From: Ignavibacteriota bacterium
GTDB taxonomy: Bacteria > Bacteroidota > Ignavibacteria > Ignavibacteriales > Melioribacteraceae
Direction of reading: 5' to 3'
Assembly: GCA_013112585.1 (NCBI GenBank)
Contig: JABFGH010000008.1
Location: 124,001-188,000, forward strand
Length of the DNA stretch: 64,000 nucleotides
In this document: positions 1-64,000 of the stretch, piece by piece
Layout of the letters: each line of letters opens with the position of its first letter
Position numbering within the stretch: the first letter of the stretch is position 1
Notes under the pieces: generated by a model
The model's database searches: none
What the model was told of the DNA's origin: nothing
Seen by the model: only the letters and a program-made list of their open reading frames with translations
Position numbers and translations under genes: made by a program

Positions 1-992
1 CGGATATAGCTACAATTAAACTCGGAAGACAGCCGCTTATTAATAGCATTGCCGGCGGAGTTTATGACGGTGCAAGTTTGAAACTTAAACATAACGGTTA
101 TTCCCTATCCGGCTTTTTTGGCGGTAATGTTCCGGCTTATCAAAAATTGGAAATTACCGATGACTGGGAGAACGATTATGTGCTTGGCGGTAAATTAGTT
201 GTAACCGCATTAGAAGACTTCAAATTCAAGGCGATGTATATCGATAAGAATTTTAAGCAGACATCCTACTTGGCATCAAGACTGGATGCAAGCCTTAACC
301 CTATTGATACATTGATCGAACGGAATTCACTCCAATACCGATATCTCTCCGGCGAGGCTGCTTATTCTAATGCCGATTATTTTGACGCTACTGTTAAATA
401 TGATTATGATGTAAACTTGAACACAACATCAAAAGTTCAATTCTTCGGCAGACTTAACTACGTTGAAGATTTCGGCTTTACACTGTTTTATAATTACCGC
501 GAACCGCGTGTCCGCTACAATTCAATTTTTTCCGTATTCGATTACGGCAACACACAGGAAATTGAATTCGGTACCGATTATAAAATAACCCCAATGTTTA
601 CTGTTGTTGGAAAGTTCGCAAATGTTTCATTTAAAGGTGATGATTCCCAAAGAATGACAGTTGGAGTTAATTCTAATTACGGAACTATCCGATACAGAAA
701 AAATTTCGGGTATGCCGGAGAACTTGATGCTGTTTCCGTTCACACAGCTAAATCATTTTTGAAAGGATTAATAACTCCATCGATAGGTTTAGCCTATACG
801 AATTATAAGCTTAGCGAAGATGCGGAAAAGAACAGCATTGTTACATTGTTAGCCGGAGTAAACTACCGCCCAATAAGACTATTATCACTGGATGTTCAAG
901 GGCAGTACCTGCAAAACAAAATCTATAAGAACGATTTAAGATTGTTCGTTAAATTAAATTTTTGGTTCAACACTAACTTAGAAATGATATAA
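1..992 (+). CDS. Outer-membrane beta-barrel protein, 5' end outside window
   Basis: The reading frame is open from base 3 with no start codon of its own at the left edge, so this is the C-terminal ~330 residues of a longer protein. A TTG at 78 is in frame but the coding pattern continues upstream of it. The sequence alternates aromatic/hydrophobic and polar residues in short strands (Tyr- and Asn-rich) and ends in a strand finishing NTNLEMI, typical of a beta-barrel. The stop is one base before the start of a 14-haem cytochrome, so the two are surely cotranscribed. A barrel next to multihaem cytochromes is the arrangement of porin-cytochrome electron conduits (MtrB-, OmbB-like). That role is inferred from context; other outer-membrane porins remain possible. 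Confidence 0.7.
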   Translation, partial: DIATIKLGRQPLINSIAGGVYDGASLKLKHNGYSLSGFFGGNVPAYQKLEITDDWENDYVLGGKLVVTALEDFKFKAMYIDKNFKQTSYLASRLDASLNPIDTLIERNSLQYRYLSGEAAYSNADYFDATVKYDYDVNLNTTSKVQFFGRLNYVEDFGFTLFYNYREPRVRYNSIFSVFDYGNTQEIEFGTDYKITPMFTVVGKFANVSFKGDDSQRMTVGVNSNYGTIRYRKNFGYAGELDAVSVHTAKSFLKGLITPSIGLAYTNYKLSEDAEKNSIVTLLAGVNYRPIRLLSLDVQGQYLQNKIYKNDLRLFVKLNFWFNTNLEMI

Positions 993-993
993 T

Positions 994-2172
994 ATGAAGA
1001 GCAAATTTTATCTACTCAGTTTATTGTTATCAGTAACATTAATATTTACACTTTCAGCGTTTCAAACGAATTCTGAAAATGACGATAAAATTGATAACAA
1101 GAATATCATCAAATTTTCTCACATGCTGCATGCTGAACAAATGGATTGCGCTGACTGCCATACCGGTGCTGCTGAAAGTACAGCACTTAGCGACAGGCTG
1201 CTGCCCGACAAACCAACATGCGCCGAATGCCATGATGTGGAAGATGAAGACAATTGCGAGCTTTGCCACTATGAAGAAAATTATGAAGCCTTAGTTCAAT
1301 CAGAATCGCAGCTGATCTTTAGCCACAAATACCATTTGGACGATAAAGAAATGAGCTGTGAAGAATGCCATGCAGGTTTTGCAGAAATCGATTACAGCAG
1401 CGAATTGAAAAACCCTAATCCGGCAATGGCTAATTGCTATACATGCCATAATGATATAAGCGTTGCTTCCAACGCCTGCGAATCATGCCATATTTCTACT
1501 GTTGGTTTAATTCCGGAGACTCATAAAAAAGTAAATTTTGTTGATCGGCATGGATTTTCAGCAGATGAAGAAAGCTGCCAAATGTGCCATGCAAGTTCCT
1601 TCTGCGAGGATTGCCACGTTGCAACAAATGCGTTTGATAACCCAAACAGGCTAAATGATTTTTATACTCCTTACTCACCGCATAATTATATTGATGATAC
1701 TAAACAGCAAGTGATTTCAAGAGTACATGAATTAAACTACCGTTATACACATGGTATTGATGCAAAAGGAAAATCATTTGAATGCACTACATGCCATGAA
1801 ACTGAAACATTCTGTGCAGAGTGCCACAGCTCGGACGGCGGTGATTTTGCAATGGGCGGAATAGTTCCTCTATCGCATACTGCACCTGACTTTTTAATGG
1901 GAAGCGGCGGCGAGCATGCTGTATTGGCTAAGCGCGATATAGAGCGATGTGCTTCTTGCCACGATACACAAGGCGCTGATCCTAATTGTATTCAATGTCA
2001 TCAAGATTTTGACGGTATTGAAGGAACAAATCCAAAAACCCATCAAAAAGGTTTTATGATGGATACAGACGGAAGCTGGCACGATGATGATGGCGCTGTC
2101 TGCTACAATTGTCATATAAATACTTTCACAACTGGCGTAGGTTTCTGCGGCTATTGTCATGGAGCAAATTAA
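994..2172 (+). CDS. Periplasmic multihaem c-type cytochrome, 14 CXXCH sites
   Basis: The protein has 392 residues. It begins with a Sec signal peptide (hydrophobic stretch about residues 5-22, cleavage probably after LSA) and then carries fourteen CXXCH haem-binding motifs from about residue 52 to the C-terminus, including CADCH, CAECH, CYTCH, CQMCH, CIQCH and CGYCH. Many extra His residues lie between motifs and could be distal ligands. The density, about one haem per 25 residues, fits a wire-like electron carrier. It follows the barrel gene after one base and is followed by a 7-haem lipoprotein 22 bases on, suggesting one operon and an electron path across the envelope. The redox partner and terminal acceptor cannot be read from sequence. 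Confidence 0.92.
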   Translation: MKSKFYLLSLLLSVTLIFTLSAFQTNSENDDKIDNKNIIKFSHMLHAEQMDCADCHTGAAESTALSDRLLPDKPTCAECHDVEDEDNCELCHYEENYEALVQSESQLIFSHKYHLDDKEMSCEECHAGFAEIDYSSELKNPNPAMANCYTCHNDISVASNACESCHISTVGLIPETHKKVNFVDRHGFSADEESCQMCHASSFCEDCHVATNAFDNPNRLNDFYTPYSPHNYIDDTKQQVISRVHELNYRYTHGIDAKGKSFECTTCHETETFCAECHSSDGGDFAMGGIVPLSHTAPDFLMGSGGEHAVLAKRDIERCASCHDTQGADPNCIQCHQDFDGIEGTNPKTHQKGFMMDTDGSWHDDDGAVCYNCHINTFTTGVGFCGYCHGAN

Positions 2173-2194
2173 ATAACTGCAAAACAGGTTTAAT

Positions 2195-3100
2195 ATGAAA
2201 AATATTACTTTATTCTCAATTTTAGTTTTAGTCTTCAGTTTAGCATTTTTTTCATGTGCTGAAATTGAAGAAAATATCCCGACAAAAACAGAACTGCCGG
2301 GCATTCACCCAAAAGGATTTGGTTCACCCGGTTCGCCTAATTTCCATACTGCAAAGTTTGCGGCAACAAACTGGGACTTAAAAGCATGTCAATCATGCCA
2401 TGGTGCTAGTTACTCAGGCGGAACCACAGGCAGCAATTGTCTCTCTTGCCATACAGAACCAACCGGACCTGAAGCTTGTAATACTTGTCATGGAGTGTTT
2501 GCAAACTCATCACGTATTGCACCTCCAACAGATCTGCTCGGTAATGTATCAACATCAGAAAAAGGTGTTGGGGCACATGCAGCTCATTTATACGATACAA
2601 AAATTTCCAACAAGGTTGGATGCTTTGAATGTCATCCGGGTAATCCAGTTCATCCCGATCCAACTGTTGAAGATAAATTTGTGTTTCAGCATATTGATGG
2701 TATTCCAGCTGAAATGCAATTCGGCAGTTTTTCAGCCGGCGCTGTTTCAACTCCAAGTTATGATTTTGGAAATTTAACATGCGCAAATAATTACTGTCAT
2801 GGTAATTTCAGTTTCGAAAAAGCTGCATCGCAAAACCAATTTGCATATACCGAAGATTTTATGACTGGAAATAATTATTCCCCTATTTGGAATAAGGTTG
2901 ATGATACACAGGCAGCTTGCGGAACATGCCACGGACAGTGGGATACTTCCGGCGCTGAACCGGTTCTTCTTTCAATTGCACCTGTGGGTCATATAACCGT
3001 TCAAACATGTAATGGCTGTCATGGTCAAGTTGTTGATGCCGATAATAATATTATTGATCCAACCAGGCATATCAACAAGCAAATTGATTTTGGAAATTAG
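2195..3100 (+). CDS. Multihaem cytochrome lipoprotein with one CX4CH site
   Basis: The protein has 301 residues. Its N-terminus is a lipoprotein signal with an acylatable Cys after LAFFS (about residue 21). Six CXXCH motifs (CQSCH, CLSCH, CNTCH, CFECH, CGTCH, CNGCH) and one CX4CH motif (CANNYCH) are visible, so up to seven haems. The mix of CX4CH followed by CXXCH is typical of the Geobacter-type CxxxxCH/CxxCH cytochrome family found in metal-reducing bacteria; that family assignment is by pattern only. As the third gene of a barrel-cytochrome-lipoprotein run it may be the outer-surface component. A rho-independent terminator follows at 3119. Confidence 0.88.
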   Translation: MKNITLFSILVLVFSLAFFSCAEIEENIPTKTELPGIHPKGFGSPGSPNFHTAKFAATNWDLKACQSCHGASYSGGTTGSNCLSCHTEPTGPEACNTCHGVFANSSRIAPPTDLLGNVSTSEKGVGAHAAHLYDTKISNKVGCFECHPGNPVHPDPTVEDKFVFQHIDGIPAEMQFGSFSAGAVSTPSYDFGNLTCANNYCHGNFSFEKAASQNQFAYTEDFMTGNNYSPIWNKVDDTQAACGTCHGQWDTSGAEPVLLSIAPVGHITVQTCNGCHGQVVDADNNIIDPTRHINKQIDFGN

Positions 3101-3118
3101 TTTTTATATTTAGTTTTT

Positions 3119-3144
3119 AAAGCCGCTTTGTGCGGCTTTTTTTA
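3119..3144 (+). terminator. Rho-independent terminator after the cytochrome operon
   Basis: AGCCGC and GCGGCT form a 6-bp GC-rich stem around the loop TTTGT, followed directly by a T run. It lies 19 bases after the 7-haem cytochrome and before the sigma-54 regulator, closing the cytochrome operon. Confidence 0.85.
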
Positions 3145-3217
3145 TACCGTTTTGCATTGTTAATTTTAATATCAATTTTTAATTTTAGTTATAAGATATT
3201 TGGTTTAATTATCCGTT

Positions 3218-4555
3218 ATGAGCATAAGCAATAAATTAAAAGATCATATACTCGAATCAATTGGTGAAGGCGTTTTTACTGTTGATAAAAATTTTAGAAT
3301 CAACTATATAAACAAAGCTGCCGAGAGAATAACAGGCTACAAGCGCGAAGATGTGGTAGGCAAATTCTGCAAACATGTATTCCGTTCAAAGTTATGTTAC
3401 ACTGATTGTCCAATCGCTTTGGTTTTAAAATCAAATAAAAATATTTATGATTTTGAATCTAATATTTGTGTTCAAAACGGAACCAGCAAACCTATCAAAT
3501 TAAACTCTGCCGTACTTTATAACGAAAGCGATGAACCAACCGGCGGGATAATTTCCTTTAGGGATATTTCACATTTTGAAGAACTCCGAAAAAACTTTGA
3601 GGATGATAATCAATTTCATGGGATCATCGGTCATAGTAAACCGATGCAGGAAATCTTCCAATTGATCGAGGAAATATCAGATTCCGATGCCACCAGCTTT
3701 ATTCATGGTGAATCGGGCACCGGTAAGGAGATGGTTGCAAATGCAATTCAGCAGACTAGTTTAAGAAAAGATAAACCATTTATTAAAATTAATTGTTCGG
3801 TACTTCCGCCAAACCTTTTGGCAAGTGAATTGTTCGGACATGTAAAAGGTGCCTTTACAGATGCAATTAAAGATAGACCCGGCAGATTTGAACTTGCTGA
3901 CGGCGGTACACTGTTTTTAGATGAAGTTGCCGAAATGCCTTTGAATATGCAGCTCCAGCTTCTTAGAGTTCTGCAGGAAGGTACTTTTGAAAGAGTTGGT
4001 GAATCGGTTACAAGAAAGGTTGATGTAAGAGTAATTGCAGCTACAAATATTGACTTAGATGAAGCACTTGCTAAAGGAGCTATTCGAGAGGATTTATACT
4101 ATCGTCTAAACGTAATTCCGGTACTCGTACCTCCATTGCGTGAAAGAGCCGCTGATATAATTCCTTTAGTTAAACATTTTATGAAAAAGTATTCGATACT
4201 TTACAACAAAAAAATTACAGATATTGAAGAAAAGGCTCTTGATCAGCTGCTTAGTTATCATTGGCCCGGTAATGTTAGAGAATTAGAAAATGTTATTGAA
4301 TATGCATTAGTTAGAGCGAACGAAAATAATAAAATTGAATTTTCAAAATTACCCGAAAATCTCAAGGTGAAATCTGCGGATAAAACACCCTCCCCTTTTA
4401 CCGGAGGAATGGATTTAGAACGAGCAACATTAATTCAGCATTTAGAAAAACATCATTGGAATAAAAGTAAAGTCGCCGCTGAATTAGGAATGGGCAGGAC
4501 AACCCTGTGGCGTAAATTAAAAAACCTAGGTATCACAGAAGAATTTCCTCAATAG
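3218..4555 (+). CDS. PAS-domain sigma-54-dependent transcriptional activator
   Basis: The protein has 445 residues. A PAS sensor covers about residues 8-125. A sigma-54-interacting AAA+ ATPase domain (about 135-365) follows, with Walker A GESGTGKE near 165 and the sigma-54 contact loop GAFTDA near 211. A Fis-type helix-turn-helix sits at the C-terminus (about 405-440). There is no receiver domain, so the signal is sensed by PAS itself. The PAS domain carries Cys51, Cys60, Cys64 and Cys84, an unusual cluster that could bind a metal or report redox state (inference). The gene stands between two cytochrome loci, which makes them likely targets. Bacteria with such activators need RpoN, which is not in this window. 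Confidence 0.93.
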   Translation: MSISNKLKDHILESIGEGVFTVDKNFRINYINKAAERITGYKREDVVGKFCKHVFRSKLCYTDCPIALVLKSNKNIYDFESNICVQNGTSKPIKLNSAVLYNESDEPTGGIISFRDISHFEELRKNFEDDNQFHGIIGHSKPMQEIFQLIEEISDSDATSFIHGESGTGKEMVANAIQQTSLRKDKPFIKINCSVLPPNLLASELFGHVKGAFTDAIKDRPGRFELADGGTLFLDEVAEMPLNMQLQLLRVLQEGTFERVGESVTRKVDVRVIAATNIDLDEALAKGAIREDLYYRLNVIPVLVPPLRERAADIIPLVKHFMKKYSILYNKKITDIEEKALDQLLSYHWPGNVRELENVIEYALVRANENNKIEFSKLPENLKVKSADKTPSPFTGGMDLERATLIQHLEKHHWNKSKVAAELGMGRTTLWRKLKNLGITEEFPQ

Positions 4556-4564
4556 TACTTTCCC

Positions 4565-5312
4565 AACCGCGTTAGCGGTTAAATGTTTGTAGCACAATAG
4601 CATCAATAAGTTGCCAACAACCACGTTAGTGGTTGAACAAAAACCCAATTCCGTGGCGGGAATACCAATCACCCATAACATTCAGATCATCAAAGGTCAT
4701 CGAGTAGTCCCGCCTTTTGGGACGTATCGAGATGCCGGTTATTTGTTAATCAATGCACCGGAACTACAAAGAAAAGTTCAACCGCGCTGCGGTTGGGTTG
4801 ATCTGTAAATTTGCAATGCTACAAACATTAGACGGCGCTGCCGTCTAAACAACCAAAATAATAGATTGATACTCTTGCTTATTTCTAAATGATTAAATTA
4901 TAATCTTAGCTTTCAAACCGCGTTAGGGGTTTTCAGCTTGTTGCCATTTCTACAAACACCTGACTGCCGTCAAGCAAGTTTGGACGGCGCTGCCGTCTGA
5001 AATGTAAATAGCAAACTGTTCTAATAATTCATCGTAAAATGTTCATCCAATTAATCCGTTTCTTTTCAAACCGCGTTAGCGGTTCAATGTTTGTAGTAAT
5101 AATACGCAACAAAAAAACCCGACCAACCACGTTAGTGGTTGAACAGAAACTAACCACAAATTCCCAATGAAACGAAACTGCGATCACCTGGCGTGGCGAC
5201 TCATAACATTCAACGTATCAAAGGTCATCGAGTAGTCCCGCCGGGCGGGACGTACCGAGATGCCGCCAGCTTCGATTCATCCGCTGGGCGGGATTACTCA
5301 GCCGCCTATCAT
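4565..5312. repeat. Hairpin-repeat array A (REP-like intergenic elements)
   Basis: This gap between the regulator and the next cytochrome is filled with short palindromes also found at 8.8-10.1 kb and, in part, at 37.1 kb. The kinds seen are AACCGC-GTTA-GCGGTT (4565, 5069), AACCAC-GTTA-GTGGTT (4619, 5125), AACCGC-GCT-GCGGTT (4780), GACGGC-GCT-GCCGTC (4831, 4983) and a longer element starting GGTCATCGAGTAGTCCCG (4695 and 5223). The first type is usually followed by a conserved tail, ATGTTTGTAG. The copy at 5223 is longest and ends with GGGATTACTCAGCCGCC. Small open frames here are repeat sequence, not genes. The palindromic form and dispersal resemble REP/BIME elements; no transposase is in the window. 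Confidence 0.85.
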
Positions 5313-5489
5313 GTAAGTACACAAAAACAAACCGTTCCAAACTGTTTCAGTGCGTGGAACAACATGTTCCAACTCGTTAATTCAATAAAACAAACAACTT
5401 ACAGAGATTAGGATAGTATTATCGGTTTCATTGAAACACTTTGTTCCATCCGGTAAACCTTTTCCTTTGAAATTGGCTCAAAAACGCTA

Positions 5490-5504
5490 TGGCATGTACT
5501 TTGT
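5490..5504 (+). promoter_or_regulatory. Possible sigma-54 (-24/-12) promoter
   Basis: TGGCAT-N5-TTGT matches the -24/-12 pattern TGGCAC-N5-TTGC at 9 of the 11 strongest positions, with correct spacing. It lies 36 bases before the start codon of the 11-site cytochrome, and a sigma-54 activator is encoded just upstream. The -12 GC is GT here, so the match is imperfect and could be chance. Confidence 0.35.
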
Positions 5505-5539
5505 CATATAAGAAAAAGATTTTAAATAAGGAATTAGTC

Positions 5540-6940
5540 ATGTTAAAAAAACTTCAACTCATAATCACTGTATCAACATTGTTTGCTGCGATTTTAATTG
5601 GATGTTCCGATGCTAAAAACGATGAAGGTCCAATTGACAATCAGCAATCACTCGCAAAAGTAAACTCATGCGAAGGATGCCACACAAATTACGATCACCT
5701 TAAAAAAGTTTATACCCCCGATCCCCCTGCGGCTGGCGGCGGCGGGTGCGGCGGTGATGCACCGCATTACGAACCGTATGATAGAGTTTATCTCGGCGAT
5801 ACCGGTTTTGAAGAATTCAAATCCAGTATTCACGGTAAATTAGATTGTGTTGCATGCCACAACGGTACGGATAATACCGACGACAAAGAAATTGCTCACT
5901 CTGGCGATTTTATCTCTCATCCCTCAAGTGCCTCTGAAGAAAAATGCGGAACCTGCCATGCTGATATTGTTGCAAGAACTGTTAATAGTACTCACGAGCA
6001 AGGCTGGGGACAGAAAAGTATGGTCACACTTAGATACGGTTTAGGAACCGGTCCGGATAAATTTGATCAGCTTCCTGAATTATTAAAAGAAGGTTATAAA
6101 ATTAATTGCCAAAAATGCCACGGTTCTTGCGGTGACTGTCATATTACAAGACCTGCAGCCGGCGGAGGAGGGTTAGCTAATGGGCATAAGTTTACTAAAA
6201 CTCCCGATATGAGAAAAAATTGTGTGACATGCCACGTTAGCAGAGGCGGTCATGCTTATTTTGGACAAGGTATTGGAACTGTGCCTGATGTTCATCTAAC
6301 AAAAGCCGGTTTTACCTGTATGAACTGTCACTCAACTAATGAAATTCACGGTGACGGCAACTATTATGATCAAAGATATAAAAACGAATTAAAGCCGGAA
6401 TGCTCAGACTGCCACAGCGGAATTGAAAATTCAAACGCCTTCCATTCAACTCACTTCGAATCTTTCAATTGCCAAACTTGTCACTCACAGGACTATAACA
6501 ATTGCGGAAGCTGCCATATTGGAACTGAAGAGAGTGCTAGAATACCTGCTCACATGAAATTTAAAATTGGAATGAACCCGCTTTTAGATGATGGAATTAA
6601 ACCATACAGAATGGCTACGGTAAGGCAATCACTTTCAGCGCCTGATAGCTGGAAACAGTATGGTGTTGATAATTTAACAAACTTTGATGTGCGACCAACT
6701 TACAAATACACTACACCGCACAACATAATCAGATGGACTGAAAGAACACTCGCAGATTCTGTGATTGATAATAGACATCCTCAATGTGCCCAAGCATGTC
6801 ACATTATTAAAAATACAGAAGGCGAAATATTGAATAAAGGATATTACTTATTCGAATCAGATTTAGAAGAATTTGAAATGCCCGCTACGGAGGGAGTTAT
6901 TGTTGATGGTAAACTTCCTGTATGGTGGCAGACAAACTAA
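5540..6940 (+). CDS. Multihaem c-type cytochrome lipoprotein, 10 CXXCH plus one CX3CH
   Basis: The start at 5540 is chosen over an in-frame ATG at 5489 because AAGGAA sits 6 bases upstream of it and the protein then begins with a proper lipoprotein signal (LLKKLQ-like n-region, Cys after AILIG). It has 466 residues. Ten CXXCH sites are visible (CEGCH, CVACH, CGTCH, CQKCH, CGDCH, CVTCH, CMNCH, CSDCH, CQTCH, CGSCH) and an eleventh, CAQACH, has three spacer residues. Two Gly-rich loops (GGGGCGG; AAGGGGL) interrupt the haem regions. The C-terminal third after the CGSCH site is haem-poor and may form a catalytic or docking domain. A double-rhodanese lipoprotein follows 49 bases later, hinting at sulfur chemistry (inference). 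Confidence 0.9.
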   Translation: MLKKLQLIITVSTLFAAILIGCSDAKNDEGPIDNQQSLAKVNSCEGCHTNYDHLKKVYTPDPPAAGGGGCGGDAPHYEPYDRVYLGDTGFEEFKSSIHGKLDCVACHNGTDNTDDKEIAHSGDFISHPSSASEEKCGTCHADIVARTVNSTHEQGWGQKSMVTLRYGLGTGPDKFDQLPELLKEGYKINCQKCHGSCGDCHITRPAAGGGGLANGHKFTKTPDMRKNCVTCHVSRGGHAYFGQGIGTVPDVHLTKAGFTCMNCHSTNEIHGDGNYYDQRYKNELKPECSDCHSGIENSNAFHSTHFESFNCQTCHSQDYNNCGSCHIGTEESARIPAHMKFKIGMNPLLDDGIKPYRMATVRQSLSAPDSWKQYGVDNLTNFDVRPTYKYTTPHNIIRWTERTLADSVIDNRHPQCAQACHIIKNTEGEILNKGYYLFESDLEEFEMPATEGVIVDGKLPVWWQTN

Positions 6941-6989
6941 AAATAAATGCTAATTATTTAATTAAACAATAAACACAATGGAGTTACAA

Positions 6990-7985
6990 ATGGAACAACT
7001 AAGAAAATTATTTTACTTACTCTTAATATTGCCTTTTCTTTTCGTAAATACTGGCTGTAGCAGTGATGATGACAATCCTGTTGATCCGCCGGTTGAAGTT
7101 AACCAAGCGGAAGTTTTAGCAACTGCACTTGAAGCTGACGGCGTTTTAGAGGATTACCCGGCACTTATAACTGCAGTTGATGTAAACACTGCTATTCTTG
7201 CGAGCGCAAATATTTATGTAATTGATATTAGATCTACAGATGTTTTCAATGCAGGTCATATTAAGGACGCTGTTAATGTGCCTGACCCAAGTAACGTACT
7301 ACAGCACTACAGAGATAACAATTTAGAAACAAAAGAAACCGTTGTAATAGCTTGTTACTCAGGTCAAACAGCAGCTTGGGCTACCGGACTTTTAAGAGCA
7401 GCCGGTTATACCAACGTTAAAGATCTTAAGTGGGGAATGTGCAGTTGGAATGCAGCTACTTCAGGAAGCTGGACAAGCCAAACAAATGTAAATAATGGAC
7501 GAGCTACAGAATTAGTCACAACTGCAACTGCAAGACCTGCAGCAGGTGATTTACCAACCTTGAACACTGGTTCAACAGAAGCAGCCGGCATCTTGGAAAA
7601 CAGATTATCAGTTGTAGCGGCTGAAGGTTTTGGTGCTGCAAAAGTTTCAAGTGATGAAGTTTTCAATAATTTATCAAATTATTTTATACTTAACTACTGG
7701 TCGGTTGATCATTACAATTGGGGACATATCCCGGGTGCTGTTCAATATACACCTAAAGCAGACATAAAATTAGCAACTGCTTTAAAAACCCTTCCAACTG
7801 ATAAACCAATTGCAGTTTACTGCTATACAGGTCATACATCAGCTCATGTTGCAGCTTACTTAAGAGCATTGGGTTATGATGCAAAATCAGTTTTGTTTGG
7901 TGTCAACGGTATGGCTCATGATACAATGCCTGCAAGTAAATTTGATCCTGCAACACAAATAAATGACTTTCCATTATTTCAGTAA
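6990..7985 (+). CDS. Lipoprotein with two rhodanese domains
   Basis: The start at 6990 is preferred to the ATG at 6978, because GGAG within the first codons of the longer form is placed as its ribosome-binding site. The protein has 331 residues and a lipobox ending NTGC. Two rhodanese-like domains follow (about residues 45-165 and 205-325). Each carries a Cys-centred active-site loop: CYSGQTA at Cys122 and CYTGHTS at Cys278, so both domains look catalytically competent. Periplasmic rhodaneses move sulfane sulfur (thiosulfate, polysulfide). Its position directly after a multihaem cytochrome suggests both act on a sulfur compound or share a signal; the substrate is unknown. A terminator follows at 8004. 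Confidence 0.9.
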   Translation: MEQLRKLFYLLLILPFLFVNTGCSSDDDNPVDPPVEVNQAEVLATALEADGVLEDYPALITAVDVNTAILASANIYVIDIRSTDVFNAGHIKDAVNVPDPSNVLQHYRDNNLETKETVVIACYSGQTAAWATGLLRAAGYTNVKDLKWGMCSWNAATSGSWTSQTNVNNGRATELVTTATARPAAGDLPTLNTGSTEAAGILENRLSVVAAEGFGAAKVSSDEVFNNLSNYFILNYWSVDHYNWGHIPGAVQYTPKADIKLATALKTLPTDKPIAVYCYTGHTSAHVAAYLRALGYDAKSVLFGVNGMAHDTMPASKFDPATQINDFPLFQ

Positions 7986-8003
7986 TACAATTTAATTTTT
8001 AAT

Positions 8004-8030
8004 GCGGGTACTTTTAAGTGCCCGCTTTTT
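8004..8030 (+). terminator. Rho-independent terminator after rhodanese gene
   Basis: GCGGG and CCCGC arms, extended by further pairing toward a small T/A loop, are followed by a T run. It closes the cytochrome-rhodanese operon. Confidence 0.8.
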
Positions 8031-8052
8031 ATCAACTTATCTTTTTGTTAAA

Positions 8053-8511
8053 ATGAGTGAAATGTTAGGCAATCAATATTTTATGGCTCGAAAGTTTGCA
8101 GCGAGTGTTCCTGAGTTTGAAGAGGTATTGATTAAAACTCCGGGTAATAAAATGATCAGAAAAAAGCTGATAATCTGTTATACACAGGTAGGTCAAATTC
8201 AGCGTGCGTTTCAATTATTTCATTCATTAATTAAAGAAGATATTGATATTATTGCAAAGACTGATGTGATTGCGGATGATTGTCCGTGCCCCGAGTTAGT
8301 AGAAAAATTATCAGAAGTTCAGGTATCAGATTCTGAATTAGAAAACGAGCTAATGCTTGGAATTTTATGGCTTTATTGTGATTCTAATAATTCGCTGGAA
8401 CATTTTTTAAAAGCTAAGAGCAGCAATCCTAATGATGAGTTACTTACATCGACTATACGAATAATCTCATCATATCAATCAAATAAAGTAAGTACACAGG
8501 TTTCAAATTAG
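8053..8511 (+). CDS. Small TPR-like protein of unknown function
   Basis: The frame is open from an ATG at 8002, but that lies inside the terminator of the previous gene, so 8053 (or 8062) is the more likely start. The protein has about 152 residues, is helical and mostly soluble. The segments around FAASVPEFEEVLIKTPGN and VGQIQRAFQLFHSLIKE look like tetratricopeptide helices. A Cys pair occurs in DDCPCPELV. No clear ribosome-binding site is seen. It could be a carrier or adaptor for the neighbouring rhodanese/cytochrome system, but no specific function can be assigned. Confidence 0.55.
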   Translation: MSEMLGNQYFMARKFAASVPEFEEVLIKTPGNKMIRKKLIICYTQVGQIQRAFQLFHSLIKEDIDIIAKTDVIADDCPCPELVEKLSEVQVSDSELENELMLGILWLYCDSNNSLEHFLKAKSSNPNDELLTSTIRIISSYQSNKVSTQVSN

Positions 8512-8719
8512 TTTTACCCTACGACTGCAATTTTGTATTTGTAAATAGTATTTTTCTACATATTGTTCATTGTTTTTTATCGGCAGCCTCCTATTGAATA
8601 TGATTATTCAAATTATTGAATCATTCTTTTTACCGCTAAAACTATTGTTTGCTGATTTTAACAAAATATTGTTCAAGTAGATATTTTTATTGTTCGGATG
8701 TAGTCGTTTTTCTCTCCTC

Positions 8720-8750
8720 AAAAAAGGCATCCATTGCGATGCCTTTTTTA
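8720..8750. terminator. Stand-alone bidirectional terminator hairpin
   Basis: GGCATC and GATGCC form a stem flanked by an A run on the left and a T run on the right, so it can terminate transcription from either strand. It is over 200 bases from the end of the TPR-like gene and directly before repeat array B. The stretch 8512-8719 holds no gene I can support. Confidence 0.7.
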
Positions 8751-8772
8751 CTTCCAAAACTCAAAAATACAA

Positions 8773-10066
8773 GGTCATCGAGTAGTCCCGCCCTTTGGGA
8801 CGTACCGAGATGCCGGTTATTTGTTAAACAATGCACCGGAACTGTGAAGTAAAGTTCAACCGCGCTGCGGTTGTGGTTTCTGTTTGCTTTTCCTCGCTAC
8901 AAACATTGGACGGCGCTGCCGTCTAAAATACAAACAACAAACTGTTCTAACAATTCATCGTAAAATGTTCATCCAATTAATCCGTTTCTTTTCAAACCGC
9001 GTTAGCGGTTCAATGTTTGTAGCACGAACAACAACAAAACCCGACCAACCACGTTAGTGGTTGAACAAAAACTAACCGCAAATTCCCAAAGATTATGCAA
9101 TTAATTCACCCGTCAGAAAGCCCCGCCCATAACATTCAAATCATCAAAGGTCATCGAGTAGTCCCGCCTTTTGGGACGTATCGAGATGCCGGTTATTTGT
9201 TAAACAATGAACCTGAACTGTGAAGAAAAGTTCAACCGCGCTGCGGTTGGGTTGATCTGTAAATCATCATTTCTACAAACATTGGACGGCGCTGCCGTCT
9301 AAAATACAAACAACAAACTGTTCTATCAATTCATCGTAAAATGTTCATCCAATTAATCCGTTTCTTTTCAAACCGCGTTAGCGGTTAAATGTTTGTAGCA
9401 TGAAAAACAACAAAACCCGACCAACCACGTTAGTGGTTGAACAAGAACTAACCACAAAATCCCAAAGATTATGCAATTAATTCACCCGTCAGAAAGCCTC
9501 GCCCATAACATTCAAATCATCAAAGGTCATCGAGTAGTCCCGCCTTTTGGGACGTACCGAGATGCCGGTCACTTCGATATATCCCAAAGAACGGGATTAC
9601 TCAGCCGCCTATCATTATCTAACAAAAATTTTTATCCTATCAGTAATAACAAAATATCTTGTATGTTACTTTAAAGAAGGAGTTCAACCGCGCTGCGGTT
9701 GGGTTGATCTGTAAATCATCATTTCTACAAACATTGGACGGCGCTGCCGTCTAAAATATAAATAACAAACTGCTCCACCAATTCATCGTAAAATGTTCAT
9801 CCAATCAATCCGTTTCTTTTCAAACCGCGTTAGCGGTTAAATGTTTGTAGCACGAACAACAACAAAACCCGACCAACCACGTTAGTGGTTGAACAAAAAC
9901 TAACCGCTAATTCCCAAAGATTATGCAATTAATTCACCCGCCAGGACAACCCACCCATATTATTCAAATCATAAAAGGTCATCGAGTAGTCCCGCCTTTT
10001 GGGACGTATCGAGATGCCGGTCACTTCGATACATCCCGCGCTGCGGGATTACTCAGCCGCCTATCA
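8773..10066. repeat. Hairpin-repeat array B, tandem composite units of ~376 bp
   Basis: Four copies of the GGTCATCGAGTAGTCCCG element start at 8773, 9149, 9525 and 9977. The first two intervals are both 376 bases; the third is 452. Each complete unit contains, in order, that element, AACCGC-GCT-GCGGTT, GACGGC-GCT-GCCGTC, AACCGC-GTTA-GCGGTT with its ATGTTTGTAG tail, and AACCAC-GTTA-GTGGTT, joined by conserved spacers (for example CATCGTAAAATGTTCATCC). The 9525 and 9977 copies carry a longer version of the first element ending GGGATTACTCAGCCGCC. The order matches array A, so the whole unit amplifies as a block. No protein gene is supported here. Confidence 0.9.
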
Positions 10067-10199
10067 TTTTCGTATAACAACTATTCAATAAAATCCAAAA
10101 AGTTGAAATATTTTAGCTTACCATTTGAACGATAATTTTAATAATTTGTAGTTTGGTTTTATTAGGATAATGTAACAACAATATATCTGAATTAAAAAA

Positions 10200-11024
10200 A
10201 TGATCAACACCATTCACATACTAAACATTGTACTGCCTATTCTTTACGCTGCAACATTTGCTGTTTATGCATACGATTTTGCTCAGCATAAGGAATTACT
10301 GCATAACTCCAAACGTGCGTTTTTATTTGTTACCCTGATGGTTCATATATTCTATCTGCTTGCACGCACAATTGAATTCAATCATCCGCCAATTACAAAT
10401 AAAGATGAAATTTTTACAATACTCGCATTCTCAATTGGATTTGCATATTTTTTACTTGAACTGCTTACCGGTATTCGAGGAACCGGGGTTTTTATTATTC
10501 TTTTTTCGGTGATCTTCCAAATTCTTTCATCATTATTTATTGAAGATTTAGTTGAAGTAAAAGAAATACTACGCAACAGACTTCTCGGCGCACATGTAAT
10601 AAGTGCGTTGCTTGGTTATTCGGGATTCACAATTTCCGCAGTTCATGGGTTGTTATTTTTAATTCTCTACAAAGATATCAAACTCAGCAAATTCGGTTTG
10701 ATCTTTAACAGGCTGCCGAGTTTAGAAACGCTTGAAAAATTAAGTTTTGTTTCATTAGTAATTGGTTTTGTTTTATTAACAATCTCAATAATAATTGGGT
10801 TCAGCTGGCTGCCAAGTGCATTTCCCGAGTTCAGCTATTTTGACCCAAAATTAATTTCGGCAGGTTTGGTTTGGGTTATTTACGGAATAGGAATTTTGGT
10901 AAAACTAATAGCCAACTGGTACGGTAAAAAAGTTATCATGTTTTCACTGGTAGGCTTTATTCTTGCATTGCTCTCATTGTTCTTCTCAAATATTTTTGCA
11001 AGTAGTTTCCACACATTTTATTGA
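10200..11024 (+). CDS. CcsA/HemX-like integral membrane protein
   Basis: The protein has 274 residues and about eight hydrophobic transmembrane segments spread over its length, with His residues between them. Size, topology and position right before hemA match the HemX/CcsA-like proteins of the cytochrome c assembly family, which sit at the head of haem operons in many bacteria and affect glutamyl-tRNA reductase level or haem handling. The tryptophan-rich WWD signature of true haem-exporting CcsA/CcmC proteins is not evident, so the HemX-type role is more likely. It is the first gene of the haem cluster, 26 bases before hemA. Confidence 0.75.
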   Translation: MINTIHILNIVLPILYAATFAVYAYDFAQHKELLHNSKRAFLFVTLMVHIFYLLARTIEFNHPPITNKDEIFTILAFSIGFAYFLLELLTGIRGTGVFIILFSVIFQILSSLFIEDLVEVKEILRNRLLGAHVISALLGYSGFTISAVHGLLFLILYKDIKLSKFGLIFNRLPSLETLEKLSFVSLVIGFVLLTISIIIGFSWLPSAFPEFSYFDPKLISAGLVWVIYGIGILVKLIANWYGKKVIMFSLVGFILALLSLFFSNIFASSFHTFY

Positions 11025-11050
11025 TAATGGTTATTTAGAAAGTAAAAGCA

Positions 11051-12325
11051 ATGGACTTAATAGGAATTTCAATAAATCATAAAACTGCACCGCTGGAATT
11101 AAGAGAAACACTTTTTCTTAGTACATCAGAAATTAAAGACTTAATTCCTAAACTTAAAAAAGATGTATTCAGCGACGGCTTTATTTTATCTACATGCAAC
11201 AGAACTGAAGTATTCGGTGTTCCGTTAAAGGGAGTTGTAAACTCGATTGATATTGGGGACTACATACTTGATTACAAACCGGTACCGGGAATTAAAAGAG
11301 AAAACTTTGCGGGCTATTTTGCATGCAGTGCAATTAAACATATATTTAATGTAGCCTCAGGTGTTGACTCCCTAATAATCGGCGACAGCCAAATTTTAGG
11401 TCAGGTTAAAGAATCATTTCAAATTTCATTAGACTGGAATTTTGCCGGATCAGTTACGAAGCGCATGTTTGATTCAGCATTAAAGGTTGGTAAGCGCTCA
11501 ATTAACGAAACCGGTATTGGTGACGGTGCTGTATCAATCAGTTATGCAGCCGTGCAGGTGGTTGAAAAGATTTTTGCAAACTTGAATAAAAAATCTGCCC
11601 TGGTAATTGGAGCCGGAGAAACAGGCGAACTTGCCGCTGTTCATCTAAAGGATAAAGAAATCGGCAATATTGTTATTGCAAACAGAACAAAAGAAAAAGC
11701 TGAAAAACTTGCAGAAAAAGTTAACGGCAAGGTAATTGATTTCGATTCGATCAAGGATGAGCTTTATAATTTTGATATTGTAATAAGTGCAACCGGTTCA
11801 CCAACTGCAATTGTTGAGCTTTCAGATATTAAGAACATGATGAAGAAGCGAAAAGGCACTCCTGCATGCCTTGTAGATATTGCCGTTCCGCGCGACATTG
11901 ATCCTTCAGCAAAAAAAATTGATAATGTTTTTTATCACGATATCGATTCTTTAGAAGTTATTGTTGATCAAAATAAGAAGTTCCGTGAAAAAGAAATTCC
12001 AAAAGTTGAACGCATAATAATGGAAGAACTGGTGAATTTTTACAGTTGGTACAATTCACTTGAAGTAATTCCAACAATTAAATCTTTCCGTAACTTTTTT
12101 GAAGAGATTAGACAGGACGAAATGGAAAAGATAAAGCATAAAATCCATTCCGATGATATTGATAAATTTAATGAAGTTACAAAAAGACTTGTAGGCAGAC
12201 TAATGCATAACCCTACAAAAAGATTAAGAGAATTATCTGAAACTGAGTTGAGTGAACAAGACTTAAAAACTCATACTTTAATTTTAAAAGAACTTTTTAA
12301 GCTGGATAACAATTCCAAAGCATAG
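11051..12325 (+). CDS. hemA: Glutamyl-tRNA reductase
   Basis: This is the first committed enzyme of C5 haem synthesis: it reduces glutamyl-tRNA(Glu) to glutamate-1-semialdehyde with NADPH. It has 424 residues, the normal size. The catalytic Cys49 is seen in STCNRTE, the substrate-binding loop reads GDSQILGQVK (usually GEPQILGQVK), and an NADPH-binding Rossmann motif GAGETGE lies near residue 195. The C-terminal helical dimerisation domain is complete. It is followed by hemC after 28 bases. The product goes to HemL, encoded at the far end of the same cluster. Haem feedback through the N-terminal region is known for the family but cannot be judged here. Confidence 0.97.
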   Translation: MDLIGISINHKTAPLELRETLFLSTSEIKDLIPKLKKDVFSDGFILSTCNRTEVFGVPLKGVVNSIDIGDYILDYKPVPGIKRENFAGYFACSAIKHIFNVASGVDSLIIGDSQILGQVKESFQISLDWNFAGSVTKRMFDSALKVGKRSINETGIGDGAVSISYAAVQVVEKIFANLNKKSALVIGAGETGELAAVHLKDKEIGNIVIANRTKEKAEKLAEKVNGKVIDFDSIKDELYNFDIVISATGSPTAIVELSDIKNMMKKRKGTPACLVDIAVPRDIDPSAKKIDNVFYHDIDSLEVIVDQNKKFREKEIPKVERIIMEELVNFYSWYNSLEVIPTIKSFRNFFEEIRQDEMEKIKHKIHSDDIDKFNEVTKRLVGRLMHNPTKRLRELSETELSEQDLKTHTLILKELFKLDNNSKA

Positions 12326-12353
12326 GCATTTAAAAATTATACGGAGTAAGTAA

Positions 12354-13301
12354 TTGGCAAAACAAAAATTAATAATTGGTTCAAGAGCAAGTGACCTTGC
12401 ATTATGGCAGGCAAATTTTGTTAAGAAAGAACTATCAAAAAAAAATAAAAATGTAACTGTTGAAATAAAAATCATCAAAACTAAAGGGGATAAAATTCTT
12501 GATGTGGCATTATCAAAGATAGGCGACAAAGGATTGTTTACAAAAGAACTTGAACACGAATTATTAAAAGGAACTATCGACATTGCTGTTCATAGCTTAA
12601 AAGATTTGCAGACCGAAATACCAAAGGGATTAAAACTTGCCTGCGTTACAAAACGCCATGAAGTTGAAGACATACTGATAGCCCGTAAAAAGGGAATGAC
12701 AATTGACAAATTACCCGAAGGTGCAACTGTGGCAACCGGTTCTTTAAGAAGAAGAAGTCAATTAAAACATTTGCGCCCCGATATAAAGGTTGTTGAATTA
12801 AGAGGTAATGTGCCGACTAGAATACAAAAATTTATAGACTCGGATTGGGATGCAATAATTTTAGCACGCGCCGGTGTTGAAAGATTGAAATTGAAAAAGC
12901 ATATTTCATCATATTTACCTTTGGATGAATTTTTACCTGCAGTTGGTCAGGGTGCACTTGGAATTGAAATAAGATCGGATAACAAATTTGCTGAAGATGT
13001 TATCAAATCGATTCATCACGATGATACTTATAGCGCAATATTAGCTGAGCGTGCATTGCTTAAAACCTTAGAAGGAGGCTGCCAAGTTCCAATTGGTGCA
13101 CTCGCCGAGGTAAAATCAAATGGACTTTATCTTGACGGTATGGTTGGCTCTGTTGATGGAAGTATTACATTTAGGAAGCGTATGAGAGGAAGCAAGTCTG
13201 CCCCTGAAAAACTTGGGAAAGCTTTAGCGAGAGATTTAAGTAAAGCGGGTGCTAAAAAAATATTAAACGAAATTTATGCAGAAACTAGAAGTAAAAAATA
13301 G
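12354..13301 (+). CDS. hemC: Porphobilinogen deaminase (hydroxymethylbilane synthase)
   Basis: It joins four porphobilinogen molecules into hydroxymethylbilane. The 315-residue protein starts at TTG 12354, with GGAG 7 bases upstream. The N-terminal signature GSRASDLALWQA, the substrate-binding segments TKGDK and SLRRRSQL, and Cys243 in EGGCQVPIG, which carries the dipyrromethane cofactor, are all present. It lies between hemA and hemD with short gaps, clearly in one operon. Its substrate comes from HemB, which is not encoded in this window. Confidence 0.97.
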   Translation: MAKQKLIIGSRASDLALWQANFVKKELSKKNKNVTVEIKIIKTKGDKILDVALSKIGDKGLFTKELEHELLKGTIDIAVHSLKDLQTEIPKGLKLACVTKRHEVEDILIARKKGMTIDKLPEGATVATGSLRRRSQLKHLRPDIKVVELRGNVPTRIQKFIDSDWDAIILARAGVERLKLKKHISSYLPLDEFLPAVGQGALGIEIRSDNKFAEDVIKSIHHDDTYSAILAERALLKTLEGGCQVPIGALAEVKSNGLYLDGMVGSVDGSITFRKRMRGSKSAPEKLGKALARDLSKAGAKKILNEIYAETRSKK

Positions 13302-13307
13302 ATTAGT

Positions 13308-14108
13308 TTGAATAATAAACTTAAAAATAAAATCGTTCTAATTACTAAAGCAAAATCGGAGTCTGCTCAAGAAGTTGAGGTTCTTCAGAGTGCAGGGGCA
13401 GCGGTGATTAGTTTCCCAACAATTAAAATTATTCAGAATATTCTTGATGAAGAAAAGCTCTCCAGACTTAGTAAATGGAATTCATACGATTTTTTAATTT
13501 TCACATCCGTTAATGCCGTAAGATATTTTAGAAAATTTATCAAAAGCGATAAAACTAAAAATGGAGTTAAAATAATTTGCACAGGCTCTAAAACTAAAGA
13601 GGCTTCTGAAAGACAAAATATAGAAGTGGACTTGGTGCCGGATGAATTCAGCGCAAAAGGAATTTTAAATCTGCTTGCCGATTTTAATGTTCAAAATAAG
13701 AAAATACTTATACCATCTTCGGCAATTGCACGCACAGAACTTAGAGACGGGTTAAAAGAATTGGGAGCTTTCGTTGATTTTATTCCCGTGTATAATGTAG
13801 TTATGCCGGCGGTTGAGGAGTATTCTGAACTGTTAGAAAAGTGTAAGGCAATTGAACCAGACATTTTATTATTTACTTCACCTTCATCTTTTAATAACTA
13901 CTTAAAGATTTTTGAAGTAACAGAAAAAGAAAATTATTTTAAAAATAAACTAATTGTCGCAATCGGAAATACTACGGCTGCAGCAATTGAGGCACAAGAT
14001 TTAAAAGTAGATATACTCCCATCGAACTTTACTTTGATGGATACGGTAAATGAAATAATGAAATTTAATTATGAAACAATTTTGAAAAGAAAATCTTTAC
14101 AAACTTAA
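13308..14108 (+). CDS. hemD: Uroporphyrinogen-III synthase
   Basis: It cyclises hydroxymethylbilane with inversion of ring D. The protein has 266 residues, starting at TTG 13308, six bases after the hemC stop; the ribosome-binding site is weak, suggesting translational coupling. HemD is poorly conserved, but the two-lobe pattern is visible: FTSVNAVRYF near residue 65 and the second-lobe block LLFTSPSSFNNYL near residue 183, then a final IGNTTAAA segment. Position directly after hemC supports the call. A repeat-containing gap separates it from hemE. Confidence 0.92.
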   Translation: MNNKLKNKIVLITKAKSESAQEVEVLQSAGAAVISFPTIKIIQNILDEEKLSRLSKWNSYDFLIFTSVNAVRYFRKFIKSDKTKNGVKIICTGSKTKEASERQNIEVDLVPDEFSAKGILNLLADFNVQNKKILIPSSAIARTELRDGLKELGAFVDFIPVYNVVMPAVEEYSELLEKCKAIEPDILLFTSPSSFNNYLKIFEVTEKENYFKNKLIVAIGNTTAAAIEAQDLKVDILPSNFTLMDTVNEIMKFNYETILKRKSLQT

Positions 14109-14271
14109 AACCGCTGAAACGGTTTCAGTATTCTCTTCTTATAATCATTAACCCACGACTTAAGTCGTGGGTTAATAGAAAAGATGAAAATGTTTGAACG
14201 GTTTCAACCGTTTAAAATCTTTTTAGAATTAACTGAATATTTGATCAAATAAAACTGAAAAGGAAGGAACA
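14109..14271. repeat. Palindrome cluster between hemD and hemE
   Basis: The gap holds a perfect 28-bp palindrome at 14148-14175 (half-site TTAACCCACGACTT) flanked by GAAACGGTTTC-like inverted sequences near 14115 and 14200. The centre could form a 12- to 14-bp stem in RNA but lacks a T run, so it is not a standard terminator. Similar palindromes occur in the repeat arrays, but this sequence is different. It may be another dispersed element, or it may affect mRNA processing between hemD and hemE. Confidence 0.75.
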
Positions 14272-15318
14272 TTGCAAAAAATAGAAAATGATTTATTTAT
14301 ACGAGCTTGTAAAAAACAAGAAATTGAACGAACACCGATTTGGATGATGCGTCAAGCCGGGCGCTACTTACCCGAATATAGAGCCGTTAGGAAAAAATCG
14401 GATTTTATAACCATGTGCAAAACTCCCGAACTTGCCGCCGAAGTTACAATTCAGCCGGTCGATCTCGTTGGTGTTGATGCAGCAATTCTTTTTTCGGATA
14501 TACTAGTGATTCCCGATGCAATGGGAATGAATTTAGAAATGCACGAGGGACGCGGTCCGGTTTTTCCAAAGCCGATACGAAACGAGGCTGATGCAAATGA
14601 GCTAAAGGATATCGATCCTATGACGGATTTGAAATATGTGATGGACTCAATAAAAGTTACGAAAGAACAACTCAACAATCGTGTTCCTCTAATTGGATTT
14701 GCAGGTTCACCCTGGACACTTTTAACATACATGGTTGAAGGAAGCGGCTCTAAAAACTTTGCAGAAGTGAAAAAACTAATCTATAACAACCCGGCACTCG
14801 CACATAAAATTCTTGATAAACTTGCCGACACTGTAGCAGCATATTTAAGTTCAAAGATTGAATCGGGCGTAAATGCCGTTCAAATTTTTGATACCTGGGG
14901 CGGTAATCTTTCTCAAGATGCGTTTGCTGAATTTTCACTTAACTACATTGAAAAAATTGTTTCAAAAATTAAGCGAACCGAAGAACCGGTAATTGTTTTT
15001 GCAAAAGGTGTTCACCATAGTCTTGATAAAATTGCAAACTGCGGCGCAGACGTTGTCGGTCTTGATTGGACAATGGACCTTGCAAAAGTTAGAAAACAAA
15101 TTGGCAATAAGGTTGCTTTGCAGGGAAATCTTGATCCGACAATTTTACTATCTGATAAGGCTAATATTGAAAAAGAAGCCGCAAAAGTACTTGCCTCCTA
15201 CGGAAAAGGAAGCGGACATATTTTTAATTTGGGTCACGGCATACTGCCGAATGTTCCGCCTGCAAATGCTAAATCATTAATTGATTTTGTAAAAGTTGAG
15301 AGTAAAAAATATCATTAA
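14272..15318 (+). CDS. hemE: Uroporphyrinogen decarboxylase
   Basis: It decarboxylates the four acetate side chains of uroporphyrinogen III to give coproporphyrinogen III. The 348-residue protein starts at TTG 14272, with AGGAAGG 4-10 bases upstream. Family signatures are complete: PIWMMRQAGRYLPEYR at about residues 22-37, GFAGSPWTLLTYM near 143, and FAKGVHH plus the C-terminal FNLGHGILP block. The catalytic Asp of the ILFSDILV motif is present. hemN follows after 36 bases. Confidence 0.97.
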   Translation: MQKIENDLFIRACKKQEIERTPIWMMRQAGRYLPEYRAVRKKSDFITMCKTPELAAEVTIQPVDLVGVDAAILFSDILVIPDAMGMNLEMHEGRGPVFPKPIRNEADANELKDIDPMTDLKYVMDSIKVTKEQLNNRVPLIGFAGSPWTLLTYMVEGSGSKNFAEVKKLIYNNPALAHKILDKLADTVAAYLSSKIESGVNAVQIFDTWGGNLSQDAFAEFSLNYIEKIVSKIKRTEEPVIVFAKGVHHSLDKIANCGADVVGLDWTMDLAKVRKQIGNKVALQGNLDPTILLSDKANIEKEAAKVLASYGKGSGHIFNLGHGILPNVPPANAKSLIDFVKVESKKYH

Positions 15319-15354
15319 TTTAAAGTTTAAATGTATGTTTGAAAGGAAATGAAA

Positions 15355-16731
15355 ATGTTTGAAATTGATATAGACCTTATAAAAAAATATGATAAACCGG
15401 GACCGCGCTATACAAGTTACCCAACCGCACCCCATTTTACGGAAGAGTTTACTCATGAAAAATATCTTGATGAAATTATAACAACAAATAATGCTGCTAA
15501 CGCACCTGATTTGTCGCTTTATTATCATCTCCCCTTTTGTGATACTCTTTGTTATTTCTGCGGCTGCAATATGATCATAACTCGTAATCGTGATAGAATT
15601 CAAACATACCTTAAGTATTTGAAAAATGAGATTGATCTGCTGAGAAGCTATATTAAAACCGATAGAAAAGTTGCGCAGCTTCATTGGGGCGGCGGAACTC
15701 CTACGCACTTGAATCCTGACGAGATTAATGATTTAGTTTCATACATTAAAAATAGTTTTGAGTTTACTGCCACGCCTGAAAACGGCTGCGAGATCGATCC
15801 GAGGGAATTAACGAGAGAACATTTGGAAGCTTTGAAAAACGGCGGCTTCAATCGTATTAGTATGGGCGTGCAGGACTTCAATGAAAAAGTTCAGAAGGCA
15901 GTGAATAGAATTCAGCCTGAAGACATGACCCGCAAAGTTGTAAACTGGGTGCGTGAACTTGGATTTGAAAGTATCAATCTAGATTTAATATACGGGCTCC
16001 CCTTTCAAACAGTAGAAGACTTTGCCAACACAGTTGACAAAATTATTGATATTGCTCCGGATAGAATTGCAGTATTTAATTACGCCCATGTACCGTGGAT
16101 GAAAAAACACATGGCTTTAATTAAAGAAGAAGACATTCCCGAACCACAAGTGAAGCTCGAAATTTTAAAAATGACCGTCGAAAAATTAACTAGTGCAGGA
16201 TATGTTTTTATCGGCATGGATCATTTTTCAAAACCGGAAGATGATCTTGCGAAAGCATTTAAGGAAAAGCGATTGTACAGAAATTTTCAAGGGTACAGTA
16301 CAAACGCGGGTGCAGACTTATACGGAATGGGAATCACGAGTATCGGTCAAATAGGCAAAGCGTTTGCGCAGAATCATAAAACTGAAAAAGAATATTACCA
16401 GGCACTGGATGAAGGACTGCTTCCCATAGTTAAAGGCGCATATATGAATGACGATGATATTATTCGCCGTGAAGTAATTATGAAAATTATGTGCGACTTT
16501 GAATTGAAATATGAGACCATTGAAAAGAAATTCGATATCGATTTTGAAAAATACTTTGCTTGGGGTTTAAGCAGATTTGATCAAATGATAAACGACGGAC
16601 TCCTTACAATCCAAGATAGAAAAATTACAGTTAACGAAATTGGTCGTCTGCTAATTAGAAACATTGCCATGAACTTTGACGGTTATATTGAACGAAAAGA
16701 AGATGTCGGCAGATACTCACGAACAGTTTAA
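15355..16731 (+). CDS. hemN: Oxygen-independent coproporphyrinogen III oxidase
   Basis: This radical-SAM enzyme converts coproporphyrinogen III to protoporphyrinogen IX without oxygen. The start at 15355 is preferred to the ATG at 15349, which is only 2 bases from AGGA. The cluster-binding motif CDTLCYFCGC gives Cys62, Cys66, Cys69 and also Cys71, as in authentic HemN. The N-terminal YDKPGPRYTSYPTAPHF, the GGGTPTHL motif, and the C-terminal HemN domain are present in a protein of normal size (458 residues). The extra Cys and the PRYTSYPT motif separate it from HemW-like haem chaperones. An anaerobic-type enzyme fits a low-oxygen lifestyle. A terminator follows. Confidence 0.96.
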   Translation: MFEIDIDLIKKYDKPGPRYTSYPTAPHFTEEFTHEKYLDEIITTNNAANAPDLSLYYHLPFCDTLCYFCGCNMIITRNRDRIQTYLKYLKNEIDLLRSYIKTDRKVAQLHWGGGTPTHLNPDEINDLVSYIKNSFEFTATPENGCEIDPRELTREHLEALKNGGFNRISMGVQDFNEKVQKAVNRIQPEDMTRKVVNWVRELGFESINLDLIYGLPFQTVEDFANTVDKIIDIAPDRIAVFNYAHVPWMKKHMALIKEEDIPEPQVKLEILKMTVEKLTSAGYVFIGMDHFSKPEDDLAKAFKEKRLYRNFQGYSTNAGADLYGMGITSIGQIGKAFAQNHKTEKEYYQALDEGLLPIVKGAYMNDDDIIRREVIMKIMCDFELKYETIEKKFDIDFEKYFAWGLSRFDQMINDGLLTIQDRKITVNEIGRLLIRNIAMNFDGYIERKEDVGRYSRTV

Positions 16732-16767
16732 TTTATAAACATATTTAAATTTTTTCTTATTAAAATT

Positions 16768-16793
16768 ACACCGACTTCATGTCGGTGTTTTAT
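16768..16793 (+). terminator. Rho-independent terminator after hemN
   Basis: ACACCGAC and GTCGGTGT form an 8-bp stem around TTCAT, followed by TTTTATTTTTC. It separates the hemA-hemN run from the ECF sigma-factor operon. Confidence 0.85.
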
Positions 16794-16891
16794 TTTTCAT
16801 ACCACCAAAATTTCTTATATAATTTATTCTTAAATTAGTTCAATGCTTTTGTCGATCAAAAATTATTGACGAACCGGGATTAAGATTTTAA

Positions 16892-17431
16892 ATGCATAAT
16901 TCAGAATATGATAAACTGAATGATAGTGAGTTGACTGCGGCAATTAAAGTAGGCAATAAAAATGCATTTAAGGATTTGTACTATAAATATTTTGATAAAC
17001 TTTACAGCTTTGCCTGGTACCGCACTTACTCCGAGGAAACTTCACGCGATTTCGTTCAAGAGTTATTTACGATTTTATGGACACACAGAAAAAAGCTCGA
17101 TCCAAATAAATCAATAAAAGCATATCTTTACAAAGTACTCGGTAACCTAATTATCGATGCATCAAGATTACACTCCTCCCAAAACATTTCGTTAGAAAAT
17201 ATCGAATCTACCAGTTATGAAAATGACATGGAGTTAAATATTGATATCCAAAATGCAATTGCTCGTCTGCCTAAAAAACTAAAGGAAGTTTATTTGCTTA
17301 GCAGGCTTGATGGATTTAAGTATTCTGAAATTGCAGAAATTTTAGGTATATCAATTAAGGCTGTTGAAAAACGACTCACAAAAGCATTCGGCATACTTCG
17401 TAAAACATTTCCCGAAAAATATTTTTCCTAA
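16892..17431 (+). CDS. ECF-family RNA polymerase sigma factor
   Basis: The protein has 179 residues. Sigma region 2 is at about residues 20-90 (FRDLYYKY-type helix, then VQELFTILW) and region 4 helix-turn-helix is at about 125-175 (YSEIAEILGISIKAVEKRL). It lacks regions 1 and 3, as expected for extracytoplasmic-function factors. It is immediately followed by a FecR-type anti-sigma gene, then by TonB-domain proteins, so it belongs to the Bacteroidota-type FecI/FecR systems that respond to an outer-membrane signal. Its location inside a haem synthesis cluster suggests control of haem or iron genes (inference). Confidence 0.93.
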   Translation: MHNSEYDKLNDSELTAAIKVGNKNAFKDLYYKYFDKLYSFAWYRTYSEETSRDFVQELFTILWTHRKKLDPNKSIKAYLYKVLGNLIIDASRLHSSQNISLENIESTSYENDMELNIDIQNAIARLPKKLKEVYLLSRLDGFKYSEIAEILGISIKAVEKRLTKAFGILRKTFPEKYFS

Positions 17432-17496
17432 AGTAGGGTTTTCCCCTGCTCATCCGTATTATTAATTGAAAGCCAAATCAAAAGGAAAATGGTAAA

Positions 17497-18522
17497 ATGT
17501 ATAACAAGCAATATCAAATACTTTGTGTTAAATCGTTAACCGGAAAAATTACCGATAGTGAAAAATTACTTTTGAAAAACTGGTTAACTGATTCAAACGA
17601 AAACAAAAAAGAATTTGATAGATTAAAAACGATTTGGCAAAAAACAGAAGCACAGGAAATAGATTCAATTCCAAACAAAGATATTGAATGGAATAGACTT
17701 AGCAGCAAATTAAATTTAGACACAAATGCAATTGAAGAAAGTTCAGGTTTAGTTTCAAAAATTAATTCCTTTACCAAATTTTTATTCACTCCAAATTTAA
17801 AACCGGTTTATTACTCCGCATTTGCAGCAGTAATTTTAATTGCAGTTTTATTCATATTTAATTTTGAACAAACACAGCCCGAATGGAAAAGCATCAGTAC
17901 AGGCAATCAAGAAAATTATGAATTAACATTATCCGACGGCTCGCAAGTTAAATTGAACAGCGGCAGTACAATTGAATACTTGGAAAAATTTGAAGGTGAA
18001 AGCCGGGAAGTAAAGCTCCGGGGGGAAGCTTTTTTCTCGGTTAGTAAAAGTGATAAACCCTTTATTGTTGTAACGGATAACGCAGCAACTACCGTGCTGG
18101 GCACTCAGTTTAACGTTTGGACACGCGGAGAAAAAACAAAAGTAATTGTTAAAGAAGGTAGAGTTAAACTTGCATCGCTTAAGGACGAAAATACCGGCGT
18201 GATTTTGACAATGGATAATTCCGCTTCGGTGATTAAAAATAAAATTTCCGGCAAACCTGAAATAGTTGATTCGGAAAATTTACTTGGCTGGTTAGATGGT
18301 AAAATTGTATTCAGTAAATCACCGCTTGCAGAAATTACCGAAGAACTTGAACGACAGTTTGATGTGAATATTACAATTGAAAATGACAGTTTAAGTACAA
18401 TCAGCATGACAGGCACATTTACGAATGAAAAAATTGAAGAAGTACTTTCAATGATTAGTTTGACATTGAACATAGAGTTAGAGAAACAAGGAGACGGCTA
18501 CTATTTAAGTTCAAAAATATAA
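17497..18522 (+). CDS. FecR-type anti-sigma factor
   Basis: The protein has 341 residues. A cytoplasmic N-terminal region (1-100) with a conserved W-rich anti-sigma segment is followed by one transmembrane helix (about 105-126) and a periplasmic FecR domain (about 135-245: LSDGSQVKLNSGSTI, LRGEAFFSV, TVLGTQFNVW). A C-terminal domain (about 260-340) ends in a secretin-like STN fold region. It starts 65 bases after the sigma factor gene. In known systems the periplasmic part contacts the STN domain of an outer-membrane transducer. Here the nearest STN domain is in the small protein encoded at 19456-20121. Confidence 0.93.
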   Translation: MYNKQYQILCVKSLTGKITDSEKLLLKNWLTDSNENKKEFDRLKTIWQKTEAQEIDSIPNKDIEWNRLSSKLNLDTNAIEESSGLVSKINSFTKFLFTPNLKPVYYSAFAAVILIAVLFIFNFEQTQPEWKSISTGNQENYELTLSDGSQVKLNSGSTIEYLEKFEGESREVKLRGEAFFSVSKSDKPFIVVTDNAATTVLGTQFNVWTRGEKTKVIVKEGRVKLASLKDENTGVILTMDNSASVIKNKISGKPEIVDSENLLGWLDGKIVFSKSPLAEITEELERQFDVNITIENDSLSTISMTGTFTNEKIEEVLSMISLTLNIELEKQGDGYYLSSKI

Positions 18523-18607
18523 ATTAATTAGCCTATCGGAAAGCCTGGTAGTGTTATTAAAAGTAGTAACAAAAACAGTTCATTTAATAAAATGGGGGAT
18601 TTTAAAA

Positions 18608-19441
18608 ATGAAACGACATATCAACATAGCATTTCTAATTGTACTGGTTTTAAGCTGGGCATGCGCTCACGGCATTAACACATACGAAGATATTACTCCG
18701 CCGGTTGTAAAAGAACAGTCACAATTAATTTTTCCTAAAATTGCACAGGAAAATGAACTTGAAGGCACAACTAAATTAGTAATTTTAATTACTGAGGAAG
18801 GACATGTTTTCAAAGTCAGCACAGTAAAATCATCCGGCTATCAAATACTCGATGAAGCGGCAGAAGATTATTGCAGAAACTTAATCTTTATTCCCGCCCA
18901 CCGCGGTGATACACCGGTAAGTTCAAGAATGGAATGGGTTGTAAAATTTGACTTTGAAGAAAAATCATGGCAGGCAAATCGTTACATCAACGAAGTGAAT
19001 ATTCTTTACAGCCAAATTGCCGAAGTAAAAAATGTTGAAAAAACTAAGCTGCTGAAGGCTCTTCTGAATAAGCACAGTGAGTTTATTTTGAATATGCAGA
19101 ACTCAATCAGTCTTAATTTTTACGCAAGTCAGGTTATCTCGCCTGAAGTAAATGCAGGCTGGAGTGAATTGAAGAATACTTATCCTTTAACTTTCTTACT
19201 CTATCATGATTTCATTTATCGAAATCCAAAATATTTTTATCTCTCCGAAGTCAAAACCGAGTTAGAAAAATCTCTTAAAAATGATTATAAGTTCATTTTA
19301 AATTCTAATCCGGCTGATGAGGACGACAAATACATGAAGGAAAACCTTCTGTTGAAAATTAAAACTTTTGTGCAAGAATATTATAAAGATATTGATGTAA
19401 AAAGTTTGGGAAATGAGAATAGTACAAAACAGTTTTCATAA
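18608..19441 (+). CDS. Secreted TonB C-terminal-domain protein
   Basis: The start at 18608 is chosen because GGGGGA lies 8 bases upstream and it gives a clean signal peptide. The Cys in LSWAC could be a lipobox. The protein has 277 residues. A TonB C-terminal-like domain is at about residues 35-115 (FPKIAQENELEGTTKLVILITEEG, then SGYQILDEAAEDY and FIPAHRGD). The remaining 160 residues are helical and unrecognised. It lacks the N-terminal membrane anchor and Pro-rich spacer of true TonB, so it is probably not energised by ExbBD. It is the third gene of the ECF/FecR operon. Confidence 0.8.
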   Translation: MKRHINIAFLIVLVLSWACAHGINTYEDITPPVVKEQSQLIFPKIAQENELEGTTKLVILITEEGHVFKVSTVKSSGYQILDEAAEDYCRNLIFIPAHRGDTPVSSRMEWVVKFDFEEKSWQANRYINEVNILYSQIAEVKNVEKTKLLKALLNKHSEFILNMQNSISLNFYASQVISPEVNAGWSELKNTYPLTFLLYHDFIYRNPKYFYLSEVKTELEKSLKNDYKFILNSNPADEDDKYMKENLLLKIKTFVQEYYKDIDVKSLGNENSTKQFS

Positions 19442-19455
19442 TACCGGAGTGTAGA

Positions 19456-20121
19456 ATTAGACGGTTAGTTTTCTATATCGTTATTACAAGTTTTATTTAT
19501 GTTAAGGCTCAATCATTTGACGGGGGGAAGTATCTTTCCCTCCATTTTGATAATCAACCTTTACGATATGTTTTAGAAAAAATTTCTAAACAGACTAAAA
19601 TTAATTTTGTTTTTCAAGATCATCTTGTAGAGAGAGATAGCGTAACTTGCAGTTTTGATAACACCGGTTATGAAAAAGCAATTAAAATAATTCTAGCAGA
19701 TAAAAACATATCGTATAAAATATTTAATTATAATTCTGTTGTATTATTCAAAAAGGAAAAAGTTAAAACGGATGAACAACAACCTATCGTTCTTCAAGAA
19801 CAAGTGCCCGATACTCTTACCGATAATGTATTAATTAAACCGATTCTTTTAACAAATGTTCAGCCTGTTTATCCCCAAAAAGCAATTTGGAAAAATATTG
19901 AAGGAGATGTGACATTAAATATTTTGGTTGATTCCCGTGGGAATGTTGAAAATGTGACTGTTGGAAATTCATCCGATTCAAAAATATTAGACTCAGCTGC
20001 AATTGACTATTCAAAAAGCTTAAAATTTATTCCTGCAAATTCAAACGGCAACCCGAAAAGCTACTGGGTTAAAATGACACTTCGATACTTCTTCAACTCA
20101 GATACTGATTCAAATCATTAA
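19456..20121 (+). CDS. STN-TonB fusion protein, apparent ATT start
   Basis: From 19423 to the stop at 20121 the frame is open. The only canonical start is a GTG at 19804, which would delete half of a recognisable protein. GGAG at 19446-19449 lies 6 bases before an ATT at 19456. Reading from there gives a signal peptide (RRLVFYIVITSFIYVKA), then an STN domain (about residues 22-95: PLRYVLEKISKQT, INFVFQDHLV), a short linker, and a TonB C-terminal domain (about 130-220: VQPVYPQKAIWKNIEGDVTLNILVDSRG). It has 221 residues. STN domains normally open TonB-dependent receptors or secretins; here no barrel follows. It probably relays a periplasmic signal to FecR (inference). Confidence 0.75.
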   Translation: MRRLVFYIVITSFIYVKAQSFDGGKYLSLHFDNQPLRYVLEKISKQTKINFVFQDHLVERDSVTCSFDNTGYEKAIKIILADKNISYKIFNYNSVVLFKKEKVKTDEQQPIVLQEQVPDTLTDNVLIKPILLTNVQPVYPQKAIWKNIEGDVTLNILVDSRGNVENVTVGNSSDSKILDSAAIDYSKSLKFIPANSNGNPKSYWVKMTLRYFFNSDTDSNH

Positions 20122-20241
20122 GAAAAAACCACTCTTCTCTCCTCCTATTTTTATTAATGGCAATAAATTTGACGTAACATCTTCAATTTAAAATTCTTAA
20201 TTTTGTGCTCGTTAATTTTAATATTTGAAAAGGAAATACTC

Positions 20242-21204
20242 TTGTCTAAAATTGCTGTTGTACTCTTAAATCTCGGCGGTCCCGATTCACTTGACGCAAT
20301 CGAACCATTTTTATATAATCTTTTTTGTGATCCGGATATTTTTAAAATTCCCATTGGGCAGAAGTTTTTCGCTAAAATTATATCAAGCCGAAGAGCACCA
20401 AAAGTGGCAGAGGAATATAAGTTGATAGGCGGCAGTTCCCCAATAAATGAATGGACAGAAAAACAGCGGGCAAAATTAGAAGATATGCTTAAAGATGAAG
20501 CTGATGATTTTGATGTTCATATTGCGATGCGTTATTGGAACCCAATTACAAAAGATGTTGTGCCAAAAATTGAGCAAGCGAATTACGATAAAATAATTAT
20601 GCTTCCCCTATATCCCCACTATTCAATCACAACAACCGGCTCATCGTTTAATGAATGGAAACGATGCTATACCGGCGATGAATCAAAAATGATTTACGTA
20701 AATGATTATTACATAAATGAAAAATATATAGCAGCAATTAATGAAAGAATTGATGAAGGATTGTTAAAGTTTCCGGAAGATATAAGAAAAGAAGTGCAGT
20801 TAGTTTTTAGTGCACACGGCACGCCGATTAGTCTTGTTAAAAAGGGTGATCCATACAGCCAACACATTAAGGGAACTATGGAATCGGTGATGAAAGCACG
20901 AAACAATTCTCACGAATATCATTTGTGTTTCCAGAGCAAGGTTGGTCCGGTAAAATGGCTTGAGCCGGCGACTGATACTATGATTGAAGAATTAGCCAAG
21001 CAGAATAAAATGCACATGCTGATAATTCCGATTGCATTTGTATCCGACCATGTAGAAACATTGTTTGAACTTGATATTGAATACCGCCATGTTGCAGATG
21101 AAAATAAAATTGAAAATTATATTGTAATGACCGGACTAAATGATTCAGAAAAATTTATTTCCGCTTTAAAAGAAGAAACTCTAAGAGCATTAAAGAAAAA
21201 TTAA
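20242..21204 (+). CDS. hemH: Ferrochelatase
   Basis: It inserts Fe2+ into protoporphyrin IX (or coproporphyrin in the alternative pathway). TTG 20242 is chosen over GTG 20203 because AAAAGGAAA sits about 7 bases upstream and homologues start at this point (SKIAVVLLNLGGP). The protein has 320 residues. Recognisable features are LNLGGPDS, the metal-site His in VFSAHGTP near residue 194, and the C-terminal FVSDHVETLFELDIEYR block. It is directly followed by hemG/hemY with 2 bases between, so the last two pathway steps are coupled. Confidence 0.96.
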   Translation: MSKIAVVLLNLGGPDSLDAIEPFLYNLFCDPDIFKIPIGQKFFAKIISSRRAPKVAEEYKLIGGSSPINEWTEKQRAKLEDMLKDEADDFDVHIAMRYWNPITKDVVPKIEQANYDKIIMLPLYPHYSITTTGSSFNEWKRCYTGDESKMIYVNDYYINEKYIAAINERIDEGLLKFPEDIRKEVQLVFSAHGTPISLVKKGDPYSQHIKGTMESVMKARNNSHEYHLCFQSKVGPVKWLEPATDTMIEELAKQNKMHMLIIPIAFVSDHVETLFELDIEYRHVADENKIENYIVMTGLNDSEKFISALKEETLRALKKN

Positions 21205-21206
21205 TT

Positions 21207-22598
21207 ATGGATAAAAAAAAAACCTGGGTAACAATTTTAGGTGCCGGTATTTCCGGATTAGCTGCTGCGCACTGGCTTAATAAAGCAGGGTATGATGTAA
21301 AAATTTTAGAAGCGAATTCCGAGCCCGGCGGTGCAATGATCACCTCCAAAGAGGAAGGCTTCTTGATTGATTATGGTCCTAACAGCGGCTTGGAAACTAC
21401 ACCCTTGATCAGCCAGTTGGCTGAAGAGGTCGGCATAAAAGATAAAATGATCTATGCAAATGAGGAAGCGGATAAAAGATATATTTTGCGCGGCGGCAAA
21501 CTGCATGAATTACCTACCGGCGGTCCGGCATTTTTCAAAACAAAACTATTTTCGCCCAAAGCAAAACTGCGGTTAATGGCTGAACCTTTTATTGGTAAAT
21601 CTGAGGACGGCTACTATCAAAGCATGTCGGAATTTGTAACGCGGAGACTTGGAAAAGAATTTTTGGATTATGCGATCAACCCTTTTGTTTCCGGTGTGTT
21701 TGCCGGTGACCCCGATAAATTAAGTGTCAAGTCTGCCTTCCCAAAACTTTATAGATTAGAAGAATTGTACGGCGGACTTATTAAAGGAATGATACGCGGA
21801 GCGCGTGAAAGAAAGCGCAGCAAGGAAGAATCGAAACAATCGGCAAAAATGTTTTCCTTTATTGATGGCATGCAAACATTTCCCCAGGCAATTGCAAATA
21901 AACTGCATGATAAAATAGTTTATAATTCTAAGGTTGAAAAGGTTGAAAAAAATGAATCTGGTTACAGCATTTATTACAATGTTGATGGAATAACCAACGA
22001 ATTAAAATCCGACATTGTGCTTTCAACAATTCCGGCTTACATTACTTCAAAAATATTTGAATCGATTGACCCTAAGCTCGGCAGTCACTTAAATGAAATT
22101 TATTACCCAAAAGTTATGCTGCTTTATCTTGGTTTTAGAAAAAGTGATATTGGCAGACCGCTTGACGGATTTGGATATTTAATTCCAACACTGGAAAAAC
22201 GGAAATTGTTAGGTGCAATTTGGAGTTCTACTATTTTCCCCAATAGAGCAGATGAAGATTATGCATCATTCACAATTTTTGTTGGTGGTGCACAGGCTGC
22301 ACATTTATTTGATATGGACAAATCAGAATTGATTAACATTGTAATAGATGAATTTAAAGATATTATGACGACGAAATACGATCCTGTCTTTATCAAAGAT
22401 ATGGTTTGGGAGAAAGCTATACCGCAATATAATGTCGGCTACATTGAGCATGAAAGATACTGCGATGAATTTGAAAAAAATAACCCCGGAATATTCTTAA
22501 GTGGAAATTACCGCGGCGGTATCTCTGTCGGCGATTGTGTTAAAAATTCTGATCTTGTATTCAAAAAAATTGATGAGTTTGTTGAGAAGAATAATTAA
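21207..22598 (+). CDS. hemY: Protoporphyrinogen oxidase, HemY/PPOX type
   Basis: This flavoenzyme oxidises protoporphyrinogen IX to protoporphyrin IX. The protein has 463 residues. The FAD-binding GAGISGLAAAHWL is at about residues 11-23, EANSEPGGAM follows near 37, and the central PPOX domain contains DGMQTFPQAI. The C-terminal FAD block reads FLSGNYRGGISVGDCV. All match the FAD-dependent HemY family rather than the flavodoxin-like HemG of E. coli. Together with hemN, hemE and hemH this gives the classical protoporphyrin-dependent route. A heptamer tandem repeat follows the stop. Confidence 0.95.
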   Translation: MDKKKTWVTILGAGISGLAAAHWLNKAGYDVKILEANSEPGGAMITSKEEGFLIDYGPNSGLETTPLISQLAEEVGIKDKMIYANEEADKRYILRGGKLHELPTGGPAFFKTKLFSPKAKLRLMAEPFIGKSEDGYYQSMSEFVTRRLGKEFLDYAINPFVSGVFAGDPDKLSVKSAFPKLYRLEELYGGLIKGMIRGARERKRSKEESKQSAKMFSFIDGMQTFPQAIANKLHDKIVYNSKVEKVEKNESGYSIYYNVDGITNELKSDIVLSTIPAYITSKIFESIDPKLGSHLNEIYYPKVMLLYLGFRKSDIGRPLDGFGYLIPTLEKRKLLGAIWSSTIFPNRADEDYASFTIFVGGAQAAHLFDMDKSELINIVIDEFKDIMTTKYDPVFIKDMVWEKAIPQYNVGYIEHERYCDEFEKNNPGIFLSGNYRGGISVGDCVKNSDLVFKKIDEFVEKNN

Positions 22599-22599
22599 C

Positions 22600-22649
22600 G
22601 GTAGTCGGTAGTCGGTAGTCGGTAGTCGGTAGTCGGTAGTCGGTAGTCG
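22600..22649. repeat. Heptamer tandem repeat (GGTAGTC)7
   Basis: Seven exact copies of GGTAGTC plus one base lie directly after the hemY stop and before hemL. Similar short tandem arrays of 7- and 8-bp units occur at 51171 and 53444. It is non-coding in this position and is likely to vary in copy number by slippage. Confidence 0.95.
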
Positions 22650-22680
22650 AAAATAAAAAATCTAAATTTCATAAGTGTAA

Positions 22681-22708
22681 GTCAGACTGAGTCCCATCGA
22701 AGTCAGAC
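22681..22708. repeat. Imperfect inverted element between hemY and hemL
   Basis: GTCAGACTGAG and TCGAAGTCAGAC are near-complementary arms around TCCCA. The layout resembles a widespread intergenic hairpin family whose arms contain CTGAG and TCGAAG. Only one copy is seen in this window. Confidence 0.45.
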
Positions 22709-22746
22709 GACATTGTAAACAAAATTAAAGTAATAAAAGGAATAAT

Positions 22747-24036
22747 ATGAAAATTGAAAAAAGCGAACAGTTATTCAGTAATGCACAAAAATACATTCCG
22801 GGCGGAGTAAACTCACCGGTTAGAGCATTCAAATCAGTTGGAGGCAATCCCCTCTTCATCGAGAAAGGATACGGTTCAAAAATTGTTGATGTTGACGGCA
22901 ACGAATATGTTGAATACATAGGAAGCTGGGGACCGCATTTGTTTGGTCACAATCCTTCCTTCATAAAAGAAGCATTGCTGCAAGCAATTGAAAACGGAAC
23001 AAGCTTCGGCGCACCTACTGCGATTGAAGTTGAAATGGCGAAATTGTTTACTTCATTAATTCCATCGTGCGAAATGGTGCGAATGGTAAACAGCGGAACA
23101 GAAGCAACAATGAGTGCAGTCCGTGCAGCACGCGGCTACACTGAACGCGAAAAAATAATAAAGTTTGAAGGCTGCTATCATGGTCATGCTGATTTCTTTT
23201 TAATAAAAGCAGGCAGCGGTGCACTTACTTTCGGCGTTCCTACAAGTCCCGGTGTTACAAAAGGAAATGCAGCAGATACTTTAATTGCGGACTTTAACGA
23301 TATCGATTCTGTTAAAGATTTAGTCGCACAAAACAAAAATGAAATTGCAGCGATAATCATTGAACCTATTGCAGGTAACATGGGAGTCGTTCCTTCATCA
23401 GATTCATTCATAAAAGAATTGAGAGCAATTTGTGATGAAGAAGGAATAGTACTAATTTTTGATGAAGTGATGACCGGCTTTAGAGTGGCAAAAGGGGGCG
23501 CGCAGCAAGTACTTGGTGTTACTCCAGACTTAAGCACGTTCGGAAAAATTATTGGCGGCGGCTTACCGGTTGGCGCATTCGGCGGAAAGAAAGAGATCAT
23601 GCAGAAAATTTCTCCAGCGGGACCTGTTTACCAGGCAGGTACTTTAAGCGGTAATCCGCTTGCAATGGCGGCAGGCTATGCAGCTTTAAAACATATTCAT
23701 GATAATCCGCAAGTATATGATGAGCTTGAAGAAAAAGCAGTTTACCTTGAAAATGGTTTTAAGAAAAACTTGAAAGAGTTAGGTAAAAATTTTGCAATGA
23801 CAAGAGTAGGTTCAATGTCATGCATGTTTTTAACCGAGGAAGAAGTAACTGACTTTAACAGCGCCGTTAAATCTGATACAGAGCTTTATGGAAAATATTT
23901 TCATGAGATGCTGAATCGCGGTGTTTACCTTGCCCCTGCACAATTTGAGGCTATGTTTATTTCAACTGCGCACAGTTATGAAGATTTAGATAAAACTATT
24001 ACTGCTCACTTGGAATCTTTGAAAGCGATACTCTAA
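22747..24036 (+). CDS. hemL: Glutamate-1-semialdehyde 2,1-aminomutase
   Basis: It converts glutamate-1-semialdehyde made by HemA into 5-aminolevulinate, using PLP. The protein has 429 residues, normal for the family. Lys267 in FGKIIGGGLPVGAFGG is the PLP-binding lysine. The N-terminal YIPGGVNSPVRAF, the NSGTEATMSAVRAARG block and FDEVMTGFR are all intact. The start codon is preceded by AAAAGGAA. It closes the haem cluster, separated from hemY by a repeat-bearing gap of about 150 bases, so it may have its own promoter. A bidirectional terminator follows. Confidence 0.97.
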   Translation: MKIEKSEQLFSNAQKYIPGGVNSPVRAFKSVGGNPLFIEKGYGSKIVDVDGNEYVEYIGSWGPHLFGHNPSFIKEALLQAIENGTSFGAPTAIEVEMAKLFTSLIPSCEMVRMVNSGTEATMSAVRAARGYTEREKIIKFEGCYHGHADFFLIKAGSGALTFGVPTSPGVTKGNAADTLIADFNDIDSVKDLVAQNKNEIAAIIIEPIAGNMGVVPSSDSFIKELRAICDEEGIVLIFDEVMTGFRVAKGGAQQVLGVTPDLSTFGKIIGGGLPVGAFGGKKEIMQKISPAGPVYQAGTLSGNPLAMAAGYAALKHIHDNPQVYDELEEKAVYLENGFKKNLKELGKNFAMTRVGSMSCMFLTEEEVTDFNSAVKSDTELYGKYFHEMLNRGVYLAPAQFEAMFISTAHSYEDLDKTITAHLESLKAIL

Positions 24037-24042
24037 GTATGC

Positions 24043-24075
24043 AAAAGCCCAACTTCTCAAAGAAGTTGGGCTTTT
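24043..24075. terminator. Bidirectional terminator between hemL and acyl-CoA ligase
   Basis: AAAAGCCCAACTTC and GAAGTTGGGCTTTT form a 14-bp perfect stem around TCAAA. A and T runs on the two sides make it usable for the convergent hemL (plus) and acyl-CoA ligase (minus) genes. Confidence 0.92.
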
Positions 24076-24078
24076 ATT

Positions 24079-25992
24079 TTATTGATCAAATCTACTTACA
24101 ATAGTTTTATTTTGATGATTACAAATATCTTTTGCTTCCGGCGTAAATAAATAATCCAGCCTGCTCCGATAATATTCCACAATTTTTCCGCGAACCATTT
24201 TTAAGGTGCTGTTCATTAATTGGTTTTGCTCGGTAAAGCCTTCGCCTAATATTGCAACGGATGACGGAAGCCATCTTTCGGGAAACTGACCTTCGTAAAT
24301 GCCGCCTGATTTATATTTATCAATTTCGGATTTAATTAAATTCAATATTTCAATCTGTCCCGCTTCATCCTTCACCGAAAGATTTTTCTCTTTCAGCCAA
24401 CTCAGTAATTCTGACTTATTAGGATAAATTAATGCGACTGTAAACGGAGATTGATTATTATAAAGCATCACTTGATCAATGTAGGGCGAGTTTTCCGTCA
24501 AGGCTTCTTCAATTCCTTCAGGACTGTATTTCTCTCCATCGCTGCTTATCAGCAAACTTTTGAATCTTCCGAGTACATAAAGAAAACCATCTTCGTCGAG
24601 ATAGCCCAAATCGCCGGTGTAAAGCCAGCTGTCTTTTAATGCTTCTCTTGTTGCTTCGGGATTTTTCCAGTAGCCTGCCATTACATTTTCACCTTTTACA
24701 ACTATCTCACCCTTTTCTCCGGTCGGTACTTCAATTCCGTCTTCATTAAGTATTTTTATTTCAAGATTTATAACCGGCATACCGGATGAGCCAAGCTTAT
24801 GCTTAGCAGGAACATTTGCACTAATTACCGGTGCTGATTCTGATAAGCCATAACCTTGAAACATTGGGATTCCTATTGCATAGAAAAACTTTTGAAGTTC
24901 AATATCCAGCAGCGCACCTCCGCCGATGAAAAATTCCAATCGCCCGCCGAACCCTTCTCTAACTTTGCTGAATAATATTTTATCGTAAAAAGCCAGCAGT
25001 GGTTTTTTAATTTTTTGAATTCCTCGTACCTTAGTAAATCCATCAGCATTATATTCGTAAGCAGTTTGCAGAGCATTATTAAAAAATTTTTCTACCTTGC
25101 TTCCTTTTGCTTTAATTCCCTTCTCAATATTCTTTCTAAAATTTTTCGCTAAAGCAGGAACGCTCAGCAAAAATGTTGGTTTTATTTCCTTAATATTTTC
25201 GGGAATATTTTTCAAGGTTTCCAATGGAGTGGATCCAACTTTTATTGAAGCCATACTTGCGCCATTTTTCATCAGGGTATAAATACCGGCGGTGTGTGCA
25301 AAAGAATGGTCCCAAGGTAAAATTAAAAGCGATACATAATTTTCGGGAATTGGAAGCAGTGCTGTAGCTTGTTCTACGTTAGCAGTATAATTTCTGTGGG
25401 TTAAAATTATTCCTTTTGGATCGGCAGTGGTTCCTGATGTGTAGCAAATATTTGCGTAATCATCTTCCTTGATTGATTTCCACATATTATTAAAAGTAGA
25501 AAGATTACTCTCTAAATATTCCTTCCCTTTATCAATTACATCTCCTTTGTAAATTTCATCATCAGAAGAGTTATCAATTTCATCGAGTAGAATAATTTTT
25601 TCTAAATCGGGTAAGTCCCCTTTTATTTTTTCAATTTTTGCGTAGTGCCCTTTTGAAACAATAATAAATTTGCACCCCGAATGAGCGAGCCGAAATTTCA
25701 AATCATTCAGTTCATCTACCTTTACAGAAATAGGAACATTAACACCGCCGGCATAAAGCACTCCGAGTTCCGCCATTACCCAATCATTTCTACCTTCAGA
25801 AATTAGTGCCGCCCGGTCTCCTTTTTGAAATCCGAGTGTGATTAATCCCCCAGAAAAATTATAAACAAGTTGCTGCATCTCTTTGTAGGAAAGGCTTTCA
25901 TATTCAGTATTAGTCTTTTCCCGCATCAAGGGATTGTTTGGATACTTTTCAACACTTTCTTCAAATAGAAATGGTAAGGTTCGGTGAGTCAA
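24079..25992 (-). CDS. AMP-forming long-chain acyl-CoA synthetase
   Basis: It activates a fatty acid to acyl-CoA through an acyl-adenylate. The protein has 637 residues and starts at TTG 25992 with GGAGGAC shortly upstream. The AMP-binding core is clear: P-loop YTSGTTADPKGIILTHRNY near residue 184, GYGLSESAPV near 378, YTGDLGYLDEDGFLYVLGR near 457, and the C-terminal Lys in NSTLKMVRGK. The residue order and length fit the FAA1/FadD15-like long-chain subgroup. It is transcribed alone, convergent with hemL. The exact chain-length preference cannot be read. Confidence 0.92.
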   Translation of the reverse strand: MTHRTLPFLFEESVEKYPNNPLMREKTNTEYESLSYKEMQQLVYNFSGGLITLGFQKGDRAALISEGRNDWVMAELGVLYAGGVNVPISVKVDELNDLKFRLAHSGCKFIIVSKGHYAKIEKIKGDLPDLEKIILLDEIDNSSDDEIYKGDVIDKGKEYLESNLSTFNNMWKSIKEDDYANICYTSGTTADPKGIILTHRNYTANVEQATALLPIPENYVSLLILPWDHSFAHTAGIYTLMKNGASMASIKVGSTPLETLKNIPENIKEIKPTFLLSVPALAKNFRKNIEKGIKAKGSKVEKFFNNALQTAYEYNADGFTKVRGIQKIKKPLLAFYDKILFSKVREGFGGRLEFFIGGGALLDIELQKFFYAIGIPMFQGYGLSESAPVISANVPAKHKLGSSGMPVINLEIKILNEDGIEVPTGEKGEIVVKGENVMAGYWKNPEATREALKDSWLYTGDLGYLDEDGFLYVLGRFKSLLISSDGEKYSPEGIEEALTENSPYIDQVMLYNNQSPFTVALIYPNKSELLSWLKEKNLSVKDEAGQIEILNLIKSEIDKYKSGGIYEGQFPERWLPSSVAILGEGFTEQNQLMNSTLKMVRGKIVEYYRSRLDYLFTPEAKDICNHQNKTIVSRFDQ

Positions 25993-26084
25993 TTTTTGTC
26001 CTCCGGTTTATAGCAGATAAATAACTCTTTTGGACTATCAAAATAAAATTAGTTGAAGGAAAATACAAGATGGCTAAAATAAAA

Positions 26085-26109
26085 AACCCAACCTTTAATT
26101 GGCTGGGTT
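26085..26109 (-). terminator. Terminator downstream of the 26136-26780 gene
   Basis: AACCCAACC and GGCTGGGTT pair with one mismatch around TTTAATT. Read on the minus strand the stem is followed by TTTTTTATTTT, 27 bases after the stop of the outer-membrane protein gene. Confidence 0.75.
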
Positions 26110-26135
26110 AAAAATGCTAAAATAATTTTTAAATA

Positions 26136-26780
26136 TTATCTAAAGAAAAATCTAAATCCCGCACGTACCATTATCCCGCTCATATCATATACCCTTTCAA
26201 AAGTTCTGGTGCTGCCGGAGGTTCTGTCATCTACTTCATAAGTCCAGCTTGGTTTTGAATCATGATAAGTAGCTTCAATCAGAAATTCCGATCGATGACC
26301 CAGCCTGTAAGCGTAGCCTGCGCCAAGCCGCCAGCTAAAATCAAATGCTCCCTGAAAATCATCATCGTTTGGATTCTCATAATTTCTATAAAATATCAGC
26401 AGCACCTCTGCACCTACTGCACCATACAAATAAAAATTCATTTTGGGGGCTAAGGGAAATTTACCGGTTAGATTAAACATAATGGGAATACTGTGTAAAT
26501 TTGTTTTTGCTCTTAGTTCGTTTAACTCACCTCCAATGCTTGGATCAAATTGATTGAATTCCGAAACTAAGCTCTGATCTGTGTAATTTTTGTTGAACCA
26601 ATCGATACTCCAGCCGATAATTAAATTTCTATCAACTGCATGTCCTCCTTCGTAACCAATGATAAAACCTCCTTCGGCTGCCTTTGGATTGAAATACCCT
26701 AATTTTATTGCTCCCGAATGGTATTGAGCATAAGATGCAGTTGTAAGAAAAAGTAGAAAAAGAAATATTAGCCTTCTCAT
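26136..26780 (-). CDS. Outer-membrane beta-barrel protein (small, opacity-like)
   Basis: The protein has 214 residues. A Sec signal peptide (MRRLIFLFLLFLTTASYA) is followed by about eight amphipathic strands with Gly/Tyr/Phe repeats (AIKLGYFNPK, GFIIGYEGG, FYLYGAVGAE, SWRLGAGYAYR, MVRAGFRFFFR). It ends in a terminal aromatic residue pair near the C-terminus, typical of an eight-stranded OmpX/OmpW-like barrel. It stands alone with its own terminator. No substrate or partner can be inferred. Confidence 0.75.
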   Translation of the reverse strand: MRRLIFLFLLFLTTASYAQYHSGAIKLGYFNPKAAEGGFIIGYEGGHAVDRNLIIGWSIDWFNKNYTDQSLVSEFNQFDPSIGGELNELRAKTNLHSIPIMFNLTGKFPLAPKMNFYLYGAVGAEVLLIFYRNYENPNDDDFQGAFDFSWRLGAGYAYRLGHRSEFLIEATYHDSKPSWTYEVDDRTSGSTRTFERVYDMSGIMVRAGFRFFFR

Positions 26781-27023
26781 TTTTACTCCAAATTTTTGAT
26801 AATTAAAAGAGTTGCCATTCTAATGCCATAATATATATTGGAAAATATTCAAAAAAGCAGGTTAGTTATTTTTGAGTGTATCTTATTTAACACAATATTG
26901 TACTATTATTTTGAATTTTCAGTATGGTGTAATGCAATAATTTTTACATCTAAACTTTTGGTATTGAAGCAAAAAAATAATGGAATAACTTTAAAGTTAA
27001 GTTAAACTATAACGGGATTAAAA

Positions 27024-27143
27024 ATGGAAGTTACAATATCAATACCTATGTTGGTTTTAATTATTTTCGGCAGCTCTTTTTTTACCTTGGTTATATTATC
27101 ACTAATAAACGCCGGAAGAAATATCAATGAAGACAGAACTTAA
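27024..27143 (+). CDS. Possible 39-residue single-span membrane protein
   Basis: The frame 27024-27143 encodes 39 residues: a short N-terminus, one 24-residue hydrophobic helix (about 6-29, PMLVLIIFGSSFFTLVIL) and a charged tail NAGRNINEDRT. The composition is typical of small membrane subunits or regulators. A weak GGGATT precedes the start. The rest of the 26781-27174 gap shows no other gene, and the frame lies between two minus-strand genes, so it would have its own promoter. It may be chance; conservation is the test. Confidence 0.4.
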   Translation: MEVTISIPMLVLIIFGSSFFTLVILSLINAGRNINEDRT

Positions 27144-27174
27144 AAGTTAGCTGCGGGAAAATTCAATAAATAAT

Positions 27175-28569
27175 TTATTTAATTCTAATAATTATTGCGC
27201 GTCTGTTTTTTGCCCTGCCGGAAATTGTTAGGTTTGATTCAACCGGGTATTCAGCGCCCATATCAAAAAGTTCAAATCGTTTAGCATCAATACCACTGTT
27301 AACAAAATAATTCTTTATGAATTGTGCACGGGCTAAAGCAATATTTTTATCCAAACTTGTTGCTTCAAAACTATCACTATGTCCTGCAATTCTCCACTCG
27401 GAGTTAGGTTTTTCCAGCATCATAGCTTTTAGCTCTTCCAAAACATTTTGGTACGAAGGTTTTGAAAACTCAATATTATCCGTCTCGAAATAAACTATTC
27501 TAATAACATCATCAAATTCAACTGCAGCGGTTTTTTCGCACCCCACTGAGTCAACAATTGCATCTGGGCTTGAATTTGGACATTCATCAATGTAATCCGG
27601 AACGCCGTCATTATCAGAATCAATTGGGCAGCCATATGCATCTACCACAGCATCAACTGGGGTATTCGGGCATTCATCTAAATAATCGGGCACACCATCA
27701 TTATCGGAATCTAATAAACACCCAGATTCATCAACAGCAACATTGGGCGGAGTATTGGGGCATAAGTCTAAATAATCAGGTACGCCGTCAGAGTCAGTAT
27801 CTAAAGGGCATCCGAGGGAATCAACTGCTAGAAACTTTGGCGTGTTGGGGCATTTGTCTTTTATATCAGGCACACCGTCACCATCCGAATCGGGAAGAGG
27901 GATAGGTTCAGTTACACCTTCAAAATTATTTTCATCAGTTAAGGTGCGGTTATCATTACCATTACTTAGTAGATTAAACCCGTACGAAATTCCAAAATAA
28001 GCAGCATAAGATATATTATTCTGCTCACCGGGAATCAGTAAATCAAAATTAACATTTTTACCATAGTTTAAGGAACTAACTAAGTTTATCGCCATCCCAT
28101 CAACTGGAATAAGCTTTACTCCCAACTCAGTTGTTAAATTAACGGGGTTTAGAATGTAACTACCTTTTTTATCGTTTATCAAAAATGAATTAAAACCTGC
28201 CATAATATAAGGCGCAAACGCTTTAGTAAAAGAAACGGAATACATTACTCCAGCACCCAGAAAAAATTGATCCGATTCATAATCAACATTTATCGGATCT
28301 TCGAAAGTATGCCTTAGATTACCGCCACCGAAAAATTGTTTTATACCAAGTGTATGCTTACCCCATTTAGCAAAGTGGTATTCAAAAGCACCGCGCACGC
28401 TTAAATTGAATGCTGTTTCCGGCGCATCAATTATTCCCCATGAAACACCCGGCTCTATCCCGACAAATAATCTTCCGAATAAAAGATTTTTGGAATCGCT
28501 ATCAGCCGTCTGTGATAAACCGGTTAGAATCGGAAATAATGTAATTATTAAAAACAGTTTTTTAAGCAT
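27175..28569 (-). CDS. OmpA-family outer-membrane protein with TSP3 calcium-binding repeats
   Basis: The protein has 464 residues. A signal peptide (1-19) leads into an N-terminal beta-barrel (about 25-205). Four thrombospondin type-3 repeats of about 31 residues follow (about 225-350), each with an Asp-rich DSDGDGVPD-like loop and a Cys pair; such loops bind Ca2+. The C-terminal OmpA domain (about 355-464) contains the peptidoglycan-binding pattern IAGHSD...LARAQFIKNYF and GRAKNRRAII. It probably anchors the outer membrane to the cell wall. It is monocistronic, with a 270-base gap upstream toward mutA. Confidence 0.92.
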   Translation of the reverse strand: MLKKLFLIITLFPILTGLSQTADSDSKNLLFGRLFVGIEPGVSWGIIDAPETAFNLSVRGAFEYHFAKWGKHTLGIKQFFGGGNLRHTFEDPINVDYESDQFFLGAGVMYSVSFTKAFAPYIMAGFNSFLINDKKGSYILNPVNLTTELGVKLIPVDGMAINLVSSLNYGKNVNFDLLIPGEQNNISYAAYFGISYGFNLLSNGNDNRTLTDENNFEGVTEPIPLPDSDGDGVPDIKDKCPNTPKFLAVDSLGCPLDTDSDGVPDYLDLCPNTPPNVAVDESGCLLDSDNDGVPDYLDECPNTPVDAVVDAYGCPIDSDNDGVPDYIDECPNSSPDAIVDSVGCEKTAAVEFDDVIRIVYFETDNIEFSKPSYQNVLEELKAMMLEKPNSEWRIAGHSDSFEATSLDKNIALARAQFIKNYFVNSGIDAKRFELFDMGAEYPVESNLTISGRAKNRRAIIIRIK

Positions 28570-28832
28570 ATTTAACTATTTACAATTTGACTTTTACAAA
28601 AGACAAATCTGATTTCTTTTTAATATTAATTGATAGTGCTGTTAAATCAAATTTAATTATAAAATCCTTAACTCGCTATTATTTTATGAATAGGATATTC
28701 CGACTAAATACCTTATCTCCTATTATATTTGTTACCCGAACTACTATCTCCGGGAAGATATTATGTGTAAAAATTAGTAATTTAGTAATCTTAAATTTTT
28801 AATAAAAGTCGTAAATATTAGGAGTAAATTTT

Positions 28833-31004
28833 ATGGCAGAAAAGCAGCATAATATTGAAGCTAAGTTAGATGATAAGCTGAATATAAGAGAAGATTTCAA
28901 TCCCCCCACTTATGAAGAATGGAAAGCTGTCGTTGAGAAGGACTTAAAGGGTGCTTCATTTGAAAAAAAATTAATAACTAAAACCTATGAGAATATTGAG
29001 TTAAAGCCGATATATACAAAATCGGATACTGAAAATTTACCCCACATAAATACTTTGCCCGGCGAGGGAAATTTAGTTAGAGGTAATAATTCTTCCGGCT
29101 ACTTAAAAAACTCTTGGAATATTTCGCAAGAAATTCCAATCGGCGATGCCGAAGAGTTTAACGAGGCATTAAAAAATGATCTCGCTCGAGGGCAGGATTC
29201 AATAAGTATTATTCTCGATATGCCTACAATGTTAGGTCAAGACTCTGATTACGCCGAAAGCGGAATTGTTGGAAATGGCGGTTTAGCCATCTCGGCACTC
29301 AAAAGTATATCCCGCGCTTTGGAGGGTATTGATTTTGAGAATTACCCTTTAAATATTAGTGCAGGATTTTCATCATTACCCATGATAATGCTGTTAAAGG
29401 CTTACATGGAGAAACAAGGCAGACAACTTAGTTCTATTGAAGGAAGTATTGATGCAGACCCAATAGGGTTTTACGCAAAATATGGAAAACTTCCCGTAAC
29501 CCTAAAACAAGCAATATCTGAAATGACGGCAGCTTCTAAATGGGCTGTTAAGAACAAAGCTGAAATTAAAACTATTGGCATTAACGGCGAGTATTATCAT
29601 AACGCCGGTGCTAGCTCTGTGCAGGAGTTAGCAATAGTTTTAGCAACAGCGTCGCACTATTTTGAAGAGCTTCTGAAAGCTGGGCTTACTGCCGATCAAA
29701 TTGCCGGATCAATAAAATTAATATTTGGTGTTGGTCCAAATTACTTTATGGAAGTATCAAAATTTAGAGCAGCAAGAATTCTTTGGAGTAATTTTACAAA
29801 AGCCTACGGAGCCGGTGCTGATTCTGCCAAGGTTTTTATACATGGAAGAACTTCAAAATTTAATCAAAGCATTTATGATCCTTATGTAAATATGCTGAGA
29901 ACTACAACTGAAGCATTCTCTGCAATTGTCGGCGGTGTCAATTCACTCCACAGCAATTTCTTCGATGAATCGATAAGAGTGCCTGATACATTTTCGAGAA
30001 GAATTGCCCGCAACACACAAATAGTTCTTAAAGAGGAATCGCACCTAAATCAACTGATTGACCCGGCAGGCGGCTCTTTTTACGTTGAAAAACTTACAGA
30101 CGATTTGGCAAAAGCTGCTTGGAAGCAATTTCAGGAAATTGAAGCAAATGGCGGAATAGTAAAGTGCTTAGAGAATGGTTACATCAAAGATATGATTGAT
30201 GAGGTAAATAACTTGAGAATTAAAGATTTAAAGAAACGTAAATCAGTCATAGTCGGCACCAATATGTATTCCAACACTAAAGAGGAAAAGCTTAAAACAC
30301 GGGATCAGAGTTTTGATAAATTGTACGAAAAAAGAAAAGAGTACCTGCAAAAGTTTAGAGTGGCAGGTGAATCCGAAAAACATGTTTCGATACTGGATAA
30401 ACTAAATAAGTTGATGGACTTAAACTCCGAAGACCTAATAGAGACGGGTTCAAAAGCCTTTATTGAAGGAGCAACACTTGGGGAGATTTCAAAATCTTTA
30501 CGAGCCGGTGTTGAACCGTCCAAAGATATTGAGGCTGTAAAAACTTTTAGACTTGCAGAAATTTTTGAAGAGCTAAGAGATGCTTCATTAAAATATAAAA
30601 AGGAACATGGCAATGCCCCGCAGATATTTTTAGTAAATATGGGTCCCGTTAAGCAGCATAAAGCTCGTGCCGATTTCTCTACCGGTTTATTTGAGGTAGG
30701 AGGATTTGAAGTAATAAGTCCTAAGGGATTTTCATCAAATGAAGAAGCAATTGATGGTGCGATAAATTCCGGTTCAAAAATATTTGTTGTTTGTTCTACC
30801 GATGATACTTATCCCGAAATAGTTCCGGTTGTTGCAAAAGGAATAAAGGAAAAACATGCAGATGCATTAATAATATTAGCCGGTTATCCAAAAGATCAAA
30901 TTGAGGAACATAAAAAATCCGGAGTAGATGAATTTATTTATTTGGGCTGCGATGTTTATAACATCCTCTCAAAATCTCTGAAAAAAATTGGAGCGATGGC
31001 ATGA
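28833..31004 (+). CDS. mutA: Methylmalonyl-CoA mutase small subunit
   Basis: The protein has 723 residues. The N-terminal TIM-barrel mutase domain (about 20-540) is followed by a B12-binding-like fold at about 580-720. The cobalamin motif DxHxxG is missing from the C-terminal domain (the corresponding region reads [11 protein letters not shown]), as expected for the non-catalytic beta subunit. A good ribosome-binding site AGGAGT precedes the start. It overlaps mutB by 4 bases (ATGA), ensuring equal synthesis. The heterodimer interconverts succinyl-CoA and methylmalonyl-CoA. Confidence 0.93.
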
Positions 31005-33181
31005 GTAAAATAGACTTCACTAAAATAGATTTGAAATTAGATACTGAAAAAAAATCAATTAAAGATTGGCAGGAAAAAGTTGAAAAAGAGACAGGCAAAA
31101 ATCTGGATGAATTACTCTGGCAGACAATGGAGCAGATTGATGTTAAGCCTTTATACACAAAAGAAGATTTAGAAAAATGCGATCATGTTGATTACATGTC
31201 GGGTATTCCTCCATTTCTGAGAGGACCATACAGTACAATGTATGTTGCCCGTCCTTGGACGGTGAGACAGTATGCCGGTTTTTCTACTGCCGAAGAAAGC
31301 AATGCGTTCTATCGGAGGAATTTAGCTGCCGGTCAGCGCGGTTTATCTGTTGCATTCGATTTAGCAACTCACCGCGGATATGATTCGGATCATTACAGAG
31401 TTGTTGGCGATGTTGGTAAAGCCGGTGTGGCTATTGACTCAATTGAGGATATGAAAATTTTGTTCGATCAAATTCCGCTGGATAAAATGTCGGTATCGAT
31501 GACAATGAATGGCGCAGTATTACCAATACTTGCCTTTTACATTGTTGCCGCAGAAGAACAGGGAGTTAAGCATGAGGAGTTAACAGGTACAATTCAAAAT
31601 GATATTTTGAAAGAGTACATGGTGCGTAACACATATATTTATCCGCCGGAACAATCGATGAAAATTATTGCGGACATATTTGAGTTTACCTCGCAGAATA
31701 TGCCAAAGTTCAATAGTATTAGTATCTCCGGCTATCACATGCAGGAAGCAGGTGCAACCGCTGATTTAGAAATGGCATACACACTGGCAGATGGTTTAGA
31801 GTATGTGAGAACCGGAATTAAATCAGGTTTAACAATTGATCAGTTTGCTCCCCGTTTATCTTTCTTCTGGGCGCAGGGTATGAACTATTTTATGGAAATT
31901 GCTAAGATGCGCGCAGCAAGAATAATTTGGGCAAAACTAATCAAGCAGTTTAATCCGCAAAACCCAAAATCAATGTCTCTGCGTACTCACTCACAAACAT
32001 CGGGATGGAGTTTAGCCGAACAAGATCCGTTTAATAATGTTGTAAGAACATGTATGGAAGCAATGGCTGCTGCATTGGGTCATACTCAATCACTGCATAC
32101 AAATTCATTGGATGAAGCAATTGCACTGCCGACAGACTTCTCCGCACGCATTGCAAGAAACACGCAGCTTTATCTACGGGATGAAACATACATCACAAAA
32201 GTAATTGATCCTTGGGCAGGCTCATACTATGTCGAATCACTTACAAAGTCATTAATTGAAAAAGGTTGGGAACATATTCTTGAAATAGAATCATACGGCG
32301 GAATGACAAAAGCAATTGAAGCCGGGATCCCTAAAATGAGAATAGAAGAGGCATCCGCAAGACGACAAGCACGAATCGATTCCGGACAAGAAACCATTGT
32401 TGGTGTTAATAAATACCGCCTGGATAAGGAAGACCCGATTGAGATTTTAGAAGTAGATAATACAGCAGTTAGAATATCTCAATTAAAAAGATTACAGCAG
32501 GTTAAAGCGGATAGAAATAATGAAGAAGTGGAAGCATGCTTGAACGATATTACAAAGTGCGCTGATACGAAAGAAGGAAATCTCTTAAAGCTATCGGTTA
32601 AAGCCGCAAGAGCAAGAGCAACGCTCGGTGAGATTTCAGATGCAATTGAAAAAGTTAGCGGGAGGTACAAAGCAGTGACAAGAACGATATCAGGCGTTTA
32701 CAGCAGCGAGTACGGTTCATCCGAAGATGACATGGTTAAAAAAGCTAGAGAAATGACAGATGAATTTGCCGAAAGTGAAGGACGCCGACCAAGAATTATG
32801 GTTGCTAAAATGGGACAAGATGGACATGACCGCGGAGCTAAAGTTGTTGCAACCGCTTATGCCGATATGGGTTTTGATGTTGATGTCGGTCCCCTTTTCC
32901 AAACACCTGAAGAAACAGCAAAGCAGGCAGTTGAAAATGATGTGCATGTTGTGGGAATGAGTTCTTTAGCTGCTGGTCATAAAACGCTGCTGCCTCAACT
33001 AATAGAAGAATTGAAAAAACTTAAGCGGGAAGATATCATTGTAATAGTCGGCGGTGTTATTCCTTCTCAAGATTATGATTTTCTATATGAGCATGGTGCC
33101 GCAGCTATTTTTGGTCCCGGCACAAAAATTCCCGCTGCCGGAATAAAAATTATGGAAGAGATAAATAGTAGGTTTAGGTAA
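31001..33181 (+). CDS. mutB: Methylmalonyl-CoA mutase large (catalytic) subunit
   Basis: The protein has 726 residues, the normal length. The catalytic barrel contains [22 protein letters not shown] near residue 85 and the active-site run [10 protein letters not shown] near 330. The C-terminal cobalamin domain has [10 protein letters not shown] with the cobalt-ligating His609. The isomerisation links propionate metabolism to the TCA cycle. Its helper GTPase meaB lies 2.4 kb downstream and the epimerase and decarboxylase are at 45-49 kb, so the whole pathway is local. No strong terminator follows on the plus strand. Confidence 0.96.
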
Positions 33182-33188
33182 AAAAAAT

Positions 33189-33206
33189 GGGGCAGACTTC
33201 TGCCCC
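33189..33206 (-). terminator. Hairpin, possible minus-strand terminator
   Basis: GGGGCAGA and TCTGCCCC form an 8-bp stem with a minimal CT loop. On the minus strand it is followed by a T run (A run at 33181-33187 on the plus strand). No minus-strand gene ends here, so it may instead be a relic or act as a 3' stabiliser for mutB mRNA. Confidence 0.4.
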
Positions 33207-33277
33207 GATATCATGAGAAACCAATAGTTTCCTTTAAGTAGGCATTATCAAAAAGGCTTTAGTATATAGTTTTTTAA

Positions 33278-33511
33278 TCGATAATTATTTTTTCTAATAA
33301 TTTTGCGAACACTGTAACAGATGAAGAAAAAAAGTTTACATGGGATATTCAAAAAGCCGGCTATGACCATTCACATTATGACAAAATGGGAATAATAAAT
33401 TATAAAGAATTTTCTGAAGATTTTGAAAAATTTTTCAATTGTGAAGTTGATTTACCTGAAATTGAAATACAAAAATTAGACCTTTTCGCTGAAATGGAAG
33501 TACAATATTAA
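33278..33511 (+). pseudogene. Fragment of an unknown gene (C-terminal part)
   Basis: A frame of 77 codons runs from just after a stop at 33275 to a stop at 33509-33511 without a start codon before the ATG at 33389. The translation is coherent and protein-like (for example TWDIQKAGYDHSHYDKMG, then EFSEDFEKFFNCEVDLPE). This looks like the tail of a decayed or truncated gene. I cannot name the family. The rest of 33182-33671 shows no other gene. The neighbouring toxin-antitoxin genes support a history of insertions at this spot. Confidence 0.4.
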
Positions 33512-33671
33512 TAATATACAAAAAGGCATAATAGCAAAGTTGTTTTGAAGATAAATGAACCATTAACCTGCACCACATAATTACAAAGCCATTTGATTAG
33601 CAAATAATCTTGAGATTGCCCTAATTTAGACTTATATTTAATCCAGAATAAAGACATAATAAGGATCAGAA

Positions 33672-33962
33672 ATGAGAGACATTTCAGTTTTAAATGATAT
33701 AATTCCAGTGGGTCAATTCAAGTCCGGTTTAGCAAAGTACCTTAAGGAAATCCAAAGCAAACGTAACTCTTTAATTATCACGCAAAATGGAAAACCTGCA
33801 GGAGTATTAATTTCACCGGCAGAATTTGATGATTTGAGGCAAACAAAATTCTTCATCGATTCAATTTCACGCGGCTTAACTGATTCCGGGAAAGGGAATG
33901 TATTAACTACTGAAGAGCTTAAAAGTGAATTAAAGAAAAAAAGAGCCGCAAAAGTAGGATGA
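33672..33962 (+). CDS. Phd/YefM-family antitoxin
   Basis: The protein has 96 residues. The N-terminal 60 residues match the Phd/YefM fold: VGQFKSGLAKYLKEIQ followed by the LIITQNGKPAGVLISPAEFDDL-type strand-turn-helix. The C-terminal part is charged and flexible, as expected for toxin neutralisation. AAGGA lies 6 bases before ATG. The stop overlaps the toxin start by 4 bases (ATGA). Such antitoxins repress their own operon; no obvious operator palindrome was picked out upstream. Confidence 0.9.
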   Translation: MRDISVLNDIIPVGQFKSGLAKYLKEIQSKRNSLIITQNGKPAGVLISPAEFDDLRQTKFFIDSISRGLTDSGKGNVLTTEELKSELKKKRAAKVG

Positions 33963-34264
33963 AATTATTATGGAGTGAAGAGGCTTTACTTAGATTACAA
34001 GAAATTGAAGAATATATTTCAAGAGATAATCCTACTGTTGCGATTAAATTTGTTAACAAGTTAATATCCGTTGCTGAAACAATAATTGAAAATCCGAAAA
34101 TCGGCAGAGTTGTGCCTGAGCTATCTCTTGAAAACATCCGTGAATTATTGCATAAGAATTATAGGATTGTTTACTTAGTTAAGAAAAACTCGATTGACAT
34201 TCTTACGGTATTCGAAGGACATCAATTATTAAAAAAAGAAGAAATAATTAAAAGTGAAAAATGA
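33959..34264 (+). CDS. RelE/ParE-family toxin
   Basis: The protein has 101 residues. It shows the family layout: WSEEALLRLQEIEEYI helix at the start, NPKIGRVVPEL in the middle, then the strand block IRELLHKNYRIVYLV and a final ILTVFEGHQLL with the typical His near the end. It overlaps the antitoxin by 4 bases. The R-E-L-x(5)-YRIVY block and H-Q-L-L end lean to the ParE/RelE plasmid-stabilisation subgroup. Whether it cuts mRNA or poisons gyrase cannot be told from sequence. Confidence 0.9.
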   Translation: MKLLWSEEALLRLQEIEEYISRDNPTVAIKFVNKLISVAETIIENPKIGRVVPELSLENIRELLHKNYRIVYLVKKNSIDILTVFEGHQLLKKEEIIKSEK

Positions 34265-34310
34265 AAATTACAGTAATTACTATTTTTGAATATTTCCAAA
34301 GAAAATTACC

Positions 34311-34865
34311 ATGATGCCAACCCTGAAAACCAAAAGACTAACATTACGCCCTTTCACTTTGGAAGATTCTGCAACTGTTCAGAAATTAGCCGGTGATAAA
34401 GAAATATCATCAACTACTTTGAACATTCCCTACCCCTATGAAGATGGTGTTGCTCAAATTTGGATTTCAAATCATGAAGAAAAATTTGAGAAGAAAGAGG
34501 AACTTGTTTTAGCAATTACAAATAAAACTAATAAAAATATCATGGGTGCAGTCGGGTTAAAAATTAATAAAGATTTTAACAATGCCGAACTGGGTTACTG
34601 GATTGGCAAAGAATTTTGGAACAATGGCTATGCAACTGAGGCTTCTGAAAAAATAATTGATTTTGGTTTTAATAAATTAATGCTAAATAAAATTCATGCA
34701 CATTATTTAGTTATCAATAAAGCATCCGGTAAAGTAATGGATAAAGTAGGAATGCATCAAGAAGGCTACTTAAAACAGCACGTAGTTAAGGATGGAACTT
34801 ATCATGATATTATTCAGTACGGAATACTAAGAGATAACTATATAAAAAAAGTTAAAAATGGATAA
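34311..34865 (+). CDS. GNAT-family N-acetyltransferase (RimJ/RimL-like)
   Basis: The protein has 184 residues. The N-terminus TKRLTLRPFTLEDS, the acetyl-CoA-binding region ELGYWIGKEFWNNGYATEA and the C-terminal NKASGKVMDKVGMHQEG block are typical of RimJ/RimL-type acetyltransferases that modify protein N-termini or small molecules. The start could also be the next codon (34314). Its last 8 bases overlap the start of the TrpF-like gene, so the two are translationally coupled. The target is unknown. Confidence 0.88.
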   Translation: MMPTLKTKRLTLRPFTLEDSATVQKLAGDKEISSTTLNIPYPYEDGVAQIWISNHEEKFEKKEELVLAITNKTNKNIMGAVGLKINKDFNNAELGYWIGKEFWNNGYATEASEKIIDFGFNKLMLNKIHAHYLVINKASGKVMDKVGMHQEGYLKQHVVKDGTYHDIIQYGILRDNYIKKVKNG

Positions 34866-35523
34866 ACAAAAAAAAGTAAGATTCAAAATTTGCTGTATAT
34901 CATCTGTTGATGAAGCAAATTTAGCGATAAAATATGGAGCATCGGCACTTGGATTAGTTTCTGAAATGCCGAGCGGTCCGGGTGTAATTAGCAATGAACT
35001 GATTAAAGAAATTGCCGAACAAACTCCGCCGCCCATTTCTACATTTTTATTAACGAGTAAGACTGATGCAAAAGATATTATTGAACAACAGAAAGAGTTG
35101 CGGACAAATGCAATTCAAATTGTTGATGAATTGAAAACAGGTACTTATGCTGAAATTAAAGAAGCTCTCCCCGGAATAACAATAGTTCAAGTCGTCCATG
35201 TGATTGATGATGCATCTGTGAAATATGCAGTAGAAGTAAGCAATCAAGTAGATGCACTTTTACTTGATTCCGGTAACCCGAATTTAAGCACAAAAGTTTT
35301 GGGCGGAACCGGTAAAATTCATAATTGGGAAATAAGCAAAAAGATTAGAGAGGGTGTGAGCATCCCAATATTTTTAGCGGGTGGATTAAATCCGGTAAAT
35401 GCAAAAAGCGCAATTGAAACAGTTGGACCATTTGCATTGGACTTATGCAGCGGAGTTAGAACAAACGGAAAACTGGATGAGAGTAAATTAGCTGCATTTG
35501 TAAATTCACTTGAATCAAATTAA
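34858..35523 (+). CDS. Phosphoribosylanthranilate isomerase-like protein
   Basis: The protein has 221 residues, the TrpF barrel size. Conserved pieces are FKICCIS (usually KICGIT) at the N-terminus, LLLDSGNPNLSTKVLGGTGKIHNWE in the middle, FLAGGLNPVNA and the C-terminal LDLCSGVRTNGKLDE. The catalytic Cys of KICG is present, but the following Gly is Cys, and no trp gene is nearby. It may be a true isomerase placed outside the trp operon, or a TrpF-fold enzyme for another substrate. It is coupled to the upstream acetyltransferase and 25 bases before meaB. Confidence 0.75.
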   Translation: MDKQKKVRFKICCISSVDEANLAIKYGASALGLVSEMPSGPGVISNELIKEIAEQTPPPISTFLLTSKTDAKDIIEQQKELRTNAIQIVDELKTGTYAEIKEALPGITIVQVVHVIDDASVKYAVEVSNQVDALLLDSGNPNLSTKVLGGTGKIHNWEISKKIREGVSIPIFLAGGLNPVNAKSAIETVGPFALDLCSGVRTNGKLDESKLAAFVNSLESN

Positions 35524-35548
35524 ATTGTTATAGAATTAAAAATTAAAG

Positions 35549-36691
35549 TTGAAGAGAACCTTGAAATCAGAAGAAAAAAATAGTAAAAATTACGACCCCG
35601 ATTGGAAACCTAAAAATGCCGGAAGTGAGTTTGCAGTTAAAGTTGTTAAAGGCATTGAAAATAGCGGAAGTAAAAAAAATACTAATAAAATGAATACTAG
35701 AACTGCTGATTTATCAACATCGGATTTTGTTGAAGGAGTATTAAGAAACGATAGAACTATACTTGCAAGAACAATTACATTAATTGAAAGTAATTCTCAA
35801 AAGCATAACGAAAAAGCGCAGGCGGTTTTACAGAAGCTGCTGCCTAAAACAGGTAATTCAATTAGAGTTGGCGTAACCGGTATACCCGGCGCCGGAAAAA
35901 GTTCAATAATTGAAACCTTAGGTTTATACCTATTGAAGCAAGGACACAAAGTTGCAGTGCTTACAATTGATCCGAGCAGTACCGTTACAAGAGGAAGCAT
36001 ACTTGGCGATAAAACAAGAATGGAACAACTATCCCGTGAAGAGAATTGTTTTATTCGTCCTTCTCCATCCGGTGGAACACTTGGCGGTGTTGCACGTAAA
36101 AGCAGAGAAACAATGCTCCTTTGCGAAGCCGCAGGTTATGATGTTATTTTAATTGAGACTGTTGGAGTTGGTCAGAGTGAGGTTACGGTTCGTTCAATGG
36201 TTGATTTTTTTCTTTTAGTAATGATTGCCGGTGCCGGTGATGAGCTGCAGGGAATTAAAAAAGGAGTTATTGAACTTGCCGATGCACTGCTGATAAATAA
36301 AGCTGACAGCGGAAATGAAGCAAGGGCGAACATTGCTAAATCCGATTACTCTAACGCACTCCATTATTTAAAACCTTCAACTGAAGGATGGATAACTAAA
36401 GCACACACTTGCAGCGCCCTAACCGGAAATGGGATACCGGAAATTTGGACGATGATCAAAAAGTTTTCAGAAATCACAAAGAATTCCGGTGTTTTTGAAA
36501 AGAGAAGAAAAGAGCAATCACTTCAGTGGGTTTTCGGAATGGTCGAAGAAGCTTTACTTCAGAATTTTTATAACAATGATGATATTAAAAAGAGTATCAG
36601 CGAAATAAAATCTAAAATAATTAACGCTGAAATTCTACCTACCTCCGCCGCATCTATGCTGCTTGATAGTTATAATAAAATAAAAAGCTGA
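35549..36691 (+). CDS. meaB: Methylmalonyl-CoA mutase-associated GTPase MeaB
   Basis: This G3E-family GTPase protects and reloads methylmalonyl-CoA mutase with cobalamin. The protein has up to 380 residues, starting at TTG 35549 or, more modestly, TTG 35561. The first 50 residues are charged and not conserved. Walker A GIPGAGKSS is near residue 112, then the family blocks DPSSTVTRGSILGDKTRM, RPSPSGGTLGGVARK and ETVGVGQSE. Guanine specificity NKAD is near 251. It belongs with mutA and mutB, but four other genes now lie between. Confidence 0.95.
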   Translation: MKRTLKSEEKNSKNYDPDWKPKNAGSEFAVKVVKGIENSGSKKNTNKMNTRTADLSTSDFVEGVLRNDRTILARTITLIESNSQKHNEKAQAVLQKLLPKTGNSIRVGVTGIPGAGKSSIIETLGLYLLKQGHKVAVLTIDPSSTVTRGSILGDKTRMEQLSREENCFIRPSPSGGTLGGVARKSRETMLLCEAAGYDVILIETVGVGQSEVTVRSMVDFFLLVMIAGAGDELQGIKKGVIELADALLINKADSGNEARANIAKSDYSNALHYLKPSTEGWITKAHTCSALTGNGIPEIWTMIKKFSEITKNSGVFEKRRKEQSLQWVFGMVEEALLQNFYNNDDIKKSISEIKSKIINAEILPTSAASMLLDSYNKIKS

Positions 36692-36752
36692 TAAATATGG
36701 CAAGTCCCAATTATAACTATTCTTCAACCACGCTGAAGATGCAGTTATATAA

Positions 36753-36818
36753 GAATTTAACTTATTAAAAATTGACTTCAACCCGAATTATGCATTAGAA
36801 ATAATTAAAAAAGTCTAA
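36753..36818 (+). pseudogene. Short remnant of a TPR-like gene end
   Basis: The frame reads EFNLLKIDFNPNYALEIIKKV and then stops. The NPNYAL pattern is typical of tetratricopeptide repeats. There is no start and a stop codon lies directly upstream, so it is at most a relic, and could be chance. Confidence 0.25.
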
Positions 36819-37071
36819 ATAAAAATTGTCTTTTTAATTGCACCGTCATTCTTGCCCGTCCGACAGGCAGGTATGACGGTGATTGATTTTAAAATTATGT
36901 AAGGGGCTTTAGCCCGTCTTTGCCGGTGAGCAGGCCCAAAACCTTTGGGTTATCCCAAGGATTCCTTTAGAAAAACCCAGGATTTATGTTTGTTCAAATC
37001 CCGCCTGCCGGACGGGCAGGATTCACGGCGCTGAAGCACCGTGCTATTATCTCTTTTGCATGATTCGGGTT
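36780..37071. repeat. 292-bp segment bounded by 15-bp inverted repeats
   Basis: AACCCGAATTATGCA at 36780-36794 is matched, with one mismatch, by the inverse TGCATGATTCGGGTT at 37057-37071. Between them lie four hairpins: CACCGTCAT/ATGACGGTG (36841-36881), GGGCT/AGCCC near 36905, CCTGCC/GGCAGG (37004-37020) and CACGG/CCGTG (37024-37043). There is no coding frame inside. The form is like a small non-autonomous element, but no target-site duplication was recognised. Confidence 0.5.
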
Positions 37072-37116
37072 CAACTAATAAATATTTGATAAATTACTCA
37101 ACACTGCAAAGTTTAT

Positions 37117-37181
37117 AACCCCGTTAGGGGTTAAATGTTTGTAGAAAAAAAGAAGAAAAACATCGAACCGCAGAGCGGTTC
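37117..37181. repeat. REP-like hairpin pair, isolated copy
   Basis: AACCCC-GTTA-GGGGTT (37117-37132) with the ATGTTTGTAG tail, then GAACCGC-AGA-GCGGTTC (37165-37181), follow the pattern of arrays A and B with compensating changes in the stems. The remaining part of this gap to 37704 has no gene I can support. Confidence 0.75.
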
Positions 37182-37704
37182 AACCAAATTATTGTAAGGG
37201 GTAAAATTATATCCGAGAGGCAAATTTTTTTTAACCACGGGTAAAATCCGTTGAAAAAGATAACAGTGCGGAAATGAACTATGAAGTAGTTCAAGTATAA
37301 ATTTATTTTTGATATGATTAATGGAACTTGCCATAAATATTAAGCTAAAACTCGATTTCTAATTTTTTGTTGCCAATTTGTAACCAATTTTGACACCCAA
37401 TAAGTAATTATTACTGAAATTTATTTAAATCCAAAAATAAGGGTTCAAAGAAGAGTGTTAAATGTTTTAGTGAAAATAACGTGCATAAATTTTTTTAGAA
37501 GGATTTATACAATAAATGCCGTTTTTATTCAAAATTTAAGTTTTTAAAAATATTTGCGATTATTATGAAGAAAGTTAGTATAAATTGCCCGATAAAGATT
37601 TTTGGGAATAGTTTTTGTATAAGTTGATAAGAAACACAATTACAACCCGAAGAGAGGAATCGGGAAATAATTATTAATATAATTTAATTGAAGAAGAGGA
37701 GTAA

Positions 37705-38238
37705 ATGGAATTAACAACAATAGCCTTCTTAGAATCTTACAGCCTTGAGAACAGTGCCGGCATAATGGGAGCAGTTCTTGTTACAGACACCGACACTAAA
37801 CCGATTGAGTTTAGAGTTACCGCACCAATTAAGCCGACAAATTTTCAAAAAACTTTATATGGTGATGTTTTACTTGAACACATTCTTGTTGAACTTATAG
37901 GCGTACCGTTATTAGAAGCAATTAAAGAAGAAGTGGATATTATAGTTGTACGCGATCCCTTATTCTTAGGCTTAAATAATAAACAAGGTGTTAGAGTTCT
38001 TAGAGTTTATAAAGAAGAAGAAGGACCTGCTAGAGCCGGAACATCAAGTAAAGAGATAGCAAGTTCAAATAACGGCACTTCAAAAGTTTTGGCAGAAACA
38101 TTAAACAGATTTGAAAATGAACTGCCGGAAATTTTGGATAAGCTTAATACTATTTCTGAAAGCAGACATCTAGTTGAACCATTTGAAAGACTGAAAGTTG
38201 CTTGCGAACAAGTACAATCGCAAAAAGGCAAAGAATAA
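37705..38238 (+). CDS. Conserved-looking protein of unknown function, partner of SNF2-like gene
   Basis: The protein has 177 residues and a good ribosome-binding site (GAGGAG). I do not recognise the family. The first 110 residues look like a compact alpha/beta domain: IMGAVLVTDTDTKPIEFRVTAPIKPT, then QKTLYGDVLLEHILVELIGVPLLEAI and VDIIVVRDPLFLGL. The last 60 residues are a flexible Ser/Asn linker and a charged helix, possibly coiled coil. It ends 6 bases before the 1164-residue SNF2-like gene, so they form a two-gene unit. The strict pattern EFRVT-P-KPT--QK-LYG is what I would use to find relatives. Confidence 0.8.
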   Translation: MELTTIAFLESYSLENSAGIMGAVLVTDTDTKPIEFRVTAPIKPTNFQKTLYGDVLLEHILVELIGVPLLEAIKEEVDIIVVRDPLFLGLNNKQGVRVLRVYKEEEGPARAGTSSKEIASSNNGTSKVLAETLNRFENELPEILDKLNTISESRHLVEPFERLKVACEQVQSQKGKE

Positions 38239-38244
38239 CTTGTT

Positions 38245-41200
38245 ATGTACCGGAAGGTAAAAAAGAAGATTGCAGCTTCAATTACCAATCTTGATTCCCC
38301 GGCAACAAAAAAGAAACTTATCGATATGGCTCCGGCTGAAACGCGGGCGGAAAAAGTTGAGGTTCTTTCTGAGCCGGGTATTATCCCTTTTGATTTTTAC
38401 AAACTGACTAAACCCAAATACGCGCTTGTAAAAACAAAGTTTCCCCAGGTAAGCGTTATCAGCACTTTCGATGAGTATTTTATTAAAAAATCGAAAACTA
38501 ATGTGGTGTTTTTCGACTTCGGAAGAACCAAATCTAAAAACGTGGCAATTGATTCTGATAATAAAACCAAAATTAATTTTACTGCAAGTGTTATCAGCAG
38601 CAGTGATTCTATTGTTCTTAAAACAAAAGAAATTGGTGAGCGTGAAAAAACCGATAAAATAACTTCAGCCAATTACCAAATGGATTTTGATATTTTAAAA
38701 GTAGATAATTCTGATATCAAAATTGAAATTGGAACACCCGCCAAGGTTGAAAAAATTAAAACCAAACTTCAAAAAGATACCCCGCTTGAAATTAATTTCC
38801 GACCGAAAGATGCTGATACCTTTGGTATCTTTAAAAGAGAATTATTAACCGATGAAAATATTTCTGAAAATGCATTAAGTGAATTTACTGAGCCTGACTT
38901 TAGTTTACCTTCTGAAAGCATTGATAGTGTAAATTATTTAATGTCAGTACCGGAAATTAAAAATTATATAGATGAGCAAGTTCCCGTTGTATTTGAAGTG
39001 AGCCTTAATCAAGCCTCGCTTAATACCGGTGATTTTGATGCTGATGCAGCAATTGAAACAACTGATTATTCAGGCATATTCGGTTTAGAGGAAGCGCAAA
39101 AAGATAGTGTAGGTGAGATAAAAGACCATTCTCAATTATTCGGTTTAAATATTGATGAAAGTACTGTTTCTATCAAAATAGAAGATCATTCAGATTTATA
39201 TGGTTTAAATGTTGATGAAAGTACTGATTCTGTTGAAATAGAAGATCATTCCGATTTATTTGGTTTAAATATTAACGAAAGTATTAAAGCAATTGAGCTA
39301 AAAGATTACTCTGATTTATATGGTTTGAATGATCATCTATACATCAAAACAATTGACTACCTTAAAGAGTTTAACAAAGACTCTGTAACAACCGCAGTCT
39401 CTGAAAATAAATTAGATGTAAATGATACCGAGATGCCCGGCAAACCGGAAATTTATGACATGCTTAAAAGTAATGTTCATGATATTCCCAAAGAGAGCAA
39501 AGTATACGCTAAAATTAAGCTTGATAAATTTGCAGCAACTGAAACTATTGATATACTTTCCCTTGCAAAGGAAGATATAGAAGAATTACCGGAAGCACCC
39601 TCAACTACTGAACTTTGGGCGGATCAATATTTCAGCACACCTAAAATCATTTTTGAACTTACAGATATTAAAGACCCAAAATTTGAAAGACCCAAATTAT
39701 TTAAAGTAACTTTTCAGGACTTTGATTCTTCGAGCATTCAACTACAGGAAATTAGCAATGTAAGTCTAAGCTCAAATATTCTAAACATAAACTCTAACCC
39801 TGTTTTGGCTCAGCAAAAAGTACTCGAGCTAAAAGCTGCCACTAAGCTCGAACTTAAAAAGACTGATAAGAAACTTGAAGATGTTCTGAATAATTACTTT
39901 CAATTTTTAATGCAGCCTTCCGTTGAATTAACTAAAGAAGAAAAAGCCGAATTACTATTCGGGCTGCATGATTATCAGATTGAGGGAGTGGACTTTCTTT
40001 CGTTGAATGAAAGAGCCGTCCTCGCCGATGATTTAGGACTTGGTAAAACTGTTCAAGCAATAGCCACCTTAAAAATTTTGATGAGACAAAGGATTGTACG
40101 AAAAGTTCTTATTGTTACAAATAAAGATGAAATGGGCAGCGAAGAACTTTCTGAATTAAGTGATACACCAATTGGCTGGGCAGGACACTTTTTGCATTGG
40201 GCTGATCAGTACAGCATTTCTTTAATCGATGGAGTAAAAAGTAAGAGGAAAAATAAATGGAGTGAAAATTCACAAATTAACATAATCGATTACAATAGTT
40301 TATTGAATGATTTTAAAAATTCATTATTAAGTGAAGATAAATTAAATTCGTTTGATTGTATTATTTTTGACGATTATGAAACTCTCCTTACAAATAAAGA
40401 TAAGTATGAATCTTATCTTTCAAAAATAACATCAAAATATGTTTGGAATTTAACGAGCAGTAATCAAAACGTAAATTTGGAAGATACAAACAAACTCCTT
40501 TTAGGCAGCGGAACTGAAAGTAAGGAATTTGCAGTGTTACACCGCTCCCGATTAAGTGTATCAACCGGTTTACCGCTTGTTGTCCGAAACGAAAGATGGG
40601 TTAGTTTTGATGATGAACAAAATACAGCTTATACTAAAGCTTTAGAAGAAGGCAGGAACCAACTTGAAAACTTTCTTTCAACAGGAAATATCCTTCGTTT
40701 CCAGGCAAATGTTTTATTCTTTCTGCATAAATTAAATCAGCTTTCAAACTTTGTAGATGGTGCACAGACAAGCAGCAAATCAAATATTCTGATGAATTAT
40801 GTAAAAACTATTGCTGCTAATAAAAGTCAGGTAATAATTTATTCCAATTATGATAAACAGGGAACTAAGCAAATTGAAGAACTCCTCGATACATCGGAAA
40901 TTAAATATGCTAAATTCCTTGCAGGTATGTCTTCAGAAGAATTAAATAATTCCGCAGCTAAATTTTCCGGTGATAAAAATATTACTGTGCTGCTTGCCAG
41001 CTTCAAATCTGCCGGTGCGCGCAAAGCACTCCCATCGGCTCCTTATTTAATTAATTTCGATCCTATCTGGAGCCCAACCGCTCAATGGCAAATTGAGGAT
41101 ACAATTATTTCAAAATTTAAGGGAAAGACGCAAGACCAGTTTAGCTTAACAGTTTATAATTTACGAGGCGAAACTGAAATTGAAAAATCAATTCTTAAAA

Positions 41201-41739
41201 CGCTTGGTGAAAAAGGATTTCTCGAAAGAAATTTATGTGATAATATTCCGGCACAAACTTTTAGTAATATATTAACTGATGATGAATGGAAAAATATTAT
41301 CGGTCTTAAACTAAAAGATGAAAAGGATTCTAAGAAAACATCCGTTGACGATAAACTAAAAACGGCGGCAGATAAAATCGGTAAGCTGAATAAAGATGAT
41401 CTGCTCGCTAAAATATCTTCACTCCTTAAATCGCTCGGGTTTAAGAAAATTGAAAAAACCGAAGATGGTTCAACAGATAGGACTATACTTTCATGCAAGT
41501 TCGATAGGAATGGTGTTGAGCAGTTTGCAAAAATTAATTGTGTACTTACTGATGATACAAACTTAAATTCAATCAAAGAGTTCGTACACTTCCAATCAAC
41601 AAAATCCGATTTACACAGATTGATTGTAATATCAATTTATCCCCTGCCTGTAAATATATTAGACTTCAAAAGCCAAAAGGTAACGTTCGTTGATCGAGAA
41701 CTACTTGCTAAATATTTACTTCACTTTAATGAAATATAA
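38245..41739 (+). CDS. Divergent SNF2-fold protein with acidic repeats and Mrr-like C-terminus
   Basis: The protein has 1164 residues. About 1-555 is an acidic, low-complexity region with four to five ~21-residue repeats (about 270-375; core DHSDLYGLNVDES). About 565-985 has the SNF2 layout: LHDYQIEGVDFL, then P-loop ADDLGLGKTVQA at about 594. However, the DEAH box is FDDYE, motif III is LTSSNQN in place of LTGTP, and the motif VI region reads QWQIEDTIISKFKGKTQ where arginine fingers are expected. Residues about 1050-1164 resemble an Mrr-type nuclease fold (LLKSLGFKKIEKT, LIVISIYPLP, VTFVDRELLAKYLL) without clear catalytic residues. It may bind ATP but probably does not act as a standard translocase (inference). 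Confidence 0.8.
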   Translation: MYRKVKKKIAASITNLDSPATKKKLIDMAPAETRAEKVEVLSEPGIIPFDFYKLTKPKYALVKTKFPQVSVISTFDEYFIKKSKTNVVFFDFGRTKSKNVAIDSDNKTKINFTASVISSSDSIVLKTKEIGEREKTDKITSANYQMDFDILKVDNSDIKIEIGTPAKVEKIKTKLQKDTPLEINFRPKDADTFGIFKRELLTDENISENALSEFTEPDFSLPSESIDSVNYLMSVPEIKNYIDEQVPVVFEVSLNQASLNTGDFDADAAIETTDYSGIFGLEEAQKDSVGEIKDHSQLFGLNIDESTVSIKIEDHSDLYGLNVDESTDSVEIEDHSDLFGLNINESIKAIELKDYSDLYGLNDHLYIKTIDYLKEFNKDSVTTAVSENKLDVNDTEMPGKPEIYDMLKSNVHDIPKESKVYAKIKLDKFAATETIDILSLAKEDIEELPEAPSTTELWADQYFSTPKIIFELTDIKDPKFERPKLFKVTFQDFDSSSIQLQEISNVSLSSNILNINSNPVLAQQKVLELKAATKLELKKTDKKLEDVLNNYFQFLMQPSVELTKEEKAELLFGLHDYQIEGVDFLSLNERAVLADDLGLGKTVQAIATLKILMRQRIVRKVLIVTNKDEMGSEELSELSDTPIGWAGHFLHWADQYSISLIDGVKSKRKNKWSENSQINIIDYNSLLNDFKNSLLSEDKLNSFDCIIFDDYETLLTNKDKYESYLSKITSKYVWNLTSSNQNVNLEDTNKLLLGSGTESKEFAVLHRSRLSVSTGLPLVVRNERWVSFDDEQNTAYTKALEEGRNQLENFLSTGNILRFQANVLFFLHKLNQLSNFVDGAQTSSKSNILMNYVKTIAANKSQVIIYSNYDKQGTKQIEELLDTSEIKYAKFLAGMSSEELNNSAAKFSGDKNITVLLASFKSAGARKALPSAPYLINFDPIWSPTAQWQIEDTIISKFKGKTQDQFSLTVYNLRGETEIEKSILKTLGEKGFLERNLCDNIPAQTFSNILTDDEWKNIIGLKLKDEKDSKKTSVDDKLKTAADKIGKLNKDDLLAKISSLLKSLGFKKIEKTEDGSTDRTILSCKFDRNGVEQFAKINCVLTDDTNLNSIKEFVHFQSTKSDLHRLIVISIYPLPVNILDFKSQKVTFVDRELLAKYLLHFNEI

Positions 41740-41767
41740 TTTTTAACAATTCTACATTTTCTCAAAA

Positions 41768-44620
41768 TTATTTTTGCAGCATCAATTTTTTTGCTGTGCT
41801 GAATTCACCCGCTTTTAAAGTATAAAAATAAACTCCGCTTGAAATCGGTCGGCTAAGGGATTGGGCATCAAAACGAACTTGATGACTTCCTGAATTAATG
41901 AACCCATCAACTAAAACGGCAACTTCTTTTCCCAGCACATCATAAACTTTTAATGTAACATAACCGGATTTGGGAACTGAGTATTGAATAATTGTACTAG
42001 GGTTAAAAGGATTAGGAAAATTTTGAGAGAGATAATAATCAGCAGGTTTGCTTCCGCTATCATCAATTGATAAAGGCAAATAAAAATAATCCAAAATCTT
42101 ACTCATCAACTCTATTCTAACACTTTGCGGATAAACAGTTTCAAATGGAAAAGCAAAATAGACCATGGCTCCCGCGGTACTGCTGTTTGGGAATGTGCCC
42201 TGATAAACAACTGCCGCATTATTTGAAGTTGAAGGAGCACCGCTGTATGTAAGTGAATTTATGCCGCCATTAACACCATTAATCGCATCGGGCCAATCTA
42301 CATCAATTGTACCTTGCGTTCCATCATCAAATAAAAATGGGTCCATCCCGCTAAAGATGCTGCCCGCATTTGCCTCAACAGTATAATATGTTCCCGATTG
42401 ATCACCGGGTGCGTCTTTAACATATTCGGCTTTAAGAAAATTATTATAGAAACTAATATCAGCAATTGTTGAGGAACCGGTTCGCCCAAGGTCCCAGCCA
42501 ATTTCTGCACCCGAAACAAAAAGATTACCTCCGTTCTGCAGGAATGACATTACTTTCGATTTTTCAGTGCTGTTAAATGTTTCATCTGCTGTACTTTCAT
42601 CGCCCAAAAACCAGACCACAGTTTCATAATCATTTATCAAAACCTGATCATTTATTACAGCATCGTTAAGTACATACGAAAATGGAAAACCGTTTTCATT
42701 CAAAGGATCTGCATACATTTTTATGTAATCAAAACGCGTGTTGGTAGCCCTATCAAAACCATTAACTACAAGTACTTTATGGGCTGATGAAGATGGAACA
42801 CCTGCAAATATTCTATTTATAAAGTTGGAGGAGCCCCGCGTGTTCTTTGCTTTTACTTTGAAGTAGTAAACCTGGTTTTCCTGCAATCCGGTTACTGTAA
42901 TTTGACTGCTTAATGATTCAGCTGAATCTGAAAATGTAATACCGTCGGTACTTATATAAGCTACATATTTTTCAGCAAACTCAGTTTCTTCACATTGAAT
43001 TGACAATGTTGATCCATTAATATTTGTTACACTGATAAAATTAGGAGCCGCAGGCAGCGGTGCAGAAAAGCTAACCGAATCGGATTCAACAATATTTGAA
43101 ATATCAGACTCATTCCAAAAACGATTTGCGGCGGTAACAAAATATTTATACGTGCCGGTATAAAAAGTTGCATCATCAAAGTCTTCTCTAATTACAGTTT
43201 CTTCGTTACTTAAAATCATCCTGATTATTTGATCATCATCCCTATCGTAAATTTCATCTTCCGATCGATAAAGAATAAACCATTGTTTTTCCGATAAAAA
43301 TGGTGCCGGTGTAATTGTTAAATCATAATTCAAAGAATCAATTTTTTGGATGCTGAGTGAAAGGACATCGGGCAATTCTGCATCCACTATCGGGCGCACC
43401 TTAGTTTTGCGATCAAAAAACATATCACCCGCTTCTCCCCAATAATCATAATCATCCCACGTACCGGAACTAAAAAATTGAAAGCCATCAACCCAGCTTA
43501 GTGTTCTGCAGCTGTTAACAATTTCCGGATGACGATACCAGAGGTTATTCTGGTCGAGAATATAGGAGCCGGGTCCTACCGAGTATAATCTCCCATCGGC
43601 AATACCCTGCTGAATATTAGGCTGCCAATCAGTTGTAAGCTCGGTTAAAAAAGCCGCTCCGGAAGTCCAATGATAATGCATAGGTGTAAGCTGATCAACG
43701 ATTCCTAAATTAAACCAAAGTGCGGCATCCTGAAACACTACATAGTATCCGTTCCATCCATTAGTGCCGCCTAATTTGTATTTACCCAAAGTTGCAGGAG
43801 TTAACCTTACCCAAGGCTTAACTGCTTGAATTGAATCGTGAAGCGTACCTACAAATTCTGTCACACTTGCTCTACGCCAGTCAGCCCAACTGCTGAAACC
43901 CGAAGGAATACCGCCGCTGGCAGGATGTTCGGCATCATAAATATATCTTTTAGTCCCCTCTATATTTTTACCTTCAGCAATTTTTTCATTTATAAATTGT
44001 CCGTCCATTAACGATATTTGTTCAATGGCTGATTTATTGTTACTCATATCATCTTCATCGTATTCATTCCAGCGAACATAATCTAAATGCAATCCATCTA
44101 TATCATAATTTCTAACAATCTCCATAGCAACATTAATTGTGTATTCTCTAACAGCGGCTAATCCCGGCGATGCACTTTTGTAAGAAGTCATGTACTCGCC
44201 GTCCTCATTGGTATTTATCCACTCCGGATGTTCATAAGCAATAGTACCGGGCTGATTTGAAGCTACGTGGAATACATTAAACCAAGCATGTAATTCCAAT
44301 CCCCGCTTATGTGCTTCTTCAACAGCGTAAGCCAAAGGATCATAACCGGGGTATTGATGCCCTGCGTAATATCCCCACGGCTCGTATGATGAGTTGTAAT
44401 ATGCGGTTCCGCTTTGACGAACCTGCCACAACACCGCATTCATATTTGCTTTTACATGATTATCCAAAATAGCTCGCACATTTACTTTATTTTGTTCCGC
44501 GGTTTGAAATCGGTTTATATGGTCCCAGGTAATTACCCAAGTGGAACGAAATTCTTCATTGGTTTGGGCTGTATTTTTTATTGTTATGATTGCAAGTAAA
44601 AGTATTAGAAGGTGTTTCAT
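41768..44620 (-). CDS. GHL10-type glycoside hydrolase with T9SS sorting domain
   Basis: The protein has 950 residues. A signal peptide (1-18) precedes a family-10-like glycosyl hydrolase domain (about 22-400: FRSTWVITWDHINRF, NMNAVLWQVRQSGTAYYNS, LELHAWFNVF, IDGLHLDYVRW). Fibronectin-type III segments lie at about 420-610, then a flavodoxin/ThuA-like domain (about 620-840). The end is a type IX secretion type-A sorting domain (about 865-950: YYLSQNFPNPFNPST to AKKLMLQK). It is thus secreted or surface-attached and likely acts on a polysaccharide or peptidoglycan-like substrate. It converges on the SNF2-like gene with 28 bases between the stops. Confidence 0.88.
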   Translation of the reverse strand: MKHLLILLLAIITIKNTAQTNEEFRSTWVITWDHINRFQTAEQNKVNVRAILDNHVKANMNAVLWQVRQSGTAYYNSSYEPWGYYAGHQYPGYDPLAYAVEEAHKRGLELHAWFNVFHVASNQPGTIAYEHPEWINTNEDGEYMTSYKSASPGLAAVREYTINVAMEIVRNYDIDGLHLDYVRWNEYDEDDMSNNKSAIEQISLMDGQFINEKIAEGKNIEGTKRYIYDAEHPASGGIPSGFSSWADWRRASVTEFVGTLHDSIQAVKPWVRLTPATLGKYKLGGTNGWNGYYVVFQDAALWFNLGIVDQLTPMHYHWTSGAAFLTELTTDWQPNIQQGIADGRLYSVGPGSYILDQNNLWYRHPEIVNSCRTLSWVDGFQFFSSGTWDDYDYWGEAGDMFFDRKTKVRPIVDAELPDVLSLSIQKIDSLNYDLTITPAPFLSEKQWFILYRSEDEIYDRDDDQIIRMILSNEETVIREDFDDATFYTGTYKYFVTAANRFWNESDISNIVESDSVSFSAPLPAAPNFISVTNINGSTLSIQCEETEFAEKYVAYISTDGITFSDSAESLSSQITVTGLQENQVYYFKVKAKNTRGSSNFINRIFAGVPSSSAHKVLVVNGFDRATNTRFDYIKMYADPLNENGFPFSYVLNDAVINDQVLINDYETVVWFLGDESTADETFNSTEKSKVMSFLQNGGNLFVSGAEIGWDLGRTGSSTIADISFYNNFLKAEYVKDAPGDQSGTYYTVEANAGSIFSGMDPFLFDDGTQGTIDVDWPDAINGVNGGINSLTYSGAPSTSNNAAVVYQGTFPNSSTAGAMVYFAFPFETVYPQSVRIELMSKILDYFYLPLSIDDSGSKPADYYLSQNFPNPFNPSTIIQYSVPKSGYVTLKVYDVLGKEVAVLVDGFINSGSHQVRFDAQSLSRPISSGVYFYTLKAGEFSTAKKLMLQK

Positions 44621-44869
44621 TTTCGACTCATTTGTTATTTCAAATATTTATTCAAAATAAATAAATATTCATAAGATAAAAACATGTTAAATCACACTGG
44701 CGAATTTAAGGGTTGAGAATTTTTTACAGTTCAATAATTAAAATTGAATTTTTATAAAACTTTTATATGAACCTGAAAAAATTGTTTAATTATTATCTGA
44801 CCAAGTGAGTAAAATCTTTTAATTAAAATTCGATAGTATTGTTAAGAACAATATCAATTTGAGGTAATA

Positions 44870-45265
44870 ATGCCAGTAGTTTGGAAGCCGGAATACGAAG
44901 TTGGAATTGAATCTGTTGATGAACAGCATAAGCATCTGGTAAGTTTAATCAATAAATTAGAAGAAGCTAAGGCACATGAAAATGAGAATGAGGTAATTCA
45001 TGATATATTTTATGAACTTGTTGACTATACAAAATATCATTTTAGTGAAGAAGAAAAGTTTTTAAAATCGTTTGAGTATGAAAACTTGATGGTTCATAAA
45101 GCCCAGCATAAAGTCTTGGTAAAGCAAATTGTAGATATATTAAATGGGCTTAAAAAAGGTGAATACGAAGTAGGTGAAAAGTTGACCTTGATGTTACAGA
45201 ATTGGCTTATTAAGCACGTACTAAAACATGATAAAATTTATGCAAATAAATATCTGGGAAATTAG
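44870..45265 (+). CDS. Bacteriohaemerythrin
   Basis: This is a di-iron oxygen-binding protein of 131 residues. The ligand pattern is complete: His in VDEQHKHL near residue 21, YHFSEEEKF with His and Glu near 57-61, HKAQH near 74-78, and HVLKHDK near 116-121. The protein is soluble and single-domain, so a role in oxygen storage, delivery or scavenging is likely, rather than signalling. GAGGT lies 7 bases before ATG. It faces the minus-strand decarboxylase operon across a terminator. Confidence 0.95.
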   Translation: MPVVWKPEYEVGIESVDEQHKHLVSLINKLEEAKAHENENEVIHDIFYELVDYTKYHFSEEEKFLKSFEYENLMVHKAQHKVLVKQIVDILNGLKKGEYEVGEKLTLMLQNWLIKHVLKHDKIYANKYLGN

Positions 45266-45302
45266 ATAAGCCGGAGTTTTTCAAAATTGAAATGATTTTT
45301 TA

Positions 45303-45329
45303 AAATAAAAAACCGCCCGTAAGGCGGCT
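45303..45329 (-). terminator. Terminator of the decarboxylase operon
   Basis: CCGCC and GGCGG (extended by AA/TT pairs) form a stem around CGTAA. Read on the minus strand it is followed by TTTTTTATTTT. It closes the operon 45351-49431. Confidence 0.85.
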
Positions 45330-45350
45330 TCAAACAACAATCAATCTTTA

Positions 45351-46517
45351 TTAAACTACTCTCATAAGCAGGCTGAGCAAAATACCGGCTGCAACTGCCG
45401 AACCAATAACACCCGAAACATTAGGCGCCATAGCATGCATCAGCAAGTGGTTTGAAGGGTCATCCTTTAATCCTAAATGCTGAACAACACGCGCACTATC
45501 GGGAACCGCTGAAACACCGGCAGCACCTATCATTGGATTTAGCTTATTGTCACCCTTCAAAAACAAGTTCATGAACTTCGCAAATAGAATACCCCCTGCA
45601 GTTGCAATTGCAAAGGATACTGCACCAAGTACAAAAATTAAAATCGATTGCGGAGTTAAAAATGTTGTAGCTTGTGTTGATGCACCAACGGTTAAACCGA
45701 GCAGCAATGTTACAATATCAATCAAGGCTTTGCTCGATGTATCAGCTAATCTTCTTGTAACACCGGATTCTTTAAGCAGGTTGCCGAAGAAAAGCATTCC
45801 TAATAACGGAAGTCCGCCGGGAGAAATAAATGTTGTAAGTAATAATCCGACAATAGGGAAAAGTATTTTTTCCAAACGTGAAACCGAGCGAGGCGGTTTC
45901 ATTTTCATTTTTCGTTCTTCCGGACTGGTTAATAAATTTATAATAGGCGGTTGAATTACCGGAACAAGTGCCATGTATGAATAGGCAGCAATAGCTATAG
46001 CACCAATTAACTCCGGTGCTAATTTAGATGAAAGAAAAATCGCAGTCGGACCATCAGCACCGCCTATGATACCAATAGCAGCGGCATGTTCAGCAGGAAA
46101 ACCTAATGCTAGTGCCGCTATAAAAGTTAAAAATATACCAACTTGTGCAGCTGCACCAAGCAGCATTAATTTTGGGTTTGATAGTAATGCCGAAAAGTCC
46201 GTCATGGCTCCGATACCTAAAAATATCAGCGGCGGATAAATTCCTTTCGTAACTCCATAGTATAAATAATTTAGTACACTTCCTTCTTCATAAATTCCTA
46301 ATTGCAAGCCGGCATTTTCAAAAAACGGAATGTTACCAACAAGAATACCAAACCCGATAGGGACAAGCAAAAGGGGTTCATATTCTTTAGCTATGCCTAA
46401 GTAAATAAACACAAGACCTATAACAATCATTATGGCATGCCCGATAGTAATATTTGCGAATCCCGTATATTGAAAAAACGTTGTAAAGCTTTCAGCTAAC
46501 TGTTGTAAAATTTCCAT
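45351..46517 (-). CDS. Na+-translocating decarboxylase beta subunit (OadB/MmdB type)
   Basis: This integral membrane subunit couples carboxybiotin decarboxylation to Na+ export. ATG 46517 is used because GGGAG lies 7 bases upstream; an in-frame TTG at 46520 is too close. It has 388 residues and about 10 transmembrane segments. Family signatures include FLGIGAMTDFSALLSNPK, the Na+-site block GIIGGADGPTAIFLS, and the C-terminal GAAGVSAVPDSARV. It follows the biotin carrier gene without a gap. With the other three subunits it probably decarboxylates methylmalonyl-CoA to propionyl-CoA. Confidence 0.96.
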   Translation of the reverse strand: MEILQQLAESFTTFFQYTGFANITIGHAIMIVIGLVFIYLGIAKEYEPLLLVPIGFGILVGNIPFFENAGLQLGIYEEGSVLNYLYYGVTKGIYPPLIFLGIGAMTDFSALLSNPKLMLLGAAAQVGIFLTFIAALALGFPAEHAAAIGIIGGADGPTAIFLSSKLAPELIGAIAIAAYSYMALVPVIQPPIINLLTSPEERKMKMKPPRSVSRLEKILFPIVGLLLTTFISPGGLPLLGMLFFGNLLKESGVTRRLADTSSKALIDIVTLLLGLTVGASTQATTFLTPQSILIFVLGAVSFAIATAGGILFAKFMNLFLKGDNKLNPMIGAAGVSAVPDSARVVQHLGLKDDPSNHLLMHAMAPNVSGVIGSAVAAGILLSLLMRVV

Positions 46518-46520
46518 CAA

Positions 46521-46958
46521 TTAACTCCCTATCTCAACAAGTGCTTCGCCTTCAAGTACGGAGTCACCGGCATTAACTTTTATTGCAGAAATTGTTCCTT
46601 CTTTATCGGCATTAATATTATTTTCCATTTTCATCGCTTCCATAATAAGCAGCTTATCACCAATTTTAACAACATCGCCAACTTTAACTTTAATTTCTAA
46701 AATTGTTCCCGGCAGCGGAGCATTAATTAATCCTGCGCCCTTCCTTTCAGTTGGTTTACTGGTTCTTGCTTTGCCGCTATCAGAGGAATGCACTACCGGT
46801 TTGCGAACAAGTGTTGGGGTTTTTGTTACTTTTTTCTCCGTATGGACTTCAACTTCGTACGTTGTACCGTTAACTTCAATTTTTGCAATGCCTTCTTCAA
46901 TACTTTGTAAGTGAACGTCGTATTTATTACCTCGTATTGTAAGCTTAAATTTTTTCAT
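46521..46958 (-). CDS. Biotin carboxyl carrier subunit
   Basis: The protein has 145 residues. An N-terminal variable part (1-40) and an Ala/Pro/Ser/Lys-rich hinge (about 45-75) lead to a biotinyl domain (about 75-145). The biotin-acceptor Lys110 is in EAMKMEN, the canonical motif. It carries CO2 from the carboxyltransferase to the membrane beta subunit. It sits between the OadG-like and beta-subunit genes, as in methylmalonyl-CoA and oxaloacetate decarboxylase operons. Confidence 0.95.
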   Translation of the reverse strand: MKKFKLTIRGNKYDVHLQSIEEGIAKIEVNGTTYEVEVHTEKKVTKTPTLVRKPVVHSSDSGKARTSKPTERKGAGLINAPLPGTILEIKVKVGDVVKIGDKLLIMEAMKMENNINADKEGTISAIKVNAGDSVLEGEALVEIGS

Positions 46959-46970
46959 TTTACTTCCGTC

Positions 46971-47414
46971 TTATTTCCTTAATGGAGTTTGTCTTAAACC
47001 ATAAATCTTGGAACTCCAAGGTGAGTATGGCTTTTGGACTTTTTTAATTGTTACAATTGTATTTTCAAAATCATGAACTTCTTGGTAGTGAAGCGTGATT
47101 GCCGTGGAAATTGCCGCAGCTATTTCTCCGGGTATATCTAAATCCTTTTGTTCAACCTGTCTGCCTTGGGCACTTAATTTTTTACGCAGATTTAAGTGCA
47201 GCAGCTTTGTTAAGTTTTTAATAAAAAAGAACAGGGTGAGAAGTGCCATAAAAACAATAACATAACCTATAACTGAAATTATAATTCCATCCGTTCCAAT
47301 TTTCGAAATATCAAAAGTCAGGTTATTTGCTAAACCGGCTAAAGAATTTTCTGCACCTGCACTATCTGCAGCAGCCTTCAATGAATCACTATTTTGTATT
47401 GTATCATAAAACAT
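46971..47414 (-). CDS. OadG-like gamma/delta subunit of the decarboxylase
   Basis: The protein has 147 residues. One transmembrane helix (about 46-68, IISVIGYVIVFMALLTLFFFI) follows a short periplasmic N-terminus. A cytoplasmic tail follows with a segment AAAISTAITLHYQEVHDFEN, typical of the OadG/MmdD family that stabilises the complex and links it to the carboxyltransferase. AGGTGAT lies just before ATG. It is 11 bases after the carboxyltransferase stop, within the operon. Confidence 0.88.
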   Translation of the reverse strand: MFYDTIQNSDSLKAAADSAGAENSLAGLANNLTFDISKIGTDGIIISVIGYVIVFMALLTLFFFIKNLTKLLHLNLRKKLSAQGRQVEQKDLDIPGEIAAAISTAITLHYQEVHDFENTIVTIKKVQKPYSPWSSKIYGLRQTPLRK

Positions 47415-47425
47415 TTTATCACCTG

Positions 47426-48985
47426 CTATAAAGGAATATTTGAGTGTTTCTTTGGCGGATTAACATCTTTTTTAGTTGAAAGCATTTGCAATGCCCTAAT
47501 TATTCTAAACCTGGTATTCCTTGGTTCAATTACATCATCAATGTAACCGTATTTTGCGGCAACGTAAGGATTAGCAAATTTACGTTTATATTCTTCCTCT
47601 TTTTCCTGCATAAATTTTGCTTTTTCTTCATCACTTTCAATATTTTTCAAATCGCGTGCATGAAGTACTTCAATAGCACCTTTCGCTCCCATAACTGCAA
47701 TTTCTGCTCCGGGCCACGAATAGTTTATATCTCCTCGTAAATGTTTGGAACTCATAACATCATAAGCACCGCCGTATGCTTTTCTTAAAATAATTGTAAT
47801 TTTAGGAACAGTGGCTTCACCAAAAGCAAAAAGAAGTTTTGCACCGTGAATAATTATTCCGCCATACTCTTGCGTGGTGCCGGGTAAAAAACCGGGAACA
47901 TCAACTAAAGTTACTATTGGAATGTTGAATGCATCACAAAACCGCACAAACCTTGCTGCTTTGCGTGAGCAATTTATATCCAGCACACCAGCTAAATAGT
48001 TAGGCTGGTTTGCAACTATACCAACCGAGCTGCCGTTAAATTTTGCAAAACCGGTAACTATATTTGGGGCGTACATTCTTTGTATTTCTAAAAACTCACT
48101 ATAATCAACTATTGAATGTATAACATCTTTTACATCATAAGGTTTGTTCGGATTTTCAGGAATCAGTGTGTTTAATGCATCATCAAGTCTATCAATCGGG
48201 TCATCACAATTATTTGCAGGAGGTTCTTCCATATTATTTTGCGGAAGGTAGCTGAGCAATTTTCTAATTATTAAAATTCCTTCTTCTTCATCTTCTGCAA
48301 CAAAATGCGTTACACCTGATTTTGAAGCATGAACAGCAGCGCCGCCGAGTTCTTCATCTGTAACAATTTCGCCGGTTACAGTTTTTACTACTTTGGGTCC
48401 GGTAACAAACATGTAGCTTGTACCTTTGGACATGATATTAAAATCAGTTAAGGCAGGCGAGTAAACTGCACCACCGGCACAAGGACCAAAGATTGCGGAG
48501 ATTTGAGGAATGACTCCGGATGCCATAATATTTCTTTGAAAGATATCAGCATAACCGGCTAAACTTTTAACGCCTTCTTGAATTCGTGCACCGCCGCTAT
48601 CGTTAAACCCAATAACCGGGGCGCCAACTTTCATTGCCTTGTCCATCACTTTACAAATTTTCTGTGCGTACATTTCAGATAAAGACCCGCCGAAGATTGT
48701 AAAATCTTGAGAAAATATATAAACTAATCGACCGTCAATGGTGCCGTAACCGGTAACCACGCCGTCGGTAAGGTAAGATTGTTTATCAAGTCCAAAATCA
48801 GTAGTTCTATGAGAAACGAACATATCAAATTCTTCAAAACTTCCTTCATCAAGAAGCATTTCAATTCTTTCGCGGGCGGTAAACTTACCTTTTTTATGCT
48901 GCGATTCAATTCGTTTTTCACCTCCGCCCAGACGTGCTTTTTCACGCATTTCCATCAATTCTTTAATTTTATCTTCTATAGCCAT
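47426..48985 (-). CDS. mmdA: Methylmalonyl-CoA decarboxylase/propionyl-CoA carboxylase carboxyltransferase subunit
   Basis: The protein has 519 residues, normal for the family. Two crotonase-like halves are visible: SHRTTDFGL and [19 protein letters not shown], then the acyl-CoA oxyanion region [12 protein letters not shown]-type sequence ([11 protein letters not shown], about 125), and in the second half [25 protein letters not shown] and [10 protein letters not shown]. It exchanges the carboxyl group between methylmalonyl-CoA and biotin. With OadB-, OadG- and BCCP-type neighbours the Na+-pumping decarboxylase role is favoured over an ATP-driven carboxylase, because no biotin carboxylase gene is present. 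Confidence 0.95.
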
Positions 48986-49023
48986 TTAAGCTCCTTTAAT
49001 AAAACAATATTCAGCTTTATTAT

Positions 49024-49431
49024 TTATTTTTGCTCTTCGCAAAATTCAGTTAAAACACCGTGTGTTGATTTTGGATGAAGGAAAGCGATGTTTAATCCTT
49101 CGGCACCTTTTCTTGGTTTGGAATCAATAAGCCTAACACCCTTTTCAGCGGCTTTGTCAAGCGCACCTTGTAAGTCATTTACCTTAAAAGCTAAATGATG
49201 AATCCCTTCACCTTTCTTTTCGATAAATTTACCAATTGGTCCTTCCGGGTCCGTTGATTCCAATAATTCAATTTTTGTTTGCCCGACTTTAAAGAATGCG
49301 GTTTTCACTTTTTGATCTTTAACTTCCTCTATTGCATAGCATTTTAATCCAAGTACACCTTCGTAATATTTAATTGCTTCATCAATATTTTTAACAGCAA
49401 TTCCAATATGTTCTATGTGTGAAAGTTCCAT
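49024..49431 (-). CDS. mce: Methylmalonyl-CoA epimerase
   Basis: It interconverts (R)- and (S)-methylmalonyl-CoA. The start at 49431 is preferred to 49470: GGAG sits 7 bases upstream and family members begin at this point (SHIEHIGIAVKN). It has 135 residues and a VOC fold with metal ligands His in HIEHIGIAV, a middle Gln/Glu in TKIELLE and His in GIHHLAFKV, plus LTEFCEE at the end. It is the first gene of the operon that ends with the decarboxylase beta subunit, linking MutAB product to the decarboxylase. Confidence 0.95.
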   Translation of the reverse strand: MELSHIEHIGIAVKNIDEAIKYYEGVLGLKCYAIEEVKDQKVKTAFFKVGQTKIELLESTDPEGPIGKFIEKKGEGIHHLAFKVNDLQGALDKAAEKGVRLIDSKPRKGAEGLNIAFLHPKSTHGVLTEFCEEQK

Positions 49432-49687
49432 TTTTATCTCCGGTTTAAAATTAAGATTTAAACCCTTCAATTTATGTGCCCTGCAATGATATTAAATTTT
49501 GGGCAAACTATTTTTTATTTTGTTGGTAAAAATAAGGATTATATAATCAGATACCACAGCTTATATTTACAAATATTTTATTTGTTTCTCAAATGTTGGA
49601 ATTTGGTTTGATTTTGTAGAATAGATTTTTTTTAAAAGAGATATTGACAATAATATTAAAATCTGCTAAGTTTGATATTCAATTTAT

Positions 49688-49759
<72 letters not shown>

Positions 49760-49762
49760 CAA

Positions 49763-49796
49763 AAAAAATCCCGATCAAAAGATTGGGATTTTTTGT
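49763..49796 (+). terminator. Terminator after tRNA-Asn
   Basis: AATCCCGATC and GATTGGGATT form a stem (one G-T pair) around AAAA, followed by a T run. The same hairpin recurs after both tRNA fragments (near 50121-50142 and 50475-50500), so it is part of the duplicated unit. Confidence 0.88.
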
Positions 49797-49816
49797 TTTA
49801 AATAGTTGGGGTATTT

Positions 49817-50071
49817 ATGTTTTATGTTTACGTAATTTATTCTAAAAAGTTTGATAAAATTTACATCGGGCAAACTATGGATTTAGAAATCAGACTAGAA
49901 GAACATAATGATGGCTTATCAAATTATACTAAAAAATTTATTCCATGGGAACTGGTTTACTCTGAAAAAGCTGATACCAGATCTGATGCTCTAAGAAGGG
50001 AGAAGCAGTTGAAATCAAGTAGAGGACGAAGTTTTATTTGGAATGATATTATTGGTAAAGACAAATATTAG
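49817..50071 (+). CDS. GIY-YIG nuclease-domain protein, copy 1
   Basis: The protein has 84 residues, a single GIY-YIG domain. The two-strand signature is YVYVIYS at residues 3-9 and YIGQT at 16-20, followed by Arg in IRLEEHN, KKFIPWELVY and the catalytic Glu region REKQLKSSRGR. Its TAG stop overlaps the first G of a repeated tRNA-Asn segment. Single-domain GIY-YIG proteins of this size are common in this phylum; their biochemical role is mostly unknown. The position after a tRNA and the copied tRNA end suggest that it is part of a tRNA-targeting mobile unit. Confidence 0.9.
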   Translation: MFYVYVIYSKKFDKIYIGQTMDLEIRLEEHNDGLSNYTKKFIPWELVYSEKADTRSDALRREKQLKSSRGRSFIWNDIIGKDKY

Positions 50072-50115
50072 GGTTGTAAGTTCGATCCGTCAGCCGACGG
50101 ATTACTCGCGGAGCA
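50071..50115 (+). repeat. tRNA-Asn 3'-half copy 1 with hairpin in T loop
   Basis: GGGTTGTAAGTTCGA, identical to the variable loop and 5' T arm of the tRNA, is followed by TCCGTCAGCCGACGGA and then TTACTCGCGGAGCA, which restores the acceptor 3' strand. Compared with the tRNA, five bases in the T loop are replaced by an 18-base sequence holding a 6-bp hairpin. It cannot make a tRNA alone because the 5' half is missing. Confidence 0.88.
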
Positions 50116-50170
50116 AAAAAAATCCCGATCAAAAGTTCGGGATTTTTTGTTTTAAATAGTTGGAGTATTT

Positions 50171-50425
50171 ATGTTTTATGTTTACGTAATTTATTCTAAA
50201 AAGTTTGATAAAATTTACATCGGGCAAACTATGGATTTAGAAATCAGACTAGAAGAACATAATGATGGCTTGTCAAATTATACTAAAAAATTTATTCCAT
50301 GGGAACTGGTTTACTCTGAAAAAGCTGATACCAGATCTGATGCTCTAATAAGGGAGAAGCAGTTGAAATCAAGTAGAGGACGAAGTTTTATCTGGAAAGA
50401 AATTATTGGTAAAGACAAATATTAG
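50171..50425 (+). CDS. GIY-YIG nuclease-domain protein, copy 2
   Basis: The protein has 84 residues and differs from copy 1 only near the C-terminus (ALIREKQ for ALRREKQ, and WKEIIG for WNDIIG). All motif residues are kept. Upstream spacing, terminator and the start region are also copied, so this is a duplication of the whole ~350-base unit. Its stop again overlaps the first G of a tRNA-Asn fragment. The few differences being mostly in codons that change residues suggests recent duplication rather than long selection, though the sample is small. Confidence 0.9.
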   Translation: MFYVYVIYSKKFDKIYIGQTMDLEIRLEEHNDGLSNYTKKFIPWELVYSEKADTRSDALIREKQLKSSRGRSFIWKEIIGKDKY

Positions 50426-50469
50426 GGTTGTAAGTTCGATCCGTCAGCCGACGGATTACTCGCGGAGCA
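50425..50469 (+). repeat. tRNA-Asn 3'-half copy 2 with the same hairpin
   Basis: This copy is identical over its 45 bases to the fragment at 50071-50115, including the TCCGTC-AGCC-GACGGA hairpin. A terminator hairpin follows and serves the end of the convergent gene at 50510 as well. Confidence 0.88.
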
Positions 50470-50509
50470 AAAAAATCCCGATTGAAAGATTGGGATTTTT
50501 TGTTTTAAA

Positions 50510-51067
50510 TTATTTTAATTGATTATACCTAAAACATTTTACTATATGATCATTAACCATACCCACTGCCTGCATAAATGCATAACATATTGTTGAACCG
50601 ACAAATTTAAATCCCCGTTTCTTTAAGTCTTTACTCATTGCATCAGACTCTCTTGTCATCGCCGGAATTTCTTTAAGAGATTTCCATTTATTAACAATTG
50701 GTTTACCTCCAACAAAACTCCAAATATATTTATCAAAACTTCCGAACTCTTTTTGAATTTTCAGAAATGCTTTAGCGTTACCCACAGCAGAATTTATTTT
50801 CATTTTATTTCTAACAATGCCCGGATTCTGCAATAGCTTTTCAATTTTCTTTTCTGAAAAGCGGCTGACTTTTACGGGATCAAAATTATCAAAAGCTTTA
50901 ATATAATTTTCACGCTTCTTCAAAATCGTTATCCAGCTTAGTCCGGCTTGCGCTCCTTCAAGAATTAAAAATTCAAAAAGTTTTCTATCATCGTGGAGAG
51001 GCACTCCCCATTCTTCATCATGATATTTTATATATAGCGGATCAGTTCCGCACCATTCACATCTCAT
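50510..51067 (-). CDS. tag: DNA-3-methyladenine glycosylase I
   Basis: It excises 3-methyladenine from alkylated DNA. The protein has 185 residues, the usual size. Family signatures: RCEWCGTDPLYIKYHDEEWG-like start with the zinc-ligand Cys, the FEFLILEGAQAGLSW block at about residue 32, and the C-terminal GSTICYAFMQAVGMVNDH with the other zinc ligands His and Cys (HIVKC). It is a single gene, convergent with the GIY-YIG element. Confidence 0.95.
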   Translation of the reverse strand: MRCEWCGTDPLYIKYHDEEWGVPLHDDRKLFEFLILEGAQAGLSWITILKKRENYIKAFDNFDPVKVSRFSEKKIEKLLQNPGIVRNKMKINSAVGNAKAFLKIQKEFGSFDKYIWSFVGGKPIVNKWKSLKEIPAMTRESDAMSKDLKKRGFKFVGSTICYAFMQAVGMVNDHIVKCFRYNQLK

Positions 51068-51121
51068 ATTTGCACCGTTTAATTAAGGGATAAAAGACTG
51101 TTTCAAGTTACAGGTTTACAA

Positions 51122-51204
51122 GTTGCAGGTTTTAAGGCTGCAGGTTTTAAGGCTGCAGGTTAAAAGAGATTTCAAGATTTCAAGATTTCAAGATTTCAAG
51201 ATTA
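51122..51204. repeat. Short tandem repeats upstream of tag
   Basis: Two tandem arrays adjoin: a 15-bp unit containing GGCTGCAGGTTTT (about 2.5 copies, 51122-51163) and an 8-bp unit TTTCAAGA (4 copies, 51171-51204). The rest of the 51068-51373 gap shows no gene. Confidence 0.88.
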
Positions 51205-51373
51205 AAGGAAATAAATCCTTCTGTGCAGTGCAACTGGATTTTTAATCAATTCTCTAGCTAATGACTGTAAAATTAACCGCAAGAAAAATTGTTTAATTTT
51301 TCTCTTCAGACCGTATTACAACAAAATTCGCTTGATGCTATTTTTTATTAATTCAAAAAACTTATTTGTACTG

Positions 51374-51745
51374 CTAAATGTGTTGGTCAATGAGAATTGT
51401 ATTACCATCCGGATCAATTACAGTAATGCTTGCAGGCCCACTAGTGTTAATATCTGTTTCGCTTTCCAAGTTGATATTCTTATTTTGTAAATGCTGCTGA
51501 ATTTCTCTTACATCATCAAATTTTTCTAGTTTGTTTGCATTGGAATCCCAGCCCGGGTTAAAGGTTAGTATATTTTTTTCAAACATTCCTTGGAATAATC
51601 CAATTAGCGAATCTTCGTTTTTCATGATCAAATAGTTTTGATTTATATCTCCGGCAAAAACTTTAAATCCAAGATTCTCGTAAAACTGTTTTGACGCTTT
51701 AATGTCTTTAACACTAAGGCTGACTGAAAATGCACCTAATTTCAT
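51374..51745 (-). CDS. VOC/glyoxalase-family protein
   Basis: The protein has 123 residues with the paired beta-alpha-beta-beta-beta modules of the vicinal-oxygen-chelate fold: FSVSLSVKDIKASKQFYENLGF at the start and ASITVIDPDGNTILIDQH at the end. The first metal position, usually His or Glu, is Ser here, and the second module ends ILIDQH. Such proteins include lactoylglutathione lyases, antibiotic-resistance proteins and dioxygenases; the activity cannot be assigned. AGGAG lies before ATG. Confidence 0.8.
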   Translation of the reverse strand: MKLGAFSVSLSVKDIKASKQFYENLGFKVFAGDINQNYLIMKNEDSLIGLFQGMFEKNILTFNPGWDSNANKLEKFDDVREIQQHLQNKNINLESETDINTSGPASITVIDPDGNTILIDQHI

Positions 51746-51867
51746 AGCTCTCCTTATTTTGTTTATGAATAATTTAGTAAATAAAATTTCAATTTCTTAC
51801 CGGTATAAATTCCTCTTTATAAAATTAATATTATTTACTACAAATTAGAAGTCATAATATTCTCAGC

Positions 51868-52000
51868 GGCGACGTCTCACCTTTAACATTTGACTTTTCA
51901 CACCTCACCCCTACTTGCAGCCAGATTTCACCTCTCACCCCTGCCCGCACGCAGGTTTCACCTTTCACCTCTAACCTTTCACTTTTCACCTCTCACGCTT
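51868..52000. repeat. Pyrimidine-rich tract with CCTGCC-type elements
   Basis: The plus strand is almost pure pyrimidine in TTTCACCTCTCACC-like steps, interrupted by CCTGCCCGCACGCAGG and a degenerate relative. A similar tract with CCTGCC/GGCAGG stems is at 53525-53612, and both flank the aldehyde dehydrogenase gene. Confidence 0.75.
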
Positions 52001-53360
52001 TTATCCATACCGTTTTTATATTAACAAACTCTTTAATGCCGTAATGTGAAAGCTCTCTTCCGTAGCCTGACATTTTAATCCCGCCGAATGGCAAGCGCGG
52101 ATCCGACTTAACCATTCCATTAATAAAAACGGAACCTGCCTCAATTTTAGCTGCCAGTTTTTTTGCTTTATCAATATCATTTGTCCACAATGAAGATCCT
52201 AAACCAAACTCAGAATCGTTTGCAATATTAATAGCTTCGTCTTCATCCTCTGCAACAATAACTGAAGCAACCGGACCGAAGAGTTCTTCTTTATATGCTG
52301 TCATTCCTTTTTTAACATTAGTTAAAACTGTTGCGGGATAGTAGGAACCTTTGCGTTCCAATCGCTTTCCGCCGGTTAATATTTTTGCACCGGTTTTTAC
52401 AGACGATTTAACTTGTTCATCTAATTCTATAAGTAAATCTTCTCTTGCAATCGGTCCTAACTCAGTTTCCATATCAGCGGGGTCACCGACCTTTGTCTTT
52501 TCCATTTTTTCTACAAACAGTTCAATAAATTTATCGGCAATTTCTTCAACAACAATAAAACGTTTTGCCGCAATGCAGCTTTGACCATTGTTAATTAAGC
52601 GGGAAGTAACTGCCTGATCAACTGCAGCCTCAATGTCAGCGTCGGCTAAAATAATAAACGGATCACTTCCGCCTAATTCTAACACAGTCTTTTTAAGATT
52701 ATTGCCCGCAGTTTCAGCCACTTTTTTTCCTGCGTTTTCACTGCCGGTTAAGGTGGCAGCCTTAACTAATGGATTATCCAAAACTAGTTTAACTTTAGAA
52801 GAACCAATTAATAAATTAATAAAAACATTCTTAGGAAAACCCGCATTTAAAAACACTTCTTCAATTGCCATGGCGCTCATTGGTACATTTGAAGCATGTT
52901 TTAACAAGCCGACATTGCCAGCCATAAGTGCCGGTGCGGCAAATCTAAATACCTGCCAGTAGGGAAAATTCCACGGCATAATAGCCAATACAATTCCAAC
53001 CGGGTCAAAACGAACGTAGCTTTCACTCGCATCAGATTTAATAACTTCTTTTGATAAAATATCTTCCGCATTTTCTGCATAGTATTCGCAAACCCATGCG
53101 CACTTTTCAACTTCTGATAAAGCCTGCTTAATTGGCTTACCCATTTCCAGCGTAAGCACATCGGCATATTTTTTTTTGTTGATTTTCAATTCCTTAGCTG
53201 CATTAAGCATTAGGGTTTTCCTAAAACTAAAAGGAGTTTCGCGCCATTTAATAAATGCTTCATTTGCTTCATCAATAATCTGATTGACCTTTTCATCCGA
53301 AAACTCGCCGAATGTTTTTACTACCTCTCCGGTTGCCGGGTTAATTGTTTGAATAGCCAT
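51993..53360 (-). CDS. NAD(P)-dependent succinate-semialdehyde dehydrogenase-like aldehyde dehydrogenase
   Basis: The protein has 455 residues. The active-site Cys262 lies in NNGQSCIAAKR and the catalytic Glu in LELGGSDPF. The cofactor site MPWNFPYWQVFRFAAPALMAGN and C-terminal ELFGPVASV complete the fold. The short length, MPWNFPYWQV and SDP features fit the succinate-semialdehyde dehydrogenase subgroup (GabD1/Sad-like). A substrate preference for succinate semialdehyde is inferred from subgroup features. It is monocistronic and bordered on both sides by similar repeat tracts. Confidence 0.9.
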   Translation of the reverse strand: MAIQTINPATGEVVKTFGEFSDEKVNQIIDEANEAFIKWRETPFSFRKTLMLNAAKELKINKKKYADVLTLEMGKPIKQALSEVEKCAWVCEYYAENAEDILSKEVIKSDASESYVRFDPVGIVLAIMPWNFPYWQVFRFAAPALMAGNVGLLKHASNVPMSAMAIEEVFLNAGFPKNVFINLLIGSSKVKLVLDNPLVKAATLTGSENAGKKVAETAGNNLKKTVLELGGSDPFIILADADIEAAVDQAVTSRLINNGQSCIAAKRFIVVEEIADKFIELFVEKMEKTKVGDPADMETELGPIAREDLLIELDEQVKSSVKTGAKILTGGKRLERKGSYYPATVLTNVKKGMTAYKEELFGPVASVIVAEDEDEAINIANDSEFGLGSSLWTNDIDKAKKLAAKIEAGSVFINGMVKSDPRLPFGGIKMSGYGRELSHYGIKEFVNIKTVWIKA

Positions 53361-53443
53361 ACTTACTCCGGTTAAAATGATAAATATAAAATTTTTAGAT
53401 TAGTAATTTTAATGTTACAAGGTTACAAAGTTGCAAGTTTTAA

Positions 53444-53612
53444 GGTTACAGGTTACAGGTTACAGGTTAAAAGAATTTTGAACTAATGAAAACAGATTGA
53501 ACATATCCAACAATAATTATCGATTTTCCTTTCACTCCTGCCGGCAGGCAGGTTTCACTTTTCACTTCTCACTTCTCACCTTTCACCCCTGCCTTCAGGC
53601 AGGTTTCACTTT
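53444..53612. repeat. GGTTACA heptamers and pyrimidine tract with CCTGCC stems
   Basis: The unit GGTTACA repeats 3.7 times at 53444-53469, next to two looser relatives upstream. Further on, 53525-53612 is a pyrimidine-rich tract with two palindromes: CCTGCCGGCAGGCAGG (53537-53552) and CCTGCCTTCAGGCAGG (53588-53603). No gene is seen between 53361 and 53668. Confidence 0.88.
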
Positions 53613-53668
53613 TATAATAAAATATTTCTAAATTGAATTACAAAATTTATTTAATTAATAATAATAAA

Positions 53669-54034
53669 ATGAATATAAAATTAATAATTGCAGGTTCTGC
53701 GGGCTTTATTGGTGTAGCATTGGGAGCCTTTGGTGCACATGGTTTAAAAAATATTTTATCAAACGAAATGTTGGAAATTTATAAAACCGGAATCCTCTAT
53801 CATTTAATTCACGCTTCAGTTTTGTTGGCAATTTCTTTATTCGGTAAAAAAGAATTAACAAAGGCTTTCATGTTTATTGCTATCGGCATTTTACTTTTTT
53901 CATTTTCCCTTTATATCTATTCAGTTTCATCAATTAAATTTTTTGCGCTGATTACACCGTTCGGAGGAGTCAGTTTTTTAATTGGCTGGGGATTGATCAT
54001 TTTTTATGCAATTAAACAGAAACAAACCAAATAA
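53669..54034 (+). CDS. DUF423-family membrane protein
   Basis: The protein has 121 residues from ATG 53669, chosen because the family begins with a GAFGAHGL-containing first helix; an in-frame TTG at 53633 would add an unlikely tail. Four transmembrane segments are visible. The family motif GVALGAFGAHGLKN is at about residues 14-27 and TPFGGVSFLIGWG near the end. The function of DUF423 proteins is unknown. The gene converges with miaE, with only three bases between stops. Confidence 0.9.
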   Translation: MNIKLIIAGSAGFIGVALGAFGAHGLKNILSNEMLEIYKTGILYHLIHASVLLAISLFGKKELTKAFMFIAIGILLFSFSLYIYSVSSIKFFALITPFGGVSFLIGWGLIIFYAIKQKQTK

Positions 54035-54037
54035 TAC

Positions 54038-54613
54038 CTATCCGTGCATCATAGGTAAATTGGTTAAATTTTTTACAATTTCAGCTTCAATATCTGTCAA
54101 TTCATCAAGTCGTAATTTTACTTCGGCTTCATCAAAATATTTTTTTGCAAGTTTAATAAAAGCCATGTAATGCCCGGCTTCTGACTTAGCCAATTCAGTA
54201 TAAAACAATTTTAATTTTTGATCTTCTAAATTATCGGCAAGTATTTGCAGGCGTTCGCACGATCTGGCTTCAACAATTCCTGCAACAAGTAAATGATCTA
54301 AAAATCTTTCCGGTTGGGTTTTTCTTAATCTGCCGAATAATTTTTGAGCGTATTCATCTTTTTTGTCCTCTCTTAAAGTTTCCCCTTTTTCATCCAAAAT
54401 TTTTACTACTGAGCGAAAATGATCTATTTCCTCCTCAATTAAATCAGCCATTTCAAATGCTAAATCAGTTTTCTCGGGATAATTATTAATCAGGTTCATT
54501 CCTGTTACAGCGGCTTTTTTTTCGCAATGGGCATGGTCAATTATAACATCAATCAAGTTTTGTTTTGCGTTCTCAATCCATTTACTATTTGTTTTACACT
54601 TTAAGCAGAGCAT
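54038..54613 (-). CDS. miaE: tRNA-(ms2io6A)-hydroxylase-like di-iron protein
   Basis: The protein has 191 residues, ferritin-like. The di-iron ligands appear as EEEIDHF near residue 63, VEARSCERL near 115 and KSEAGHYMAF near 147, the MiaE pattern. MiaE hydroxylates the isopentenyl group of ms2i6A37 in tRNA. The modification needs oxygen, which fits a bacterium that sees at least some air. A weak upstream region and a Cys-rich N-terminus (CLKCKTN) are seen. Confidence 0.9.
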   Translation of the reverse strand: MLCLKCKTNSKWIENAKQNLIDVIIDHAHCEKKAAVTGMNLINNYPEKTDLAFEMADLIEEEIDHFRSVVKILDEKGETLREDKKDEYAQKLFGRLRKTQPERFLDHLLVAGIVEARSCERLQILADNLEDQKLKLFYTELAKSEAGHYMAFIKLAKKYFDEAEVKLRLDELTDIEAEIVKNLTNLPMMHG

Positions 54614-54712
54614 TAATACCTTCTATTTTGAACTAATTATTTTTATTTTACTATACAAGTAAATAATGATTTAGTAGAAACAAGTATAGGATATTTTCTC
54701 CAATAATCAATT

Positions 54713-56056
54713 ATGGCAAGGACCAAAAAACCAAAAACATTTGTTCTTGATACCAACGTAATTCTGCACGACCCAACCTGCATCACTCAATTTAAGGAAA
54801 ACAATATTGTTATACCTTTAACAGTAATTGAGGAAATTGATCACTTCAAACGCGGCAGTCAAGTAATAAATCTTAACGCAAGAGAATTTTCAAGAACCCT
54901 TGATAACCTAACCGGCAGTGCAGTTTTTAACGGCGGTGTTTCTATTGGCAGCGGCAAAGGTAAAGTCCGAATTGTATTTTCCAAAGGTCTATCAAAGGAA
55001 ATTCAAGAATCTTTTAGAGAAGATACACCCGATCACAGAATTTTAAGTGTTGCATACAACCTTTTTAAGGAGAGCAAGGATAAGAAAAATATTATTCTTG
55101 TTTCAAAAGATGTTAATCTTAGAATGAAAGCCAAAGCTATGGGCTTAATGGCTGAAAATTATACAACCGATAGAGTAGGAAGTGTTGATCATCTTTATAC
55201 CGGTAAAGCTTTCATTGAAGATTTTGACGACGAAAGCATTCAAAAATTTTACAAAACTCCTTTTGAAGTAGAAGCTAAAAAAATAAATAAATTGATTAAA
55301 GATGAACTCGTTCCGAATAAATTTTTTATTATCCGTAACCATAATAGGTCTGTACTTACTAAATTAAGCAGCAGTGAAGATATTTTTAGTAAAGTTGACA
55401 AAGTACCGGCATTTGGAATTACACCCAGAAATGCCGAACAGACTTTCGCAATTAATGCATTAACAAATGATTCAATTCCCCTTGTAACAGTAACAGGTAA
55501 AGCCGGAACCGGTAAAACGCTTTTAGCTTTAGCCGGCGCATTGCATTCACGAAAAAATTATCGTCAAATTTATATCGCGCGTCCGGTTATTCCGTTAAGC
55601 AATAAAGATTTAGGATTTTTACCCGGCGATATTGAAAGCAAGCTTGGACCTTATATGCAGCCATTGTGGGATAATCTTAAAGTTATTCAAGATCAGTATA
55701 AAGAAACCGATAAGAATCATGTGCTGATAAATAATTTAATCAAAGAAGAAAAATTAGTAATTGAACCTTTAAGCTACATACGCGGAAGAAGTTTGCAGAG
55801 AATATTTTTTATTGTTGATGAAGCACAAAATTTAACTCCGCATGAGGTTAAAACAATAATCACCCGTGCCGGTGAAGGTTCTAAAATTGTTTTTACCGGT
55901 GATATCTATCAGATAGATCATCCATATTTAGATTCACAGTCGAACGGTCTCTCTTATTTAATAGACCATTTTAAAAAACAAAAACTTTACGCCCATATAA
56001 ATTTGGAAAAAGGTGAACGGTCAGAATTATCGGAATTAGCCAGCAATTTGTTATAA
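54713..56056 (+). CDS. PIN-PhoH fusion protein (PhoH2/YlaK type)
   Basis: The protein has 447 residues. The N-terminal PIN RNase domain (about 8-160) has FVLDTNVILHDP with the catalytic Asp, EEIDHF and VSKDVNLRMKA. The C-terminal PhoH ATPase domain (about 240-447) has Walker A GKAGTGKT near 262-269 and FIVDEAQNLTP as Walker B. Such PhoH2 proteins are RNA-unwinding nucleases. It may act in RNA quality control; no partner gene indicates a specific target. The gene is divergent from miaE. Confidence 0.95.
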   Translation: MARTKKPKTFVLDTNVILHDPTCITQFKENNIVIPLTVIEEIDHFKRGSQVINLNAREFSRTLDNLTGSAVFNGGVSIGSGKGKVRIVFSKGLSKEIQESFREDTPDHRILSVAYNLFKESKDKKNIILVSKDVNLRMKAKAMGLMAENYTTDRVGSVDHLYTGKAFIEDFDDESIQKFYKTPFEVEAKKINKLIKDELVPNKFFIIRNHNRSVLTKLSSSEDIFSKVDKVPAFGITPRNAEQTFAINALTNDSIPLVTVTGKAGTGKTLLALAGALHSRKNYRQIYIARPVIPLSNKDLGFLPGDIESKLGPYMQPLWDNLKVIQDQYKETDKNHVLINNLIKEEKLVIEPLSYIRGRSLQRIFFIVDEAQNLTPHEVKTIITRAGEGSKIVFTGDIYQIDHPYLDSQSNGLSYLIDHFKKQKLYAHINLEKGERSELSELASNLL

Positions 56057-56141
56057 TTTTTACTGATGAATTGTTCTATTGATTAGTGATGATAAATTCA
56101 GAATGATTGTTTAATTTAGTATATCAAATAATAGATTATCA

Positions 56142-56525
56142 ATGAGAAATAATTTTTTAAGCTTAGATATGATTAATACCGAAAACATTATTGTCGTTGG
56201 CGATAGAGTTTTAATAAAGCCCGAAGATAATCTACAGAAAACAAATAGCGGGTTGTATCTGCCGCCGGGGGTGATTGAAAAGGAAAAAGTTCAAGGCGGA
56301 TATATTGTTAAAGTAGGACCCGGTTACCCGGTAGCAGGCAGTTCCGAAGATGATGAACCATGGAAAGAAGACCGTGCTGCAAAGTATATTCCATTGCAGG
56401 CTAAACCGGGTGACTTTGCGCTTTACTTAAAAAAGGATTCGGTTGATATTGAGTTTCGGAAAGAGAAACTTGTTATAGTTCCGCAGGCAGCAATTTTACT
56501 TTTACATAGAGATGATTTTATATAA
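56142..56525 (+). CDS. GroES-like co-chaperone fold protein
   Basis: The protein has 127 residues (starts at 56142 or 56169). The GroES-like core is seen as VVGDRVLIKPED, TNSGLYLPPG and GGYIVKVGPG at the N-terminus, and FALYLKKDSVDIEFRKEKLVIVPQAAILL at the C-terminus. A 30-residue insertion (about 65-95) replaces the usual mobile-loop arrangement, and no groEL is adjacent. It is probably a diverged co-chaperonin relative rather than the housekeeping GroES. Confidence 0.8.
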   Translation: MRNNFLSLDMINTENIIVVGDRVLIKPEDNLQKTNSGLYLPPGVIEKEKVQGGYIVKVGPGYPVAGSSEDDEPWKEDRAAKYIPLQAKPGDFALYLKKDSVDIEFRKEKLVIVPQAAILLLHRDDFI

Positions 56526-56564
56526 CATTAATTGAACAACAATTAAATAAGGGCTGAGGGGCTT

Positions 56565-58181
56565 ATGGAAATGAAATTTAGAAAGTTTTTGGAAGATTAC
56601 GAATCTAAAGTTATACCCATTTTTAAAGAAACCAATCAAACATTTTTTAATGCGAGTGTAACCGGCAAAAAAGAAAAGTACAAGAAAGTAGCTGAACTGG
56701 AAATTGAAATCAGTAAGTACTTTTCCAACCCGGAAATATTTAATCAATTAAAAGAGTTTAAAGAATCCGGTGAAATAAAAGATGAACTGCTTAAGCGTCA
56801 ACTCGATTTAATTTTTATTGAATTTGCCGCACATCAATTTGACCCCGAACTACAAGAAAGCATTATTAAACTTTCAACCGAAGTTGAGGAAAAATTTTCA
56901 ACATATCGTGCAGTTGTAAACGGCAAGGAACTAACCGATAATCAGATTGATAAAATTTTGGAGGACTCGAAAGATAGTAGTGAACTGCAGCAGACCTGGG
57001 AGGCAAGTAAAAAAATAGGGGAATTTGTTGTGGACGATGTTATTACTCTGGTTAAAATGAGAAATGAAGCTGCACGTAAATTGGGGTTTAAAAATCATCA
57101 TGCTATGAGCTTGGAATTAAGCGAACAAAATAGCAGTCAGTTAGAAAAGCTGTTTGATGAACTGGATGAACTAACCAGAAATGAATTTAAAAAATTGAAA
57201 ACTGATATTGACCTGCATCTATCGGCAATCTATAATATTCCCCAAAATGAACTTATGCCCTGGCATTATCAGGATAAATTTTTTCAGCAGGGACCAAAAA
57301 TTTATAGGGCTGATTTGAATAGTTATTTTGCAAACGAAGATTTAGTTAAGATTACGGAAGAATATTTTGAAGGAATCGGTTTGCCGATAACCGATTTAAT
57401 AAATAAGAGTGATCTATTTGAAAAAGAAGGGAAATATCAGCATGCATTTTGTATTGATATTGATAAGAAGGGTGATGTACGAGTTGTATCTAATGTAAAG
57501 CCCGATCACAGATGGATGGGGACTTTACTGCACGAATACGGACATGCAGTTTACAATAAATTTATTGATGCAGATTTACCTTGGCAGTTAAGAGATCAGG
57601 CACATATCTTTACAACCGAAGCAATTGCAATGCTTTTCGGCAGACTTGCATCAAATCCTAAATGGCTGATGGAAGTGATTGGGATTTCTGAAGATGAGAA
57701 AAACAAAATTGCCTCCGATTGTTTTAATACATTGCGTTTAGAACAATTAACATTTTCTCGCTGGGTGCAAGTTATGTTCAGATTTGAAAAAGCGATGTAC
57801 GAAAACCCCGACCAGGACTTAAATTCACTTTGGTGGAGTTTGGTTGAAAAGTATCAATACATTAAAAAACCGGTCAACCGCAATAAGCCGGATTGGGCTT
57901 CTAAAATTCACCTTGCTCTCTATCCGGCTTACTATCATAATTATATGCTTGGTGAGCTGCTTGCTTCACAGTTAAATCATTTTATTTGTAAAAATATTTT
58001 GGATGAATGCGAAAATACCCAGCAGAGTTTTACAGGTGAAACAAGAGTAGGAAATTATCTTAAAGAAAATATTTTTATTCCCGGTGCACGTTATCATTGG
58101 TCTCAATTAATTAAACGTGCAACTGGCGAAGAACTTACTCCTGTTCATTATGCAAATGAATTTGTTAACCATCAAAAATAG
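56565..58181 (+). CDS. Zinc metallopeptidase, M2/M3 (gluzincin) family
   Basis: The protein has 538 residues. The zinc site HEYGH is at residues 323-327 and a second Glu ligand, Glu352 in TTEAIAM, follows 25 residues after. This spacing fits M2/M3 peptidases (peptidyl-dipeptidases and oligoendopeptidases). The rest is helical (KLGFKNHHAMSLELSEQ, MFRFEKAMYENPDQ, YHNYMLGELLASQL), typical of these closed-cavity oligopeptidases. No signal peptide is seen, so it is probably cytosolic, degrading short peptides. A gap of 5 bases separates it from the SCO gene. Confidence 0.9.
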   Translation: MEMKFRKFLEDYESKVIPIFKETNQTFFNASVTGKKEKYKKVAELEIEISKYFSNPEIFNQLKEFKESGEIKDELLKRQLDLIFIEFAAHQFDPELQESIIKLSTEVEEKFSTYRAVVNGKELTDNQIDKILEDSKDSSELQQTWEASKKIGEFVVDDVITLVKMRNEAARKLGFKNHHAMSLELSEQNSSQLEKLFDELDELTRNEFKKLKTDIDLHLSAIYNIPQNELMPWHYQDKFFQQGPKIYRADLNSYFANEDLVKITEEYFEGIGLPITDLINKSDLFEKEGKYQHAFCIDIDKKGDVRVVSNVKPDHRWMGTLLHEYGHAVYNKFIDADLPWQLRDQAHIFTTEAIAMLFGRLASNPKWLMEVIGISEDEKNKIASDCFNTLRLEQLTFSRWVQVMFRFEKAMYENPDQDLNSLWWSLVEKYQYIKKPVNRNKPDWASKIHLALYPAYYHNYMLGELLASQLNHFICKNILDECENTQQSFTGETRVGNYLKENIFIPGARYHWSQLIKRATGEELTPVHYANEFVNHQK

Positions 58182-58285
58182 TTTTTATGAATAGTTTAAA
58201 AGAAAACCCAAATCAATATAATTTATTAAGGTGCATTGCAACGCCCCTAATTGATTATTGCCAATTCCTAAGTTTTATTATCGGG

Positions 58286-58888
58286 ATGAAGCAATCTCAC
58301 CCTAGTAGCAAAATGCTTATCCTATTTGTATTATTAATTGGATTTACTTCATGTAAAAATAAACTGCCGATTGAGCAGGATTTCAGTAAAATTAATTATC
58401 AATTAGTTGATAACGACAATAGGACGGTAAACTTTTTTAAGGACTTCAAAGGCAAAACCATTGTTGCAGGATATATTTTTACAAACTGTCCCGATATCTG
58501 TCCTCTTACCACCAACAATATGCGTTTAGTTCAGGAAACTTTAACCGAGGATGAAATGAAAGATGTTCAATTTATTTCAATAAGTTTTGATCCTGAAGTT
58601 GATACCCCTGAAACATTAACTAAGTTTGCTGAAATTAGAAATCTTGATTTATCCAACTGGACATTTTTAACAGGCAGTAAACCGGTTATTGATTCGTTAA
58701 TGAAAGATGTTGGAGTTGTAGCAATTTTAGGTGATTCAACAATTACACCCTCCGGTGAAAAAATAAATTATTTTGTTCACACAGATAGAATTTCATTAAT
58801 TGATAAGAATTTACAACTAAGAAAAAACTATATTGGCAGCAAAGCTGAAATACAAGAAATAGTAAATGACATTAACGCTTTAAACTAA
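58286..58888 (+). CDS. SCO1/SenC-family copper chaperone lipoprotein
   Basis: The protein has 200 residues from ATG 58286, chosen because it then begins with a lipoprotein signal (LLIGFTSC); an ATG at 58187 would add a 33-residue unlikely extension. The copper site Cys68 and Cys72 in NCPDICPLT and the conserved His in FVHTDR are present in a thioredoxin-like fold. SCO proteins deliver copper to the CuA site of cytochrome oxidase. The next gene is a PCuAC copper chaperone, so both are likely one unit. Confidence 0.93.
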   Translation: MKQSHPSSKMLILFVLLIGFTSCKNKLPIEQDFSKINYQLVDNDNRTVNFFKDFKGKTIVAGYIFTNCPDICPLTTNNMRLVQETLTEDEMKDVQFISISFDPEVDTPETLTKFAEIRNLDLSNWTFLTGSKPVIDSLMKDVGVVAILGDSTITPSGEKINYFVHTDRISLIDKNLQLRKNYIGSKAEIQEIVNDINALN

Positions 58889-58898
58889 AGGACAAAAA

Positions 58899-59393
58899 AT
58901 GAAAACAAGAGCAGCAATAGTTTTAGTAACACTTTTAACTTTAATATTTTTTAGCTGCAATAGTAAAACGGATATGCCGGAAACTAATGAAACTGCTGAT
59001 CAAACTTTTGAACAAGGAAATATTAAAATTACGGATACCTGGATTAGACCGGGTGCAGCCGGAATGAACACAGCATTTTTTTTCAATGTAACAAATTCAT
59101 CTGATATGCCGGACACATTAGTTTCTGCTGAATCTGGAATTGCCGAAATTGTTGAGATACACGAGACATACGAAAAAGGTGATGATATGATGGGTATGCG
59201 GAGTGTTGAAGAGGTTGTAATTCCGGCAAACTCTACTTTTGAATTTAAGCCCATGCACCATCATGTGATGCTTATAAAAGTAATCAATGATCTGAAGATT
59301 GATGATGAAGCTACTGTTAATTTGAAATTTAAGAATACCGGCGATATTAAAATAACCGCAAAAGTCATTGATATGAAAACCATGAAACACTAA
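58899..59393 (+). CDS. PCu(A)C-family copper chaperone lipoprotein
   Basis: The protein has 164 residues. A lipoprotein signal (Cys in IFFSC) precedes a single PCuAC domain. The copper-binding pattern is complete: His in EIHETY, Met residues in DDMMGM and the HHHVML segment. It acts together with SCO in copper delivery to the oxidase. The stop of SCO and this start are 10 bases apart. No oxidase gene is in the window, so the target must lie elsewhere. Confidence 0.94.
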   Translation: MKTRAAIVLVTLLTLIFFSCNSKTDMPETNETADQTFEQGNIKITDTWIRPGAAGMNTAFFFNVTNSSDMPDTLVSAESGIAEIVEIHETYEKGDDMMGMRSVEEVVIPANSTFEFKPMHHHVMLIKVINDLKIDDEATVNLKFKNTGDIKITAKVIDMKTMKH

Positions 59394-59578
59394 AAATTGC
59401 CAAGGGGATAGATTGAAAATTTAAGAATAATTATCTATTCCCTTTTTAACACACTAATCATTTTAAGTAACAAGCATACCCTAACCATTATTCATTTTTC
59501 TGCAATCAATATTTTTAAATCTTCTTAAAACTTAATATCTTGCCGAATCACTATTATATCTATTGTCCTCGGAGAAAT

Positions 59579-60577
59579 ATGTTTCATACAGAAATAATTC
59601 ATTTCATCCAATCTTTTGAAACTGAATTACTTACAAAAATATTTTTGTTCTTTACCGCACTGGGTTATAAAGAATTTTTTTTCGGCTTTACAATTATCTT
59701 CATCTTTGGAGTTGATTTTAAGAAAGGTTTAGCGTTAACCCATGTTATAATTATTACGGGATTGCTTACAGAACTCTTAAAACAATTGTTTTCTTTACCC
59801 CGTCCCTATCACGTTGATAATAAAATTAAAATGCTTTGGACGAATAAATCTAATCCCTCAAAGTTCACCGGCGGCGGAACAGATAGTTTTTTTGGGCTGC
59901 CTGCTGAAGATATAATTCAATACTACCGCACTAAGACTGGAACTATTTTCGGGCTTCCGAGCGGGCACACAAGCACTGCAGTTACTATTTGGGGTTCTTT
60001 AATATTACTTTATAAAAATAATTGGATAAAATTCATTTCCGTTTTAATGCTGACAGCAATTCCATTTTCGAGATTGTACCTGGGAAGACATTTTTTAGGT
60101 GATGTTTTAGCGGGCTATTTACTCGGCGGACTGCTGCTATTATTCTTTTATAATATTTACTACAAAAATAGATTCAGACGCTTCAGTTCACGATCAATTA
60201 AGTATTCAAAAAAGTTTTTCATTCATTTGATTTACCTGCTTTTTACACCGCTAATAATTTTTGTTATTTTCCCTCATGTTCATACAGAACTTAGCGGTGC
60301 TCTGCTCGGGATTAATTTTTTATTAGTTGTTTTTACGGCAAAGGGGTTTCCAATTCTTTATTCAAGTTTAGGTAAAAGAATTGCTTCAGCATTTACTGCA
60401 CTGGTTTTCTTTTCAGCTTCATCGTTCATTCTGTATTTTATTTTAAGCACACTATTAGAACAAACCGATTTATTGAAATTTGTAAGTACAGCTTTTATTA
60501 CTGGTTTTGGTATTTGGTTAACGGCAAAAATTTGTGCCGGGCTAAAACTATTGCATTTGGATCATTATAAAGATTAA
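59579..60577 (+). CDS. PAP2-family membrane phosphatase
   Basis: The protein has 332 residues from ATG 59579, preferred to 59540 because GGAG lies upstream. The three acid-phosphatase motifs are present: KQLFSLPRP, GLPSGHTS and SRLYLGRHFLGD, with the active His residues. About eight transmembrane segments follow the PAP2 core, an extended C-terminal membrane part. Substrates may be lipid phosphates such as undecaprenyl pyrophosphate; this is not decidable here. Confidence 0.93.
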   Translation: MFHTEIIHFIQSFETELLTKIFLFFTALGYKEFFFGFTIIFIFGVDFKKGLALTHVIIITGLLTELLKQLFSLPRPYHVDNKIKMLWTNKSNPSKFTGGGTDSFFGLPAEDIIQYYRTKTGTIFGLPSGHTSTAVTIWGSLILLYKNNWIKFISVLMLTAIPFSRLYLGRHFLGDVLAGYLLGGLLLLFFYNIYYKNRFRRFSSRSIKYSKKFFIHLIYLLFTPLIIFVIFPHVHTELSGALLGINFLLVVFTAKGFPILYSSLGKRIASAFTALVFFSASSFILYFILSTLLEQTDLLKFVSTAFITGFGIWLTAKICAGLKLLHLDHYKD

Positions 60578-60602
60578 TATTTTAAAATAGATTGAGGTAA
60601 CC

Positions 60603-61427
60603 ATGTTAAAGTTTTTAATCAGCTCTCTTGCGCTGTTCATAATTTTTGATTCAGCTTCCTCTCAAGAAGTTTTTGCGCAGAGGTCTAAAAGTCAATTTTC
60701 GATTTCTCCCTTTATAAAACTTAACAGTTATGGCTGGTCGGAATTTGGCGATAGCGGAAATGAACTGCTGAGTGAAAGCGGATTCATTTTTAGTTTTGGC
60801 AGCAGCGCCGATTATTACTTCACTAAAAAGAAAAATCTTTTTATAAATTCTGAATTGCACATCTACCTTGGTAAAGTGGATTATGACGGTTTTTTATTTG
60901 ATCCTCAAACCGGGCAGCAGCAGCCTTATAAAAACAAAACAGGGTATTTTGGTTTGGAGCTCTCAGCAAATACCGGTATGAAAATTAAAACATCAAAAAC
61001 ATTTTATTTTACTCCCATAGGCGGCTTGGGTATTGAATTTTGGACACGCGATCTCGATGACGGCGGGCAGTATGGTTATGATGAGGACTATACAGCTATA
61101 CTTTTTAATTTAGGACTCAGGGGCGATTATTCAGCAGCTAAAAACCTCATTCTATTTTCTATGATAATGTTAAAAGTACCTATTTCACTTTCAGAATATG
61201 TTGATGCTTCAAGCCGCGGACTTGCTGCACCGGTCGATGTAAATCTTAATCCCGGTAAAAGCCCGCGCATACATATCGAGGTTGGAACAAAGGTCAGCGG
61301 TGCAGTTTTTACTGCATTCTTTGAAACTTGGACCTTACATAAATCCCCACCCGATAAGACATTTCATCAGCCGGAATCAACACGAACATGGTTTGGCGTA
61401 AAAGCAGCTTATGAATTTTGGTTATAG
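60603..61427 (+). CDS. Outer-membrane beta-barrel protein of unknown function
   Basis: The protein has 274 residues. A signal peptide (cleavage near SASSQ, residue ~21) is followed by beta-rich segments with Tyr, Phe and Gly, such as SFGSSADYYFTKKKN, FYFTPIGGLGIEFW and NLGLRGDYSAAKN, and a terminal strand KAAYEFWL. This fits an outer-membrane barrel of 8-12 strands. It follows the PAP2 gene by 25 bases and may be cotranscribed. A terminator is at 61456. Confidence 0.78.
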   Translation: MLKFLISSLALFIIFDSASSQEVFAQRSKSQFSISPFIKLNSYGWSEFGDSGNELLSESGFIFSFGSSADYYFTKKKNLFINSELHIYLGKVDYDGFLFDPQTGQQQPYKNKTGYFGLELSANTGMKIKTSKTFYFTPIGGLGIEFWTRDLDDGGQYGYDEDYTAILFNLGLRGDYSAAKNLILFSMIMLKVPISLSEYVDASSRGLAAPVDVNLNPGKSPRIHIEVGTKVSGAVFTAFFETWTLHKSPPDKTFHQPESTRTWFGVKAAYEFWL

Positions 61428-61455
61428 TTAATTTGATTGAAATAATTTAAAATGA

Positions 61456-61481
61456 AAAAGGGGATCACTCCCCTTTTCTTT
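61456..61481. terminator. Bidirectional terminator
   Basis: AAAAGGGGA and TCCCCTTTT pair around TCAC and are followed by CTTTT. The stem is symmetric and serves the convergent genes on both sides (ending 61427 plus, 61505 minus). Confidence 0.88.
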
Positions 61482-61504
61482 TAAAACTTATTTCTTCAAA
61501 AAAA

Positions 61505-62233
61505 TCATTCTTTAATAATTTTAGCTTCTTCAATTATTGCAGCGTATTTATAGCCTGAACCAAAATCTTTATCCAATATCAATTTGCCCTCAACAATAAT
61601 AGTTTCACCTACCTTTGTTGTCTGATCGGATGTTACAGTAATATCATTATGGCTTTCATAACTAGTTCCATCCTGTATATGGATCCAATTTCTGTTCATA
61701 ATACTTCCGTTGTATTTTGTAACAACACCCTTCATCTTAACTGTCTTGCCGCTGTAATCAGATTTGTTTGCATAAAGTTCTTTAACAGATATGCCGCCCT
61801 TCACAGGGTCAACGTCAACGTCTGCTTTTTCAGCTTTAGCTGCACCGGAATGAGGATTAGAACCCATCATCGGGTTTCGGGTCTGCTGCGTTGTTTTACC
61901 ATCTTTCGAAACACCTTCAACAAATAATATAGAGTCGAAAGTTCTATCTAAAGCCTTACTTGTAAAGTTTTTCATTTCCATGCTCTGAGTGTAGTATAAA
62001 GTTTCTCCTGCTTCAACCGGCATTTGTGCAATTGCAATCCAGTATTCATTCCCATCTTCATTAGCTAAAATATAAGTATAGCCTGCAGCGTTCATGTGCT
62101 CAAGCACTTCAATTTTTTTCATTGAAGCCGACATTTGTGTATTGTCTTCCATCTCTACGGCTTCCGGTTTATCTTCGCATCCAATCAGCACAAGTATCCC
62201 CGACATAATCAGTATTACAAATAATCTATTCAT
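61505..62233 (-). CDS. OB-fold lipoprotein
   Basis: The protein has 242 residues from ATG 62233; an in-frame ATG at 62236 is too near the GGAG. The lipobox is LVLIGC. Two parts follow: a small beta domain (about 40-115) around YTYILANEDGNEYWIAI and an OB-fold of nucleic-acid-binding type (about 150-240: YSGKTVKMKGVVTKYN, NWIHIQDGT, VGETIIVEGKL). In lipoproteins OB-folds usually bind ligands other than nucleic acid. The function is unknown. Confidence 0.78.
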   Translation of the reverse strand: MNRLFVILIMSGILVLIGCEDKPEAVEMEDNTQMSASMKKIEVLEHMNAAGYTYILANEDGNEYWIAIAQMPVEAGETLYYTQSMEMKNFTSKALDRTFDSILFVEGVSKDGKTTQQTRNPMMGSNPHSGAAKAEKADVDVDPVKGGISVKELYANKSDYSGKTVKMKGVVTKYNGSIMNRNWIHIQDGTSYESHNDITVTSDQTTKVGETIIVEGKLILDKDFGSGYKYAAIIEEAKIIKE

Positions 62234-62441
62234 CATTTCTCCTTTTTACATTAATTATTTTTTGAATAATAAACTTATGAAACTTGTTGTAAATATTCGA
62301 GTCGTTTTTTCAGATAATTTTACCATTTATCCGAATCATTTCATTTTAAAAATATTTTGTCTCTCACTGTAGAACACATTCCGTTACCAAATTATGTATA
62401 TTGTCACCTTAATTTTTAATGACAACAAAAAGAAGTTTACA

Positions 62442-64000
62442 TTGCTGAAAAATATAAAATCAAAAATAAAATCGATATTTGGTGCAAAACCAAAAAAAAA
62501 TACTTTACCGGCAAAGACAATTAAAAAGGAACAAAAACCGGCAGCAGAAACCGCAGAGAAAAAACCCGTTCCGAAAAAGAAGAATTATAACCGGAAGCCG
62601 CGCAGAAAAGAAACTCCTGAAGAATACCGCGCAAGACATGAGAATAGGAAGCAAAGCCAGCAGGAGAAAACCTCAACGGAAAAAACATCTTCACCAAAAG
62701 CTGTTGTTTCAGAGCCTTGGGATTCCTCCGTTTTCAAAGTTCCCGTTAAAGATGGTAAAACACGTTTTCATGATTTAGATTTTCCTGTTGAAATTCTTCG
62801 TGCAATATATGATTTAAAATTTGAATACTGCACCGAAGTACAAGCCGAAACTTTACCAAAAGCATTAGTCGGCGACGATGTAACCGCGCAAGCACAAACC
62901 GGAACTGGAAAAACTGCTGCATTTTTGATAACTATTTTTAATCATATTCTTAAAAACCCAATTAAGGATAAACGCAAACACGGCACTCCTAGAGCGCTGA
63001 TACTTGCGCCAACACGCGAACTTGTATTGCAGATTGAAAAGGACGCACGTGAACTCGGTAAGTATGTTCCCTGCAATATTCTCTCATTGCTTGGAGGTAT
63101 TGATTATGGAAAGCAGCAGAATATTTTAAAACGCGAAGCTATAGATATTCTGATCTGTACCCCGGGACGCTTAATAGATTTTATGAATAAACGAATTGTT
63201 GATTTACGTAAGATTGAAATACTTGTTATTGATGAGGCGGATAGAATGCTCGATATGGGATTTATTCCCGATGTAAAAAAAATTGTTTATGCAACACCGC
63301 AAAAAGCAAAACGGCAGACAATGTTTTTTACCGCTACACTTTCCGGTGATGTAAAGAGGCTGGCTGAATCGTGGACAAGACAAGCTTTTGAGGTTGTGAT
63401 TAAACCTGATGAGGTTGCTGTTGATACAGTTGAACAGATAACCTACATAACAACGGTAGATGAAAAGTTTACTCTTCTTTATAATATAATTTCAAAAAAT
63501 AATTTAGAACGCGTTTTAATTTTTGTTAATAGACGCGACGAAGCAAAAAAGTTAATTGATAAACTTGAAATGCATGGAATTAGCTGCGCCTTACTAACCG
63601 GTGACGTTGAACAGAAAAAAAGAATTAGCAGATTGGAAAGATTTAGAAATGGAAAAGTCCGCATACTTGTTGCAACCGATGTAGCATCAAGGGGAATTCA
63701 TGTCGAAGCCATATCTCATGTAATCAATTATAATCTGCCGCAGGATTCCGAAGAGTACGTTCACCGTATTGGTAGAACAGGGCGCGCAGGGGCAAGCGGC
63801 ATTTCAATTAGTTTTGCGGATGAGGAGGAATCACATAACTTAATTACACTAGAAGAATTTCTAGGTAAAAAAGTTGAATGTATTTTTCCCGAAGAAAATT
63901 TACTGGAACCAATCCCCGAAGGTGTTAAGCAAAAACGTAAGCCCAGACCGAAATCGTACCCAAAGAAAAAATATTATCCTAAAAAAAATACCAGACCTCG
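62442..64000 (+). CDS. DEAD-box RNA helicase, 3' end outside window
   Basis: The frame is open to the last base of the window. It may start at TTG 62442 or at ATG 62394. The first 90 residues are Lys/Arg-rich and flexible. The helicase core follows: Q motif near 135, Walker A AQTGTGKT near 151-158, DEAD near 264-267, SAT-type TAT in FFTATLSGD, and RGIHVEAI and HRIGRTGRAG in the second RecA domain. The C-terminus is again Lys/Arg/Tyr-rich (KKKYYPKK) and is cut. Such helicases (RhlE/CsdA type) aid ribosome assembly and mRNA turnover, often in cold conditions. Confidence 0.95.
   Translation, partial: MLKNIKSKIKSIFGAKPKKNTLPAKTIKKEQKPAAETAEKKPVPKKKNYNRKPRRKETPEEYRARHENRKQSQQEKTSTEKTSSPKAVVSEPWDSSVFKVPVKDGKTRFHDLDFPVEILRAIYDLKFEYCTEVQAETLPKALVGDDVTAQAQTGTGKTAAFLITIFNHILKNPIKDKRKHGTPRALILAPTRELVLQIEKDARELGKYVPCNILSLLGGIDYGKQQNILKREAIDILICTPGRLIDFMNKRIVDLRKIEILVIDEADRMLDMGFIPDVKKIVYATPQKAKRQTMFFTATLSGDVKRLAESWTRQAFEVVIKPDEVAVDTVEQITYITTVDEKFTLLYNIISKNNLERVLIFVNRRDEAKKLIDKLEMHGISCALLTGDVEQKKRISRLERFRNGKVRILVATDVASRGIHVEAISHVINYNLPQDSEEYVHRIGRTGRAGASGISISFADEEESHNLITLEEFLGKKVECIFPEENLLEPIPEGVKQKRKPRPKSYPKKKYYPKKNTRP

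Follow-up and report, generated by a model that had tools for sequence, protein, structure and literature searches.

Two genes on the forward strand, separated by 6 nt, form the locus studied here, which lies within a 64,000-nt stretch of an Ignavibacteriota contig (JABFGH010000008.1, positions 124,001 to 188,000) referred to below as the window. An earlier note made from the sequence alone had described an upstream gene for a 177-aa protein (P2) and a downstream gene for a 1164-aa protein (P1), and both open reading frames are present as described. Their positions and the features recognized in P1 are given in Table 1.

Table 1. Genes and protein features of the P2-P1 locus (positions in the window)
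Feature	Position	Strand	Basis
P2, 177-aa gene	37705..38238	+	ORF
P1, 1164-aa gene	38245..41739	+	ORF, Pfam, alignments
Basic N-terminal segment of P1, MYRKVKKKIAASI...	38245..38316	+	Conserved; candidate docking element
Short tail motif YIDEQVPVVFEVSL	38965..39006	+	Window form of ignavibacterial [DN]YLxxLxPEIxxIxLL
Acidic 20-residue repeats IEDHSDLYGLNVDESTDSVE	39114..39357	+	TRF period 60 nt, 3.6 copies; composition
SNF2-derived two-lobe core, residues 574-963	39964..41133	+	Pfam; identity to intact SNF2
Motif I DDLGLGKT, kept	40027..40050	+	Alignment
Motif II position, IIFDDYETL replacing DEAH/DEAQ	40360..40386	+	Alignment
Motif III position, NLTSSN replacing LTGTP	40447..40464	+	Alignment
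Motif V-VI region WQIEDTIISKFKGKTQ, W-x-P retained but no arginine finger	41044..41133	+	Alignment
C-terminal Mrr/PD-(D/E)xK-like domain, catalytically degenerate	41371..41736	+	AF2, Pfam of relatives, fold comparison

Examination of the gene neighbourhood in other genomes, which the earlier note had proposed, demonstrated that P2 and P1 are a strict, obligate pair. P2 is patchily distributed (17 of 58 sampled genomes), the identical 17 genomes carry P1, and the two genes are adjacent in all 17. Because the pair and its motif pattern recur across dozens of genomes, chance is excluded. Elsewhere in the phylum, a widened P2 profile gave 10/395, all within the ignavibacterial order. In Aquificota the pair occupies mostly a single fixed chromosomal site next to dnaK; where the genes are separated, the cognate SNF2 protein is retained at another locus, as a 61%-identical copy in two genomes (G426 and G776) and as a split copy in a third (G429). 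The grouping of P2 proteins follows the host family in part, and distant P2 proteins adjoin small partners without an SNF2 core. One candidate, a fusion of P2 with a winged helix (L052) on a 3.4-kb contig of a metagenome-assembled genome labelled Gammaproteobacteria, is probably mis-binned and was excluded. Literature searches found no papers on SNF2 proteins in Ignavibacteria and no description of an SNF2 partner paired with P2.

The SNF2-like core that had been read in P1 was matched in Pfam by SNF2-rel_dom (residues 577-752, E 8e-12) and Helicase_C (residues 847-950, E 5e-7), and is 32% identical over 466 aa to an intact cyanobacterial SNF2 protein (E 3e-76). P1 thus shares by common descent the two-lobe core of the Swi2/Snf2 family of superfamily 2 (PF00176 and PF00271). 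Alignment bore out all the motif readings made from the window: GLGKT is kept, motif II reads FDDYE, TGTP is missing from motif III, and WQIEDTIISKFK stands in place of QAEDRxHRIGQ in motif VI, where the RxxRxGQ arginine finger is absent. The possibility that intact catalytic residues lie elsewhere in the protein receives no support from the alignment. Among 35 aligned ignavibacterial P1 proteins, none retains TGTP or the second arginine of motif VI, and the P-loop GxGK[ST] is kept in 10 and substituted or deleted in 25 (GIDKK, GCEKF, LNKEL, or none); one protein lacks the entire first lobe. Four copies (L054, L057, L067, and L069) have an intact motif I together with the DE of motif II and may have weak ATPase activity. 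In contrast, the cyanobacterial and aquificotal partners are complete Swi2/Snf2 members with full motifs in 12 of 12 cases. The ignavibacterial P1 most likely does not translocate DNA, in agreement with the earlier note, and its motif loss is family-wide. Like P1, the Deinococcus radiodurans PriA pseudohelicase is a bacterial protein with a helicase fold, and it is reported to lack helicase activity (PMC4504706). PriA, however, belongs to another kind of SF2 helicase and acts in replication restart, whereas in P1 an SNF2 core has decayed lineage-wide and an obligate partner is conserved.

The earlier note had proposed that P1 binds ATP yet probably does not translocate. On this reading P1 would use ATP as a switch, for instance a clamp that opens and closes. 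Such a switch is consistent with the DDLGLGKT of the window protein and with the ten ignavibacterial P-loops, but the proposal fails family-wide, because the P-loop is often lost. Proteins with an altered or deleted P-loop are nevertheless under purifying selection (L081 and L082, both with GCEKF, show a core dN/dS of 0.04). With the P-loop in 10 of 35 copies and one copy without its first lobe, ATP binding is not the conserved function, and we consider a switch, which is not the function of the whole family, to be unlikely.

Motifs I, II, III, and VI have been lost in comparison with other phyla, P1 is absent from many relatives, and one cyanobacterial copy (L093) is a remnant, all of which could also be the marks of a gene heading for loss. 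However, dN/dS in the dead core ranges from 0.04 to 0.16, well below 0.2, and the complete ignavibacterial copies are all open reading frames of 755-1164 aa. Decay is rejected for the family on both grounds, and we regard it as highly improbable. Of the objection raised in advance by the earlier note, namely relatives with full SNF2 motifs and a decaying gene here, the first half is correct for other phyla and the second is contradicted by dN/dS.

The basic N-terminal segment of P1 takes the form M-x-R-x-x-R-K-K-x-A-S-S-I-S in ignavibacterial relatives. Short tail motifs, which were picked by sequence inspection and vary from lineage to lineage, occur far more often than in shuffled sequences: DYLxxLxPxI was observed 13 times versus 0.07 expected in ignavibacterial tails, and S[DEQN]NL 8 times versus 0.07 in cyanobacteria and 7 times versus 0.12 in Aquificota. 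The acidic repeat region described previously is real: the 3.6 tandem copies of 60 nt span 39114-39330, and residues 266-370 contain 24% D/E and 6% K/R. The C-terminus of the window protein had no match in Pfam; the Mrr-like assignment made from its sequence is upheld by matches to Mrr_cat in 14 of 31 relatives (best 2.4e-8) and by the AF2 model of the domain (pLDDT 89, pTM 0.81), which resembles AF1548 (Z 11.0), LlaBIII (10.1), and MspJI (9.3). The domain has the same fold as, and weak sequence match to, the Mrr domain (PF04471) and the nuclease domains of Type ISP LlaBIII and MspJI. It differs from these nucleases in that none of the 31 copies has both the catalytic D and the (E/Q)xK, and the window protein has I and KxN in the respective columns.

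The small partner P2 matched no family in Pfam, NCBIfam, or PADLOC, and in this sense was rightly described as unrecognised, but a fold can be predicted for it. Its AF2 model (pLDDT 87, pTM 0.84) resembles Endonuclease V most closely (Foldseek 3.4e-5; Z 12.8 across 165 residues), followed by DUF99 (Z 12.6), PIWI (10.4), and the UvrC C-terminal domain (9.9). P2 is a new sequence family with a predicted RNase H-like fold. Homology to Endonuclease V at the sequence level was rejected in favour of similarity of fold only, since alignment of the P2 profile with two endonuclease V-like sequences by hhalign gave a probability of 1.7; searching PDB sequences with a profile yielded just a chance match (E 2.9), and the Endonuclease V family PF04493 was not matched in Pfam. 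Residues D28, F36, T39, Q48, Y52, G53, and E158-P159-x-x-R162 are invariant in P2, and D28, Q48, YG, and EPxxR distinguish it from all four fold relatives, with none of which it has a sequence-profile match. By a mapping that uses fold ranges and inspection, P2 appears to have no conserved equivalent of the Endonuclease V catalytic set: position 10, near the catalytic Asp, is E/D in 28 of 35 proteins and otherwise G, S, A, or N, and V38 stands where the FRE motif would place Glu. Position 84 is acidic in 35/35, and with position 10 mostly acidic as well, P2 may have residual metal chemistry. The dN/dS of P2 is 0.02-0.07.

The closeness of this fold to Endonuclease V, DUF99, and UvrC, and the resident chromosomal location in Aquificota, would fit a housekeeping factor of DNA repair or transcription, in which a pseudo-EndoV/UvrC-like P2 reads lesions and P1 is a RapA-like SNF2 partner with a motor dispensable in Ignavibacteria. 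However, being present in only 17 of 58 relatives, the pair is not essential, and it has no conserved linkage to repair genes; we find this role quite unlikely.

A possible role in genome defence was also suggested by the earlier note. If P2 were a sensor and P1 a DNA-engaging effector or decoy, the pair could be an anti-phage or conflict system. The patchy distribution is in line with this, as are ZorD, DpdE, and DrmD, the PADLOC models closest to the SNF2 core. An obligate 177-aa partner is not known from those systems. Moreover, a PNP-superfamily effector domain is present in the cyanobacterial partners (PADLOC effector 6e-32, PF01048 6e-13), and downstream of them a 184-aa protein containing hydrophobic stretches is encoded, as in L089; pairs of PNPase and 2TM SLATT proteins are known from conflict systems (Kaur, Burroughs, Iyer and Aravind, PMC7159879). 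In contrast, the ignavibacterial copies, including the window pair, have neither the PNP domain nor the small hydrophobic-stretch protein. Among 10 neighbouring proteins PADLOC detected no defence-system member, one weak match being an ordinary GTPase, and the Zorya, DISARM, and Dpd partner genes are absent, so a defence island was rejected. No neighbours are conserved other than the pair itself. No P2 was found on plasmids, phages, or viral contigs (IMG/VR), on which account a mobile element was also rejected, and the dnaK site in Aquificota and the partial grouping of P2 by host family are the behaviour of a resident gene. A defence function is in our opinion doubtful.

Bacterial SNF2 proteins are usually taken as motors. 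Here the motor has been lost, P1 is still under selection, and P2 barely changes, which suggests that the conserved job is scaffolding or nucleic-acid recognition. The explanation that we prefer, and on which we are evenly balanced between acceptance and doubt, is that P2 is a hub docking the tail of P1, and that the ignavibacterial P1 is a former ATP-driven DNA translocase turned into a non-enzymatic DNA-binding scaffold or sensor. The two proteins would form a complex in which P2, a conserved hub of predicted RNase H fold with no conserved nuclease site, docks linear motifs located in the disordered N-terminal tail of P1. The putative ancestral form would persist in Aquificota and Cyanobacteria, with the partner bearing a functional SNF2 translocase of double-stranded DNA. 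Motif III and the arginine finger would have disappeared from the core in the ancestor from which the ignavibacterial copies descend, yielding a pseudo-translocase that probably holds DNA with no movement along it and also bears the nuclease-fold domain devoid of catalytic residues. With both the motor and the nuclease sites dead, the complex would act as a DNA-bound scaffold or sensor and not as an enzyme.

More tentatively, and with somewhat more doubt than confidence, the family can be seen as a DNA-bound complex in which a lineage of dead SNF2 motors, mostly fused to a dead nuclease, is held by an unnamed Endonuclease V/PIWI-like hub; this hub would be older than the motor and would swap between an active SNF2 protein, an SNF2-PNP fusion, a pseudo-SNF2 protein, or no SNF2 at all. 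The relatives with intact motors offer a natural before-and-after comparison for an SNF2 core without ATP, and the unnamed P2 family has a predicted fold common to Endonuclease V and the PIWI domains of Argonaute.

The repeat-rich gap noticed earlier beside the pair does contain a repeat, but its position is incidental: it is a dispersed element unrelated to the pair, with 83 matches in its own genome, and a role for it was rejected.

The gene pair described in the earlier note was borne out in its coordinates, sizes and spacing (see the table). In a sample of 58 genomes, comprising the 4.9-Mb genome that carries the window and its relatives, the small protein (P2) occurs in 17, and its SNF2-derived partner (P1) in those same 17. 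The question raised earlier, whether the two genes are neighbors elsewhere, is answered by all 16 relatives with the pair, where they are adjacent and in the same order; comparison of these neighborhoods revealed no third conserved gene. The named relatives of the pair are Ignavibacteria. Identity to relatives is 51-67% for P2 and, over aligned parts only, about 24-37% for P1.

Features of the window (same-strand genes of the pair, repeats and other elements)
Feature	Position	Remarks
Tandem 376-bp repeat	8771-9569	non-coding; 2.1 copies, 93% matches
Toxin-antitoxin pair	33672-34261	Phd/YefM antitoxin, ParE toxin (Pfam, 4.7e-11 and 3.5e-16)
Dispersed non-coding repeat	36692-37350	nested inverted repeats, arms 36691-36714/37317-37340 and 36777-36805/37046-37074; 83 matches in own genome
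P2 gene	37705-38238	177 aa; same strand as P1 gene
P1 gene	38245-41739	1164 aa; 6 nt from P2 gene
tRNA-Asn, then two tandem ~354-bp units	49688-50510	

The window P1 matches both SNF2-rel_dom and Helicase_C, and its motifs read DDLGLGKT, IFDDYE, NLTSSN and WQIEDTIISKFK. Its descent from SNF2 is clear, since the core aligns with an intact cyanobacterial protein over 466 residues (32% identity, E 3e-76). As the earlier note had allowed, relatives with full SNF2 motifs exist: every motif is present in the complete partners outside Ignavibacteria (four cyanobacterial, eight aquificotal), in the forms DEMGTGKT/DQMGTGKT, DEAQ/DEAH, TGTP/SGTP and AEDRxHRIGQ. TGTP and the RIGQ arginine are missing in all 35 ignavibacterial copies aligned, and the whole first lobe is missing from one P1 (L051 = L035). 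GxGK[ST] is kept in 10 of the 35, and thus the ATP switch proposed earlier may hold for the window copy, though not for the family as a whole. This pattern is most simply explained if motifs III and VI were lost once, in an ancestor, and motif I was lost later, several times independently.

The companion suggestion, that the gene here is decaying, is ruled out by dN/dS ratios (Nei-Gojobori, between close pairs), all far below 1, although approximate because several dS values are saturated: P2 has 0.02-0.07, the dead core 0.04-0.16, the C-terminal domain 0.04-0.23 and the tail 0.11-0.31. For L081 and L082, two loci whose P-loop reads GCEKF, the core value is 0.04.

P2 has no family match in Pfam, NCBIfam, PADLOC or PHROG. 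Its model (pLDDT 87, pTM 0.84) has an RNase H-like fold, resembling Endonuclease V (Foldseek 3.4e-5; Z 12.8, rmsd 3.3, 165 aligned), DUF99 (Z 12.6), AfPiwi (10.4) and UvrC (9.9); sequence comparison gives no support for the link to Endonuclease V. The residues invariant in the most diverse set are D28, F36, T39, Q48, Y52, G53, E158, P159 and R162. The catalytic residues of Endonuclease V are not preserved as a set, although positions 10 and 84 are acidic in most copies; P2 is unlikely to be a nuclease.

The C-terminal domain of P1, modelled alone (pLDDT 89, pTM 0.81), resembles AF1548 (Z 11.0, rmsd 3.1, 108 aligned), LlaBIII (Z 10.1) and MspJI (Z 9.3), and Mrr_cat of Pfam is matched in 14 of 31 relatives. 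No copy examined has the catalytic Asp together with (E/Q)xK. Active cyanobacterial partners have a PNP domain or another extension in its place, and aquificotal partners have none, so within this sample the Mrr-like domain is a trait of the ignavibacterial branch, though L053, L060 and L067, three copies of that branch, lack it. The window P1 tail contains four acidic 20-residue repeats. Short motifs, spotted by inspection, recur in P1 tails more often than chance predicts and are at most suggestive as candidate P2-docking sites. P2 would dock onto its partner's tail, and the ignavibacterial partner would hold DNA without moving along it.

One scan of genome contigs, made with close patterns, gave 47 loci with P2 in the phyla searched. 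In 38 of them (L051-L088, including the probably mis-binned L052) P2 is closest to ignavibacterial P2s; filamentous cyanobacteria account for five and Persephonella for four. In the P2 tree the ignavibacterial sequences form a supported clade (99/99), and cyanobacterial P2s branch next to it. L052 is a contig of 3.4 kb from a MAG labelled Gammaproteobacteria; here P2 precedes a protein in which the ignavibacterial P1 tail is joined to a winged-helix and nucleotidyltransferase-like region that replaces the SNF2 core (986-2254). A Nostoc mirabile remnant (L093, 8001-8645) carries an in-frame fusion of P2 with a piece of the second SNF2 lobe, which seems to have arisen by internal deletion. In Aquificota the pair adjoins dnaK in most cases; where P2 is alone there (L094, L095, L146), the genome has the cognate SNF2 at another site, as one piece in two cases and as two pieces in the other. 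A small protein that has no SNF2 core follows P2 in three genomes that are more distant (L152-L154). The P2 of L152 adjoins a FliA-like sigma factor and a PilZ-like protein (6888-8266), and in L140 fliR-flhB-like genes precede the P2-SNF2 pair; a link to motility is possible from these two contexts and unsupported elsewhere.

A conflict role for the pair is possible, as cyanobacterial partners carry a PNP effector, and in this they resemble the PNP effector systems described in PMC7159879. However, the window pair has no defence neighbors, and no P2 was found on the plasmids, phages and viral contigs searched. In L089 (8001-11950), L091 and L092, P2 and a SNF2-PNP fusion are accompanied by a protein of 184-196 aa that has hydrophobic stretches and by eye looks 2TM/SLATT-like; this candidate conflict module has no match as a unit in PADLOC.

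The repeat-rich gap noted beside the pair matches 83 places in the genome; it is a dispersed repeat and does not belong to the pair. These matches are modular, with modules at about 86-383 and 379-520 in query coordinates. Each ~354-bp unit after tRNA-Asn ends in a copy of the tRNA-Asn 3'-end and contains a terminator-like hairpin as well as a short ORF. This ORF, which starts MFYVYVIYSKKFDKIYI, looks like a GIY-YIG endonuclease, and the units may be a small element that inserts at tRNA-Asn.
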